Below are positions 1 to 32,775 of a DNA stretch of 32,775 nt, piece after piece (positions within the stretch are counted from its first letter, which is position 1; each line of letters begins with the position of its first letter). The DNA is taken from the IMG/VR virus record IMGVR_UViG_3300025141_007310, positions 1 through 32,775 of that record; one strand, written 5' to 3'. The stretch comes from a virus. A model generated the notes under the pieces. The model was given only the letters and a program-made list of their open reading frames with translations. It was not told the DNA's origin and did no database searches. The position numbers were made by a program, and so were the translations under genes.

Positions 1-153
1 TGACCGCAAAATAAATGATTAGCGATCCGATTATTATCGTCGCTGCCTGTGATCTATACCCTGACATTCTTTCCACCTGTACGCACTTAGCCGCGATGCT
101 GTTCGGTCTCCATACCGGTCAGCAGTCGCGCCCAAGCTCATTAAATTCGTTGT
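1..153. repeat. Left copy of terminal direct repeat (circular closure)
   Basis: Bases 1-153 repeat 32623-32775 with a single difference, c at 127 against g at 32749. This is either an assembly overlap of a circular or circularly permuted genome, or a short direct terminal repeat. The repeat lies inside coding sequence: it carries the end of the helicase-loader gene (stop at 34) and, overlapping it, the N-terminal part of the lysozyme-like gene (minus strand, start at 67, running off base 1). The mismatch changes an alanine codon of the loader from GCG to GCC, so it is silent. Confidence 0.95.
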
Positions 154-876
154 TATGATTGTTTGTTTACCGTCACGAAGTCGCCGGTCGATTAATAGCG
201 TCGTGCGTTCTTTACTCCACTCAGTAGTTCTCTCAGCACCTAAATCATCTATTACCAGCAGATGATAAGAAGCCAACTCATTTTCATACTGGCGGCTATT
301 TTGATTGTCGGAATTGTCGCCCATACGTTCCCGCATTTCGTCTAAATAATGTGGGAAATAAATGAATTTAGCTGGCCGTATTTCTGCCCCCTCAGATTCC
401 TGCTCTAGCCAGTGATGTAACAGCCCGATAGCTGCGTGAGTTTTGCCGCGTCCCACCCGTCCGAACATTATCAACGACTCACCAGCAACCACTTGTTCTT
501 GGAGCGTCTGAATAAACGTGGGGTCGAAATCTAATTGAGATAAGTTCCAATCTCTGTACGCAATAGGAACTCCACAAGCGCGAACCCTATCGGCCACACT
601 GACGCATTTCGGACAAGGAAACGATTTACCAAAATAGGGATGTTTCTTGTCGTCGGACAACCTGACCCGCTTATCGTCATGGCAATACGGGCAGGAATAA
701 ATATCAGCTGCAATAGGTTTATTTTTCAGTGCTAATAGTTGTTCCTCATTTATTGACCGGACACGCTCTTTGAAATCTTCCGGTGGTGTTCCAAACAATT
801 CGCTCATGTGTCCGATTAAACTGCTTTGCAGTTTTTTAAGATCTTTATTCGGTTGGCTTGGAGTAGGAGAACTCAT
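34..876 (-). CDS. DnaC/IstB-type helicase-loader ATPase with N-terminal zinc finger
   Basis: 280 aa. An N-terminal zinc-binding region has two CxxC pairs (CPYC and CPKC, about residues 62-92). An AAA+ ATPase domain follows, with Walker A GRVGRGKTHAA (about 139-149) and Walker B LLVIDDLGAE (about 207-216). Family knowledge: such proteins load the replicative helicase onto single-stranded DNA at the origin. No helicase or polymerase gene is visible here, so it probably recruits the host replisome. It overlaps the upstream winged-helix gene by 32 bases, the usual phage pairing of initiator and loader. The ribosome binding site (AGGGAAAA) is weak, so translation is probably coupled. In the circular genome its 3' end overlaps the start of the lysozyme-like gene. 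Confidence 0.88.
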   Translation of the reverse strand: MSSPTPSQPNKDLKKLQSSLIGHMSELFGTPPEDFKERVRSINEEQLLALKNKPIAADIYSCPYCHDDKRVRLSDDKKHPYFGKSFPCPKCVSVADRVRACGVPIAYRDWNLSQLDFDPTFIQTLQEQVVAGESLIMFGRVGRGKTHAAIGLLHHWLEQESEGAEIRPAKFIYFPHYLDEMRERMGDNSDNQNSRQYENELASYHLLVIDDLGAERTTEWSKERTTLLIDRRLRDGKQTIITTNLMSLGATADRYGDRTASRLSAYRWKECQGIDHRQRR

Positions 877-1258
877 TTATTTTCCCTAATAAATTACTAT
901 TTACTTTTTTTATATTGCTTTCGTTATGTACCGCAGGGATACGGCTAGGGGGCCGCAGCGGTGCAGACAACCCCAGCCGCAATTCGTACAGATTAGACCG
1001 CTGTGAGCCATCTTCCTTGTAACGGGAATGTTTAATCACAATGTCCTGCGATACTAATTCGGTCATGGCCCTGTCCACACTGTCCACCGAACAAGACAAG
1101 ATAGTAGCCAGTCGCCTCCGGCTAGGGAAGGCGCCTTGCTTACCATCATGCCGTTGCAAAATACCGAATAATCTGACTGCACGATCCGACAACTCGCCGA
1201 ATAATATCCACTCTGGCACGGTGGCAAATGGTCCGGTATCTGTGTAAATATCAGACAC
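845..1258 (-). CDS. Winged-helix DNA-binding protein, probable replication initiation protein
   Basis: 137 aa. The N-terminal ~90 residues look like a winged helix-turn-helix: LSDRAVRLFGILQRHDG, then FPSRRRLATILSCSVDSVDRAMTEL split across the recognition helix, then a wing-like QDIVIKHSRYKEDG. Phage replication proteins of the DnaD/RepA N-terminal type have this shape and usually sit, as here, directly before the helicase loader. The C-terminal tail is short and hydrophilic, and no DnaD domain is seen. It overlaps both neighbours by a few bases (1251-1258 and 845-876), showing translational coupling. A transcription regulator is the alternative. Origin binding is inferred from position only. 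Confidence 0.7.
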   Translation of the reverse strand: MSDIYTDTGPFATVPEWILFGELSDRAVRLFGILQRHDGKQGAFPSRRRLATILSCSVDSVDRAMTELVSQDIVIKHSRYKEDGSQRSNLYELRLGLSAPLRPPSRIPAVHNESNIKKVNSNLLGKINEFSYSKPTE

Positions 1259-1919
1259 TGAGTTGACTCAGATTAACGGTTTTAGTATTGCAATATCCGC
1301 CCTGCTCATTTTTCTCAGGACATGAATAAAATGGGTCCTCAATAGGATCGCCGCTTTTATATTTAGTGATTAATCGCATATCGACATTGTGAGTGCCGCA
1401 TTTCGGAGCAGGAACAGCTGGCTTCTCACCGAATGCTGCTGCACTTGCCGCCTCTGATATTGGGGTGATGTTGGTTTGTGGGGCTGCGTCATTATCCCAC
1501 TGCTTTGTTGGAACCGGTGCGCTGTTAGTGCAGATGTCACATGTATGTGAATACAAATGTCTACCGATACCGAACTTGACGGCGGCCCGCTTGAGTGCAT
1601 CGCTGTAGGCAGCTTTTAGCGGCTCGTCTTTCGCATTGACTGGATACCCCACATCCGAATGAGTCACTGAATCATCGCCCATGAAAGTGATGGTTAACGT
1701 GCATTGAACTGCATTGCTCGGCCCGTCGATTACTTGATACGAGTCGGACCAATTAATCCAACCAGCTACCGAATCAAGACGATCCATAACTTGACGGGCG
1801 TCGATATACGCGACCTGCCGCCCTCCCTGTGGGCGATGTTTTATTTCATCCGCAGGGAACTCCTGCATAAACTCGAACGATAAATTGTCTACTACCTGTT
1901 CCACATGTTCACTAGTCAT
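1251..1919 (-). CDS. Rad52/Rad22-like single-strand annealing protein
   Basis: 222 aa. The N-terminal ~125 residues match the Rad52/Rad22 pattern: YIDARQVMDRLDSVAGWINWSD split by short loops, a beta region (CTLTITF), the conserved VGYP segment, and SDALKRAAVKFGIGRHLY at about 107-124. The C-terminal part has a low-complexity Ala/Pro linker and a cysteine/histidine segment (CGTHN, later CPEKNEQGGYC) that could bind zinc. Known role of the family: annealing complementary single strands in phage recombination and recombination-dependent replication. It overlaps the next gene upstream (1912) and the initiator downstream, so it belongs to the replication operon. Confidence 0.88.
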   Translation of the reverse strand: MTSEHVEQVVDNLSFEFMQEFPADEIKHRPQGGRQVAYIDARQVMDRLDSVAGWINWSDSYQVIDGPSNAVQCTLTITFMGDDSVTHSDVGYPVNAKDEPLKAAYSDALKRAAVKFGIGRHLYSHTCDICTNSAPVPTKQWDNDAAPQTNITPISEAASAAAFGEKPAVPAPKCGTHNVDMRLITKYKSGDPIEDPFYSCPEKNEQGGYCNTKTVNLSQLSV

Positions 1920-2253
1920 AATAATTAACCATTTCCTTTCTACTCATGTGATTGTCCAAAAACCTGAGAACATCGGTACAAAGCGCACAATATCCGCGAA
2001 TAGTATCGCAGTCACACTTTGAGTCTGGTAGAAAATACATACCGATACGTTTACCAGTACCGGTTTGAACCATAGTGGTTTGAATGTTCCACCCGTCCCT
2101 ACGAAGCTCTAAGATCCTTTGCCCTAAATTCACGGTACGAAACCGAGTGAGGGCCATTAGTTTAGTCAATTTCACGCCGCGCTGCATTGCATAAAGAATG
2201 TAATCGTTTTGTGAATTTAACTCGGTCTGAAATTCTAGCTGTTGAGGCATCAT
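1912..2253 (-). CDS. Hypothetical protein with possible helix-turn-helix and cysteine cluster
   Basis: 113 aa from an ATG that overlaps the TGA of the upstream gene (TGATG); AGGAG stands 7 bases before it. Two further in-frame starts lie within 3 bases on either side. Residues about 25-70 (VKLTKLMALTRF, LGQRILELRRDGWNI) look like a small helix-turn-helix often found in phage proteins that discuss lookup-type DNA binding, followed by a GKRIGMYFL strand. A CDC...CALC cluster near the C-terminus could bind a metal. I do not recognise a family with certainty. It sits between a ribbon-helix-helix protein and the annealing protein in a fully overlapping run. Confidence 0.6.
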   Translation of the reverse strand: MMPQQLEFQTELNSQNDYILYAMQRGVKLTKLMALTRFRTVNLGQRILELRRDGWNIQTTMVQTGTGKRIGMYFLPDSKCDCDTIRGYCALCTDVLRFLDNHMSRKEMVNYYD

Positions 2254-2459
2254 CAAATATCTCCTATAGTCAGCTCGAACTCTTCTAATAAATCGTGATA
2301 TTTTGGGTCACTATTTATTTTTCTCTGCATACTGATAACCCGTGTCAGATACTCGGAGATGCTCAGCCCTCGCCCGTGAGCGGAACGCTTTACATCATCG
2401 ACTAGCTGAGGGGATACTTTCTTTATATTAAATTGAACATACGTTTCAACTGTTGTCAT
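2253..2459 (-). CDS. Ribbon-helix-helix (CopG/Arc-like) DNA-binding protein
   Basis: 68 aa. A basic beta strand near the start (TYVQFNIKKVSP) is followed by a helix (QLVDDVKRSAHGRG) and a second helix (SISEYLTRVISMQRK), the order of a ribbon-helix-helix fold. Proteins of this size are usually dimeric transcription regulators. It is a candidate ligand for the repeated operators upstream of the leftward genes, but nothing in the sequence links them directly. CAGGAG precedes the ATG. It ends by overlapping the next gene (TGATG). Confidence 0.7.
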   Translation of the reverse strand: MTTVETYVQFNIKKVSPQLVDDVKRSAHGRGLSISEYLTRVISMQRKINSDPKYHDLLEEFELTIGDI

Positions 2460-2479
2460 GTTTCTCCTGTCTTGATTTG

Positions 2480-2620
2480 CTAAAGTGGTTCGCCGTCGGA
2501 ATTAAATCCCTCTCGAATACGGTCGTCCCGTCTTTCTTCTTCTGATTGTGGGTAACAGTCCAGACACCCGATACTACTGACCGGACCGCCGCACCATCTG
2601 CACTCGTCTGAATTATCCAT
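2480..2620 (-). CDS. Small zinc-finger-like protein, 46 aa
   Basis: A 46-aa reading frame with an excellent ribosome binding site (GGAGGTAATC before ATG). Two cysteine pairs, CRWC at residues 7-10 and CLDC at 19-22, make a compact treble-clef or zinc-ribbon-like knuckle, followed by a charged tail (EEERRDDRIREG). It fills the only sizeable gap between 2459 and 2635 in the operon. No function can be assigned. Small zinc-knuckle proteins are common among phage early proteins that bind host enzymes, but that is only a general precedent. Confidence 0.75.
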   Translation of the reverse strand: MDNSDECRWCGGPVSSIGCLDCYPQSEEERRDDRIREGFNSDGEPL

Positions 2621-2634
2621 TGATTACCTCCTTT

Positions 2635-2862
2635 CTAGTCCAATAGAACCATGTACGCTTTTGGATTATTTTCGCGGAACCAGTCACATCCGGCGGCTAC
2701 TGTGTGATAGTCAGCAAGTGCTTCTGATCCTTTGATTAAGTCATGAACCGCTACTTCTACCGGAGTGAGAAGTATGGTTTCTCCTGTATATGGATTGGAA
2801 ATATGCTCAGGCTCTTCTCCAACCCACAGTTTTGTCTTGATTAATTTGTCGATGTCTACCAT
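2635..2862 (-). CDS. Hypothetical early protein, 75 aa
   Basis: Acidic, soluble 75-aa protein with no recognisable motif; it contains NPYTGETILLTPVEVAVHDL and ends in KAYMVLLD. Its ATG follows the TAA of the upstream gene with no gap, and the binding site CAGGAGAAAT lies inside the end of that gene. The start is therefore well supported and translation is coupled. Function unknown. Confidence 0.7.
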   Translation of the reverse strand: MVDIDKLIKTKLWVGEEPEHISNPYTGETILLTPVEVAVHDLIKGSEALADYHTVAAGCDWFRENNPKAYMVLLD

Positions 2863-3315
2863 TTATTTCTCCTGATTTGCGAACTCGTAGAAGTCCTCAG
2901 CATTTTCAGCACAGTTGATTGCATGGTCGAGCGCGTCACGTCTAGCGAATGATGCACCGGTGTACCAGCAATTCGTCCAAGAGTGATTGTAGAATTTGCC
3001 ACCACGCAACTGATGGTATTGAAACACGCCGCCAGTTTTGTAGAACTGGATAGTGGTGTCACCGTCAAGGCCACTCCCACAAAAAACCAGAAGGTCCATA
3101 TCGTCGTAAATTAGCCGATATACGTCTACATGAACGAGGTCCTCTGTTATGAACTCGCATACGAGATTACCCTCAGAAATGACCATGTTGGTCAATTCTT
3201 CCTCATAGATGTCCTCGAACTCCACGCGGGAATATGCGTAGGCGAAATGCGCCTCGTCTATTTTTTTAGCCCACTTGGTGATTATTTTTGCGTCTGTGTC
3301 GATTTGCTTAGTCAT
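2863..3315 (-). CDS. Hypothetical early protein, first gene behind promoter P1
   Basis: 150 aa, mixed alpha/beta, with no recognised domain and no membrane segment. Aromatic-rich stretches (FYNHSWTNCWYTGASFARRDALDHAI) suggest a globular protein. It has a strong AAAGGAGT binding site and lies directly downstream of promoter P1, so it should be the first product of the operon that continues into the replication genes. It abuts the next gene at 2862. Confidence 0.7.
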   Translation of the reverse strand: MTKQIDTDAKIITKWAKKIDEAHFAYAYSRVEFEDIYEEELTNMVISEGNLVCEFITEDLVHVDVYRLIYDDMDLLVFCGSGLDGDTTIQFYKTGGVFQYHQLRGGKFYNHSWTNCWYTGASFARRDALDHAINCAENAEDFYEFANQEK

Positions 3316-3356
3316 GATTTTTACTCCTTTAACCTAACTAATTACCTTATGAAGTA

Positions 3357-3395
3357 ATCATAGCATACTTTTGTAACTTGTGTCAACTAAGTTAC
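3357..3395 (-). promoter_or_regulatory. Leftward promoter P1 with overlapping palindromic operator
   Basis: Read on the minus strand: -35 TTGACA (3381-3386), 18-base spacer, -10 TATGAT (3357-3362). Overlapping the -35 is a perfect inverted repeat, GTAACTT, 9 bases, AAGTTAC (3373-3395), and just downstream ATTAC/GTAAT forms a second small dyad before an AAAGGAGT binding site. It is one of five related sites (see 4331, 5622, 7170, 30662). The operator touches the stop codon of the gene at 3392. Confidence 0.85.
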
Positions 3396-3688
3396 TGATG
3401 ATTCTGTTCCCAACCTTCACTAACTATTATTTCAAGAACTGAACGTGGCACGATTAATGAATTGTGTTCGTTGACTCGGTCGATGAACAACGCAATTTTC
3501 TCGCCGTCTCGTTCAGTGAATAGCACCTCAATATGATTTTCAGAAACCGGTTCATGAAAATTGAGAGAATGGTTTAGAGTTCCCTGCTTTTCTTTTGTGG
3601 CGAATACTTCGTCACGCTCAGTTCCTATATCTTCCAGCCGCTGTTCTTCCGCTAATTCTTCTAATTGTGAATTTCCGTCGTGACTCAT
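3392..3688 (-). CDS. Hypothetical acidic early protein, 98 aa
   Basis: 98 aa, rich in Glu and Asp, with no recognised domain. I chose the ATG at 3688 (MSHDGN...) because AAGGAGT lies 6 bases before it and it overlaps the upstream stop as TAATG. An upstream start at 3721 would add 11 residues. It is the last gene behind promoter P2, and the P1 operator begins at its stop codon. Confidence 0.65.
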   Translation of the reverse strand: MSHDGNSQLEELAEEQRLEDIGTERDEVFATKEKQGTLNHSLNFHEPVSENHIEVLFTERDGEKIALFIDRVNEHNSLIVPRSVLEIIVSEGWEQNHQ

Positions 3689-3972
3689 TAGATACTCCTT
3701 AATGATTTGTAGTGTTCCCACATGAAATCTAGTTCACCTTTTTCATGAGCTTCGTCAAGTGAATCTCCACAGGCGTCTTTGATTATTTCGTTTAATGCGT
3801 CCAGAAATTCTGGTGAGTCCAGAAGATCGCAAAACGCAAAAACCTCATTTTCATTTTGCATATGAAGAATTTCGCCCTGCTCCATATCCTCGATTGTTCC
3901 TGACTGATGTCTCCGTGCGTAGTCGAAAACTGTGTCTTTGATGTGGTCTACTAAAAGTAGTGATGCATCCAT
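3688..3972 (-). CDS. Hypothetical acidic early protein, 94 aa
   Basis: 94 aa, mostly helical and acidic (HIKDTVFDYARRHQ, EFLDALNEIIKDACGD), with no recognised domain. The ATG at 3972 follows a TTGGAG binding site by about nine bases and lies just after the upstream TAA; a TTG at 3987 is an alternative. It is coupled to the next gene by a TAATG overlap. A small acidic helical phage early protein could be a host-takeover or DNA-mimic factor, but there is no direct evidence. Confidence 0.65.
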   Translation of the reverse strand: MDASLLLVDHIKDTVFDYARRHQSGTIEDMEQGEILHMQNENEVFAFCDLLDSPEFLDALNEIIKDACGDSLDEAHEKGELDFMWEHYKSLRSI

Positions 3973-3974
3973 GA

Positions 3975-4289
3975 TTACAAACTCCAATTGATGTCAGCGA
4001 GCATTTCGCGCCTGATATTTGCGATACGCTCTCGATGTTTCTCTGGTATCTCTTGCTTTTCTCCGAACACCTCTTGCCCCCATACTTTTGTTTCTCTAGG
4101 TTCAACGTGAGGAATTTCCGGCTTGACTCGAACACCGGACAGCCATTCCATATTGGCGGCTGCCAGTGTCAGATGTGTCCGGATGTTGTTTACTTGATCG
4201 CGAGTTTCTTTATTTCGAAACTCAGGCAAAGCCTGTAGTTCAGCCTCGATACGGTGTATCTCTGCTATTTGATGCTCTAAGTTTGACAT
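3975..4289 (-). CDS. Hypothetical coiled-coil early protein, first gene behind P2
   Basis: 104 aa. Two charged helical segments (HQIAEIHRIEAELQAL and EIPEKHRERIANIRREML) flank a proline-containing linker (VKPEIPHVEPRETKVWG). This suggests a short coiled-coil protein. An AGGAGTAAAC binding site precedes the ATG, and it lies directly behind promoter P2. Function unknown. Confidence 0.65.
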   Translation of the reverse strand: MSNLEHQIAEIHRIEAELQALPEFRNKETRDQVNNIRTHLTLAAANMEWLSGVRVKPEIPHVEPRETKVWGQEVFGEKQEIPEKHRERIANIRREMLADINWSL

Positions 4290-4330
4290 GATGTTTACTC
4301 CTTTTACTATGCCATTACCTTTATAGATAA

Positions 4331-4369
4331 AGGATAGTTCATGAGATAACTTATGTCAACTAGGTTAGC
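4331..4369 (-). promoter_or_regulatory. Leftward promoter P2
   Basis: Minus strand: -35 TTGACA (4354-4359), 17-base spacer, -10 TATCCT (4331-4336). The flank upstream of the -35 reads CTAACCTAG, matching the block shared by all five sites (STAACYTRGTTGAC). Next to the -10, CCTTTAT-CT-ATAAAGG is a perfect 7-bp dyad, larger than at the other copies and well placed to act as an operator. It drives the gene ending at 4289 and those after it. Confidence 0.82.
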
Positions 4370-4667
4370 CCCTGATTAGTTCTTCAAGTTGAGCGATTAC
4401 GTTCGCTCTATTGCCTTTCAGCTCGAATTGCTTTTTCGCTCTGCTCAGCATTGATGGTCCCTTGAACGTAATTCCTTTTCCTTCGAGTTCTATTGCTTTC
4501 ACGAATGCTTTTATTTGGAAAGTGGTGATATGCGGCGGGGTGTTATATGGAGCAGTTGCCCACTCGAAAAGCCCGACTGAATTATCTCTATTTCTATATT
4601 TAGCAAGCCATTCTGCATGTGAATCTGAATTATCTTTGTCTACTTGCAAGTTCTTGTAGTATCCCAT
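4365..4667 (-). CDS. Hypothetical early protein, 100 aa
   Basis: 100 aa, basic towards its C-terminus (MLSRAKKQFELKGNRANVIAQLEELIRG), with no recognised domain. The start overlaps the upstream stop (TAATG), so translation is coupled. It is the last gene of the P3 unit, and its stop codon adjoins the P2 region. Confidence 0.65.
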   Translation of the reverse strand: MGYYKNLQVDKDNSDSHAEWLAKYRNRDNSVGLFEWATAPYNTPPHITTFQIKAFVKAIELEGKGITFKGPSMLSRAKKQFELKGNRANVIAQLEELIRG

Positions 4668-4897
4668 TACCTCACCAGCTTTCTGCGAACTAGCCTAAAC
4701 TCGTTGATTTCTTTGTACATGATTACGACGGTTCTGGCCGTTTCGACACGTTTCCAATTTGCCTCAGATTGATCGTCAGCCCAACGCAAAACCGAATCTT
4801 CGTACTCCAGCAGCGAGAGCGCACTTCCCTCCGAAGTACGCTCTATTTCGCTACTGATATGATCTCGTCTTTTCTCTCTGATTGTTAGCCCGTTCAT
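4667..4897 (-). CDS. Hypothetical charged early protein, 76 aa
   Basis: 76 aa, very rich in Arg and Glu (REKRRDHISSEIERTSEG), probably all-helical. ATG 4897 is favoured because GGGAGG lies about seven bases upstream and it overlaps the preceding stop as TAATG; an ATG at 4924 would extend it by nine residues inside the upstream gene. No family recognised. Confidence 0.62.
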   Translation of the reverse strand: MNGLTIREKRRDHISSEIERTSEGSALSLLEYEDSVLRWADDQSEANWKRVETARTVVIMYKEINEFRLVRRKLVR

Positions 4898-5199
4898 TAG
4901 TCGATCCTCCCATCGTCGTACCATACTGAAACTGGTTTTGTTCCTTGGAAATCGAGCAGCGCGTCACCCAGATAGTCCAGAACTGCGCGACTGCTTTCCC
5001 ATGCCGATATATTTCCTTGTCCGGCTTGAGAACGAATGAATGCTTTGAACGGCGATCGAATATGAATGCCTTTTCCTAAACAGCAAGTTCCCTCGTCTTT
5101 CATACCTAGCCGAACCCATTCGTCATACCAGATTTTTTCTGCTTGAGTAACGATTGCTAATTCGTCCTCGAATAAATAATGTCCGTTTTTGATTTCCAT
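4897..5199 (-). CDS. Hypothetical early protein, 100 aa
   Basis: 100-aa protein starting MEIKNGHYLFEDE; the ATG is preceded by AGAGGTAAC. It has a CC pair (TCCLGKG) and a C-terminal VSVWYDDGRID, but no recognisable domain. The gene follows the 124-aa gene after a 6-base gap and overlaps the next gene at its stop, all within the P3 unit. Confidence 0.65.
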   Translation of the reverse strand: MEIKNGHYLFEDELAIVTQAEKIWYDEWVRLGMKDEGTCCLGKGIHIRSPFKAFIRSQAGQGNISAWESSRAVLDYLGDALLDFQGTKPVSVWYDDGRID

Positions 5200-5205
5200 G
5201 ATTTG

Positions 5206-5580
5206 TTACCTCTCCCACTTTTCTGGATGATCTAGTCGCTGTTGAACCGCGTTACATGCAGGACAATTATTTCCTGTTGGATTACATGCACGAATTTCCC
5301 ATTTCCAGTCGGCGTCGGCGAATTGCAATGTCTGGCCCTCCATGAAATACCAGCCACGAATTTCACCGTATAGAACCGGCTCGCCGTCTACGAATAGAAC
5401 GGTGTCGTCGGTGATTACTCGCTCTGAAAAGAGGGAATACAGTGCGGCGTATGCGTCGTCGAAAGTGACAAGCTCACAGATAGAGATGTCAGTCCCGATA
5501 GTCTCAGGGGGAACCATAGTCTCCATGAATGTGACGATGTCCTTATAGAACTCTACGTCTTTGATGTTGTCTGTAGTCAT
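5206..5580 (-). CDS. Hypothetical acidic early protein, first gene behind P3
   Basis: 124 aa, acidic, ending in a cysteine motif CNPTGNNCPACNAVQ that could form a metal knuckle. The body is mixed alpha/beta, with no recognised domain. AAAGGAGT precedes the ATG and promoter P3 lies directly upstream. No function can be assigned. Confidence 0.66.
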   Translation of the reverse strand: MTTDNIKDVEFYKDIVTFMETMVPPETIGTDISICELVTFDDAYAALYSLFSERVITDDTVLFVDGEPVLYGEIRGWYFMEGQTLQFADADWKWEIRACNPTGNNCPACNAVQQRLDHPEKWER

Positions 5581-5621
5581 GATGTTTTACTCCTTTACCT
5601 AACTACTACCTTTATGAAATA

Positions 5622-5660
5622 AGGATAGCACGTCTGGCTAACCTGTGTCAACCAAGTTAC
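5622..5660 (-). promoter_or_regulatory. Leftward promoter P3
   Basis: Minus strand: -35 TTGACA (5646-5651), 18-base spacer, -10 TATCCT (5622-5627), with the shared upstream block GTAACTTGG. The half-sites around the -35 (GTAACTT ... AGGTTAG) form a degenerate version of the P1 palindrome. An imperfect CCTTAT/ATAAAGG dyad follows the -10, then AAAGGAGT and the gene ending at 5580. Confidence 0.82.
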
Positions 5661-5662
5661 TG

Positions 5663-5866
5663 TTAGATGTCTCCAGTCTCACCCAGCTTCTCAGAACAGT
5701 CATGGCAGATGATCATCATGACTCTATCCGCTGTATCTGTGCTGTTCTGATACTCAACTGCTTCGACCCATTGCCCTTCGGGAATTGTGTTGTGGCAAGT
5801 ATCGCAAGGTGAATCGACTCCGTTAAGAACCGGACTCCAGTCACTTTCATGCCATCCATTAGCCAT
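5663..5866 (-). CDS. Small zinc-finger-like protein, 67 aa
   Basis: 67 aa with two CxxC pairs, CDTC at about residue 21 and CHDC near 55, separated by a beta-rich stretch (GQWVEAVEYQN). This is the layout of a zinc ribbon. An AGGAGATCTCG-type binding site precedes ATG. It is the last gene of the P4 unit; its stop lies next to the P3 operator. Function unknown. It is one of three cysteine-pair microproteins in the leftward operon. Confidence 0.7.
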   Translation of the reverse strand: MANGWHESDWSPVLNGVDSPCDTCHNTIPEGQWVEAVEYQNSTDTADRVMMIICHDCSEKLGETGDI

Positions 5867-5881
5867 TCGAGATCTCCTCTC

Positions 5882-6040
5882 TTATTCACATTCACAGGAC
5901 GCAAATTTACATCCCATAAATGAAGCTAATCTGTATTCTGTTTCACATGCCATGCAAATTAACTTTCCTATTTTTTCTAGCTTGACTTCGTCGACATAAT
6001 CTTGAATGCCAAGTTCCATAGTTAGTTCGTGTAAATCCAT
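5882..6040 (-). CDS. Small cysteine-rich protein, 52 aa
   Basis: A 52-aa frame starting MDLHELTMELG. Cysteines occur as CMAC (residues 29-32) and CKFASCEC (44-51), which would fit a zinc knuckle. GAAAGG stands about seven bases upstream of ATG. It occupies most of the space between the 67-aa zinc protein and the hairpin at 6084-6119, and its coding character agrees with its neighbours. No homologue is recognised. Confidence 0.65.
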   Translation of the reverse strand: MDLHELTMELGIQDYVDEVKLEKIGKLICMACETEYRLASFMGCKFASCECE

Positions 6041-6083
6041 TTCTATTACCTTTCTTTTTCTACTCCATAATTTATGAAGCTAT

Positions 6084-6119
6084 ACCGGCCCACCACATCC
6101 TCCAATGTGATGAGCCGAC
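6084..6119 (-). terminator. 15-bp hairpin after the 332-aa gene (no U-tract)
   Basis: Arms 6084-6098 and 6105-6119 with a 6-base loop. Read as minus-strand RNA all 15 positions pair, counting four G.U wobbles; as plus-strand RNA these become A.C mismatches, so the structure belongs to leftward transcripts. It begins 20 bases after the stop at 6139. No run of U follows, so rather than a classical terminator it may be an attenuator or a 3'-end stabiliser or processing stem. Confidence 0.65.
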
Positions 6120-6138
6120 TAGCCTCACGAATTAACTC

Positions 6139-7137
6139 CTAAGTAACAACGAGCGTTGTTCCGTTGCTGAGCAACGCTTTGGGCGAGTTGCGATACGTGA
6201 CTTTCCAGCTTTTGGGCGGCTTAGCTTTTTTCTCTTTACGCGGATAGCTCATTGACCTGCGATCTGTTCTCTCAGTAGCTGCCATTCCCAGTGGTGTGAA
6301 CATGGTATAGAACCAGTTCCCAATTTGACGAACTCGTTGAGCGTCGCGGTCGTCACCGGTTTCGATGTCGATTGCGTATTGCTCAGCGAATGCCTGCATG
6401 ACGAAGTCATAGTCCAGTATGAATTTATCTTGCTGCTCGTCTGCCGGAAGGCTCAGTCGGATTAGATCCGAACTTTGCGTTTGCGAATAACTTGCGTCCG
6501 AGTGAAATGTCATGGTTTCGCTGATATGCAAGTCGACTAACATAGGCCATTGAGGATTTGCAGTCTCGTCGATATTGCGAAAGCCTTTAACCGGCGCACC
6601 CATTTGAACTGTATTTGGATACTTGTTCATTAGGACGCGCTGGAACGACTTCTCGGTGTAACGAGATTGAAGGTCGATAACCGCCTCGATCTCATACGTC
6701 AGTTTTTCGAAACCACAAACATGATTACGAACTTTTGGCTCCACTCGGTCGGATTTAAAACCGTCCCCATTTCGCCATGTGTCGATTGCAACTGGTTTAC
6801 AGGAACAGTCGAACTTGTTAAAAGCCTCAGGTGTGAATGTGAAGTTGATAACCATCATCCCATTTTGGTAATGAGTGATTGTCGTGTCAGCTTCTCGAAC
6901 ATCCCAATACTTGCAAGGTCCTGAATACGGATGAGCCAGAGGAACCGAAGTCACCTCGTCCCACTCGCCGTTTTCGTCCATGAATGGAACTACGGTCTTG
7001 CAAGGAATTAGGGAATGAGCACCAGTTTCTCGATTGATAACGGTGGCCCATCCACCTACTTCACTCGATTTAGTGCTTTCACCTGAACTTTTGGGCATGT
7101 CAGCTTGAACCCTGTTGCTGTCTTTTGATAATGGCAT
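6139..7137 (-). CDS. Unknown early protein, 332 aa, first leftward gene at the divergent region
   Basis: 332 aa, soluble, with no family I recognise. The N-terminus is polar and Ser-rich (residues 1-27), followed by a mainly beta region with scattered Cys/His (CSCKP, NHVCGF), an acidic middle, and a basic C-terminal tail (YPRKEKKAKPPKSWKVTYRN) that may bind nucleic acid. It is the promoter-proximal gene of the leftward unit behind P4, has a strong AGGAGT site, and is followed by a 15-bp hairpin. This suggests an abundant early product. A single-strand DNA-binding or recombination role would fit the context but is only a guess. Confidence 0.7.
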   Translation of the reverse strand: MPLSKDSNRVQADMPKSSGESTKSSEVGGWATVINRETGAHSLIPCKTVVPFMDENGEWDEVTSVPLAHPYSGPCKYWDVREADTTITHYQNGMMVINFTFTPEAFNKFDCSCKPVAIDTWRNGDGFKSDRVEPKVRNHVCGFEKLTYEIEAVIDLQSRYTEKSFQRVLMNKYPNTVQMGAPVKGFRNIDETANPQWPMLVDLHISETMTFHSDASYSQTQSSDLIRLSLPADEQQDKFILDYDFVMQAFAEQYAIDIETGDDRDAQRVRQIGNWFYTMFTPLGMAATERTDRRSMSYPRKEKKAKPPKSWKVTYRNSPKALLSNGTTLVVT

Positions 7138-7169
7138 GATTTACTCCTTTACGCTATTACCTTGATATA

Positions 7170-7208
7170 ATCATAGCATGCCGGTTATCCAAAGTCAACT
7201 AGGTTAGC
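7170..7208 (-). promoter_or_regulatory. Leftward promoter P4
   Basis: Minus strand: -35 TTGACT (7193-7198), 17-base spacer, -10 TATGAT (7170-7175), upstream block CTAACCTAG as at P2. TGAT-TAT-ATCA forms a dyad at the -10. It drives the 332-aa gene and diverges from the rightward promoter about 50 bases away. Confidence 0.83.
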
Positions 7209-7244
7209 TAGATAGAGTTTTCTCGGACTGATAGGGGGTAGGGC

Positions 7245-7273
7245 TTGACAGGTTTTTTCTCAGCAATCATAAT
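7245..7273 (+). promoter_or_regulatory. Rightward late promoter
   Basis: TTGACA (7245-7250), 17-base spacer, CATAAT (7268-7273): 11 of 12 consensus positions of a sigma-70 promoter at ideal spacing. The start point would be near 7280, about 18 bases before the portal start codon. It lacks the shared block of the five leftward promoters, so the two units are probably regulated differently. It is the only convincing promoter I see for the structural operon. Confidence 0.82.
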
Positions 7274-7297
7274 AGATTCAAGTCGCCTGAAGCAGAT

Positions 7298-9586
7298 GTG
7301 CGCTCAACTGCTGACGGGATGTCTATGCCTAGATGGTGGCCGTTCGGCTCAGAAGATGTGAAACAACCTACCGAAGTGACTGGCTCAGTTCCAGTTGGAT
7401 TTGGCTTTGGTAATGCTGAATCACCGCCTCATGATTATGCCGGATATGCGAATAACGGATATGCGAAAGACGAATTGGTCTACGCATGTATCCGTGAGTT
7501 ATCGACTGCTGTCACTGAGCCTAACTATCGGGTACTATTTGAGACGAATGGTGAACCTGTTGAAGCGCCTTACACCAACCCGATATCCAGCTTGCTCTAT
7601 CATCCTAACCCTGACCAAGACTTCTATAACTTCATCGACCAGTTGGTAGTCCATTTGAATATTGCGGGGAACGTCTATCTTCATAAAGGTCGGAACAATG
7701 CTGGTCAGGTTGTTGAGATGAGATTGCTAAGGCCCGACCGAATCAAAATTAAGTCTGATAAAAACACAGGCGTAACTCAATACGAATACTCTCTCAGTGG
7801 TGGGACATACACAATTCCCGCTGACGATATTTCTCACATGAAATACACCAACCCAACGAATGACCTGTACGGGTTGAGTCCACTCACCGTATTAGCCAAG
7901 ACGATCAATCTAGACCTAAGCCAGATCGAATATGCGAAAGCGTACTTCATGAATGCTGGTGTACCTTCAGGAATTCTCAAGGTGAAGCGTCGACTTCAGA
8001 ACGAAGAGCAAGCTGATACCATTCGCAACCGGTGGCGTTCCACTTTCGGTGGTCCCGCCAATTTGCACCGACTGGCAGTCATGGACGAAGATGCCAGCTA
8101 TGAACAACTCGGATCTTCTATGGCTGACGTTGCATTCCCTGAGTTGCGGGATACTGTCGAATCGCGGATTTGTATGGCCTTCGGCGTACCACCGATACTG
8201 ATTGGTTCAGTCGTTGGTCTTAACAGGGCGACATACTCCAACTACCGCGAGGCGCGACAATCCTTTTTTACTGAAACACTGACCCCATTGAGTTTGCGGA
8301 TAGTTCGTTTTTTGAATCACTGTTTAGAATATGAATTTCCCGATCAAGGCTACATCGATGTTGACTTCAATAATGTGGCCGCACTGACAGAGGACGCTGA
8401 TAAATTAGCTACCCGATTGTCCGTGGCATGGAATGACGGGCTTATCTCTATGAATGAAGCCCGCTCTGCTATGGGCTTCGATCCGATCCCTGCGGGGGAT
8501 GTTCGTAAGGTGAGCCTACAATCGATCGAGATTCCACTCGACTCAGTAGCGCCACCACCTCCTCCACCGGCTGAACCCGCAGAGGACCAGACAACGCTAC
8601 ATCTCTCGTCGGGTGAATTAAAGGCGCTACCGAGTCAGCTTGATACAGACTCACCCTACGAACCATTATCAGGAGTTCCAGCTACTACGGCATTCGCAAC
8701 AGCCATGATAGACATGCGGATACAGGAAGCTGATTCACTAGAGCCAAAGCTCAATAAGTTTTTTCGAGCAATGACTAACAGGGTCGACGGGGTGATGGGT
8801 CGTTACTTATCTGGTGAAGCTGACAGCAACACACTTGTTTCGTCGTGGCGTGTGAACAAGGCTCCACCGATTGCCCTTGATGCTGTTGGCTTGGTTGGTG
8901 AGCTTATCCCCAATGTTGCTATGACTGACCTGTCCGATACACTTCGGCCCTCCTATGCCCGTATGATTAAGGGAACTTTCGCTGCTATGAATAAAAACCG
9001 GTCACGTCGAGAAAGTCAGCGAGTAGGCCCATTGGAATTTGACCCAAAGAATCAAAGCGTTCAGCGACTCTTGTCCACTCCATCACAAAGCGCCAAAGAG
9101 ATTGTTTCATATACTCAGCGGCGTATGGTGTCTGCTATTTATCGCGCGTCAGAAAAAGGGTACACGACTGCTCAACTTGCTAACGGTATCCCCGAAGAAG
9201 GATTTACCGGTATCAAGCAAATTGCCCGAGATGCTTACGCTAATCGCACTAAGGCTATAGCTAGGACAGAAACAGCCAAAGCGCAGAACCTAGCGACTAT
9301 CACCTATGCGAAGGAACAAGGCATTGAATATGTGCGGGCGTATGACCCAGACGGAGATGAAAACGATAAGTTCGTGCCTGATGGCGATCCCTATGGCCGG
9401 ACTTGTGCTGAACGTCACATGCAAATTTATTCAGTGTCAGATGCCTACGATATTGTTGACCACCCGAACGGGTCATTGCAATGGTTCCCTGTGGAACCTG
9501 ACTCAAAGGACGTTCCGACATTGGACGGCATAACACCTGTAATCGAACAAAGCGCTGAAATTGAAATAGTGAAGGATCTGACATGA
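7298..9586 (+). CDS. Portal protein fused to a MuF-type minor head protein
   Basis: 762 aa. Residues about 1-420 are a phage portal of the HK97 family (YVACIRELSTAV-like start, NVYLHKGRN, MRLLRPDRI, FGVPPILIGSVVGLNRATYSN). A proline-rich linker (APPPPPPAEPAE, about 425) leads to a C-terminal Mu gpF-like domain with the typical AIARTETAKAQNLA and a final RTCAERHMQIYSV...HPNGSLQWFPV segment. Portal forms the DNA-translocating ring at one capsid vertex; MuF proteins are minor head proteins, sometimes injected. In many phages these are separate genes, so the fusion is notable. The frame opens with GTG at 7298 and has no clear ribosome binding site; ATGs at 7319 and 7325 are alternatives. It overlaps the protease gene by 4 bases. 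Confidence 0.92.
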   Translation: MRSTADGMSMPRWWPFGSEDVKQPTEVTGSVPVGFGFGNAESPPHDYAGYANNGYAKDELVYACIRELSTAVTEPNYRVLFETNGEPVEAPYTNPISSLLYHPNPDQDFYNFIDQLVVHLNIAGNVYLHKGRNNAGQVVEMRLLRPDRIKIKSDKNTGVTQYEYSLSGGTYTIPADDISHMKYTNPTNDLYGLSPLTVLAKTINLDLSQIEYAKAYFMNAGVPSGILKVKRRLQNEEQADTIRNRWRSTFGGPANLHRLAVMDEDASYEQLGSSMADVAFPELRDTVESRICMAFGVPPILIGSVVGLNRATYSNYREARQSFFTETLTPLSLRIVRFLNHCLEYEFPDQGYIDVDFNNVAALTEDADKLATRLSVAWNDGLISMNEARSAMGFDPIPAGDVRKVSLQSIEIPLDSVAPPPPPPAEPAEDQTTLHLSSGELKALPSQLDTDSPYEPLSGVPATTAFATAMIDMRIQEADSLEPKLNKFFRAMTNRVDGVMGRYLSGEADSNTLVSSWRVNKAPPIALDAVGLVGELIPNVAMTDLSDTLRPSYARMIKGTFAAMNKNRSRRESQRVGPLEFDPKNQSVQRLLSTPSQSAKEIVSYTQRRMVSAIYRASEKGYTTAQLANGIPEEGFTGIKQIARDAYANRTKAIARTETAKAQNLATITYAKEQGIEYVRAYDPDGDENDKFVPDGDPYGRTCAERHMQIYSVSDAYDIVDHPNGSLQWFPVEPDSKDVPTLDGITPVIEQSAEIEIVKDLT

Positions 9587-10248
9587 CAGAATATAAAACA
9601 TTCGAGGTAGCTGAGGTCAAGGTAATTGACGAAGCTCAAGGAATAGTTGAGGCGCTGACTAATTCAATGGGGCTTGTTGACTCTGACAATGATGTCATTG
9701 ATACAGGCGCGTTTCAAAACAGCATAGCCAACAACATGCCCGTCACTGTTCTACTCGGACACGATGCGTCAAAGGTGGTGGGGAAAGTCATTGATGCCCG
9801 TGAGATCAACACCGGTTCAGGAACTGCCAAGCTGTACAACAAAATCCAATTCAACCTAGACACGCAACTCGGTCGGGACACGTTCAGCAATGTGGCTGGC
9901 GGTTATTCGAAGGAATGGTCCGTTGGGTTCAACATACCTGAAGGCGGGGCTGAATTTGCCAACGTCGACGGGTTTCGCCGCCGATACATTAAAGATGTTG
10001 ATTGGGTTGAAGTCAGTAGCGTTATCCGTGGCGCGTCACCAAACACGGGAACACTCAGTGCGAAGAGTGACAACAATGAAATAACGGAACCTGAAACGGA
10101 AAGCGCCGACGACAGCCAGCCGATAATAGCTGAGGCCTTTGTGCCGTCCACGCCGGAAGTCAGGGAGCAAGTTTTGCGAAAACTTGAAGAACAGAGAATT
10201 CGCCAACTCACTCACCGTTTGAAAAATAGTATTAGCAAGAAAGGCTAA
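9583..10248 (+). CDS. HK97-family prohead protease
   Basis: 221 aa. It has the U35 serine protease pattern: VLLGHD around His60 and a conserved WSVGF around Ser113, with the GTLSA region that ends the catalytic domain near 160. A charged, helical tail (EVREQVLRKLEEQ...) follows and may direct it to the scaffold. The enzyme cleaves the capsid N-terminal region and itself during head maturation. ATGA overlap with portal; capsid gene follows after 3 bases. Length and position are typical. Confidence 0.92.
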   Translation: MTEYKTFEVAEVKVIDEAQGIVEALTNSMGLVDSDNDVIDTGAFQNSIANNMPVTVLLGHDASKVVGKVIDAREINTGSGTAKLYNKIQFNLDTQLGRDTFSNVAGGYSKEWSVGFNIPEGGAEFANVDGFRRRYIKDVDWVEVSSVIRGASPNTGTLSAKSDNNEITEPETESADDSQPIIAEAFVPSTPEVREQVLRKLEEQRIRQLTHRLKNSISKKG

Positions 10249-10251
10249 ACA

Positions 10252-11607
10252 ATGGAAACCACAGAGAAATTTGCAAGAGCCGACGCTCTGCGCAAAATGT
10301 CTGAAGAATCACTCGAAAAGGGTGAGCTTGATCAGGCAGAGAAGTACGCTGAAGAAATGGACGCGCTAATGACTGAGGCTGAGAAAGAAGCCGATCTCAC
10401 ATCGCGACTTGAGAAAGCTGCGTCATTCGACCGCAAGCCAATCAACACTGTTCCTGTTGCTGACGACGATGTTGTCGAAGATGCAAAGAACTATCAGCGC
10501 GGTGATGGTACATACCAAAACCATGTTGACTCAAACTATAAGCCAGCAGGTTATCAAAAAGATTTACCAGCTATGGCTCAGACTTCTTGGGTTCAAGGCA
10601 AGATGGGTGACAACCTAAAGGCTGAGGCCGCGTTCCAGCGCGACACTTGGATGAAATGGTTTACATCAAAGTCACAGGATGAGTTCTTCCGTAACGCTTC
10701 AGTTGAAGAGACGAAAGCGATGCAGGAGGACACCGATAACGAAGGCGGCTACTTCGTTCCCGAGGAGTTCATTAACTCAACTTTTGTTATACCAGAAGCA
10801 ACAGGCGGTCAGCTGCGTGATGCGTGTACGGTGCTAAGAGTAAATTCCAAAGATGGATATGTTCCAACACTAGACAGCGTTGCAATGAGCTATCTGGCTG
10901 AGGAAGCTGCGTACACTGGAGCGGAACAAACTCCGACAGTTGGACAGGTCTCATTCGGCGTTTTGAAGATCGCGGGACTTACCCGTGTATCTGACGAACT
11001 GCTTGCGGACTCAGTTCCAAACTTGCCCGCGCTACTTTCTCAAATCTTCCAATCCGCCAACGGCAGATTCCAAGATAAGGAAATTCTGGCTGGTAACGGG
11101 ACCGCTCGTTATAACGGGATTGTGAACGGTGTTGACGGTGCGGGCGCATCAGTAGGCTATTCGACTTTAGCAAATGCGACTTCTGTCGTAGCTGCTGATA
11201 TCGTTTCCGCTTATTTCGATGTTCCACAGCAGCATCGTGGCGTTGAGACTTTCAGGTGGGTATTCCCATCTGCGATATCAGCGCTCATAAACGGTATCGG
11301 CACGACTGCGGCTGGTGTTCATGCGATTGAGTCGCTTACGAACGCGCCAGATGCGTTCCTCATGGGTCGCCAAGTTATCAACGTCGATGTGAGTGGTCAG
11401 CCTTTCGGCACGACAATTACATCAACCGAGAAAATTGGTGTCGCTGGAAATATGTCGGCATACTACCTGTTCGAAAGAGCCGGAATGAGTATCCGCCGAA
11501 ACGATAGTTTGTACATGGGTAATGGACAAGTGGGCTTCTTCGCAACAGCAAGAAGCGATGGTCGTATGGCCACCGCTGAAGCTTTCAAGATCCTACGCGC
11601 TGCGTAG
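10252..11607 (+). CDS. Major capsid protein, HK97 fold
   Basis: 451 aa. A charged helical N-terminal part (about 1-65) and a linker to about 135 make up the delta/scaffold region expected to be removed by the protease. The HK97-fold domain then runs to the end: EDTDNEGGYFVPEEF, ITRVSDELLADS-like spine helix, GNGTARYNGIVNG, and the P-domain/A-loop region ending GQVGFFATARSDGRMATAEAFKIL. It assembles the icosahedral head. A strong hairpin follows the stop codon (11620-11659), which could lower read-through into the downstream connector genes. Confidence 0.95.
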   Translation: METTEKFARADALRKMSEESLEKGELDQAEKYAEEMDALMTEAEKEADLTSRLEKAASFDRKPINTVPVADDDVVEDAKNYQRGDGTYQNHVDSNYKPAGYQKDLPAMAQTSWVQGKMGDNLKAEAAFQRDTWMKWFTSKSQDEFFRNASVEETKAMQEDTDNEGGYFVPEEFINSTFVIPEATGGQLRDACTVLRVNSKDGYVPTLDSVAMSYLAEEAAYTGAEQTPTVGQVSFGVLKIAGLTRVSDELLADSVPNLPALLSQIFQSANGRFQDKEILAGNGTARYNGIVNGVDGAGASVGYSTLANATSVVAADIVSAYFDVPQQHRGVETFRWVFPSAISALINGIGTTAAGVHAIESLTNAPDAFLMGRQVINVDVSGQPFGTTITSTEKIGVAGNMSAYYLFERAGMSIRRNDSLYMGNGQVGFFATARSDGRMATAEAFKILRAA

Positions 11608-11619
11608 TTCGTAGTTAGA

Positions 11620-11659
11620 TGGGGTGGGGCTGAGAAAGTATACCCTCAGCCCTGCCCCA
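11620..11659 (+). terminator. 15-bp hairpin directly after the capsid gene (no U-tract)
   Basis: Arms 11620-11634 and 11645-11659 pair along their whole length in plus-strand RNA with two G.U wobbles; the loop is 10 bases. It starts 13 bases after the capsid stop and is not followed by a U-run. I read it as an attenuator or 3' stabilising stem that lets capsid mRNA accumulate over the downstream genes. A Rho-dependent or weak terminator is also possible. Confidence 0.7.
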
Positions 11660-11675
11660 ACAGAAAAGAGGAATT

Positions 11676-11846
11676 ATGCCGAAAGTAACGTGCCTAGAGC
11701 CGCTTGGAATTGAAGGTGGCGAGACTTACAACGCTGGCGAAGAATACGAAGTCAGTGCTGCAATTCTCAAGGAATATGGTTGGGCATTTAGTGCTCCGCC
11801 TAAAGCGTCGAAAAAAGACGCCAGTAAAGCTGAGGAAAATAAGTAA
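11676..11846 (+). CDS. Small head-region protein, 56 aa
   Basis: 56 aa with an ideal binding site (AAAGAGGAATT before ATG). A compact beta-rich core (VTCLEPLGIEGGETYNAG, YEVSAAILKEYGWAF) is followed by a lysine/serine tail. Its stop overlaps the next start (TAATG). It resembles in size and motif order (an ...F/YxAGxxY/F... strand) the 69-aa protein at 13670, so both may be small head-tail joining or capsid accessory proteins. No specific family is claimed. Confidence 0.75.
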   Translation: MPKVTCLEPLGIEGGETYNAGEEYEVSAAILKEYGWAFSAPPKASKKDASKAEENK

Positions 11847-12811
11847 TGCCGCAACCCGTAACCATTTATCATACCTACGCATCCCTAAGCGATTTTAGGG
11901 ATTACCTAGCCGGTACGTCGTATTCGTCGAATTGGACGGCTGACACAAATGCGCTTCGGCGTTTGTTGTTTCAAGCGTCTAGGCGAATTGACCAGCGCGT
12001 GAATGATAATTCGTTCGGGCCGTTTACTGCGACGAGATATTACGATATTGGGAATGGCCCATACTCTGAGAGACTCGGCGCTGCTGGACTAAAATCCAGC
12101 TACCTTAGAAACGACCCGCGCCGGTCGGCTGCCGCGCTTGGCATACTTCCGGCAGCGGTAATCGTTAATGAAATACCCTTTGGGGCTTGGGCCAATAGCA
12201 TCACCAGTGTGACCGCCTACGACGATACCGCCCGCACTACCAATGAAACATTGACGGAAGGTTATGCGAATGATTATTTCCTGCTTCCGTATAACTCGAT
12301 CCCGTATTGGGGTTTCAAGTTAAATGAGGACACGGCGAAAACGTTTTCGGGTGGCCAGCAAACACTAGCGATTGCTGCTACATGGGGCTGGCGAAATACC
12401 ACGAAGTCGGCTACAACGTTGAACGGTGCGGTGTCCAGTACAACCACGACTAGCATCACGGTCACTGACGGTTCTACCCTGTCAGAAGGTAATACGATAT
12501 TGGTCAACGCTGAACAAATGTATGTCGAGTCAATATCAACTCATGTGCTCACAGTTGTTCGTGGGGTTCATGGTACAACAGCAGCAACTCACTCGAATAG
12601 TGACGCTGTGGTGTATTACACCTACCCCGAAGATGTATTGCAGACGTGCTTGGATCTGGCGCGGGTTGAATATCGCAATAGAGATATGGGTGTTCAGCAA
12701 ACATTTGGGGGAGAAATTCCAATTGCGTTTCCAACCAATGAGGCCAGAAGTATTTTGAAAACTCTTGACCCATATGTGGCGTATGGCGATCTATCAGGAG
12801 CAATTTTCTAA
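11846..12811 (+). CDS. Head-tail connector (gp6-like adaptor) with inserted beta domain
   Basis: 321 aa. Ends of the protein match head-tail adaptors: an N-terminal helix (LRRLLFQASRRIDQRVND) and a C-terminal helix (DVLQTCLDLARVEYRNRDMG). Between them is an extra beta-rich insert of about 60 residues (SSTTTTSITVTDGSTL... VVRGVHGTTAATHS), a sequence type found in many phage adaptor and tail proteins (GTTAATH). The adaptor ring should bind below the portal. Starts by TAATG overlap with the 56-aa gene and ends by the same overlap with the next. Confidence 0.8.
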   Translation: MPQPVTIYHTYASLSDFRDYLAGTSYSSNWTADTNALRRLLFQASRRIDQRVNDNSFGPFTATRYYDIGNGPYSERLGAAGLKSSYLRNDPRRSAAALGILPAAVIVNEIPFGAWANSITSVTAYDDTARTTNETLTEGYANDYFLLPYNSIPYWGFKLNEDTAKTFSGGQQTLAIAATWGWRNTTKSATTLNGAVSSTTTTSITVTDGSTLSEGNTILVNAEQMYVESISTHVLTVVRGVHGTTAATHSNSDAVVYYTYPEDVLQTCLDLARVEYRNRDMGVQQTFGGEIPIAFPTNEARSILKTLDPYVAYGDLSGAIF

Positions 12812-13242
12812 TGGCTAAAAATACCGGTAATGTTCAAGTTGAATTAAAGGGTCCCCTGAGCACAAAGAAAAAAGCTAACGACGGATTAAAACGTGGTGTT
12901 AAAACAGCGTTGCGGACTGTTGGTAAAGAAATGCAAGAAGATGTCCGAAGCCAGTTGTATTCAGGGCATGGTCTAAAAACCGGAAAGTTAAAACGTCGGG
13001 TTATGTGGCACATCTCAGATGAATGGAAAGACCCTCGATTAGTTTTAGATACGGGCTTATTCAAAAAAGGTGCGAACGTAGAATACGCGTACTGGATTGA
13101 AAATGGTGGCCTGCATCCGCGATGGAAAACTCCGAGCAGATTTAAGGGCTACCACATGTTTCGCAACACCATGCAGAAATTCAAAAAGGATAAGCGCATT
13201 GCAAAGGCGTATGACGCCGGATTGAAGAAGGAACTAAATTGA
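12811..13242 (+). CDS. HK97 gp10-like head-tail joining protein
   Basis: 143 aa, basic. Features of the gp10 family: an N-terminal helix (GVKTALRTVGKEMQEDVRSQL), GLKTGKLKRRVMWHI, then YAYWIENGG and HPRWKTPSRFKGYHMFRNTM, with a helical end. These proteins take part in joining head and tail. It lies between adaptor and tail-terminator genes, in the standard order. Start overlaps the previous stop (TAATG). Confidence 0.82.
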   Translation: MAKNTGNVQVELKGPLSTKKKANDGLKRGVKTALRTVGKEMQEDVRSQLYSGHGLKTGKLKRRVMWHISDEWKDPRLVLDTGLFKKGANVEYAYWIENGGLHPRWKTPSRFKGYHMFRNTMQKFKKDKRIAKAYDAGLKKELN

Positions 13243-13673
13243 GCCGCTCAGGAGTTCTATCAACAATTGATTCGCTTTTGAGCGGAGTTTCATCACCGTC
13301 GTTTATCTCGGTGTATCAGGGCGAGCCGTTAAGCATACCGGCTACCCCATCCGTTGCTTTTTGGATTACGTCCCATGAGGAACTTTTTACTACATTAGCA
13401 GATTCATCGACATCAACTGAATTTACTATTCAATGCTATTGGCGTATGCAAAGTTCACCGAATGTCCGAGAGACTGTTGAAGGTGAAGTGTGGGACGCAA
13501 TTGTAAATATCAAAACGGCATTACGGGGCGATTCAAACCTGTCGGGGAATTGCACTGACTCAATGCCACAAAATGCAGACATAGGATTTTCGGAGATTGG
13601 CGGTATCGCATATCGCACAGTCACGATTCCCTACAGCGTAGAAATATACGGAGAGGTTCCAATCGTACCATGA
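13239..13673 (+). CDS. Tail terminator/completion protein
   Basis: 144 aa. Size, position and beta-rich composition (an N-terminal helix, then VAFWITS, TEFTIQCYW, YRTVTIPYSVEIYG) fit a tail terminator, which caps the tail tube and joins it to the head. The start is TTG at 13239 overlapping the preceding TGA. Identification rests on gene order and overall pattern rather than on a unique motif. Confidence 0.7.
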   Translation: MSRSGVLSTIDSLLSGVSSPSFISVYQGEPLSIPATPSVAFWITSHEELFTTLADSSTSTEFTIQCYWRMQSSPNVRETVEGEVWDAIVNIKTALRGDSNLSGNCTDSMPQNADIGFSEIGGIAYRTVTIPYSVEIYGEVPIVP

Positions 13674-13879
13674 CAAGAAGAAGATCAGATAACGGACAGT
13701 TCGTTGATGTGGGCAAGTACCGCGCCATCGTTGGAATTAGTGTTGGTGATGAAAACTTTGAAGCAGGTAAAAACTTTGATTTCCCTGCGAGTGTAAAAGA
13801 GAGCACGATTAAGGATTTGCTCAAAAGAGGGCGCATTGCCGAAGTAGATGAGGATGGAGATATAGATGGCGAAGATTAA
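13670..13879 (+). CDS. Hypothetical small head-tail region protein, 69 aa
   Basis: 69 aa: a basic N-terminus (MTRRRSDNGQF), a small beta core (YRAIVGISVGDENFEAGKNF), a helix (ESTIKDLLKRGRI) and an acidic tail (DEDGDIDGED). It overlaps both flanking genes. The layout parallels the 56-aa protein at 11676 and may be a related fold. Function unknown. Confidence 0.7.
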   Translation: MTRRRSDNGQFVDVGKYRAIVGISVGDENFEAGKNFDFPASVKESTIKDLLKRGRIAEVDEDGDIDGED

Positions 13880-14573
13880 TGGACTTGGTGTCCGAATTTA
13901 CGCAAACGGGTACGACCTAAACACGGATGTCAACGCGCTATCAGGTATCGGAAGTACTCAGACATTGTTAGACGTGACTCCGTTATCTAAATCAGCTACC
14001 GAGCGGATTATCGGGTTGACAGATTCGACACTTACTGTAAACGGTTGGTTTGATAACGCGGCGGGAATGTCCCACGATGCGTTTGAATCCATCGCCGGTG
14101 ATTCAGAAGTTATAATGACGATGGGAACAAGCAGAGGCGATGCAGCCTGCGGTATGGTCGCAGATCAATCTAGTTACAACATAGATAGGTCACAAGGTTC
14201 AGCAATCGCCACGACTGTCGAGTTCTCTACGTCCGACGGTAATGGGCTGAACTGGGGAGTTGTCCTTACCGACGGACCAGAACAAACAGATTCATCAGCA
14301 GCCAATAGCGCGTCGGTGGACAATGCAGCTTCGACTAGCAATGGTGCTCGCGCTGTAATTTCCGTCGAGTCGATTGCGTCTGGAAGTGCTGTTATCAAAA
14401 TACAGGAATCAACGAACGATAGTGCATGGTCGGATATGATGACGTTCAGCACAGTGTCGGCTCGTACAAGCGAAGCGACGAGCATGACTGGAACGGTCCC
14501 TCGCTACCTTCGTGTACAGACTACGGGCACGTTTTCGAACCTCGTATTCGTGGTTCAAATTGCAAGGCTTTAA
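13866..14573 (+). CDS. Major tail (tube) protein, copy 1, with C-terminal decoration domain
   Basis: 235 aa. Residues about 1-135 are a tail-tube-like domain (LSKSATERIIGLTDSTLTVNGWFD, MSHDAFESI, YNIDRSQGSAIATTVEFSTSDG). The remaining ~100 residues, after a Ser/Ala-rich linker, form a separate beta domain (AVIKIQESTNDSAWSDMMTFSTV, GTVPRYLRVQTTG) of the kind that decorates tail surfaces. The tube domain is clearly related to the next gene. A 6-bp hairpin lies directly after the stop codon. Confidence 0.82.
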   Translation: MAKINGLGVRIYANGYDLNTDVNALSGIGSTQTLLDVTPLSKSATERIIGLTDSTLTVNGWFDNAAGMSHDAFESIAGDSEVIMTMGTSRGDAACGMVADQSSYNIDRSQGSAIATTVEFSTSDGNGLNWGVVLTDGPEQTDSSAANSASVDNAASTSNGARAVISVESIASGSAVIKIQESTNDSAWSDMMTFSTVSARTSEATSMTGTVPRYLRVQTTGTFSNLVFVVQIARL

Positions 14574-14588
14574 CTCAGAAAATCTGAG
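14574..14588 (+). terminator. Short hairpin after the first tail-tube gene
   Basis: CTCAGA-AAA-TCTGAG is a perfect 6-bp stem beginning immediately after the stop codon, with GAGGAATAGGAG, the binding site for the next gene, following. No U-tract. Probably a small modulator of read-through or mRNA decay. Confidence 0.5.
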
Positions 14589-14608
14589 AGGAATAGGAGA
14601 AAACTAGG

Positions 14609-15025
14609 ATGGCAAAGCAGAGTGGATTGGGTGATTACCTAGCTGTCGATGACAGTGGTGGTTCAGCCCGAAATATCAGTAATGATGTGACGAACGCCAC
14701 GTTCAACAATGGCACATCATTGCAAGAAATTACGGGAATAGATAAGAGTGCAGTCGAAAGATTACAGCTACTCGGCGACGGAACTGTAAGCATTAACGGT
14801 GTATTTAACTCGGCTTCAAACCTGAGTCACGACGTATTCAAAACACAGTCGGGAACAAGAACGGTCACATACGCGGTTGGTGGTAACAGTAGCTCTAATC
14901 CAAAATTGGAGATGGAAATGCTCGTAAGCGCGTACAATTTAGATCGTGCTGCCGATGGTTCTTTGACATGGAGCGCAGAGTTATCGCTTCAGTCGGGAAC
15001 TGTTCCAACATGGGGCACGGTATAG
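14609..15025 (+). CDS. Tail tube protein paralogue, copy 2
   Basis: 138 aa. It aligns by eye with the tube domain of the previous gene: IDKSAVERLQLLGDGTVSINGVFN against LSKSATERIIGLTDSTLTVNGWFD, NLSHDVFKT against MSHDAFES, YNLDRAADGSLTWSAELSLQSG against YNIDRSQGSAIATTVEFSTSDG, ending WGTV against WGVV. It lacks the C-terminal decoration domain. The pair is therefore a tandem duplication: either one copy forms the tube and the other decorates or ends it, or both co-assemble. Good AGGAGA binding site. Confidence 0.8.
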   Translation: MAKQSGLGDYLAVDDSGGSARNISNDVTNATFNNGTSLQEITGIDKSAVERLQLLGDGTVSINGVFNSASNLSHDVFKTQSGTRTVTYAVGGNSSSNPKLEMEMLVSAYNLDRAADGSLTWSAELSLQSGTVPTWGTV

Positions 15026-15035
15026 GAGTCAACGA

Positions 15036-15398
15036 ATGGGGTATTTAATACCGGCGGGAGAAATCGCTGTCAAGCTAGACGGTGATTACGCAGGGGCTGA
15101 AGTTGTGCTTAGGGGTAATGTTCCCTTGAAAACATTTTTAGCTTTCAGCCCAACGGACGAAGCACAAGTCGGCGAGACGTTTATAGCGTTTGGCGACAGC
15201 GTGTTAATCAGTTGGAATCTTGAGGATGATGAAGGTGAGATACCGGCTACTGGTGAAGGCATGTTACGACTGCCCGCCAGTTTAGCCAGTGAAATTATGG
15301 TCCAATGGAATGATGCAACTGTAAACCCTCCGGTATCCTCCACCGAGTCGAGCGATTCAAGCACGTCGGTGGAGGAACAGCCAGAGATGGCTCTGTAA
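15036..15398 (+). CDS. Tail assembly chaperone, short (zero-frame) product
   Basis: 120 aa, the 'gpG-like' product that occupies the place between tail tube and tape measure in siphophages. The first ~95 residues are a beta-rich domain (PLKTFLAFSP, VLISWNLEDDEGE, SEIMVQWNDA); the zero-frame tail is a Ser/Glu-rich 22 residues. The chaperone coats the tape measure during tail assembly. A -1 frameshift signal lies near its 3' end (15323-15376), giving the longer fusion listed separately. Confidence 0.82.
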   Translation: MGYLIPAGEIAVKLDGDYAGAEVVLRGNVPLKTFLAFSPTDEAQVGETFIAFGDSVLISWNLEDDEGEIPATGEGMLRLPASLASEIMVQWNDATVNPPVSSTESSDSSTSVEEQPEMAL

Positions 15399-15550
15399 TT
15401 AATGAGCCATCGGAATTAAGAGATGCAAAAATGGTTGATGGTCTTGCTCAGCGGTATGGTGTAGTTCCAAGCGCAATTCTTGAGGAAGACGTAAATATGC
15501 TCCGGCTTATAGCGATTATTTCTGCATCGGAGAGTAGCGATGGCAACTGA
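15036..15550 (+). CDS. Tail assembly chaperone, frameshift fusion (gpG-gpT type)
   Basis: Predicted 171-aa product: 98 residues in the zero frame up to the CCT codon at 15327-15329, then 73 residues in the -1 frame from 15329 to 15547, stop TGA at 15548-15550. The -1 frame is open throughout from 15314. Its C-terminal part, LAQRYGVVPSAILEE then LRLIAIISASE, has the 'YG..PS..L' pattern seen in the T part of tail chaperones. It overlaps the tape-measure start at 15540. An independent 39-aa protein from ATG 15431 is possible but less likely, since no binding site precedes it. Confidence 0.82.
15323..15376 (+). promoter_or_regulatory. Programmed -1 ribosomal frameshift signal
   Basis: Slippery heptamer A AAC CCT (15323-15329) in the correct phase, a 6-base spacer, then a perfect 11-bp stem with arms 15336-15346 and 15366-15376 and a 19-base loop. 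Spacing and phase fit the simultaneous-slippage model, and the location in the tail chaperone gene is where such signals are conserved among siphophages. Confidence 0.88.
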
Positions 15551-17675
15551 AGCCAACATTAAAGTAAAGACCGATAGCACCCAAGCTAAAAAAGGTCTTA
15601 CTGGTGTAGTCGATAAACTTAAAGGAATGAACACGGCGGCGCTTGCCGCTGGTGCAGCGTTCGCTGCGGTTTCAACAGTTGCTTTCAAATTTGCGGCAAC
15701 AGTTACGCAGGAGTTTGCCGATGCTGGTGACGCCATTCACAAGATGTCTGGCCGAACCGGTGTTGCGGCGGAAGATTTGCAACGGCTTAATCATGCCTTC
15801 GAATTAAACGGAGCCAAGATTAAACAGGCGGAACTTGGATTCAAGACGCTGAACAAATTGCTGTATGATGCTGCGCTAGGTACGAAAACATCGGTCGAAG
15901 TATTTGACGCACTCGGACTATCGTGGCGTGAAATGGCAGCCGCCAGTCCGATGGAACAGTTCAAAATGCTTTTCAAGGCACTTGATCAAGTAGCGGATCA
16001 CACGACTAAGGCTACACTGGCGCAATTAGCTTTCGGTAAAGCGGGGATAGCGATGCTGCCGGCTTTGGTCGATGGATATGCTGGACTTGAAAAAGCGTTA
16101 ATGCGAGCCGATGAATTATCAATCGTTTTAAGCGAGAGTCAAATTCAGGCTGCGGCAGATCTAACCGACGCAAAATTCGAAATGTCTGAAGTCTGGGCTA
16201 ATTTCCGTGAAGAAATTGGTGCGAGACTTGCACCAGTGTTTCAACGGTCGTTTGAAGGCATGAACGAAAAAATAAGAATGTTCCGTGACTGGACTTTGAA
16301 AGCAATGGATAAAATCCAAGAATTTATGCCAGCTATCAGACTTATTGGATCAATGATAAAAGCCTATTTTGCTCCGCAGCTATGGGCGGCTAAAGAAATA
16401 CTAAAAGCTATTTGGACATTGGTAGAACCGCTTGTTATCGGATTTAATAAGCTCGCTATAGCGTTTGAAAACAATGCTGCAAAAGCGGGTGAAAGTTCTG
16501 TTTGGATTGCTCGGGTTGCAAAGGTTATGACAAGTCTGGGAAAAGTCTTCAATCTAACTTTTTTAGCTGTTGGTTTAGTAGCTAAAGGATTTAATCTGCT
16601 GGTGGAGAATTGGCGAAAAGTTGCTGATGCATTCGAGGGAACGGTCGAGTTCATTATGAATGTGCCTGTCAAGATTGCAAATCTCTATATCGGTATGTGG
16701 CAAAAAATAATCAACGGGTTTGTAAATTTTATAAATACAATTCACGACGCTATGCCAGATTGGATGAAAGACCTAACAGGCACAGAGGAACAGCTTCTCG
16801 ACATTAGAGATTTCCAACTACCAAGAATTAACGAGCTAACGCTCGATTGGGTGGACGGCGTAAAGATGGTTGAAAATCAAGTGCATTCGTTGAATGACGC
16901 TATCGCGGCAGGTAATGGAATGACGTCTGAAAGACAGCAACGGCTAAAAGAAATGGCCGATGTAACAACTGAATTGGGCGAAGCAGAATTAAAGGTAGCC
17001 GCTGAGCGAGCAAATGATTTAATCGCTATCGAAGGTTATGAAAAAGCTGTCGCAGGTTCAGCTACAGCTACTAACAAATTAGTCGAACAAATCCACGAGC
17101 AAATGGCCGCAAAGATTAAAGCCTCTGAAATAGCAAAAATTGCAGCGGATAATGATCTAGCCATGATTGAAGGGTATGAGCAAGCTACAAAACATGCGGG
17201 TTTCTATTCTAACTATCTACGGGACGCAATCTATAGAGAGACTGATGCGAAGGTAAGAGCCGCAGAAATAGCGATAGCGGCAGCGGAGGCCGCAGAAGAA
17301 GCAGAGAAAAAGTTAGCCGAAGAACGATTTTCTCAAGCGATGAGAAATGCAGACGATACGCAGAAGCTCGCATTGGCGATAACGAGATCTATTGAGTTAG
17401 CCAGAAAAGAAGGCACTTACGACCCGACAGCCCAACAGCAAATGTATCGGTATGCAGGAGAACGCGGACAGATTCAACAATGGTATCGGGGCGCAGAAGG
17501 GCAACAGGGTATGTGGGGCGCGATGGGCGGGGGAGTTACCGATCCGCCCATTGTAATTAATGTGAATGGCACTGTTGTAGATCCATTAGAAACGGGCAAG
17601 AAAATAGCCGAAGCAATAAATACAGCTTCAAAAGCTAACGGGCCAATTCTTGAGGCGGGATCAACCCAAACATGA
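15540..17675 (+). CDS. Tail tape measure protein
   Basis: 711 aa. A hydrophobic segment near the start (about 33-55, LAAGAAFAAVSTVAFKFAATV), tape-measure-type sequence DAIHKMSGRTGVAAEDLQRL and ALGLSWREMAAASPMEQF split by turns, two or three central hydrophobic stretches, and long Ala/Glu-rich helices (about 440-600). A disordered Gly-rich end closes it. It sets tail length and helps DNA enter the cell. By the rule of about 1.5 Angstrom per residue, the tail should be near 105-110 nm. It starts inside the chaperone fusion and ends with ATGA overlap into the next gene. Confidence 0.93.
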   Translation: MATEANIKVKTDSTQAKKGLTGVVDKLKGMNTAALAAGAAFAAVSTVAFKFAATVTQEFADAGDAIHKMSGRTGVAAEDLQRLNHAFELNGAKIKQAELGFKTLNKLLYDAALGTKTSVEVFDALGLSWREMAAASPMEQFKMLFKALDQVADHTTKATLAQLAFGKAGIAMLPALVDGYAGLEKALMRADELSIVLSESQIQAAADLTDAKFEMSEVWANFREEIGARLAPVFQRSFEGMNEKIRMFRDWTLKAMDKIQEFMPAIRLIGSMIKAYFAPQLWAAKEILKAIWTLVEPLVIGFNKLAIAFENNAAKAGESSVWIARVAKVMTSLGKVFNLTFLAVGLVAKGFNLLVENWRKVADAFEGTVEFIMNVPVKIANLYIGMWQKIINGFVNFINTIHDAMPDWMKDLTGTEEQLLDIRDFQLPRINELTLDWVDGVKMVENQVHSLNDAIAAGNGMTSERQQRLKEMADVTTELGEAELKVAAERANDLIAIEGYEKAVAGSATATNKLVEQIHEQMAAKIKASEIAKIAADNDLAMIEGYEQATKHAGFYSNYLRDAIYRETDAKVRAAEIAIAAAEAAEEAEKKLAEERFSQAMRNADDTQKLALAITRSIELARKEGTYDPTAQQQMYRYAGERGQIQQWYRGAEGQQGMWGAMGGGVTDPPIVINVNGTVVDPLETGKKIAEAINTASKANGPILEAGSTQT

Positions 17676-18892
17676 GCGTAGCGATGCCAACATTCACCAC
17701 CGAGATTCGGTTTGCGGCAGGAGCCAGTTCCACAGGCTTTTCATTAGGCGACGCGATTCTTGGTTATTCCACATTAGGGGAAGCAGCTCCATGGGTTGAC
17801 GTATCTTCATCGGTTCGTAACTTATCGATAAACAGAGGGAAGCAACGAGAGCTTGATGAATATTCTTCGGGGAGTTCTAGTGTCACGTTAGATAATACAG
17901 CCCGACTATTCGATCCGAATAATTCAGGTGGTGCATATTACGGACAGATAAAAGTTGGTCGATGGATGAGGATTACAGCCACCTACGATTCAACAGACTA
18001 CCAACTCTATCAAGGGGTGATTCGAGATTGGGCATTTAATTACAATTTCCCGAATGAGTCTACAGCAATTCCGAGAGCAAACGATTTTATCTACGATCTC
18101 AATAACGTAAATATCACGGCATCAACATCAGCAGCCCTCAGCGGAACTGTCATAGCTGAGATATTAAACGAAGCCAATATCATTCCGCGAGATTTAGACG
18201 CAGGACAGGAGACGTTCCAATCGGTATCGTTGTCGAACGCCAACGCGCTCGGAGCCATCCAAATAGCGGACAAGTCTGAGGGTGGTGGATTAAGCGCGGT
18301 GTACGCAAATACCAGTAATCAAATAGTGTTTGAAGATCGTCAATCGTTAACCTCCAACACCCGAAGCAATACATCACAAGCCACATTCGGCGGGTCTGCC
18401 TTACCGGTTGCAGATATACAATTGGAATACTCTGGGGATCTAATTAAGAATGATGTAACGCTCACCCGTATCGGAGGGTCTGCTCAAAATAAAACGGACG
18501 CAGATTCTCAGAGCGATTATGGTATTCGGAGTTTTAATTTAACTGGTCTGTTCAACAATTCCGATCCGAACGTAGCTAACATCGCACAAAGTTATATCGA
18601 TTCATTCAAGGAGCCGGAGCTACGGGTTCGTAGAATCGTGCTGCATCCACGTCAAAACGATGCGGTTATGGTTCAGGCGTTGAGTCGGCAAATTCGGGAT
18701 CGAATTACTGTGACCTATGATCCGCCACCAAGCGGAACAGTCACCGAAGAATATTTCATTTCAGGTATTCAACACCAAGCAAGCGCACAAGATTTTCAGA
18801 CGATATTCACATTGGAAAGTACGACGGGCCGAAGTCCATATTGGTCGCTCGGCACGTCAGAACTCGGCACAACGACTACACTAGGATTCTAA
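17672..18892 (+). CDS. Distal/minor tail protein (baseplate component)
   Basis: 406 aa, beta-rich, directly after the tape measure where the distal tail or hub protein is coded. The N-terminal part (VDVSSSVRNLSINRGKQRE, SSVTLDNTARLFDPNN, GRWMRITATYDSTDYQLYQGVI) is characteristic of minor tail proteins of actinophage-like and other siphophages; the C-terminal part ends with RIVLHPRQNDAV and a beta strand region. It probably forms the ring that ends the tube and carries the fibres. ATGA overlap with the tape-measure gene. Confidence 0.8.
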   Translation: MSVAMPTFTTEIRFAAGASSTGFSLGDAILGYSTLGEAAPWVDVSSSVRNLSINRGKQRELDEYSSGSSSVTLDNTARLFDPNNSGGAYYGQIKVGRWMRITATYDSTDYQLYQGVIRDWAFNYNFPNESTAIPRANDFIYDLNNVNITASTSAALSGTVIAEILNEANIIPRDLDAGQETFQSVSLSNANALGAIQIADKSEGGGLSAVYANTSNQIVFEDRQSLTSNTRSNTSQATFGGSALPVADIQLEYSGDLIKNDVTLTRIGGSAQNKTDADSQSDYGIRSFNLTGLFNNSDPNVANIAQSYIDSFKEPELRVRRIVLHPRQNDAVMVQALSRQIRDRITVTYDPPPSGTVTEEYFISGIQHQASAQDFQTIFTLESTTGRSPYWSLGTSELGTTTTLGF

Positions 18893-18902
18893 GGAGAGAA
18901 AA

Positions 18903-19775
18903 ATGGCATGGACTGATGGAGCGGATCAAACAACTGGAACGGTGATAACCGCCACGATATGGAACAACTATCTGGGCACGGCTGGCAGCATTCAGAAAAC
19001 AGCCCCCGCAGTTGTGACGACCGCAGGGGACATCGTATATGCGACAGCAGATAATGCCATCGCAAGACTTGGTATCGGTTCGGCGCGGCAAACGTTACAA
19101 ACCAACGCGGCAGCGAATGCGCCCGAGTGGGTAGCCAGTCCGCAATCATTACTCGACGCGAAGGGGGAGATACTCGGAGCAAGTGCAGCGAACACGTTGG
19201 GCGCACTGGCAGCGGGGACGAATGATTATGTGCTTACAGCTGATTCATCTGAAACACTAGGTGTCAAATGGGCTGCGGCTGGCGGCGGCGCTTGGACATT
19301 AGAAGGCTCTATCACAAGTGAGCAAACCACCACTAGCACAAGCGACACGGTGATCGCTACTATTAGCAGTCTGAATATTCCTGCGGGTAAGCCAATAATG
19401 ATTATCGGCCAAACGAGAAACAGTGGTGGTACGGCCACGGGCACGTTTTTTCTTGGAATGAATGGGTCGGCCATTGGTAACTCGTCAAACACTAACACGA
19501 GTTATGCAAGCACATTATTTTCGTCGGGGAATAACGGTGTAAGTTTATCGGTGGTGTATCTCGGGATGAGGGGCTCTGATTACGTAGGTACAGGTATCAA
19601 CGCTATGGGCTGGACCATGCGTGACGGCACAGTAGTTAATTTAACCAATATTACTAACGGGGCGGCGCTTCCGACTGCGGCCATAACGAGCATAGACGTT
19701 CGGGGTAATACATCCAACGCGGCAGTAACAGCAATCGTGGGGCCAACCTATGTATATTCAATGGCGATTTCGTAA
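18903..19775 (+). CDS. Tail fibre / receptor-binding protein
   Basis: 290 aa. Repeated fibre-like units are visible: GDIVYATADNAIARLGIGSARQ, then LQTNAAANAPEWVAS, then LGASAANTLGALAAGTND and VLTADSSETLGVKWAA. The C-terminal half (about 140-290) is a beta-rich Thr/Asn/Gly head that should contact the host surface. Low-complexity composition and its place after the baseplate gene support the call. It is followed by a fibre-associated gene. Confidence 0.78.
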   Translation: MAWTDGADQTTGTVITATIWNNYLGTAGSIQKTAPAVVTTAGDIVYATADNAIARLGIGSARQTLQTNAAANAPEWVASPQSLLDAKGEILGASAANTLGALAAGTNDYVLTADSSETLGVKWAAAGGGAWTLEGSITSEQTTTSTSDTVIATISSLNIPAGKPIMIIGQTRNSGGTATGTFFLGMNGSAIGNSSNTNTSYASTLFSSGNNGVSLSVVYLGMRGSDYVGTGINAMGWTMRDGTVVNLTNITNGAALPTAAITSIDVRGNTSNAAVTAIVGPTYVYSMAIS

Positions 19776-19786
19776 GGAGCTAACCG

Positions 19787-20185
19787 ATGAGATATTTTAG
19801 ACAAAAGACAGACGAAAAATACGTGACGGACCATAACGGAACGCTCGTAGCGAATGACACACCAAGCACGCCAGCAGCGGTTCAAGTTGCCGATATGGAA
19901 GCGGCTCTGAGCCTGTCAGCAGGAACACTCGAAGCGGTGGACCATGATTCAGCGCCGAGTCCATCGGGTACGGTAGCAATTCCGCAGCCGACTCGGGCGT
20001 GGAACGATAACGACCGAAACGAACGAAATAAAAAGCTTGTTGATTCAGACTGGACACAGGCAACAGATTCGCCTTTAGCGTCTGACAAAAAAACTGAGTG
20101 GGCGACCTATCGGCAATCATTACGGGACTTACCCGCGAACGAAACGAATGCCGAATACATCACATGGCCGACGGAGCCGAGTTAA
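19787..20185 (+). CDS. Tail fibre-associated (assembly) protein
   Basis: 132 aa. The C-terminal 60 residues show the pattern of phage tail-assembly or fibre-associated proteins: RNKKLVDSDWTQATDSPL, WATYRQSLRDLPAN, EYITWPTEP. The N-terminus (MRYFRQKTDEKYVT) is a short attachment-like strand region. Such genes follow fibre genes and aid fibre folding or attachment. GGAGCTAACCG precedes the start. Confidence 0.75.
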   Translation: MRYFRQKTDEKYVTDHNGTLVANDTPSTPAAVQVADMEAALSLSAGTLEAVDHDSAPSPSGTVAIPQPTRAWNDNDRNERNKKLVDSDWTQATDSPLASDKKTEWATYRQSLRDLPANETNAEYITWPTEPS

Positions 20186-20187
20186 TC

Positions 20188-20331
20188 ATGAGCGAAGAAA
20201 TCCAAGACCAAATCGACGAAATAAATCAAAAGCTCGACCGAGTGGCCGAGATACTTCTGGGCTTGCGCGTGGCGTTCGGAGATATGCCAATGCCTGAAGT
20301 TGAAAAGGAAACCGAAGGTGGACCTGACTAA
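20188..20331 (+). CDS. Small helical protein, 47 aa
   Basis: 47 aa starting two bases after the previous stop. One amphipathic helix (DQIDEINQKLDRVAEILLGLRVAF) and an acidic tail. A longer reading from 20098 would lie inside the fibre-associated gene and is rejected. It overlaps the next membrane-protein gene; it may be a coiled-coil partner for it. No family recognised. Confidence 0.6.
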   Translation: MSEEIQDQIDEINQKLDRVAEILLGLRVAFGDMPMPEVEKETEGGPD

Positions 20332-20647
20332 TATCAAACTATCTATCGGAATTGTGATCGCGATAATAGCCCAAGCATTCGGGATCATCTGGTATGTCGC
20401 AACTCTGGATTCAACGGTTGGAAATCTTTCGTCTACCGTTGGAGTTATTCAGGAAGAACAAACCACCGTTGATATCGCAGTGTTGCAAAACGACATTGAA
20501 GCACTCAAGGACAAAATCGCCATGACTCAGGAAATGGCTAGAATGTACACTGTCGGGAAAGCGTTCGACTCGTCAGACTTAGAGGAGGCGATTGACGAGC
20601 TTGAAGAGCGGATCGAAGAATTAGAAGACGAGTTGGGAGATGACTGA
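20318..20647 (+). CDS. Membrane-anchored coiled-coil protein
   Basis: 109 aa from GTG 20318, which has AAGGAA about eight bases upstream; a TTG at 20300 would add six residues. One N-terminal transmembrane helix (IKLSIGIVIAIIAQAFGIIWYVATL) is followed by a long acidic coiled coil (DLEEAIDELEERIEELEDELGDD). The shape recalls XhlA-type lysis accessory proteins or a membrane anchor. Position before the endolysin suggests a role in lysis. A spanin-like role is possible but no lipobox or partner is seen. Confidence 0.66.
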   Translation: MDLTNIKLSIGIVIAIIAQAFGIIWYVATLDSTVGNLSSTVGVIQEEQTTVDIAVLQNDIEALKDKIAMTQEMARMYTVGKAFDSSDLEEAIDELEERIEELEDELGDD

Positions 20648-20704
20648 TAGAAATTCTATTGGTCATTCTTCTGTGTTTGATAGTATGGGATTGGATGGTT
20701 GAGC

Positions 20705-21343
20705 ATGGCACGATTGCAATTTTCTGGAAAACTGGACGGAAGCAATTACGACGGGATGCCCGTCAGTGGGCGCGTCACTTCATTTTACGGGGTTGTTCGA
20801 CCCGAGCTAAGTCAAGGCAAGGGTCACAGCGGTGTAGATATTGCAGCCGTTGAAGGTACACCGGTTTTAGCACCAATGGATGGAGTGGTTAATGACAAAT
20901 TCACAACAGAAGAAACGGTCGCGTGGCGTCAAAACGTGGCTAGGATTTTCGGTAATTGCGTCATGCTCCGCCATGTTGATTCTGATGGCAGTCTCTTGGG
21001 CTTTACACTATATGCTCATTTCAGTGGTCACCCGCAAGTTAAACGCGGGGATCGAGTCAAGCGAGGCGACCTCTTAGGCGTCATTGGTAGCACAGGCCAA
21101 AGCACTGGGCCGCATCTTCATTGGGGTTGTACGGTTGCAGACAATCCATACTTCAGTCGAAGCAAAGGGTTGAACGATGCCTTTAACTTTTTAGAAACCG
21201 ATACCGAAGCCGTCTCAATTAAGCAAGCAAATTATGACGAGCAACAAGCCAACGCAAATGACCTGATTGATTCAGGGCAAAGTATAATGAATGATCTAAT
21301 CGACACGCTACAAGGCAAGGTCGAAGATATGGGAGGTAACTGA
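20705..21343 (+). CDS. M23-family metallopeptidase endolysin
   Basis: 212 aa from ATG 20705 (TTG 20699 is an alternative). Zinc ligands of the M23/LytM family are visible: His41 and Asp45 in GHSGVDIAA, and His137-x-His139 in GPHLHWG, with a further His105 in YAHFSG. The substrate is the peptide cross-bridge of peptidoglycan. The C-terminal ~50 residues are helical and may hold it to the wall or to a partner. No signal peptide, so release needs the holin that follows with a TGATG overlap. Confidence 0.92.
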   Translation: MARLQFSGKLDGSNYDGMPVSGRVTSFYGVVRPELSQGKGHSGVDIAAVEGTPVLAPMDGVVNDKFTTEETVAWRQNVARIFGNCVMLRHVDSDGSLLGFTLYAHFSGHPQVKRGDRVKRGDLLGVIGSTGQSTGPHLHWGCTVADNPYFSRSKGLNDAFNFLETDTEAVSIKQANYDEQQANANDLIDSGQSIMNDLIDTLQGKVEDMGGN

Positions 21344-21561
21344 TGTTACAAGATAAAAAAGCATTAACCGATTTAGGTGAACGCTGTGTGATGACATTTG
21401 CACAAAGTTTTCTAGCTATCGTTACAGCGGGTCCGATGGTTGGAATGGACGCTGATATATTCAAAGCGGGGGCTGCGGCGGGCGTCGCTGCCGTGTTATC
21501 AGTGCTCAAGTCTTTTGTTGCGTCTAAAAAAGGCGATGGAAGTGGTAATATTCTTACATGA
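21343..21561 (+). CDS. Holin, r1t-like
   Basis: 72 aa. A charged start (MLQDKKALTDLGERCVMTFAQSF) leads into two hydrophobic segments (about 19-34 and 40-58, the second AAAGVAAVLSVLKSF), then a short basic tail. Length, the 'GER...TFAQ' start and position just after the endolysin fit the r1t-type holins that open the membrane at lysis time. Overlaps both neighbours. Confidence 0.82.
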   Translation: MLQDKKALTDLGERCVMTFAQSFLAIVTAGPMVGMDADIFKAGAAAGVAAVLSVLKSFVASKKGDGSGNILT

Positions 21562-22544
21562 AGAAGCTGCTTTCCTTTTTAGCGAAAACCTTTTTCATAC
21601 CGCATGTACGTCTGGGGAATTTGCGATTCCCTACGTTCAAAACCCCCGAAGGCAGGTTACGATTCCCTCGAATCGGTGGCTACTCCCCAGACGTACACAT
21701 CCCATCAATGTCAATTCGCATGAGCGGATTGAAATTACACGGCGGGATTCTTCGAGTAGGTTTAACCGGAATGATTTTTGGCGCTGGAATAATCGCGTTA
21801 GCAATTTTTTTTTCTATTAAAGGTTTGAATGCTGCACCAATTTGGCCTGAACCGGCTTTGTACAATGCGTCTCTAGTTCAACCGGATCGTGCAGTTCAAG
21901 TGGGTAAAGATTGGGAACAATTTTTAGATGATCAAACTCCTGCCGAAGTTCGTGCGCTGCAAACAATGACGCTTCAACTAAATTTATCGTCGGCTCGGGC
22001 GGGCGATATTACGTTGACGGGTCTGGATATTGGTAAAGCGTCGGGCTTGACCGATGCGATTCAAATAGTCGGTTCAACAGGCGGCGGACATAACCTAGTC
22101 TGTGATGAGATTATTTTGGATGGCCTTGAGGCGACAATACTTCATTTAGGGAACTCAGAAATTTATGTGCTGAATGTTACAAATGTGATAGCTGACGGAT
22201 TATCTATTAGTCCGACATTATCGAGTACACCTAAAGATATAGTCGTGCAGTCTACCAGAGGAACCGTATCGGTCCCCGCTGTTACTAACTCAACTTATGA
22301 CCGAATAATCATTGACGTACAAACGGCTGATGGGTTTTGCCGGAAATTAACGCTCAGTAATATATCGGCATACGGAGCAGGAATAAATCTTGACGACATT
22401 CACGCGGGTACGCTGACCATTCAAAATTCGATTATTGGAAACGGAACAGGGATCGACACAGCTAGTTTCACAATCGCCAATACGACAAAAATCAATACTC
22501 TGAATGCTACGAATAACGTCGAACGACCCGTCTCGGTCCAATGA
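21558..22544 (+). CDS. Membrane-anchored beta-solenoid protein of unknown function
   Basis: 328 aa. Residues 1-65 are basic and rich in Arg, Pro and Phe; a transmembrane helix follows (about 67-90, MIFGAGIIALAIFFSIKG). The remaining 240 residues have the regular short-strand, Asn/Gly/Thr-rich pattern of a beta-helix (IVGSTGGGHNLVCDEIILDGLEATIL split by turns, later LTIQNSIIGNGTGID). The orientation is likely cytoplasmic-in with the solenoid outside. It is coded inside the lysis cassette with ATGA overlaps on both sides. Candidates are a superinfection-exclusion factor, a surface display protein or a virion protein; none can be picked. Confidence 0.65.
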   Translation: MKKLLSFLAKTFFIPHVRLGNLRFPTFKTPEGRLRFPRIGGYSPDVHIPSMSIRMSGLKLHGGILRVGLTGMIFGAGIIALAIFFSIKGLNAAPIWPEPALYNASLVQPDRAVQVGKDWEQFLDDQTPAEVRALQTMTLQLNLSSARAGDITLTGLDIGKASGLTDAIQIVGSTGGGHNLVCDEIILDGLEATILHLGNSEIYVLNVTNVIADGLSISPTLSSTPKDIVVQSTRGTVSVPAVTNSTYDRIIIDVQTADGFCRKLTLSNISAYGAGINLDDIHAGTLTIQNSIIGNGTGIDTASFTIANTTKINTLNATNNVERPVSVQ

Positions 22545-22846
22545 CCTCTGAGGAACCGAAAGAGCCAATCACGGAGAAATCTGGTGATGTGAAGAAGCCG
22601 TCGAACGGCACTACGATAACCGGCTCGCAATTATTGATCGCAATTCTATTCACGCCCTGCGTAATAACTTGGCTCGTATTGGCTGCGCGGATTATCTGGT
22701 CTGCAAGTTCAAATCCTGAGACGCTCGATAATATCGAAGGATTATTAACGGCGCTCGCGGTTTTGACAATCCCGATCAGTCAAGGATTATCAAAATTGTG
22801 GGAAGCGTACGGAAATGAGACTCACCCGACAAATAAAGACGAATAG
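22541..22846 (+). CDS. Two-segment membrane protein, second holin candidate
   Basis: 101 aa: a polar N-terminus (about 1-28), one clear transmembrane segment (LLIAILFTPCVITWLVLAARIIW), and a second weaker one (about 68-84, LLTALAVLTIPISQ), then a polar tail. The layout fits a class II holin or antiholin working with the r1t-like holin. ATGA overlap with the previous gene shows it is the last gene of the lysis cassette. Confidence 0.65.
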   Translation: MTSEEPKEPITEKSGDVKKPSNGTTITGSQLLIAILFTPCVITWLVLAARIIWSASSNPETLDNIEGLLTALAVLTIPISQGLSKLWEAYGNETHPTNKDE

Positions 22847-22871
22847 CCCCATTTTTCTCTGAAATAACCGC

Positions 22872-22927
22872 TCTGTATGGCCACTCACGGCGTTTTAACG
22901 ATAGGGGTAAGGTGTTTGTACCTGTAA
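22872..22927 (+). repeat. Duplicated leader element, copy 1, with 16-codon ORF
   Basis: This 56-nt element recurs at 28755-28810. The first 20 bases differ at one position, a middle 15 bases are free to vary but keep their length, and the last 21 differ at three. Both copies can be read as a 16-codon ORF (22877-22927 here, MATHGVLTIGVRCLYL) whose conserved-part differences are one Ala/Thr change plus Leu, Leu and stop-codon changes that are silent. No clear ribosome binding site precedes it. A structured RNA is the alternative reading. Confidence 0.65.
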
Positions 22928-22933
22928 GAAAAA

Positions 22934-22999
22934 ACGGGAGCCGCAGAATCTACATAGAACAAAGGTAATAGTTTTTTGTAAAAGGAGCGCGGCCCCCGT
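22934..22999 (+). ncRNA. Long stem-loop between leader element and ParB-like gene
   Basis: Arms 22934-22944 and 22989-22999 pair over 11 positions with one A.C mismatch in plus-strand RNA, and fully (one G.U) in minus-strand RNA. The 44-base loop is AT-rich with a T6 run. It starts 6 bases after the stop of the 16-codon ORF and ends about 47 bases before the TTG start at 23047. The order leader ORF, hairpin, gene resembles an attenuator. The rest of the 200-base gap (22847-23046) holds a TATACT-like stretch at about 23012-23022 and the GGGAGG binding site. Confidence 0.5.
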
Positions 23000-23046
23000 C
23001 ATACATTCATTATACTATACTATTTCTAGGACAAAGGGAGGTTACA

Positions 23047-23649
23047 TTGTCATCATGGGACAGCCGCATTGTGCGAAGCGGCACAGAAGCACCAGAGCAG
23101 TTATTAGCAAATCCAGATAATTGGCGGATTCATCCGAAATATCAGCAAGAAATTATGACTGATATTTTAGATCAGGTCGGATGGGTTCAAAACGTAATCG
23201 TCAACGAACAGACGGGGCATGTAGTTGACGGCCATCTTCGTGTCTCAGTTGCTATTTCAAAAGGCGAGACAGAAGTCCCTGTCGTGTATGTAGATTTAAC
23301 GCCAGAGGAAGAAAAATTAATTCTATCTTCACTTGACCCGATAGCGAGTCTAGCGGTCACGGATGATGGAATGTTGTCGAGTTTGCTGGACAGGGTCGAT
23401 GCTACTGGAGCATTATCTGACATGCTCAGTGAATTAGCTACAGAAAACGCTGATAACCGGTTAGAGTTTTCAACTCAAACTCCACTAACGCAGCAACAAA
23501 TCGACGACAGAAATGCGAAACTACTCGGTCAGTTCGACGAACCAGACAAAACTAGAAAAGTGAAATTAGTTTGTCCTGAGTGCGGATCAGATTACGAGAT
23601 GCTACTTCATGAGTTGCTGCGAGCAGATACGGATTGGGACGTTGACTGA
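23047..23649 (+). CDS. ParB/Srx-like nuclease-fold protein, first of accessory cassette
   Basis: 200 aa from TTG, which has GGGAGG about five bases upstream. The N-terminal ~110 residues show the ParB-like layout EQLLANPDNWRIHP, then VVDGHLRVSVAISKG (DGHLR at 61-65), then EVPVVYVDLTPEEEKL. This version often forms the N-terminus of phage DNA methylases; here no methylase follows. A CPECG near residue 180 suggests a small zinc site. ParB-like domains bind or hydrolyse nucleotides and can cut or guide action on DNA. It opens a run of six overlapping or adjoining genes ending at terminase. Confidence 0.85.
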   Translation: MSSWDSRIVRSGTEAPEQLLANPDNWRIHPKYQQEIMTDILDQVGWVQNVIVNEQTGHVVDGHLRVSVAISKGETEVPVVYVDLTPEEEKLILSSLDPIASLAVTDDGMLSSLLDRVDATGALSDMLSELATENADNRLEFSTQTPLTQQQIDDRNAKLLGQFDEPDKTRKVKLVCPECGSDYEMLLHELLRADTDWDVD

Positions 23650-23650
23650 A

Positions 23651-23950
23651 ATGACTCAGAATGAACGGGACTATGCGAAATTCGCTAAGTTCGTGAGTTC
23701 GTACAAATGGCGACCGGCCAAGACGATGCCAAGTAATCCGCATGAGTACGTTATTAGAAAAACGCGTCCAATTAAAGCTTACGAAGCTCATAATGATGAA
23801 TTTTTAAAAGCCATGAATATTATCAACGAGTTCGGCTATCAAAAATGGTATGGACGTTGGTACACATGTTTAGATTATGGGCCGCACCGGTATTGGATTA
23901 ACAATGACAGGCAAGGCAATCCGTTGCTTATGAATAGAGCTTTGAATTAA
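23651..23950 (+). CDS. Conserved-looking unknown protein with PHEY and YW motifs
   Basis: 99 aa from ATG 23651; a longer reading from 23609 would lie within the ParB-like gene. Aromatic residues are dense: YKWRPAKTMPSNPHEYVIRK, then FGYQKWYGRWYTCLDYGPHRYW, ending NPLLMNRAL. I have a general memory of similar 'W-x-A-x-T-M-P...PHEY...YW...INR' phage proteins but no function for them. Its location between a ParB-like protein and a GNAT enzyme suggests a common pathway. Confidence 0.68.
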   Translation: MTQNERDYAKFAKFVSSYKWRPAKTMPSNPHEYVIRKTRPIKAYEAHNDEFLKAMNIINEFGYQKWYGRWYTCLDYGPHRYWINNDRQGNPLLMNRALN

Positions 23951-24358
23951 ATGTCAGATATATTCATTCGGGATTTAGGGTCAGGGAGAACCATTATTCC
24001 AAGTGAATTAAAACCGGTAGTAGAGGCAGCAAAAGGTGATGGGGTTATCGAACAAATTGGAAAAACTACGACATTGTATGCAGCGTATGAACGCGAACAG
24101 CTTGTAGGTATGTGCGGGGCTATTTGGTATTCAGGATCGGCTAAATTTAAAAACGCGGTTGTTCTTCCTGAATATAGGGGACAGGGAATATATCACCAAA
24201 TGATTCAATACAGGCTAGCACTAGCTGTCAAAAAAAACGTCAAAACCATTTCAGCAATTTGTACAGAAATGTCCCTGCCGACATATATCAAATATGGATT
24301 CGAGCCGATTAGATATTATGAAAATTGGAAACTGACCTATGTGAGAATAACGTTATGA
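23951..24358 (+). CDS. GNAT-superfamily acyltransferase (possible Mom-like role)
   Basis: 135 aa. Core GNAT elements: an acceptor strand (MCGAIWYSGSAKFKNAVVLPEYRGQGI, broken by the loop) with motif A LPEYRGQGIYHQMIQ, and the C-terminal KTISAICTEMSLPTYIKYGFEPI. The usual R/QxxGxG/A reads RGQGIY, with Tyr at the last place. Phage Mu Mom, a DNA adenine modifier, is also a GNAT; with a Com-like protein nearby a Mom-like role is possible, but at 135 aa it is much shorter than Mom and no Mom-specific residue can be claimed. ATG directly follows the upstream TAA. Confidence 0.78.
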   Translation: MSDIFIRDLGSGRTIIPSELKPVVEAAKGDGVIEQIGKTTTLYAAYEREQLVGMCGAIWYSGSAKFKNAVVLPEYRGQGIYHQMIQYRLALAVKKNVKTISAICTEMSLPTYIKYGFEPIRYYENWKLTYVRITL

Positions 24359-24987
24359 AGGCAGCCGTAATAACTATTCCAACTCGCCGAGAGCCGTTGA
24401 ATACGCTATTGAACGTGATCGAGCCGGAGATCCCCGATATCACGATTTACTGTGACGACCAGTTCCGTGGACATTGGTGGAATTATTCTCGTATGTTCAA
24501 AGAAATGCTGGAAAATGCTGACCAAAACGAACCGGTTTTGCTCATGACTGATGATGCGATCACCGTGTCAGGATTTCGTAAAAAATGGGAGTCAATTCAT
24601 TGGCTGGCGCAATCTGAGATTTATTCGTTATTCGGTAGACAACGTCACTTGTTCAAAGAGATAAATATTCAGAGAGGTTATGTTACTAAGGTTCAACCAC
24701 GGGGATTTTATGACCAAGCTGCGATTTTCATAAATCAACAGCAATTACCAAGCCAAGTTGAGAAATGGTTTGAGACTGAAGATTACGAAAATCTTACCCC
24801 ACGGCTTCGAAAAATACGAGAAAAGAAATCGCACTTTGACGTAGTCATTCAGGACTATCTTGTTTATCACGACATTCCGTGGACCATAACAACGCCTACT
24901 CTATTTGATCATCAAGTAGTCAAATCGTCGTTGGGACACGATCATATAGGAGGCTCACCGAGTTATATCGGCAATGAAAGTTTATAA
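24355..24987 (+). CDS. GT-A-like glycosyltransferase
   Basis: 210 aa from ATG 24355 (ATGA overlap). It begins with a strand and loop typical of nucleotide-sugar enzymes (AAVITIPTRREPLNTLLN), and has VLLMTDDAITV at about 60-70, with the acidic pair where GT-A enzymes hold a metal and sugar nucleotide. Later segments (QPRGFYDQAAIFIN, HFDVVIQDYLVYH) fit an acceptor domain with a catalytic acid. A sugar or sugar-like transfer to DNA, protein or virion is possible. Its genetic neighbours favour DNA as target, as an inference. Confidence 0.68.
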   Translation: MKAAVITIPTRREPLNTLLNVIEPEIPDITIYCDDQFRGHWWNYSRMFKEMLENADQNEPVLLMTDDAITVSGFRKKWESIHWLAQSEIYSLFGRQRHLFKEINIQRGYVTKVQPRGFYDQAAIFINQQQLPSQVEKWFETEDYENLTPRLRKIREKKSHFDVVIQDYLVYHDIPWTITTPTLFDHQVVKSSLGHDHIGGSPSYIGNESL

Positions 24988-26128
24988 AAATCAAAACGTA
25001 TTTCAGGCTGCATTAGATCGTATTCGGTGGATTTTCTCCGAGTTTCCTAATCCGGTGGTGGCCGTCAGTGGTGGAAAAGACTCGACTGTCGTGTTTCAGT
25101 TGTCAATGCTCGTTGCAGAAGAACTTGGGCGATTGCCACTGAAAGTGTTTTTTCTTGATCAGGAAGCTGAATGGCAAGCCACGGTTGATATGGTCAAGTC
25201 GATTATGTATGACGAGCGTGTTGAACCGTATTGGGTGCAGGCTCCATTGGTTCTATTCAATGCAACAAGCTCGACCGACCAATGGCTGAAATGTTGGGAC
25301 GAAAGCAAAAAAGATATATGGGTTCACCCCCAAGATCCCATCTCAATTAAAGAAAACCATACTGGTGAAAAGCGGTTTGCCAAACTGTTTGATGCGCTGA
25401 TGGAATACCATTTCGACGGTATCAAAACGTGCCTGATTGGTGGAATGAGAACAGAGGAAACGCCAAAGCGTTTCCTGAGCTTGACGAACAAAGCGATTTA
25501 TAACGGGCGAACATACGGGAAACGCCTGTCCAGACGGCAAGAGCATTACACATTTTATCCAATTTACGATTGGTCTTTCTCGGACGTATGGAAATCTATT
25601 CTTGATAATGAATGGGAATATAATCGGCTATATGATGCGCAGTACCGGTACGGTATTCAGGTGCGAAATATGCGAGTGTCCAATGTTCATCATGAAACTG
25701 CCGTCCGGCAATTGTTCTATATGCAGGAAATAGAACCTGAAACACATAATCGACTGACCAAGCGATTAGCCGGTATCGACATGGCAACAAAGTTCGGGGA
25801 AGATGATTATGGCGTGGTTGATGAGTTGCCGTTTATGTTTGAGACATGGCGGGAATACCGTGATTATCTACTGGAACATTTGGTTCTTGACGACGAATAT
25901 AAAAAACACTTTCTCAAGCATTTCAAATATGCTGATGAAATCTTCGGCGAGGATTTGGGCGACCGGAAATATAAAGTTGCCATTCAGGGCATACTGAGAA
26001 ATGATTGGGAAGGCATAATGCTGGAAAATTTAAGGCTTAATCCAAAATACATTCCTATTCAAAAGAAGAATCGAGCATTGCGGGACAAAGCTCGGGAAGA
26101 GGCAAAAAATGGTCTGCAAATCACTTGA
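24974..26128 (+). CDS. PAPS-reductase-family ATPase, IbrA-like
   Basis: 384 aa. An N-type ATP pyrophosphatase loop SGGKDST (residues 32-38) opens the domain; GGMRTEETPKRFLSL and YPIYDWSFSDVW follow as in the phosphoadenosine phosphosulfate reductase superfamily. The long C-terminal part fits the IbrA/DUF3440 group. It lacks the C-terminal ECGLH-type active-site motif of assimilatory CysH, so it should not be called a sulfur-assimilation gene. With the following ParB-like gene it makes the known IbrA-IbrB pair. Substrate unknown; ATP-dependent activation (adenylation or thiolation) of a base or tRNA is possible. Overlaps both neighbours. Confidence 0.85.
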   Translation: MKVYKNQNVFQAALDRIRWIFSEFPNPVVAVSGGKDSTVVFQLSMLVAEELGRLPLKVFFLDQEAEWQATVDMVKSIMYDERVEPYWVQAPLVLFNATSSTDQWLKCWDESKKDIWVHPQDPISIKENHTGEKRFAKLFDALMEYHFDGIKTCLIGGMRTEETPKRFLSLTNKAIYNGRTYGKRLSRRQEHYTFYPIYDWSFSDVWKSILDNEWEYNRLYDAQYRYGIQVRNMRVSNVHHETAVRQLFYMQEIEPETHNRLTKRLAGIDMATKFGEDDYGVVDELPFMFETWREYRDYLLEHLVLDDEYKKHFLKHFKYADEIFGEDLGDRKYKVAIQGILRNDWEGIMLENLRLNPKYIPIQKKNRALRDKAREEAKNGLQIT

Positions 26129-26723
26129 TAATCACCCTGTAAATAATGTTCAATGGGTTCCTATTGAACAGGTTACTGCTAACGATTACAACCCGAATGT
26201 GGTTGCAACCAACGAACTTCGTTTGCTGTATGTGAGTATAAAAGCCGATGGATATACTCAACCGGTTGTTACGGTACGCGATGAGGAAACAAATAAATAT
26301 GTGATTATTGATGGATTTCACCGATATCTGGTCATGAAAGAAAATACAGATATTCGGGAAGATTGCTCAGGTCTATTGCCGATAGTGGTATTAGAAAAAA
26401 CAATGAATGAGCGAATGGCTTCGACAGTCCGGCATAATCGAGCGCGTGGAAAACATCAAGTTACCGGTATGTCAAACATAGTATTTTCCATGTTGGATAA
26501 CGGCATGACTGATGAAGAAATTTGTTCGCAAATGGGCATGGAACCGGACGAACTGCTCCGTTTGAAATATGTAACCGGATTTGCAAAATTGTTTGAAAAC
26601 ACAGAATACAGACAATCATGGGAAACACGTCGTATGATACGACTACGGCGCGATTATGATAGAGATCAAGATTCGCGTGGAGAGGAATTGTCAGAATGGC
26701 AATCGGAAGGCCGTCAAAGCTAA
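26109..26723 (+). CDS. ParB-like protein, IbrB-like partner
   Basis: 204 aa. ParB-like domain with WVPIEQVTANDYNPN, YTQPVVTVRD, and IIDGFHRYLV (DGFHR 68-72), followed by a conserved-looking RHNRARGKHQVTGMSNIV and a small helix-turn-helix (MTDEEICSQMGMEPDELLRLK). This is the domain order of IbrB-like proteins. It overlaps IbrA by 20 bases and terminase small subunit by 28, so the pair and terminase are co-translated. A DNA-targeting role for the pair is the natural guess. Confidence 0.83.
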   Translation: MVCKSLDNHPVNNVQWVPIEQVTANDYNPNVVATNELRLLYVSIKADGYTQPVVTVRDEETNKYVIIDGFHRYLVMKENTDIREDCSGLLPIVVLEKTMNERMASTVRHNRARGKHQVTGMSNIVFSMLDNGMTDEEICSQMGMEPDELLRLKYVTGFAKLFENTEYRQSWETRRMIRLRRDYDRDQDSRGEELSEWQSEGRQS

Positions 26724-27097
26724 CGCCTGAGCGAAAAAATAAGTTCATAGGTGCAATTCGCAGTGGAAGTTTTTTGAACACTGCTTGCAAATGGGCTGGA
26801 ATTTCTGACGCGACTTATTATCTGTGGATGAAAAAAGGCAGGGAAGCCACTCGTGGTGAATACCGTGAATTTTTTGAAGCAGTTCAAGACGCGGAAGCTC
26901 AGGCAGAATTAAACGCAGTTTCAAAATGGCAAGAATTTGCCGGAACTAATTGGCAAGCATACAGGGATTTCTTACGGTATAGATTTCATGAGAATTGGAC
27001 AATCGCACCTACGCAAGTCGAATTGACTGGAGCGAAAGGCGCACCAATGGAAGTTGAGTTCAGCATTGAGCGAACTACAGGCCGCGACGAAGAATAA
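26696..27097 (+). CDS. Terminase small subunit
   Basis: 133 aa. N-terminal helix-turn-helix (LTPERKNKFIGAIRSG, FLNTACKWAGISDATYYLWMKKG) is of the sort that recognises packaging sites; a central helical region (EFFEAVQDAEAQAELNAVSKW) fits the oligomerisation part, and the tail overlaps the large-subunit start. Position just before the large subunit makes the assignment strong. Confidence 0.85.
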   Translation: MAIGRPSKLTPERKNKFIGAIRSGSFLNTACKWAGISDATYYLWMKKGREATRGEYREFFEAVQDAEAQAELNAVSKWQEFAGTNWQAYRDFLRYRFHENWTIAPTQVELTGAKGAPMEVEFSIERTTGRDEE

Positions 27098-28307
27098 ATC
27101 AGTTTTAAAACTGCCCGCCCTGTACCCTGCGCAATCAGAGGCGATTGAGTGTCCTGAGCGTTTTTCTATTATTGAAGCCAGCACTAAATCCGGCAAAACT
27201 CTGGGATGTTTAATTTGGCTAACGGGGCAAGCATGGGAACACGGGGCTGAAGGGCGTGTGTTTTGGTGGGTTGCACCGGTGTTTCAGCAAGCCAAGATAG
27301 CATTTAGGCGAATGGTACTTGGATTAGCTGAGGCGAAAATGCCTGACGGAAGTCCTACCACTGGATACGCTTCAGCTAATCAGGGGTCGCTTACTATTTC
27401 TTTTAGAAATGGAGCAAGAATAGAATTCAAAAGTGCCGATACTCCTGACCGATTATATGGTGAAGATGTATATGCAGCGGTAATTGATGAGGCCTCTCGA
27501 ATGAGAGAAGAGGCGTGGACTGCTGTTCGTTCTACTTTGACCGCTACTCGCGGGCCGGTGCGAATAATCGGCAATGTGAAAGGCCGTAAAAATTGGGCGT
27601 ATCGGCTTGCACGTCGAGCAGAACTTGGAGAGCCGGATTGGAAATACTCGAAATTAGATGCGTATGATGCTGTTGAAGGTGGAGTTCTGGAAAGCGAAGA
27701 AATTGAATCTGCTAAAAACATGCTCCCGATTAACGTGTTCAAAGAATTGTACATGGCTGAGGCGTCCGATGATTCTGGTAGCCCATTCGGATCGAATGCA
27801 ATCAATAATTGTATCGGCCCTATGTCGAATAAGCCCCCGTATGTCTGGGGTTGGGATTTAGCCAAATCAGTAGATTATACTGTCGGGATCGCTTTGGACG
27901 AAAATGGAGAAGTTTGCAGATTTGAGAGATTCCAAAGGGATTGGGAATATACTACTGATACAGTTGCTCGCTTGATCGGAGATGATACCGCGCTTGTTGA
28001 TGCGTCCGGCGTAGGTGACCCGATTGTTGAGAAATTGCAAAAAGCAAATCCCAACACAGAAGGGTTCAAATTTACTGCCGGTTCTAAACAACAATTAATG
28101 GAAGGGCTGGTCATGGCAATTCAAAGCCAAGAAATAAGATACCCAGATAATGAAATTCGTGTTGAGCTTGATGCATTTGAATATACTTACAGCCGAACCG
28201 GTGTTCGGTATTCTGCTCCGGAAGGAATGCATGACGATTGTGTATGTGCTCTGGCATTAGCATGGAAAGCATATAAAAATATTCCGGTAGGGTTCGGCTT
28301 ATGGTAA
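27054..28307 (+). CDS. Terminase large subunit
   Basis: 417 aa. ATPase motor: Walker A-like EASTKSGKT and Walker B YAAVIDEASRM. Nuclease domain of RNase H fold: GWDLAKSVDYTVG, ALVDASGVGDP and the final MHDDCVCALALAWKAY supply the acidic metal ligands. It cuts concatemers and pumps DNA through the portal. Start is TTG 27054, overlapping the small-subunit gene by 44 bases, with only a weak binding site; a TTG at 27066 is the alternative. Placing terminase at the end of the late operon rather than in front of portal is less common. Confidence 0.93.
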   Translation: MSSALSELQAATKNKSVLKLPALYPAQSEAIECPERFSIIEASTKSGKTLGCLIWLTGQAWEHGAEGRVFWWVAPVFQQAKIAFRRMVLGLAEAKMPDGSPTTGYASANQGSLTISFRNGARIEFKSADTPDRLYGEDVYAAVIDEASRMREEAWTAVRSTLTATRGPVRIIGNVKGRKNWAYRLARRAELGEPDWKYSKLDAYDAVEGGVLESEEIESAKNMLPINVFKELYMAEASDDSGSPFGSNAINNCIGPMSNKPPYVWGWDLAKSVDYTVGIALDENGEVCRFERFQRDWEYTTDTVARLIGDDTALVDASGVGDPIVEKLQKANPNTEGFKFTAGSKQQLMEGLVMAIQSQEIRYPDNEIRVELDAFEYTYSRTGVRYSAPEGMHDDCVCALALAWKAYKNIPVGFGLW

Positions 28308-28414
28308 CTAAGATGCAGATGCGCTGCGAATATTGTGGGAAATTATTAGCGGAGATTGCTACGACAGGGACCGTGATTAAATGTACTCGATGCAAGCGGA
28401 TTAATAAAACATGA
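28301..28414 (+). CDS. com: Com-like zinc-ribbon protein, 37 aa
   Basis: 37 aa with start inside the terminase stop region and stop overlapping the HNH start (ATGA). The sequence MRCEYCGKLLAEI ... VIKCTRCKRINK follows the pattern RCxxCxKLL(x8-11)I(x)CxRCKR of phage Mu Com. In Mu, Com binds mom mRNA and activates its translation. Ours is shorter than Mu Com (about 62 aa), retaining the zinc ribbon only. ATGs at 28313 and 28319 are alternative starts. It is the best single hint that the GNAT of this phage is a Mom-type modifier. Confidence 0.78.
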   Translation: MVTKMQMRCEYCGKLLAEIATTGTVIKCTRCKRINKT

Positions 28415-28725
28415 AGCGTTCTCCGATGAAACGCACTGGACGGTTGAAACCTCGTTCTAAAAAAATGTCTGAGAAATATATTGACCGGCGAAAACTGGTT
28501 GGAGAAATGCTTTCAGCGTTTCCAACATGCCAAGCTCAGGTTCAAGGCGTATGCCGAAACGTGTCAGTAGATATTCATGAACTTTTAGCTCGCAGTCAGG
28601 GTGGTTCGATTCTGGATAAAGAGAATTGTCTGGCAGTATGCCGGATGTGTCACTCATGGATAGGCGATAATCCGGCAGAAGCCACTATACTGGGATTACG
28701 TCGAAGAAGATACGGAAATGGATAA
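28411..28725 (+). CDS. HNH endonuclease
   Basis: 104 aa. A basic N-terminus (MKRSPMKRTGRLKPRSKK) is followed by the metal-bound nuclease fold: CQAQVQGVC, VDIHELLARSQGG (catalytic His region), NCLAVCRMCHSWIG. HNH proteins beside terminase are frequent and help the terminase cut DNA in HK97-like phages. A free-standing homing enzyme is the other possibility. The gene is in the rightward unit after terminase and the Com-like gene. Confidence 0.9.
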   Translation: MKRSPMKRTGRLKPRSKKMSEKYIDRRKLVGEMLSAFPTCQAQVQGVCRNVSVDIHELLARSQGGSILDKENCLAVCRMCHSWIGDNPAEATILGLRRRRYGNG

Positions 28726-28754
28726 TTTTGGGGAAAATGCCGAAAAAAGAGCCT

Positions 28755-28810
28755 TCTGTATGGCCGCTCACGGCCCGAAAAGGGTGTCAGTAAGGTGTTT
28801 ATACCTTTAG
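28755..28810 (+). repeat. Duplicated leader element, copy 2, with 16-codon ORF
   Basis: Second copy of the element at 22872-22927. The ORF (28760-28810) reads MAAHGPKRVSVRCLYL, ending TAG 13 bases before the nuclease ATG, with that gene's binding site (AGGTGAG) in between. This arrangement would couple translation of leader and nuclease. Two small dyads, GGCC-6-GGCC (28762-28775) and AAGGT-6-ACCTT (28792-28807), are complete here but weaker in copy 1. Confidence 0.65.
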
Positions 28811-28823
28811 AAGTAGGTGAGAA

Positions 28824-29180
28824 ATGTATGAATATAAAGTCTTTCTGGACAGGATTGTTGACGGGGATACTGTTGATGTTCACATTGATCTCGGTTTTGA
28901 TGTCAGACTGACCGGACAGCGAATTAGGCTTTTCGGGCTAGATACTTGGGAAAGCCGAACTCGTGATCTTGAGGTAAAGGCCAAAGGATTATTGGCGAAG
29001 GATTTCACGAAACATATGTGTGAAGAAGCTGAGCAGATTATTTTGATTAGTCATGAGCGCGGAAAGTATGGCCGGATTCTAGGGGAACTCATTTGCGATG
29101 GAGTAAATCTAAACGATGCTCTCCTAGAAAACGGCCACGCGGTGAAGTATTACGGTGGAACAAAAACCTTGAAAAGTTAA
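28824..29180 (+). CDS. Staphylococcal nuclease-like (SNase) protein
   Basis: 118 aa. The SNase core is clear: FLDRIVDGDTVDVHIDLGF, RIRLFGLDTWESR (catalytic Arg and acidic residues), and ERGKYGRILGEL (second Arg), then GVNLNDALLENGHAV. These OB-fold enzymes cut DNA and RNA with calcium. No signal peptide, so it acts inside the cell, perhaps on host DNA or packaging intermediates. It is the last gene of the rightward unit; its TAA shares the palindrome TTAA with the stop of the opposing gene. Confidence 0.92.
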   Translation: MYEYKVFLDRIVDGDTVDVHIDLGFDVRLTGQRIRLFGLDTWESRTRDLEVKAKGLLAKDFTKHMCEEAEQIILISHERGKYGRILGELICDGVNLNDALLENGHAVKYYGGTKTLKS

Positions 29181-29368
29181 TATTTCTTTGCATACTTATT
29201 TTCTAGATATAGCTGCCTTTCTACCAGCATTTCTTGAATTTCAGTCCGGTGGGGATTAAATACTCCAATTCCCCAGATTTTCTTTTTGAGTTTCAGCAAG
29301 TCGATATTATCTTTAGTCTCCGCAAGATTCTTCGTGATCCACGAACTCAGTTTGTTCTCCATAGTCAT
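29177..29368 (-). CDS. Hypothetical helical protein, 63 aa
   Basis: 63 aa, Lys/Glu-rich helices (KLSSWITKNLAETKDNIDLLKLKKK, then RTEIQEMLVERQLYLENKY split by a turn). GAGGGGAAG precedes the start region; ATG 29362 is an alternative start. It overlaps the small membrane-protein gene in another frame by 56 bases and ends tail-to-tail with the nuclease gene. Unknown. Confidence 0.6.
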   Translation of the reverse strand: MTMENKLSSWITKNLAETKDNIDLLKLKKKIWGIGVFNPHRTEIQEMLVERQLYLENKYAKKY

Positions 29369-29447
29369 AGGCCAGCTTCCCCTCGATAAATTGAAATATA
29401 AGTGATAGTATCGCGACTCCGGCTATTGCTAAAGGGATTATCCACAT
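29313..29447 (-). CDS. Small single-pass membrane protein, 44 aa
   Basis: 44-aa frame starting two bases after the stop of the helix-turn-helix gene. The N-terminus is one hydrophobic helix (MWIIPLAIAGVAILSLIFQF), followed by an acidic, soluble tail (YDYGEQTEFVDHEESCGD). AAAGG lies upstream of the ATG. Phages often carry such miniproteins as holin modulators, pinholins or host-membrane effectors. Overlap with the next gene lowers certainty. Confidence 0.6.
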   Translation of the reverse strand: MWIIPLAIAGVAILSLIFQFIEGKLAYDYGEQTEFVDHEESCGD

Positions 29448-29449
29448 AA

Positions 29450-29854
29450 TTACCACGCCTTTTCTGCCCAATAGGCTTTTTCTGTGCGATACATTTGCTC
29501 AGGCGAATTGTAGAATTGTGCCAACTCAGGATCGGTATTGATTGTAGCGATTGCGTCGATAAGACGCTTGCCGTATTTGGTGTCGGCTACGCGATGCAAT
29601 TCCTCAGTCGGAATAATCCATGAATTACTCCAAAACCCCCATCTTTTAATTGTCTTGAAAGCTCCGCGATATGTCTGGCGCTGGGCTGTGCTGTAGCTTA
29701 CCCCTAGAACTTGCGCGACTTGGTCGATACTGAGCCACGCCGTATCTTTTTCATGCGTGGTAACAACTTGATGCGTGGCAAGGCTGACGCGATTTTCGTC
29801 ATGATTGCAACGACAGGTCGAATATCTCCCGTGCAGTTTGTGTTCGTATGTCAT
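29450..29854 (-). CDS. Helix-turn-helix (excisionase/MerR-like) DNA-binding protein
   Basis: 134 aa. Central HTH: WLSIDQVAQVLGVSYSTAQRQTYRG, followed by a wing-like strand FKTIKRWGFWSNSWIIP and EELHRV. The N-terminal 30 residues hold a CRCNH motif. Excisionase-type proteins have this fold, but no integrase gene is present, so a transcription regulator, perhaps of the five leftward promoters, is more likely. ACTCCT-type (AGGAGT) binding site before ATG. Confidence 0.75.
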   Translation of the reverse strand: MTYEHKLHGRYSTCRCNHDENRVSLATHQVVTTHEKDTAWLSIDQVAQVLGVSYSTAQRQTYRGAFKTIKRWGFWSNSWIIPTEELHRVADTKYGKRLIDAIATINTDPELAQFYNSPEQMYRTEKAYWAEKAW

Positions 29855-29904
29855 TTCTCTACTCCTTTGTTCTTAGCTTTAACATTTGTAAAGCCAACAC
29901 GCCC

Positions 29905-29920
29905 CCTGACCGAAGTCAGG
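29905..29920 (-). terminator. Hairpin with UUCG tetraloop after the 226-aa gene
   Basis: On the minus strand CCTGAC-TTCG-GTCAGG gives a 6-bp stem (extendable by two G.U pairs) capped by the very stable UUCG loop. It starts about 20 bases after the stop at 29941. No U-run follows, so like the hairpins after the capsid and 332-aa genes it is probably a modulating or stabilising structure. Confidence 0.6.
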
Positions 29921-29940
29921 AAGCGTAGTGGGTCAACAAA

Positions 29941-30621
29941 CTACTCTTCACTAGTTAGTGGAAGAATGCTTGGAAGTTCTACCTGTGGGCCGAAAAGTTG
30001 AGCATTGCCTAAGTCACTAGGATGAGCCTGAACTAATTCGCTCCAGCCGATACCAGCAGGAATGTTGCAGTAACCTTTCTGCATGAACTCCTGAGCCACA
30101 TTCTCATGAACTAAACCGGCTCTGCGATTTGAATGTCGCCCGCCTTTGGCGATATAGGTCTCGTGACCTTTAACAGTGCGTGGTTCATAGTTGACCAGAA
30201 GAACTTCCATATTTGAACCGGAACCGTCTTTCTGGAGATATCCACTGAGAGTCCAGTTAAGATCCTGCATTTCGGTGATAGGTGCGTCGGCGAAGGTGTC
30301 GTGCTCAAGCTTGATGTTCTCAAAGTAGAAAATAGAGTCCACATTTGAAACAGTCATTTCAGCCAGTCGACGCTGCGCAACCATGAGCGCAGTGAACTTG
30401 ATATTTTCTTCAAGTTTTTCGACCTCTTCCCATGATTGCAAATGGGCTGGAATTTCATGCCGAACAACTACCTTGAGGTGACCGCCGATGCGGCTCTCGT
30501 CAAGATCATACTGAATAGCTACATCGTCCTGTCCGGCACGATTATCTACTTGGGAAAAGTCCACGCGATACGTGGAGATTTGAGTCCCGTCATATGATAT
30601 TTTTTTATTTGTATTAGTCAT
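29941..30621 (-). CDS. Unknown early protein, 226 aa, first gene behind P5
   Basis: 226 aa, soluble, no recognised domain. It is mixed alpha/beta with an acidic N-terminal half (VDNRAGQDDVAIQYDLDESRIGG, broken by turns), a helix LEENIKFTALMVAQRRLAEM, and a basic/Gly stretch around YIAKGGRHSNRRAG. It shares expression features with the 332-aa gene: own promoter from the same family, strong AGGAGT site, and a hairpin 20 bases after its stop. It may be an abundant early protein. Confidence 0.68.
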   Translation of the reverse strand: MTNTNKKISYDGTQISTYRVDFSQVDNRAGQDDVAIQYDLDESRIGGHLKVVVRHEIPAHLQSWEEVEKLEENIKFTALMVAQRRLAEMTVSNVDSIFYFENIKLEHDTFADAPITEMQDLNWTLSGYLQKDGSGSNMEVLLVNYEPRTVKGHETYIAKGGRHSNRRAGLVHENVAQEFMQKGYCNIPAGIGWSELVQAHPSDLGNAQLFGPQVELPSILPLTSEE

Positions 30622-30661
30622 TTGTTTACTCCTTTGATTAACTAATTACCTTTATGAATAA

Positions 30662-30699
30662 ATCATATAACACGGGGTATCCAAAGTCAACTAAGTTAC
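30662..30699 (-). promoter_or_regulatory. Leftward promoter P5
   Basis: Minus strand: -35 TTGACT (30685-30690), 17-base spacer, -10 TATGAT (30662-30667), upstream block GTAACTTAG as at P1. TTTGGATA follows the -35 as at P4, so P4 and P5 form one subtype and P1-P3 another. It drives 30621 to 29177. Confidence 0.83.
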
Positions 30700-30727
30700 T
30701 TACACGAGTGATAGGTTTGAGCAGGTT

Positions 30728-31009
30728 TTACAAAATCCGTATTTTCGGCTCTGAAACCCAATCATCCCACCGGTGGAGAACCCTCCGAACATATTTCGGA
30801 CAAGGAAACGCATTTAGTTTTTTCATTTCGTCTGAGCGGGGCCAACGATTTGATTTGACTTGCACCAGTTGAACATCAGTGGCGCTAATGGCGATGACAT
30901 CCCACTCCCCTAGAGATGCCGCCGCCCGTGTCACTTTGTAGCCTTTTTCTTTGAGATAATCCATCGTCCGGTATTCGTTACGATTACCTTTAGCTTTGCG
31001 ATTAATCAT
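30728..31009 (-). CDS. Holliday-junction-resolvase-like PD-(D/E)xK nuclease
   Basis: 93 aa from ATG 31009, which overlaps the upstream stop (ATGATTAA); a longer frame from 31060 would run into that gene. It follows the Hjc-type pattern: AKGNRNEYRTMDYLKEKG (Glu12), YKVTRAAASLGEWDVIAI (Asp37), and LVQVKS, where the usual E-x-K has become Gln50-x-Lys52. Likely role: resolving recombination or replication junctions before packaging, together with the Rad52-like protein. The changed Glu may lower activity or be tolerated, as in other family members. Confidence 0.8.
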   Translation of the reverse strand: MINRKAKGNRNEYRTMDYLKEKGYKVTRAAASLGEWDVIAISATDVQLVQVKSNRWPRSDEMKKLNAFPCPKYVRRVLHRWDDWVSEPKIRIL

Positions 31010-31979
31010 TGAACGACTTCTGCATATATTGATTGTGTAAGCCGTGTGGCAATTTAGCATCGACTGCTTTTGCCTCAGCTATAATCTGCCTGATATATAT
31101 TGGCCGCTGAGCTTCTCCGACGTATTTTTTCAAAGGTTTTTGGTCTTTGTAATGAATCCAGCTTTGAACAAATAAACCCAAAATTGCTTCTGCATCCCAT
31201 CGGTGTGAAGTGGACGCTTTTTTCACTTCTCTGGCAATTTTCCGCAACCTGAAATGTAGCTTGACCGGTGGATGATGTTCGTCATGGAATGGCCCGTTTA
31301 CCATTTCATCGAAAAAGCTAGTCACTAAATCTGAGTTTTCTTGCGACCACAGATAATGACAAATCGCGACCACATTCAGCGGAGCGTTTATTCCTTTTGG
31401 TCCAACAACTTTCAGTGAAATTTTTACGGATTCTTCAAGCCCCCTATGAGCTTTCAAAATGTTTAGCCCAACAGGGTTCGACGGTTTAATTCGCGTGATT
31501 TTGTCTTTTTCAGAAATAAGCATCTGGTATAGAAATTTAGATACCGTCGCAATTTTGTCTGGATTTGCTCGCCCGTCTGACTGGAACGTGTCTTTCAGCG
31601 TTCTGGCTTGTCCCTGATCTATATATTTGTAAATTGTTTCAGGGAACCCTTTGAGAACTAATAATTTCTGAGCTTTACCGGTGTTGGCGATTGCCCCAAG
31701 CCGATGATTCCCATCGATTAATTTCCCTGTATTAGAAATCCTAATAGGATCTAAAAGCGTTACAAATTCGTTTGACATCATTGCCTGAGCAATTCGATCC
31801 TGATGTGCAGGAGTTTCGTGTCTGTTTAGAACTTTGCTAGATAATAGATTCAGCGCCCGTCCGCTGGTGATTGTTTCTATGCTAAATGTGATTACATACT
31901 CTTTTCCTTCAAATTCGATATAGCTCGTGCCTAAAAACGAATTATCTGTTTGTTGCGTCATTGCTGTCATGTCTGTCAT
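31002..31979 (-). CDS. ParB-superfamily (DGQHR-like) protein
   Basis: 325 aa from ATG 31979, with GGAGGAA immediately upstream (TTG 31991 is rejected). N-terminal ParB-like part: FVTLLDPIRISNTGKLIDGNHRLGAIANTG (DGNHR at 89-93, split by loops), then YIDQGQARTLKDTFQSDG. A long helical C-terminal domain follows. This form is common in phages of actinobacteria and others, without a settled function; nucleotide-dependent DNA binding is likely. It is the third ParB-superfamily gene in the genome, and lies between resolvase and lysozyme genes in the early unit. Confidence 0.8.
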   Translation of the reverse strand: MTDMTAMTQQTDNSFLGTSYIEFEGKEYVITFSIETITSGRALNLLSSKVLNRHETPAHQDRIAQAMMSNEFVTLLDPIRISNTGKLIDGNHRLGAIANTGKAQKLLVLKGFPETIYKYIDQGQARTLKDTFQSDGRANPDKIATVSKFLYQMLISEKDKITRIKPSNPVGLNILKAHRGLEESVKISLKVVGPKGINAPLNVVAICHYLWSQENSDLVTSFFDEMVNGPFHDEHHPPVKLHFRLRKIAREVKKASTSHRWDAEAILGLFVQSWIHYKDQKPLKKYVGEAQRPIYIRQIIAEAKAVDAKLPHGLHNQYMQKSFND

Positions 31980-32044
31980 GCGTTCCTCCAAGATTGCATT
32001 TTGATTGTAATTTTCATCGGTGATTTGTAGGTTGTCTCCTGTCC

Positions 32045-32689
32045 CTAATCGAAATATTCTTTGACTACGTCATAGCAACTCCAATTCTCTAATCCCAATG
32101 GACTTTGCCACACTTCAAACGCGGCTTGCATGTTCTCGTCTGCCAAGAAAAGATTGTACCGGCGAGCCAGTTGAGGCCATACCTCGATATTTATTTGGAA
32201 TACACCGATGCTGGTGTAACCAATATCTTGATCACCTATTTCTTGCGTTTTTACCATGTTTCCAACGGTCCCAGATTCGCACTTAGCCATTTCCCAAAGC
32301 AGGGTAGAAAAAGCAGGGTCATTGATTATGTAGGAACGCCAGCTTGTAGTCGCCATTGCGCTCATGAATTCGTTATATGAAAGGAGGTTGTTTCTGGGAG
32401 TTTCAGGTTCTGGTGAATAGGTATGTTGAGTTGGAATATTCGGTGATTGTATGGAAAATATGGTCGCGACAGGAGCGACAGATAATTGGATACTTCGTAA
32501 TGTCGCTTCAGGAATCGCTGTTGCCACTGGCGTAATCGTTACGGGTGTTTGTACCAATTGCGGCGTTGCTATCGCGTACGCCGGTTCTGGAGCCGGTCTT
32601 GCTTCGTTTAAGGGCCATGACATGACCGCAAAATAAATGATTAGCGATCCGATTATTATCGTCGCTGCCTGTGATCTATACCCTGACAT
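32045..32689 (-). CDS. Membrane-anchored lysozyme/transglycosylase-like protein
   Basis: 214 aa from ATG 32689 (GTG 32698 possible). One N-terminal membrane helix (AATIIIGSLIIYFAVMSW), a Pro/Ala/Thr-rich linker of about 70 residues, then a lysozyme-like domain: WEMAKCESG with the likely catalytic Glu138, SIGVFQIN, ENMQAAFEVWQ and GLENWSCY. Peptidoglycan should be the substrate, on the outer face of the membrane. Being in the early unit, away from the late endolysin and holin, it may act in wall remodelling, in superinfection exclusion or as a second lysin. In the circular genome its start overlaps the end of the helicase loader. Confidence 0.83.
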   Translation of the reverse strand: MSGYRSQAATIIIGSLIIYFAVMSWPLNEARPAPEPAYAIATPQLVQTPVTITPVATAIPEATLRSIQLSVAPVATIFSIQSPNIPTQHTYSPEPETPRNNLLSYNEFMSAMATTSWRSYIINDPAFSTLLWEMAKCESGTVGNMVKTQEIGDQDIGYTSIGVFQINIEVWPQLARRYNLFLADENMQAAFEVWQSPLGLENWSCYDVVKEYFD

Positions 32690-32775
32690 TCTTTCCACCT
32701 GTACGCACTTAGCCGCGATGCTGTTCGGTCTCCATACCGGTCAGCAGTGGCGCCCAAGCTCATTAAATTCGTTGT
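32623..32775. repeat. Right copy of terminal direct repeat
   Basis: Repeats 1-153 with one mismatch (g at 32749 against c at 127). It holds the start of the lysozyme-like gene and, from 32656 to the window end, a partial copy of the helicase-loader 3' end on the minus strand. For a unique circular map, one copy should be removed, leaving 32,622 bases. Confidence 0.95.
32656..32775 (-). CDS. Helicase loader, partial duplicate (C-terminal end)
   Basis: Repeat-derived partial copy of the gene at 34-876: it runs in from the window end and stops at 32656. It differs only by a silent Ala codon (GCC here, GCG there). Not a second gene. Confidence 0.9.
   Translation of the reverse strand, partial: TTNLMSLGATADRYGDRTASRLSAYRWKECQGIDHRQRR

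Follow-up and report, generated by a model that had tools for sequence, protein, structure and literature searches.

The six-gene cassette that precedes the terminase genes in the window (i.e., the whole stretch of 32,775 nucleotides analysed here) is a variant of a phage module that occurs widely, rather than a chance assembly of genes, a conclusion that is well supported by comparison of gene content across viruses. This module, in which a core of IbrA, IbrB, and a small protein termed PHEY is joined by swappable capping enzymes, probably carries out post-replicative hypermodification of phage DNA; we put the probability of this reading at roughly 0.6, and we infer DNA as the substrate partly from the association of the module with ParB proteins, terminase, and methyltransferases.

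The cassette (positions 23047-26723, all genes on the + strand) lies between the lysis region and the genes encoding the terminase subunits TerS and TerL. All six open reading frames, which a first-pass annotation had described as adjoining or overlapping genes at this site, were confirmed, and each one adjoins or overlaps its neighbours, through to TerS/TerL, as follows:

23047..23649, + strand: ParB1, 200 aa, TTG start; ParB/Srx-like N-terminal domain and C-terminal CPECG zinc-ribbon-like tail
23651..23950, + strand: PHEY, 99 aa; small alpha/beta domain with near-invariant A-K, P-H, YW, and N-R
23951..24358, + strand: GNAT-family acyltransferase, 135 aa; PF13508/PF13673, with same-slot relatives
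24355..24987, + strand: predicted GT-A-fold glycosyltransferase (GT), 210 aa from ATG 24355; DD motif at residues 66-67, D162, H186
24974..26128, + strand: IbrA, 384 aa; PP-loop ATP-pyrophosphatase (PAPS-reductase/CysD/FAD-synthase superfamily) plus DUF3440
26109..26723, + strand: IbrB, 204 aa; ParB/Srx-superfamily partner with DGFHR and RHNRARGKH motifs
26696..27097, + strand: terminase small subunit TerS (phrog_4102, 2.9e-26); translationally overlaps IbrB at the packaging end of the operon
27054..28307, + strand: terminase large subunit TerL (phrog_2, 9.4e-32; Terminase_6N, 4e-7); operon context

The TTG start of ParB1 at 23047 is preceded by a GGGAGG Shine-Dalgarno sequence. Three starts were corrected from the sequence: PHEY begins at ATG 23651, 1 nt past the ParB1 stop (the listed reading frame ran from 23609), GNAT at ATG 23951, immediately past the PHEY stop, and GT at ATG 24355, which overlaps the end of GNAT through ATGA (the TTG listed for it, at 24325, is probably too far upstream). 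Further downstream, GT and IbrA overlap by 14 nt, IbrA and IbrB by 20 nt, and IbrB and TerS by 28 nt. The cassette region yielded no tRNA, no Rfam match, and no meaningful promoter or terminator signal.

IbrA and IbrB are adjacent members of the PAPS-reductase-like/DUF3440 and ParB-like families, respectively, with strong matches to both. IbrA matched Pfam PAPS_reduct (2e-15) and DUF3440 (8e-8) as well as phrog_2302 (1.6e-78), and its PDB profile matches were FAD synthase, CysD, and PAPS reductase; IbrB matched ParB_N (about 5e-7) and phrog_2159 (1.3e-73). The phosphate-binding loop of PP-loop ATP-pyrophosphatases is present in IbrA as SGGKDS (S32-S37), with each position conserved in at least 84 of 87 relatives and K, D, and S in all 87. 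The same two families, adjacent and overlapping, also form the IbrA/IbrB pair known from phages and prophages (PHROG 2302/2159, DUF3440 plus ParB), which often has another ParB upstream and is followed by terminase, as in Phlyer, Wheelbite, and FP_Taranis. Among the cultured IbrAB phages that were inspected, those other than Microbacterium phages show neither PHEY nor a GT of the window type. Compared with an ordinary IbrA/IbrB pair, the close clade of the window IbrA adds PHEY and exchangeable transfer enzymes.

With regard to the remaining four proteins, nucleotide and tblastn searches of the cultured-phage collection found no match for the window GT, GNAT, or PHEY, and profile searches were therefore needed; the PHEY and GT profiles used for scanning were built from closer subsets of the alignments. 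Pfam gave no match for PHEY or GT and nothing above cutoff for ParB1, which matched phrog_498 (7.5e-20), a family that covers the ParB portion of fusions with methyltransferases, and phrog_620 (4.7e-17). ParB1 counterparts are present in most module loci, and a CPxC tail like that of ParB1 also occurs in the related locus L101 and in ParB2 of Microbacterium phage Hendrix. GNAT matched PF13508/PF13673 (E 3e-9; PF13508 at 37.3 bits, cutoff 27), and its relatives occupy the same slot in related loci. GT matched phrog_854, "glucosyltransferase" (4.5e-7), and is confidently predicted to adopt a GT-A fold, as its model (pLDDT 92.4) had mostly GT-A enzymes as top Foldseek PDB matches (E 1.6e-6), with D66/D67, D162, and H186 conserved; L101 carries a 55% identical GT in the same slot. 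P28, H29, W80, and N93 of PHEY are invariant in an alignment of 73 relatives. Searches with PHEY found no solved relative by sequence and no confident PDB fold match for its model (pLDDT 87.9; best PDB Foldseek E 0.25, VIA Z ≤3.8), which is not proof of a new fold; one unnamed viral protein was matched at E 8e-5. Bacterial genomes encode fusions of PHEY with class I methyltransferases and a single fusion with the N-terminal domain of GmrSD, which restricts modified DNA, while a few bacterial PHEY proteins (a DUF6994 fusion, stand-alone genes) have no obvious DNA role.

An independent scan of viral contigs with the PHEY profile yielded 61 distinct PHEY loci, of which 54 have IbrA no more than 4 kb away (36 of the 39 with adequate flanks). 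For comparison, only 215 of the 50,697 records in the cultured-phage collection contain an IbrA relative. Conversely, 38 distinct close IbrA loci include sufficient DNA upstream to be compared: IbrB adjoins IbrA in all 38, another ParB is present in 36, and PHEY in 34. At least one tailoring enzyme, counted as a window-type GT, GNAT, N6/N4 amino-methyltransferase (c4), HxD...H protein (c34), or GT2 (c35), occurs in 36 of these loci; in the other two, PHEY is fused to a class I methyltransferase. (The c2 profile includes such fusions, and c2 labels on stand-alone PHEY proteins were disregarded.) Visual inspection suggests a resemblance of the HxD...H family to 2OG-Fe oxygenases, which neither Pfam nor PDB matches support. 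Among the alternative occupants, c4 is the most frequent; it is a DPPW amino-methyltransferase belonging to the DNA-methylase family, with PF01555 above cutoff for one member (L019). In diverse viruses, the terminase genes directly follow the core (PHEY, IbrA, IbrB, and one or two additional ParB-like proteins), while tailoring enzymes are swapped between close relatives: a tree of IbrA from 87 loci requires no fewer than 45 changes of tailoring set (possible minimum 8; shuffled mean 57.9), and the core stays. The window and its sister on this tree (L258; 57% IbrA identity, 97% SH-aLRT) differ in tailoring: the nearest relative of the window carries two amino-methyltransferases in place of GNAT and GT. 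An operon of this kind is also present in the cultured phage Hendrix, which encodes GT, a PHEY-methyltransferase, an acyltransferase, and IbrA, then IbrB, two ParB proteins, a TerS-like protein, and TerL, in an operon that spans the ends of its record with the break between IbrA and IbrB.

A conserved set of activation and group-transfer genes, as would be expected of a phage hypermodification pathway, is present in many phages. The arrangement is found again in dozens of diverged viruses, which goes beyond chance. Comparative genomics also backs the proposal that the six genes belong together, with an activating enzyme, acyl and sugar transferases, and ParB partners in one unit coupled to packaging genes. 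As a single set the six genes held up in part: PHEY, IbrA, IbrB, and a ParB are a conserved core, whereas GNAT and GT are optional or exchangeable. IbrA-IbrB pairs, many GNATs, and a few PHEY proteins do occur independently of the others, but the close clade as a whole does not. The first-pass annotation had also known of no described pathway using this exact set; our search, which covered the open-access literature with subscription journals outside it, likewise found no description of the module. The set is not peculiar to this phage.

Several known systems share parts of this logic. Phage 5-carboxymethylcytosine is amidated by CmoY, an AMP-forming homologue of asparagine synthetase, whose gene clusters frequently include ParBc proteins (PMC12783734). 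This is a precedent for the proposed logic: a base handle, ATP-dependent AMP-forming ligation, and frequent ParBc proteins are features that the CmoA/CmoX/CmoY pathway would share with the cassette. However, Pfam and PHROGs identified no CmoA, C5-carboxymethyltransferase, or asparagine-synthetase-like ligase among the cassette proteins, IbrA belongs to the PAPS-reductase branch, and the pathway as described lacks the GT, GNAT, and PHEY that the cassette has. Thymidine hypermodification, reportedly described by Lee et al. in 2018, uses a 5-hmdU kinase, amino-acid transfer, and tailoring; it resembles the proposed scheme in that an installed handle is followed by variable tailoring, including acyl transfer, but its genes for hydroxymethyl-dUMP synthase, base kinase, and amino-acid transferase are absent from the cassette. 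Mu Mom, a GNAT-fold enzyme of adenine modification, is likewise a GNAT superfamily enzyme in a phage, yet no profile similarity of the window GNAT to it was detected (hhalign probability 0.3% against the single Mu Mom sequence); the window GNAT matched ordinary GNAT profiles instead. The DNA glucosyltransferases of T4 are GT-B enzymes, in contrast to the modelled GT-A fold of the window GT. Serratia phage eta is reported to contain a modified nucleoside.

As evidence for DNA we counted the DNA-methylase-family enzymes in the tailoring slot and the GmrSD and methyltransferase fusions of PHEY. Against it we counted the finding that GT and GNAT could not be placed in any known DNA-modifying family tested, the PHEY proteins with no obvious DNA role, and the lack of a dedicated nucleotide-synthesis gene in the cassette. 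GNATs and GTs commonly act on protein or glycan targets, and the structures in the PDB closest to the GT model are transferases that act on protein, glycan, and teichoic acid; the module might therefore decorate a protein or glycan of the capsid, the tail, or, to exclude superinfecting phages, the host surface, with the ParB proteins only tethering or regulating. We consider this unlikely, as GT and GNAT are replaced in their slot by DNA-methylase-family amino-methyltransferases and the linked genes encode two ParB/Srx proteins and terminase rather than tail or capsid proteins. PP-loop enzymes also commonly adenylate RNA bases, and tRNA genes lie a few kb upstream of the cassettes of Hendrix and Rasputia; still, a tRNA or rRNA substrate, as for TilS, TtcA, and MnmA, is improbable given that IbrA matches the PAPS-reductase/CysD/FAD-synthase branch, that the window has no tRNA gene, and that the cassette is coupled to terminase, a late DNA-handling function.

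The pairing of a PAPS-reductase-like PP-loop enzyme with a ParB-superfamily protein is also reminiscent of Dnd/Ssp phosphorothioation, where IbrA would act as DndC and the ParB proteins would be DndB-like; DndB belongs to the ParB superfamily (PMC12839542), and IbrA has weak matches to DndC/BrxP/SspD profiles (PADLOC, E 1e-8 to 2e-3). DndC, however, requires [4Fe-4S] cysteines such as C280 (PMC11662687), whereas no cysteine is invariant among the 87 IbrA relatives (C107 is found in 69 and C153 in 52), neither DndD nor DndE is among the cassette proteins, and the additional GT, GNAT, and methyltransferase partners have no role in phosphorothioation, which makes this explanation very unlikely. 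We give similarly little credence to IbrA and IbrB being mainly co-activators of gene expression surrounded by unrelated morons. The pair was named from E. coli, where it is linked to Ig-binding and serum resistance (summarised in PMC4541368), and annotators label it as co-activators of prophage gene expression; against this, the linkage and translational coupling of PHEY and the tailoring enzymes are too consistent for unrelated genes, and the ATP-pyrophosphatase signature is fully conserved.

Under hypermodification of DNA, the module would act on phage DNA after its replication, either ahead of packaging or in the course of it. IbrA would spend ATP (alpha-beta cleavage, yielding AMP and PPi) to adenylate, activating a group for substitution or ligation; as guesses, IbrB and ParB1 may bind DNA and nucleotide and recruit the enzymes to DNA, and PHEY, because of its fusions to methyltransferases, may be an accessory domain to transfer enzymes. 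GNAT and GT would then cap the installed group with acyl and sugar. Swapping caps would alter the outer face of the DNA and thereby its sensitivity to restriction and modification-dependent nucleases; the counter-defence role suggested earlier is a further step, which the fast turnover of tailoring enzymes may point to. More tentatively, and at somewhat less than even odds, the core may represent an undescribed DNA-base or backbone chemistry, in which a PAPS-reductase-type enzyme adenylates DNA, a handle is installed, acyl, sugar, and methyl caps are swapped combinatorially to escape restriction and modification-dependent nucleases, and PHEY is a new dedicated domain.

Phage PAPS-reductase-like genes have commonly been read as sulfur-metabolism or unexplained auxiliary genes (e.g., PMC5463345, PMC10434257; membership of those genes in IbrA is not implied). 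The findings reported here place IbrA as the anchor of an extensive modular set of phage genes, in which the core is recognisable and the group-transfer enzymes are exchangeable. If the substrate is DNA, which is directly testable in cultured soil phages, these hypermodification pathways would form a new family, could supply DNA-modifying enzymes, and would probably be targeted by type IV restriction.

The window, a record of 32,775 bases from a virus of siphovirus type, carries the cassette behind recognizable head, tail and lysis genes:

7298, portal
9583, head protease
10252, major head protein
15540, tape measure
20699, endolysin-like gene
23047-26723, plus strand, cassette (ParB1, PHEY, GNAT, GT, IbrA and IbrB), followed by TerS and TerL

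All six cassette genes named in the first-pass annotation are present; they begin after a 200-nt gap and continue in an unbroken run into TerS and TerL, with starts refined from the sequence to 23651 for PHEY, 23951 for GNAT and 24355 for GT. Because each cassette gene either directly adjoins the next or shares a few bases with it (overlaps of 4, 14, 20 and 28 nt), the co-translation with terminase proposed in that annotation is retained as a fair reading, in the form of translational coupling. Between the endolysin and the cassette lies a gene for a 328-aa protein (21558-22544) with a possible N-terminal membrane segment and no PHROG match, and TerL is followed by an HNH endonuclease-like gene (28411-28725) and a staphylococcal-nuclease-like gene (28824-29180).

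The cassette is a module. Conservation of gene order among phages had been suggested as a check, and homologues of the cassette genes do recur around IbrA across viral contigs. A scan with an IbrA profile yielded 80 loci, and in the closest IbrA clade homologues of PHEY, GNAT, GT, TerS and TerL surround IbrA, although none of these was part of the query. A separate scan with PHEY as sole query found 61 distinct loci, with IbrA (54/61), IbrB (48/61) and another ParB (53/61) within 4 kb, and IbrA is likewise present in 23 of the 28 distinct loci found with GT, the remaining five being the most distant GT relatives (24-32% identity). Among 38 distinct loci with the closest IbrA proteins and at least 2.5 kb upstream, IbrB was found in all 38, ParB in 36, PHEY in 34 and any tailoring enzyme in 36; in the other two (L297 and L306), PHEY is fused to a class I methyltransferase, as it is in 8 of 74 PHEY loci. 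Of the 43 loci for which 4 kb or more of downstream sequence is available, at least 26 have a terminase-like gene within 4 kb; the true number may be higher, as the profiles used for terminase represent only part of its families. The window's own virus is among the loci counted here.

The enzymes upstream of IbrA are exchangeable. Among 87 diverged loci, this slot holds the window's type of GT in 46 (that of L101 being 55% identical to the window's), an amino-methyltransferase with a DPPW motif in 37 (PF01555 above cutoff for L019), a GNAT in 26 and an HxD...H protein in 13, always together with GT; rarer occupants are the PHEY-methyltransferase fusions noted above, GT2, Methyltransf_24 and a saccharopine-dehydrogenase-like protein. 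The window's set of PHEY, GT, GNAT and IbrA occurs in 10/87 loci, window included, leaving out three with the same set plus an amino-methyltransferase. The window's nearest relative, L258 (IbrA identity 57%, SH-aLRT 97), carries two amino-methyltransferases where the window has GNAT and GT. On the IbrA tree, the tailoring combination changes at least 45 times, compared to a possible minimum of 8 and a shuffled mean of 57.9; the sets are thus partly inherited, with fast turnover. If the enzymes add alternative caps to a single shared product, this pattern of an unchanging core next to a slot with varied occupants is the one to be expected. The amino-methyltransferases are sometimes paired in tandem, one with DPPW and the other with the motif lost (L102:5303-6420 and L023:3825-5004), which suggests a heterodimer of one active and one inactive subunit that lacks a target-recognition domain. 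The HxD...H protein (~170 aa, conserved PLHxD...DTHSPHQ; L029:4477-5004, L027:4483-4998, L015:3-500 and ten more) resembles an Fe(II)/2OG oxygenase by eye, but matches nothing in Pfam or the PDB. In more distant phages (L056, L057, L061, L063, L076 and L083), a different GNAT directly follows IbrA, mostly as IbrA-GNAT-IbrB, and the IbrA-GNAT partnership therefore reaches past the close clade.

Cultured phages carry related arrangements. In the Microbacterium phages Rasputia, Hendrix and Leaf (Rogerhendrixvirus), the right-hand end of the record carries GT, an acyltransferase, PHEY-methyltransferase and IbrA; the acyltransferases do not match the GNAT profile and are only weakly similar to the window's GNAT. 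As the left end of Hendrix opens with IbrB (1.6e-75), followed by two more ParB proteins, a TerS-like gene and TerL, its operon appears to run on across the record ends. Simpler relatives have the backbone alone: Phlyer (ParB-x-x-IbrA-IbrB-TerL), Wheelbite (ParB-IbrA-ParB-methyltransferase-HTH-TerL) and FP_Taranis (ParB-like-IbrA-IbrB-x-x-TerS-TerL).

With regard to the proteins, IbrA belongs to the PP-loop ATP-pyrophosphatases (PAPS_reduct 2e-15, DUF3440 8e-8) and has FAD synthase, CysD and PAPS reductase as relatives in the PDB, IbrB belongs to ParB/Srx, and GNAT is an ordinary GNAT by profile. ParB1 matches the ParB portion of phage ParB-methyltransferase fusions (phrog_498), with PADLOC MTase_II on the same residues. 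GT has no Pfam match; its AlphaFold model (pLDDT 92.4) matches the GT-A enzymes KfiA, Mimivirus R655, COLGALT1 and TarP, and DD, D162 and H186 are conserved. The model of PHEY is confident (pLDDT 87.9) but matches nothing in the PDB (best Foldseek E 0.25, VIA Z <=3.8).

Conservation, gene order, an intact ATP-binding motif, the GT-A and GNAT families and modular exchange are established for the module. As for mechanism, IbrA would adenylate a group on DNA so that it can undergo substitution or ligation, recruitment to DNA would fall to IbrB and ParB1, PHEY may aid the transfer enzymes, and GNAT and GT would cap the product ahead of packaging. CmoY, which carries out ATP-dependent ligation on phage DNA and has ParBc neighbours, is a direct precedent for such a ligation (PMC12783734). 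Phosphorothioation is disfavoured as an alternative because IbrA has no invariant cysteine among its relatives, whereas DndC requires C280 (PMC11662687). DNA, rather than protein, glycan or RNA, is the favoured substrate of the proposed pathway, since DNA-methylase-family enzymes share the slot, the partners are ParB/Srx proteins, the module is linked to terminase and the caps turn over fast.

Outside phages PHEY is rare (9/395 and 1/398 genomes in the phyla of G007 and G009, respectively). Bacterial loci L246-L249 have it fused to class I methyltransferases, L224 to DUF6994, and L244 is a prophage-like IbrA-PHEY-methyltransferase-ParB cluster. A viral contig encodes a fusion to an AAA/SMC-like ATPase (L122:4977-6767), near which IbrA was not found. 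PHEY may also be tied to restriction of modified DNA: it forms the C-terminus of a GmrSD_N protein in one bacterial genome (L221, 3718-6273) and adjoins a full GmrSD gene in another (L222, 6302-8008). As this amounts to one fusion and one neighbour, the association is a lead and not a pattern.

Phage DNA hypermodification as such is already known; no description of this gene set, the PHEY domain or the swapping pattern was found in the open-access papers to which the search was confined. The core chemistry may well be new in its own right.
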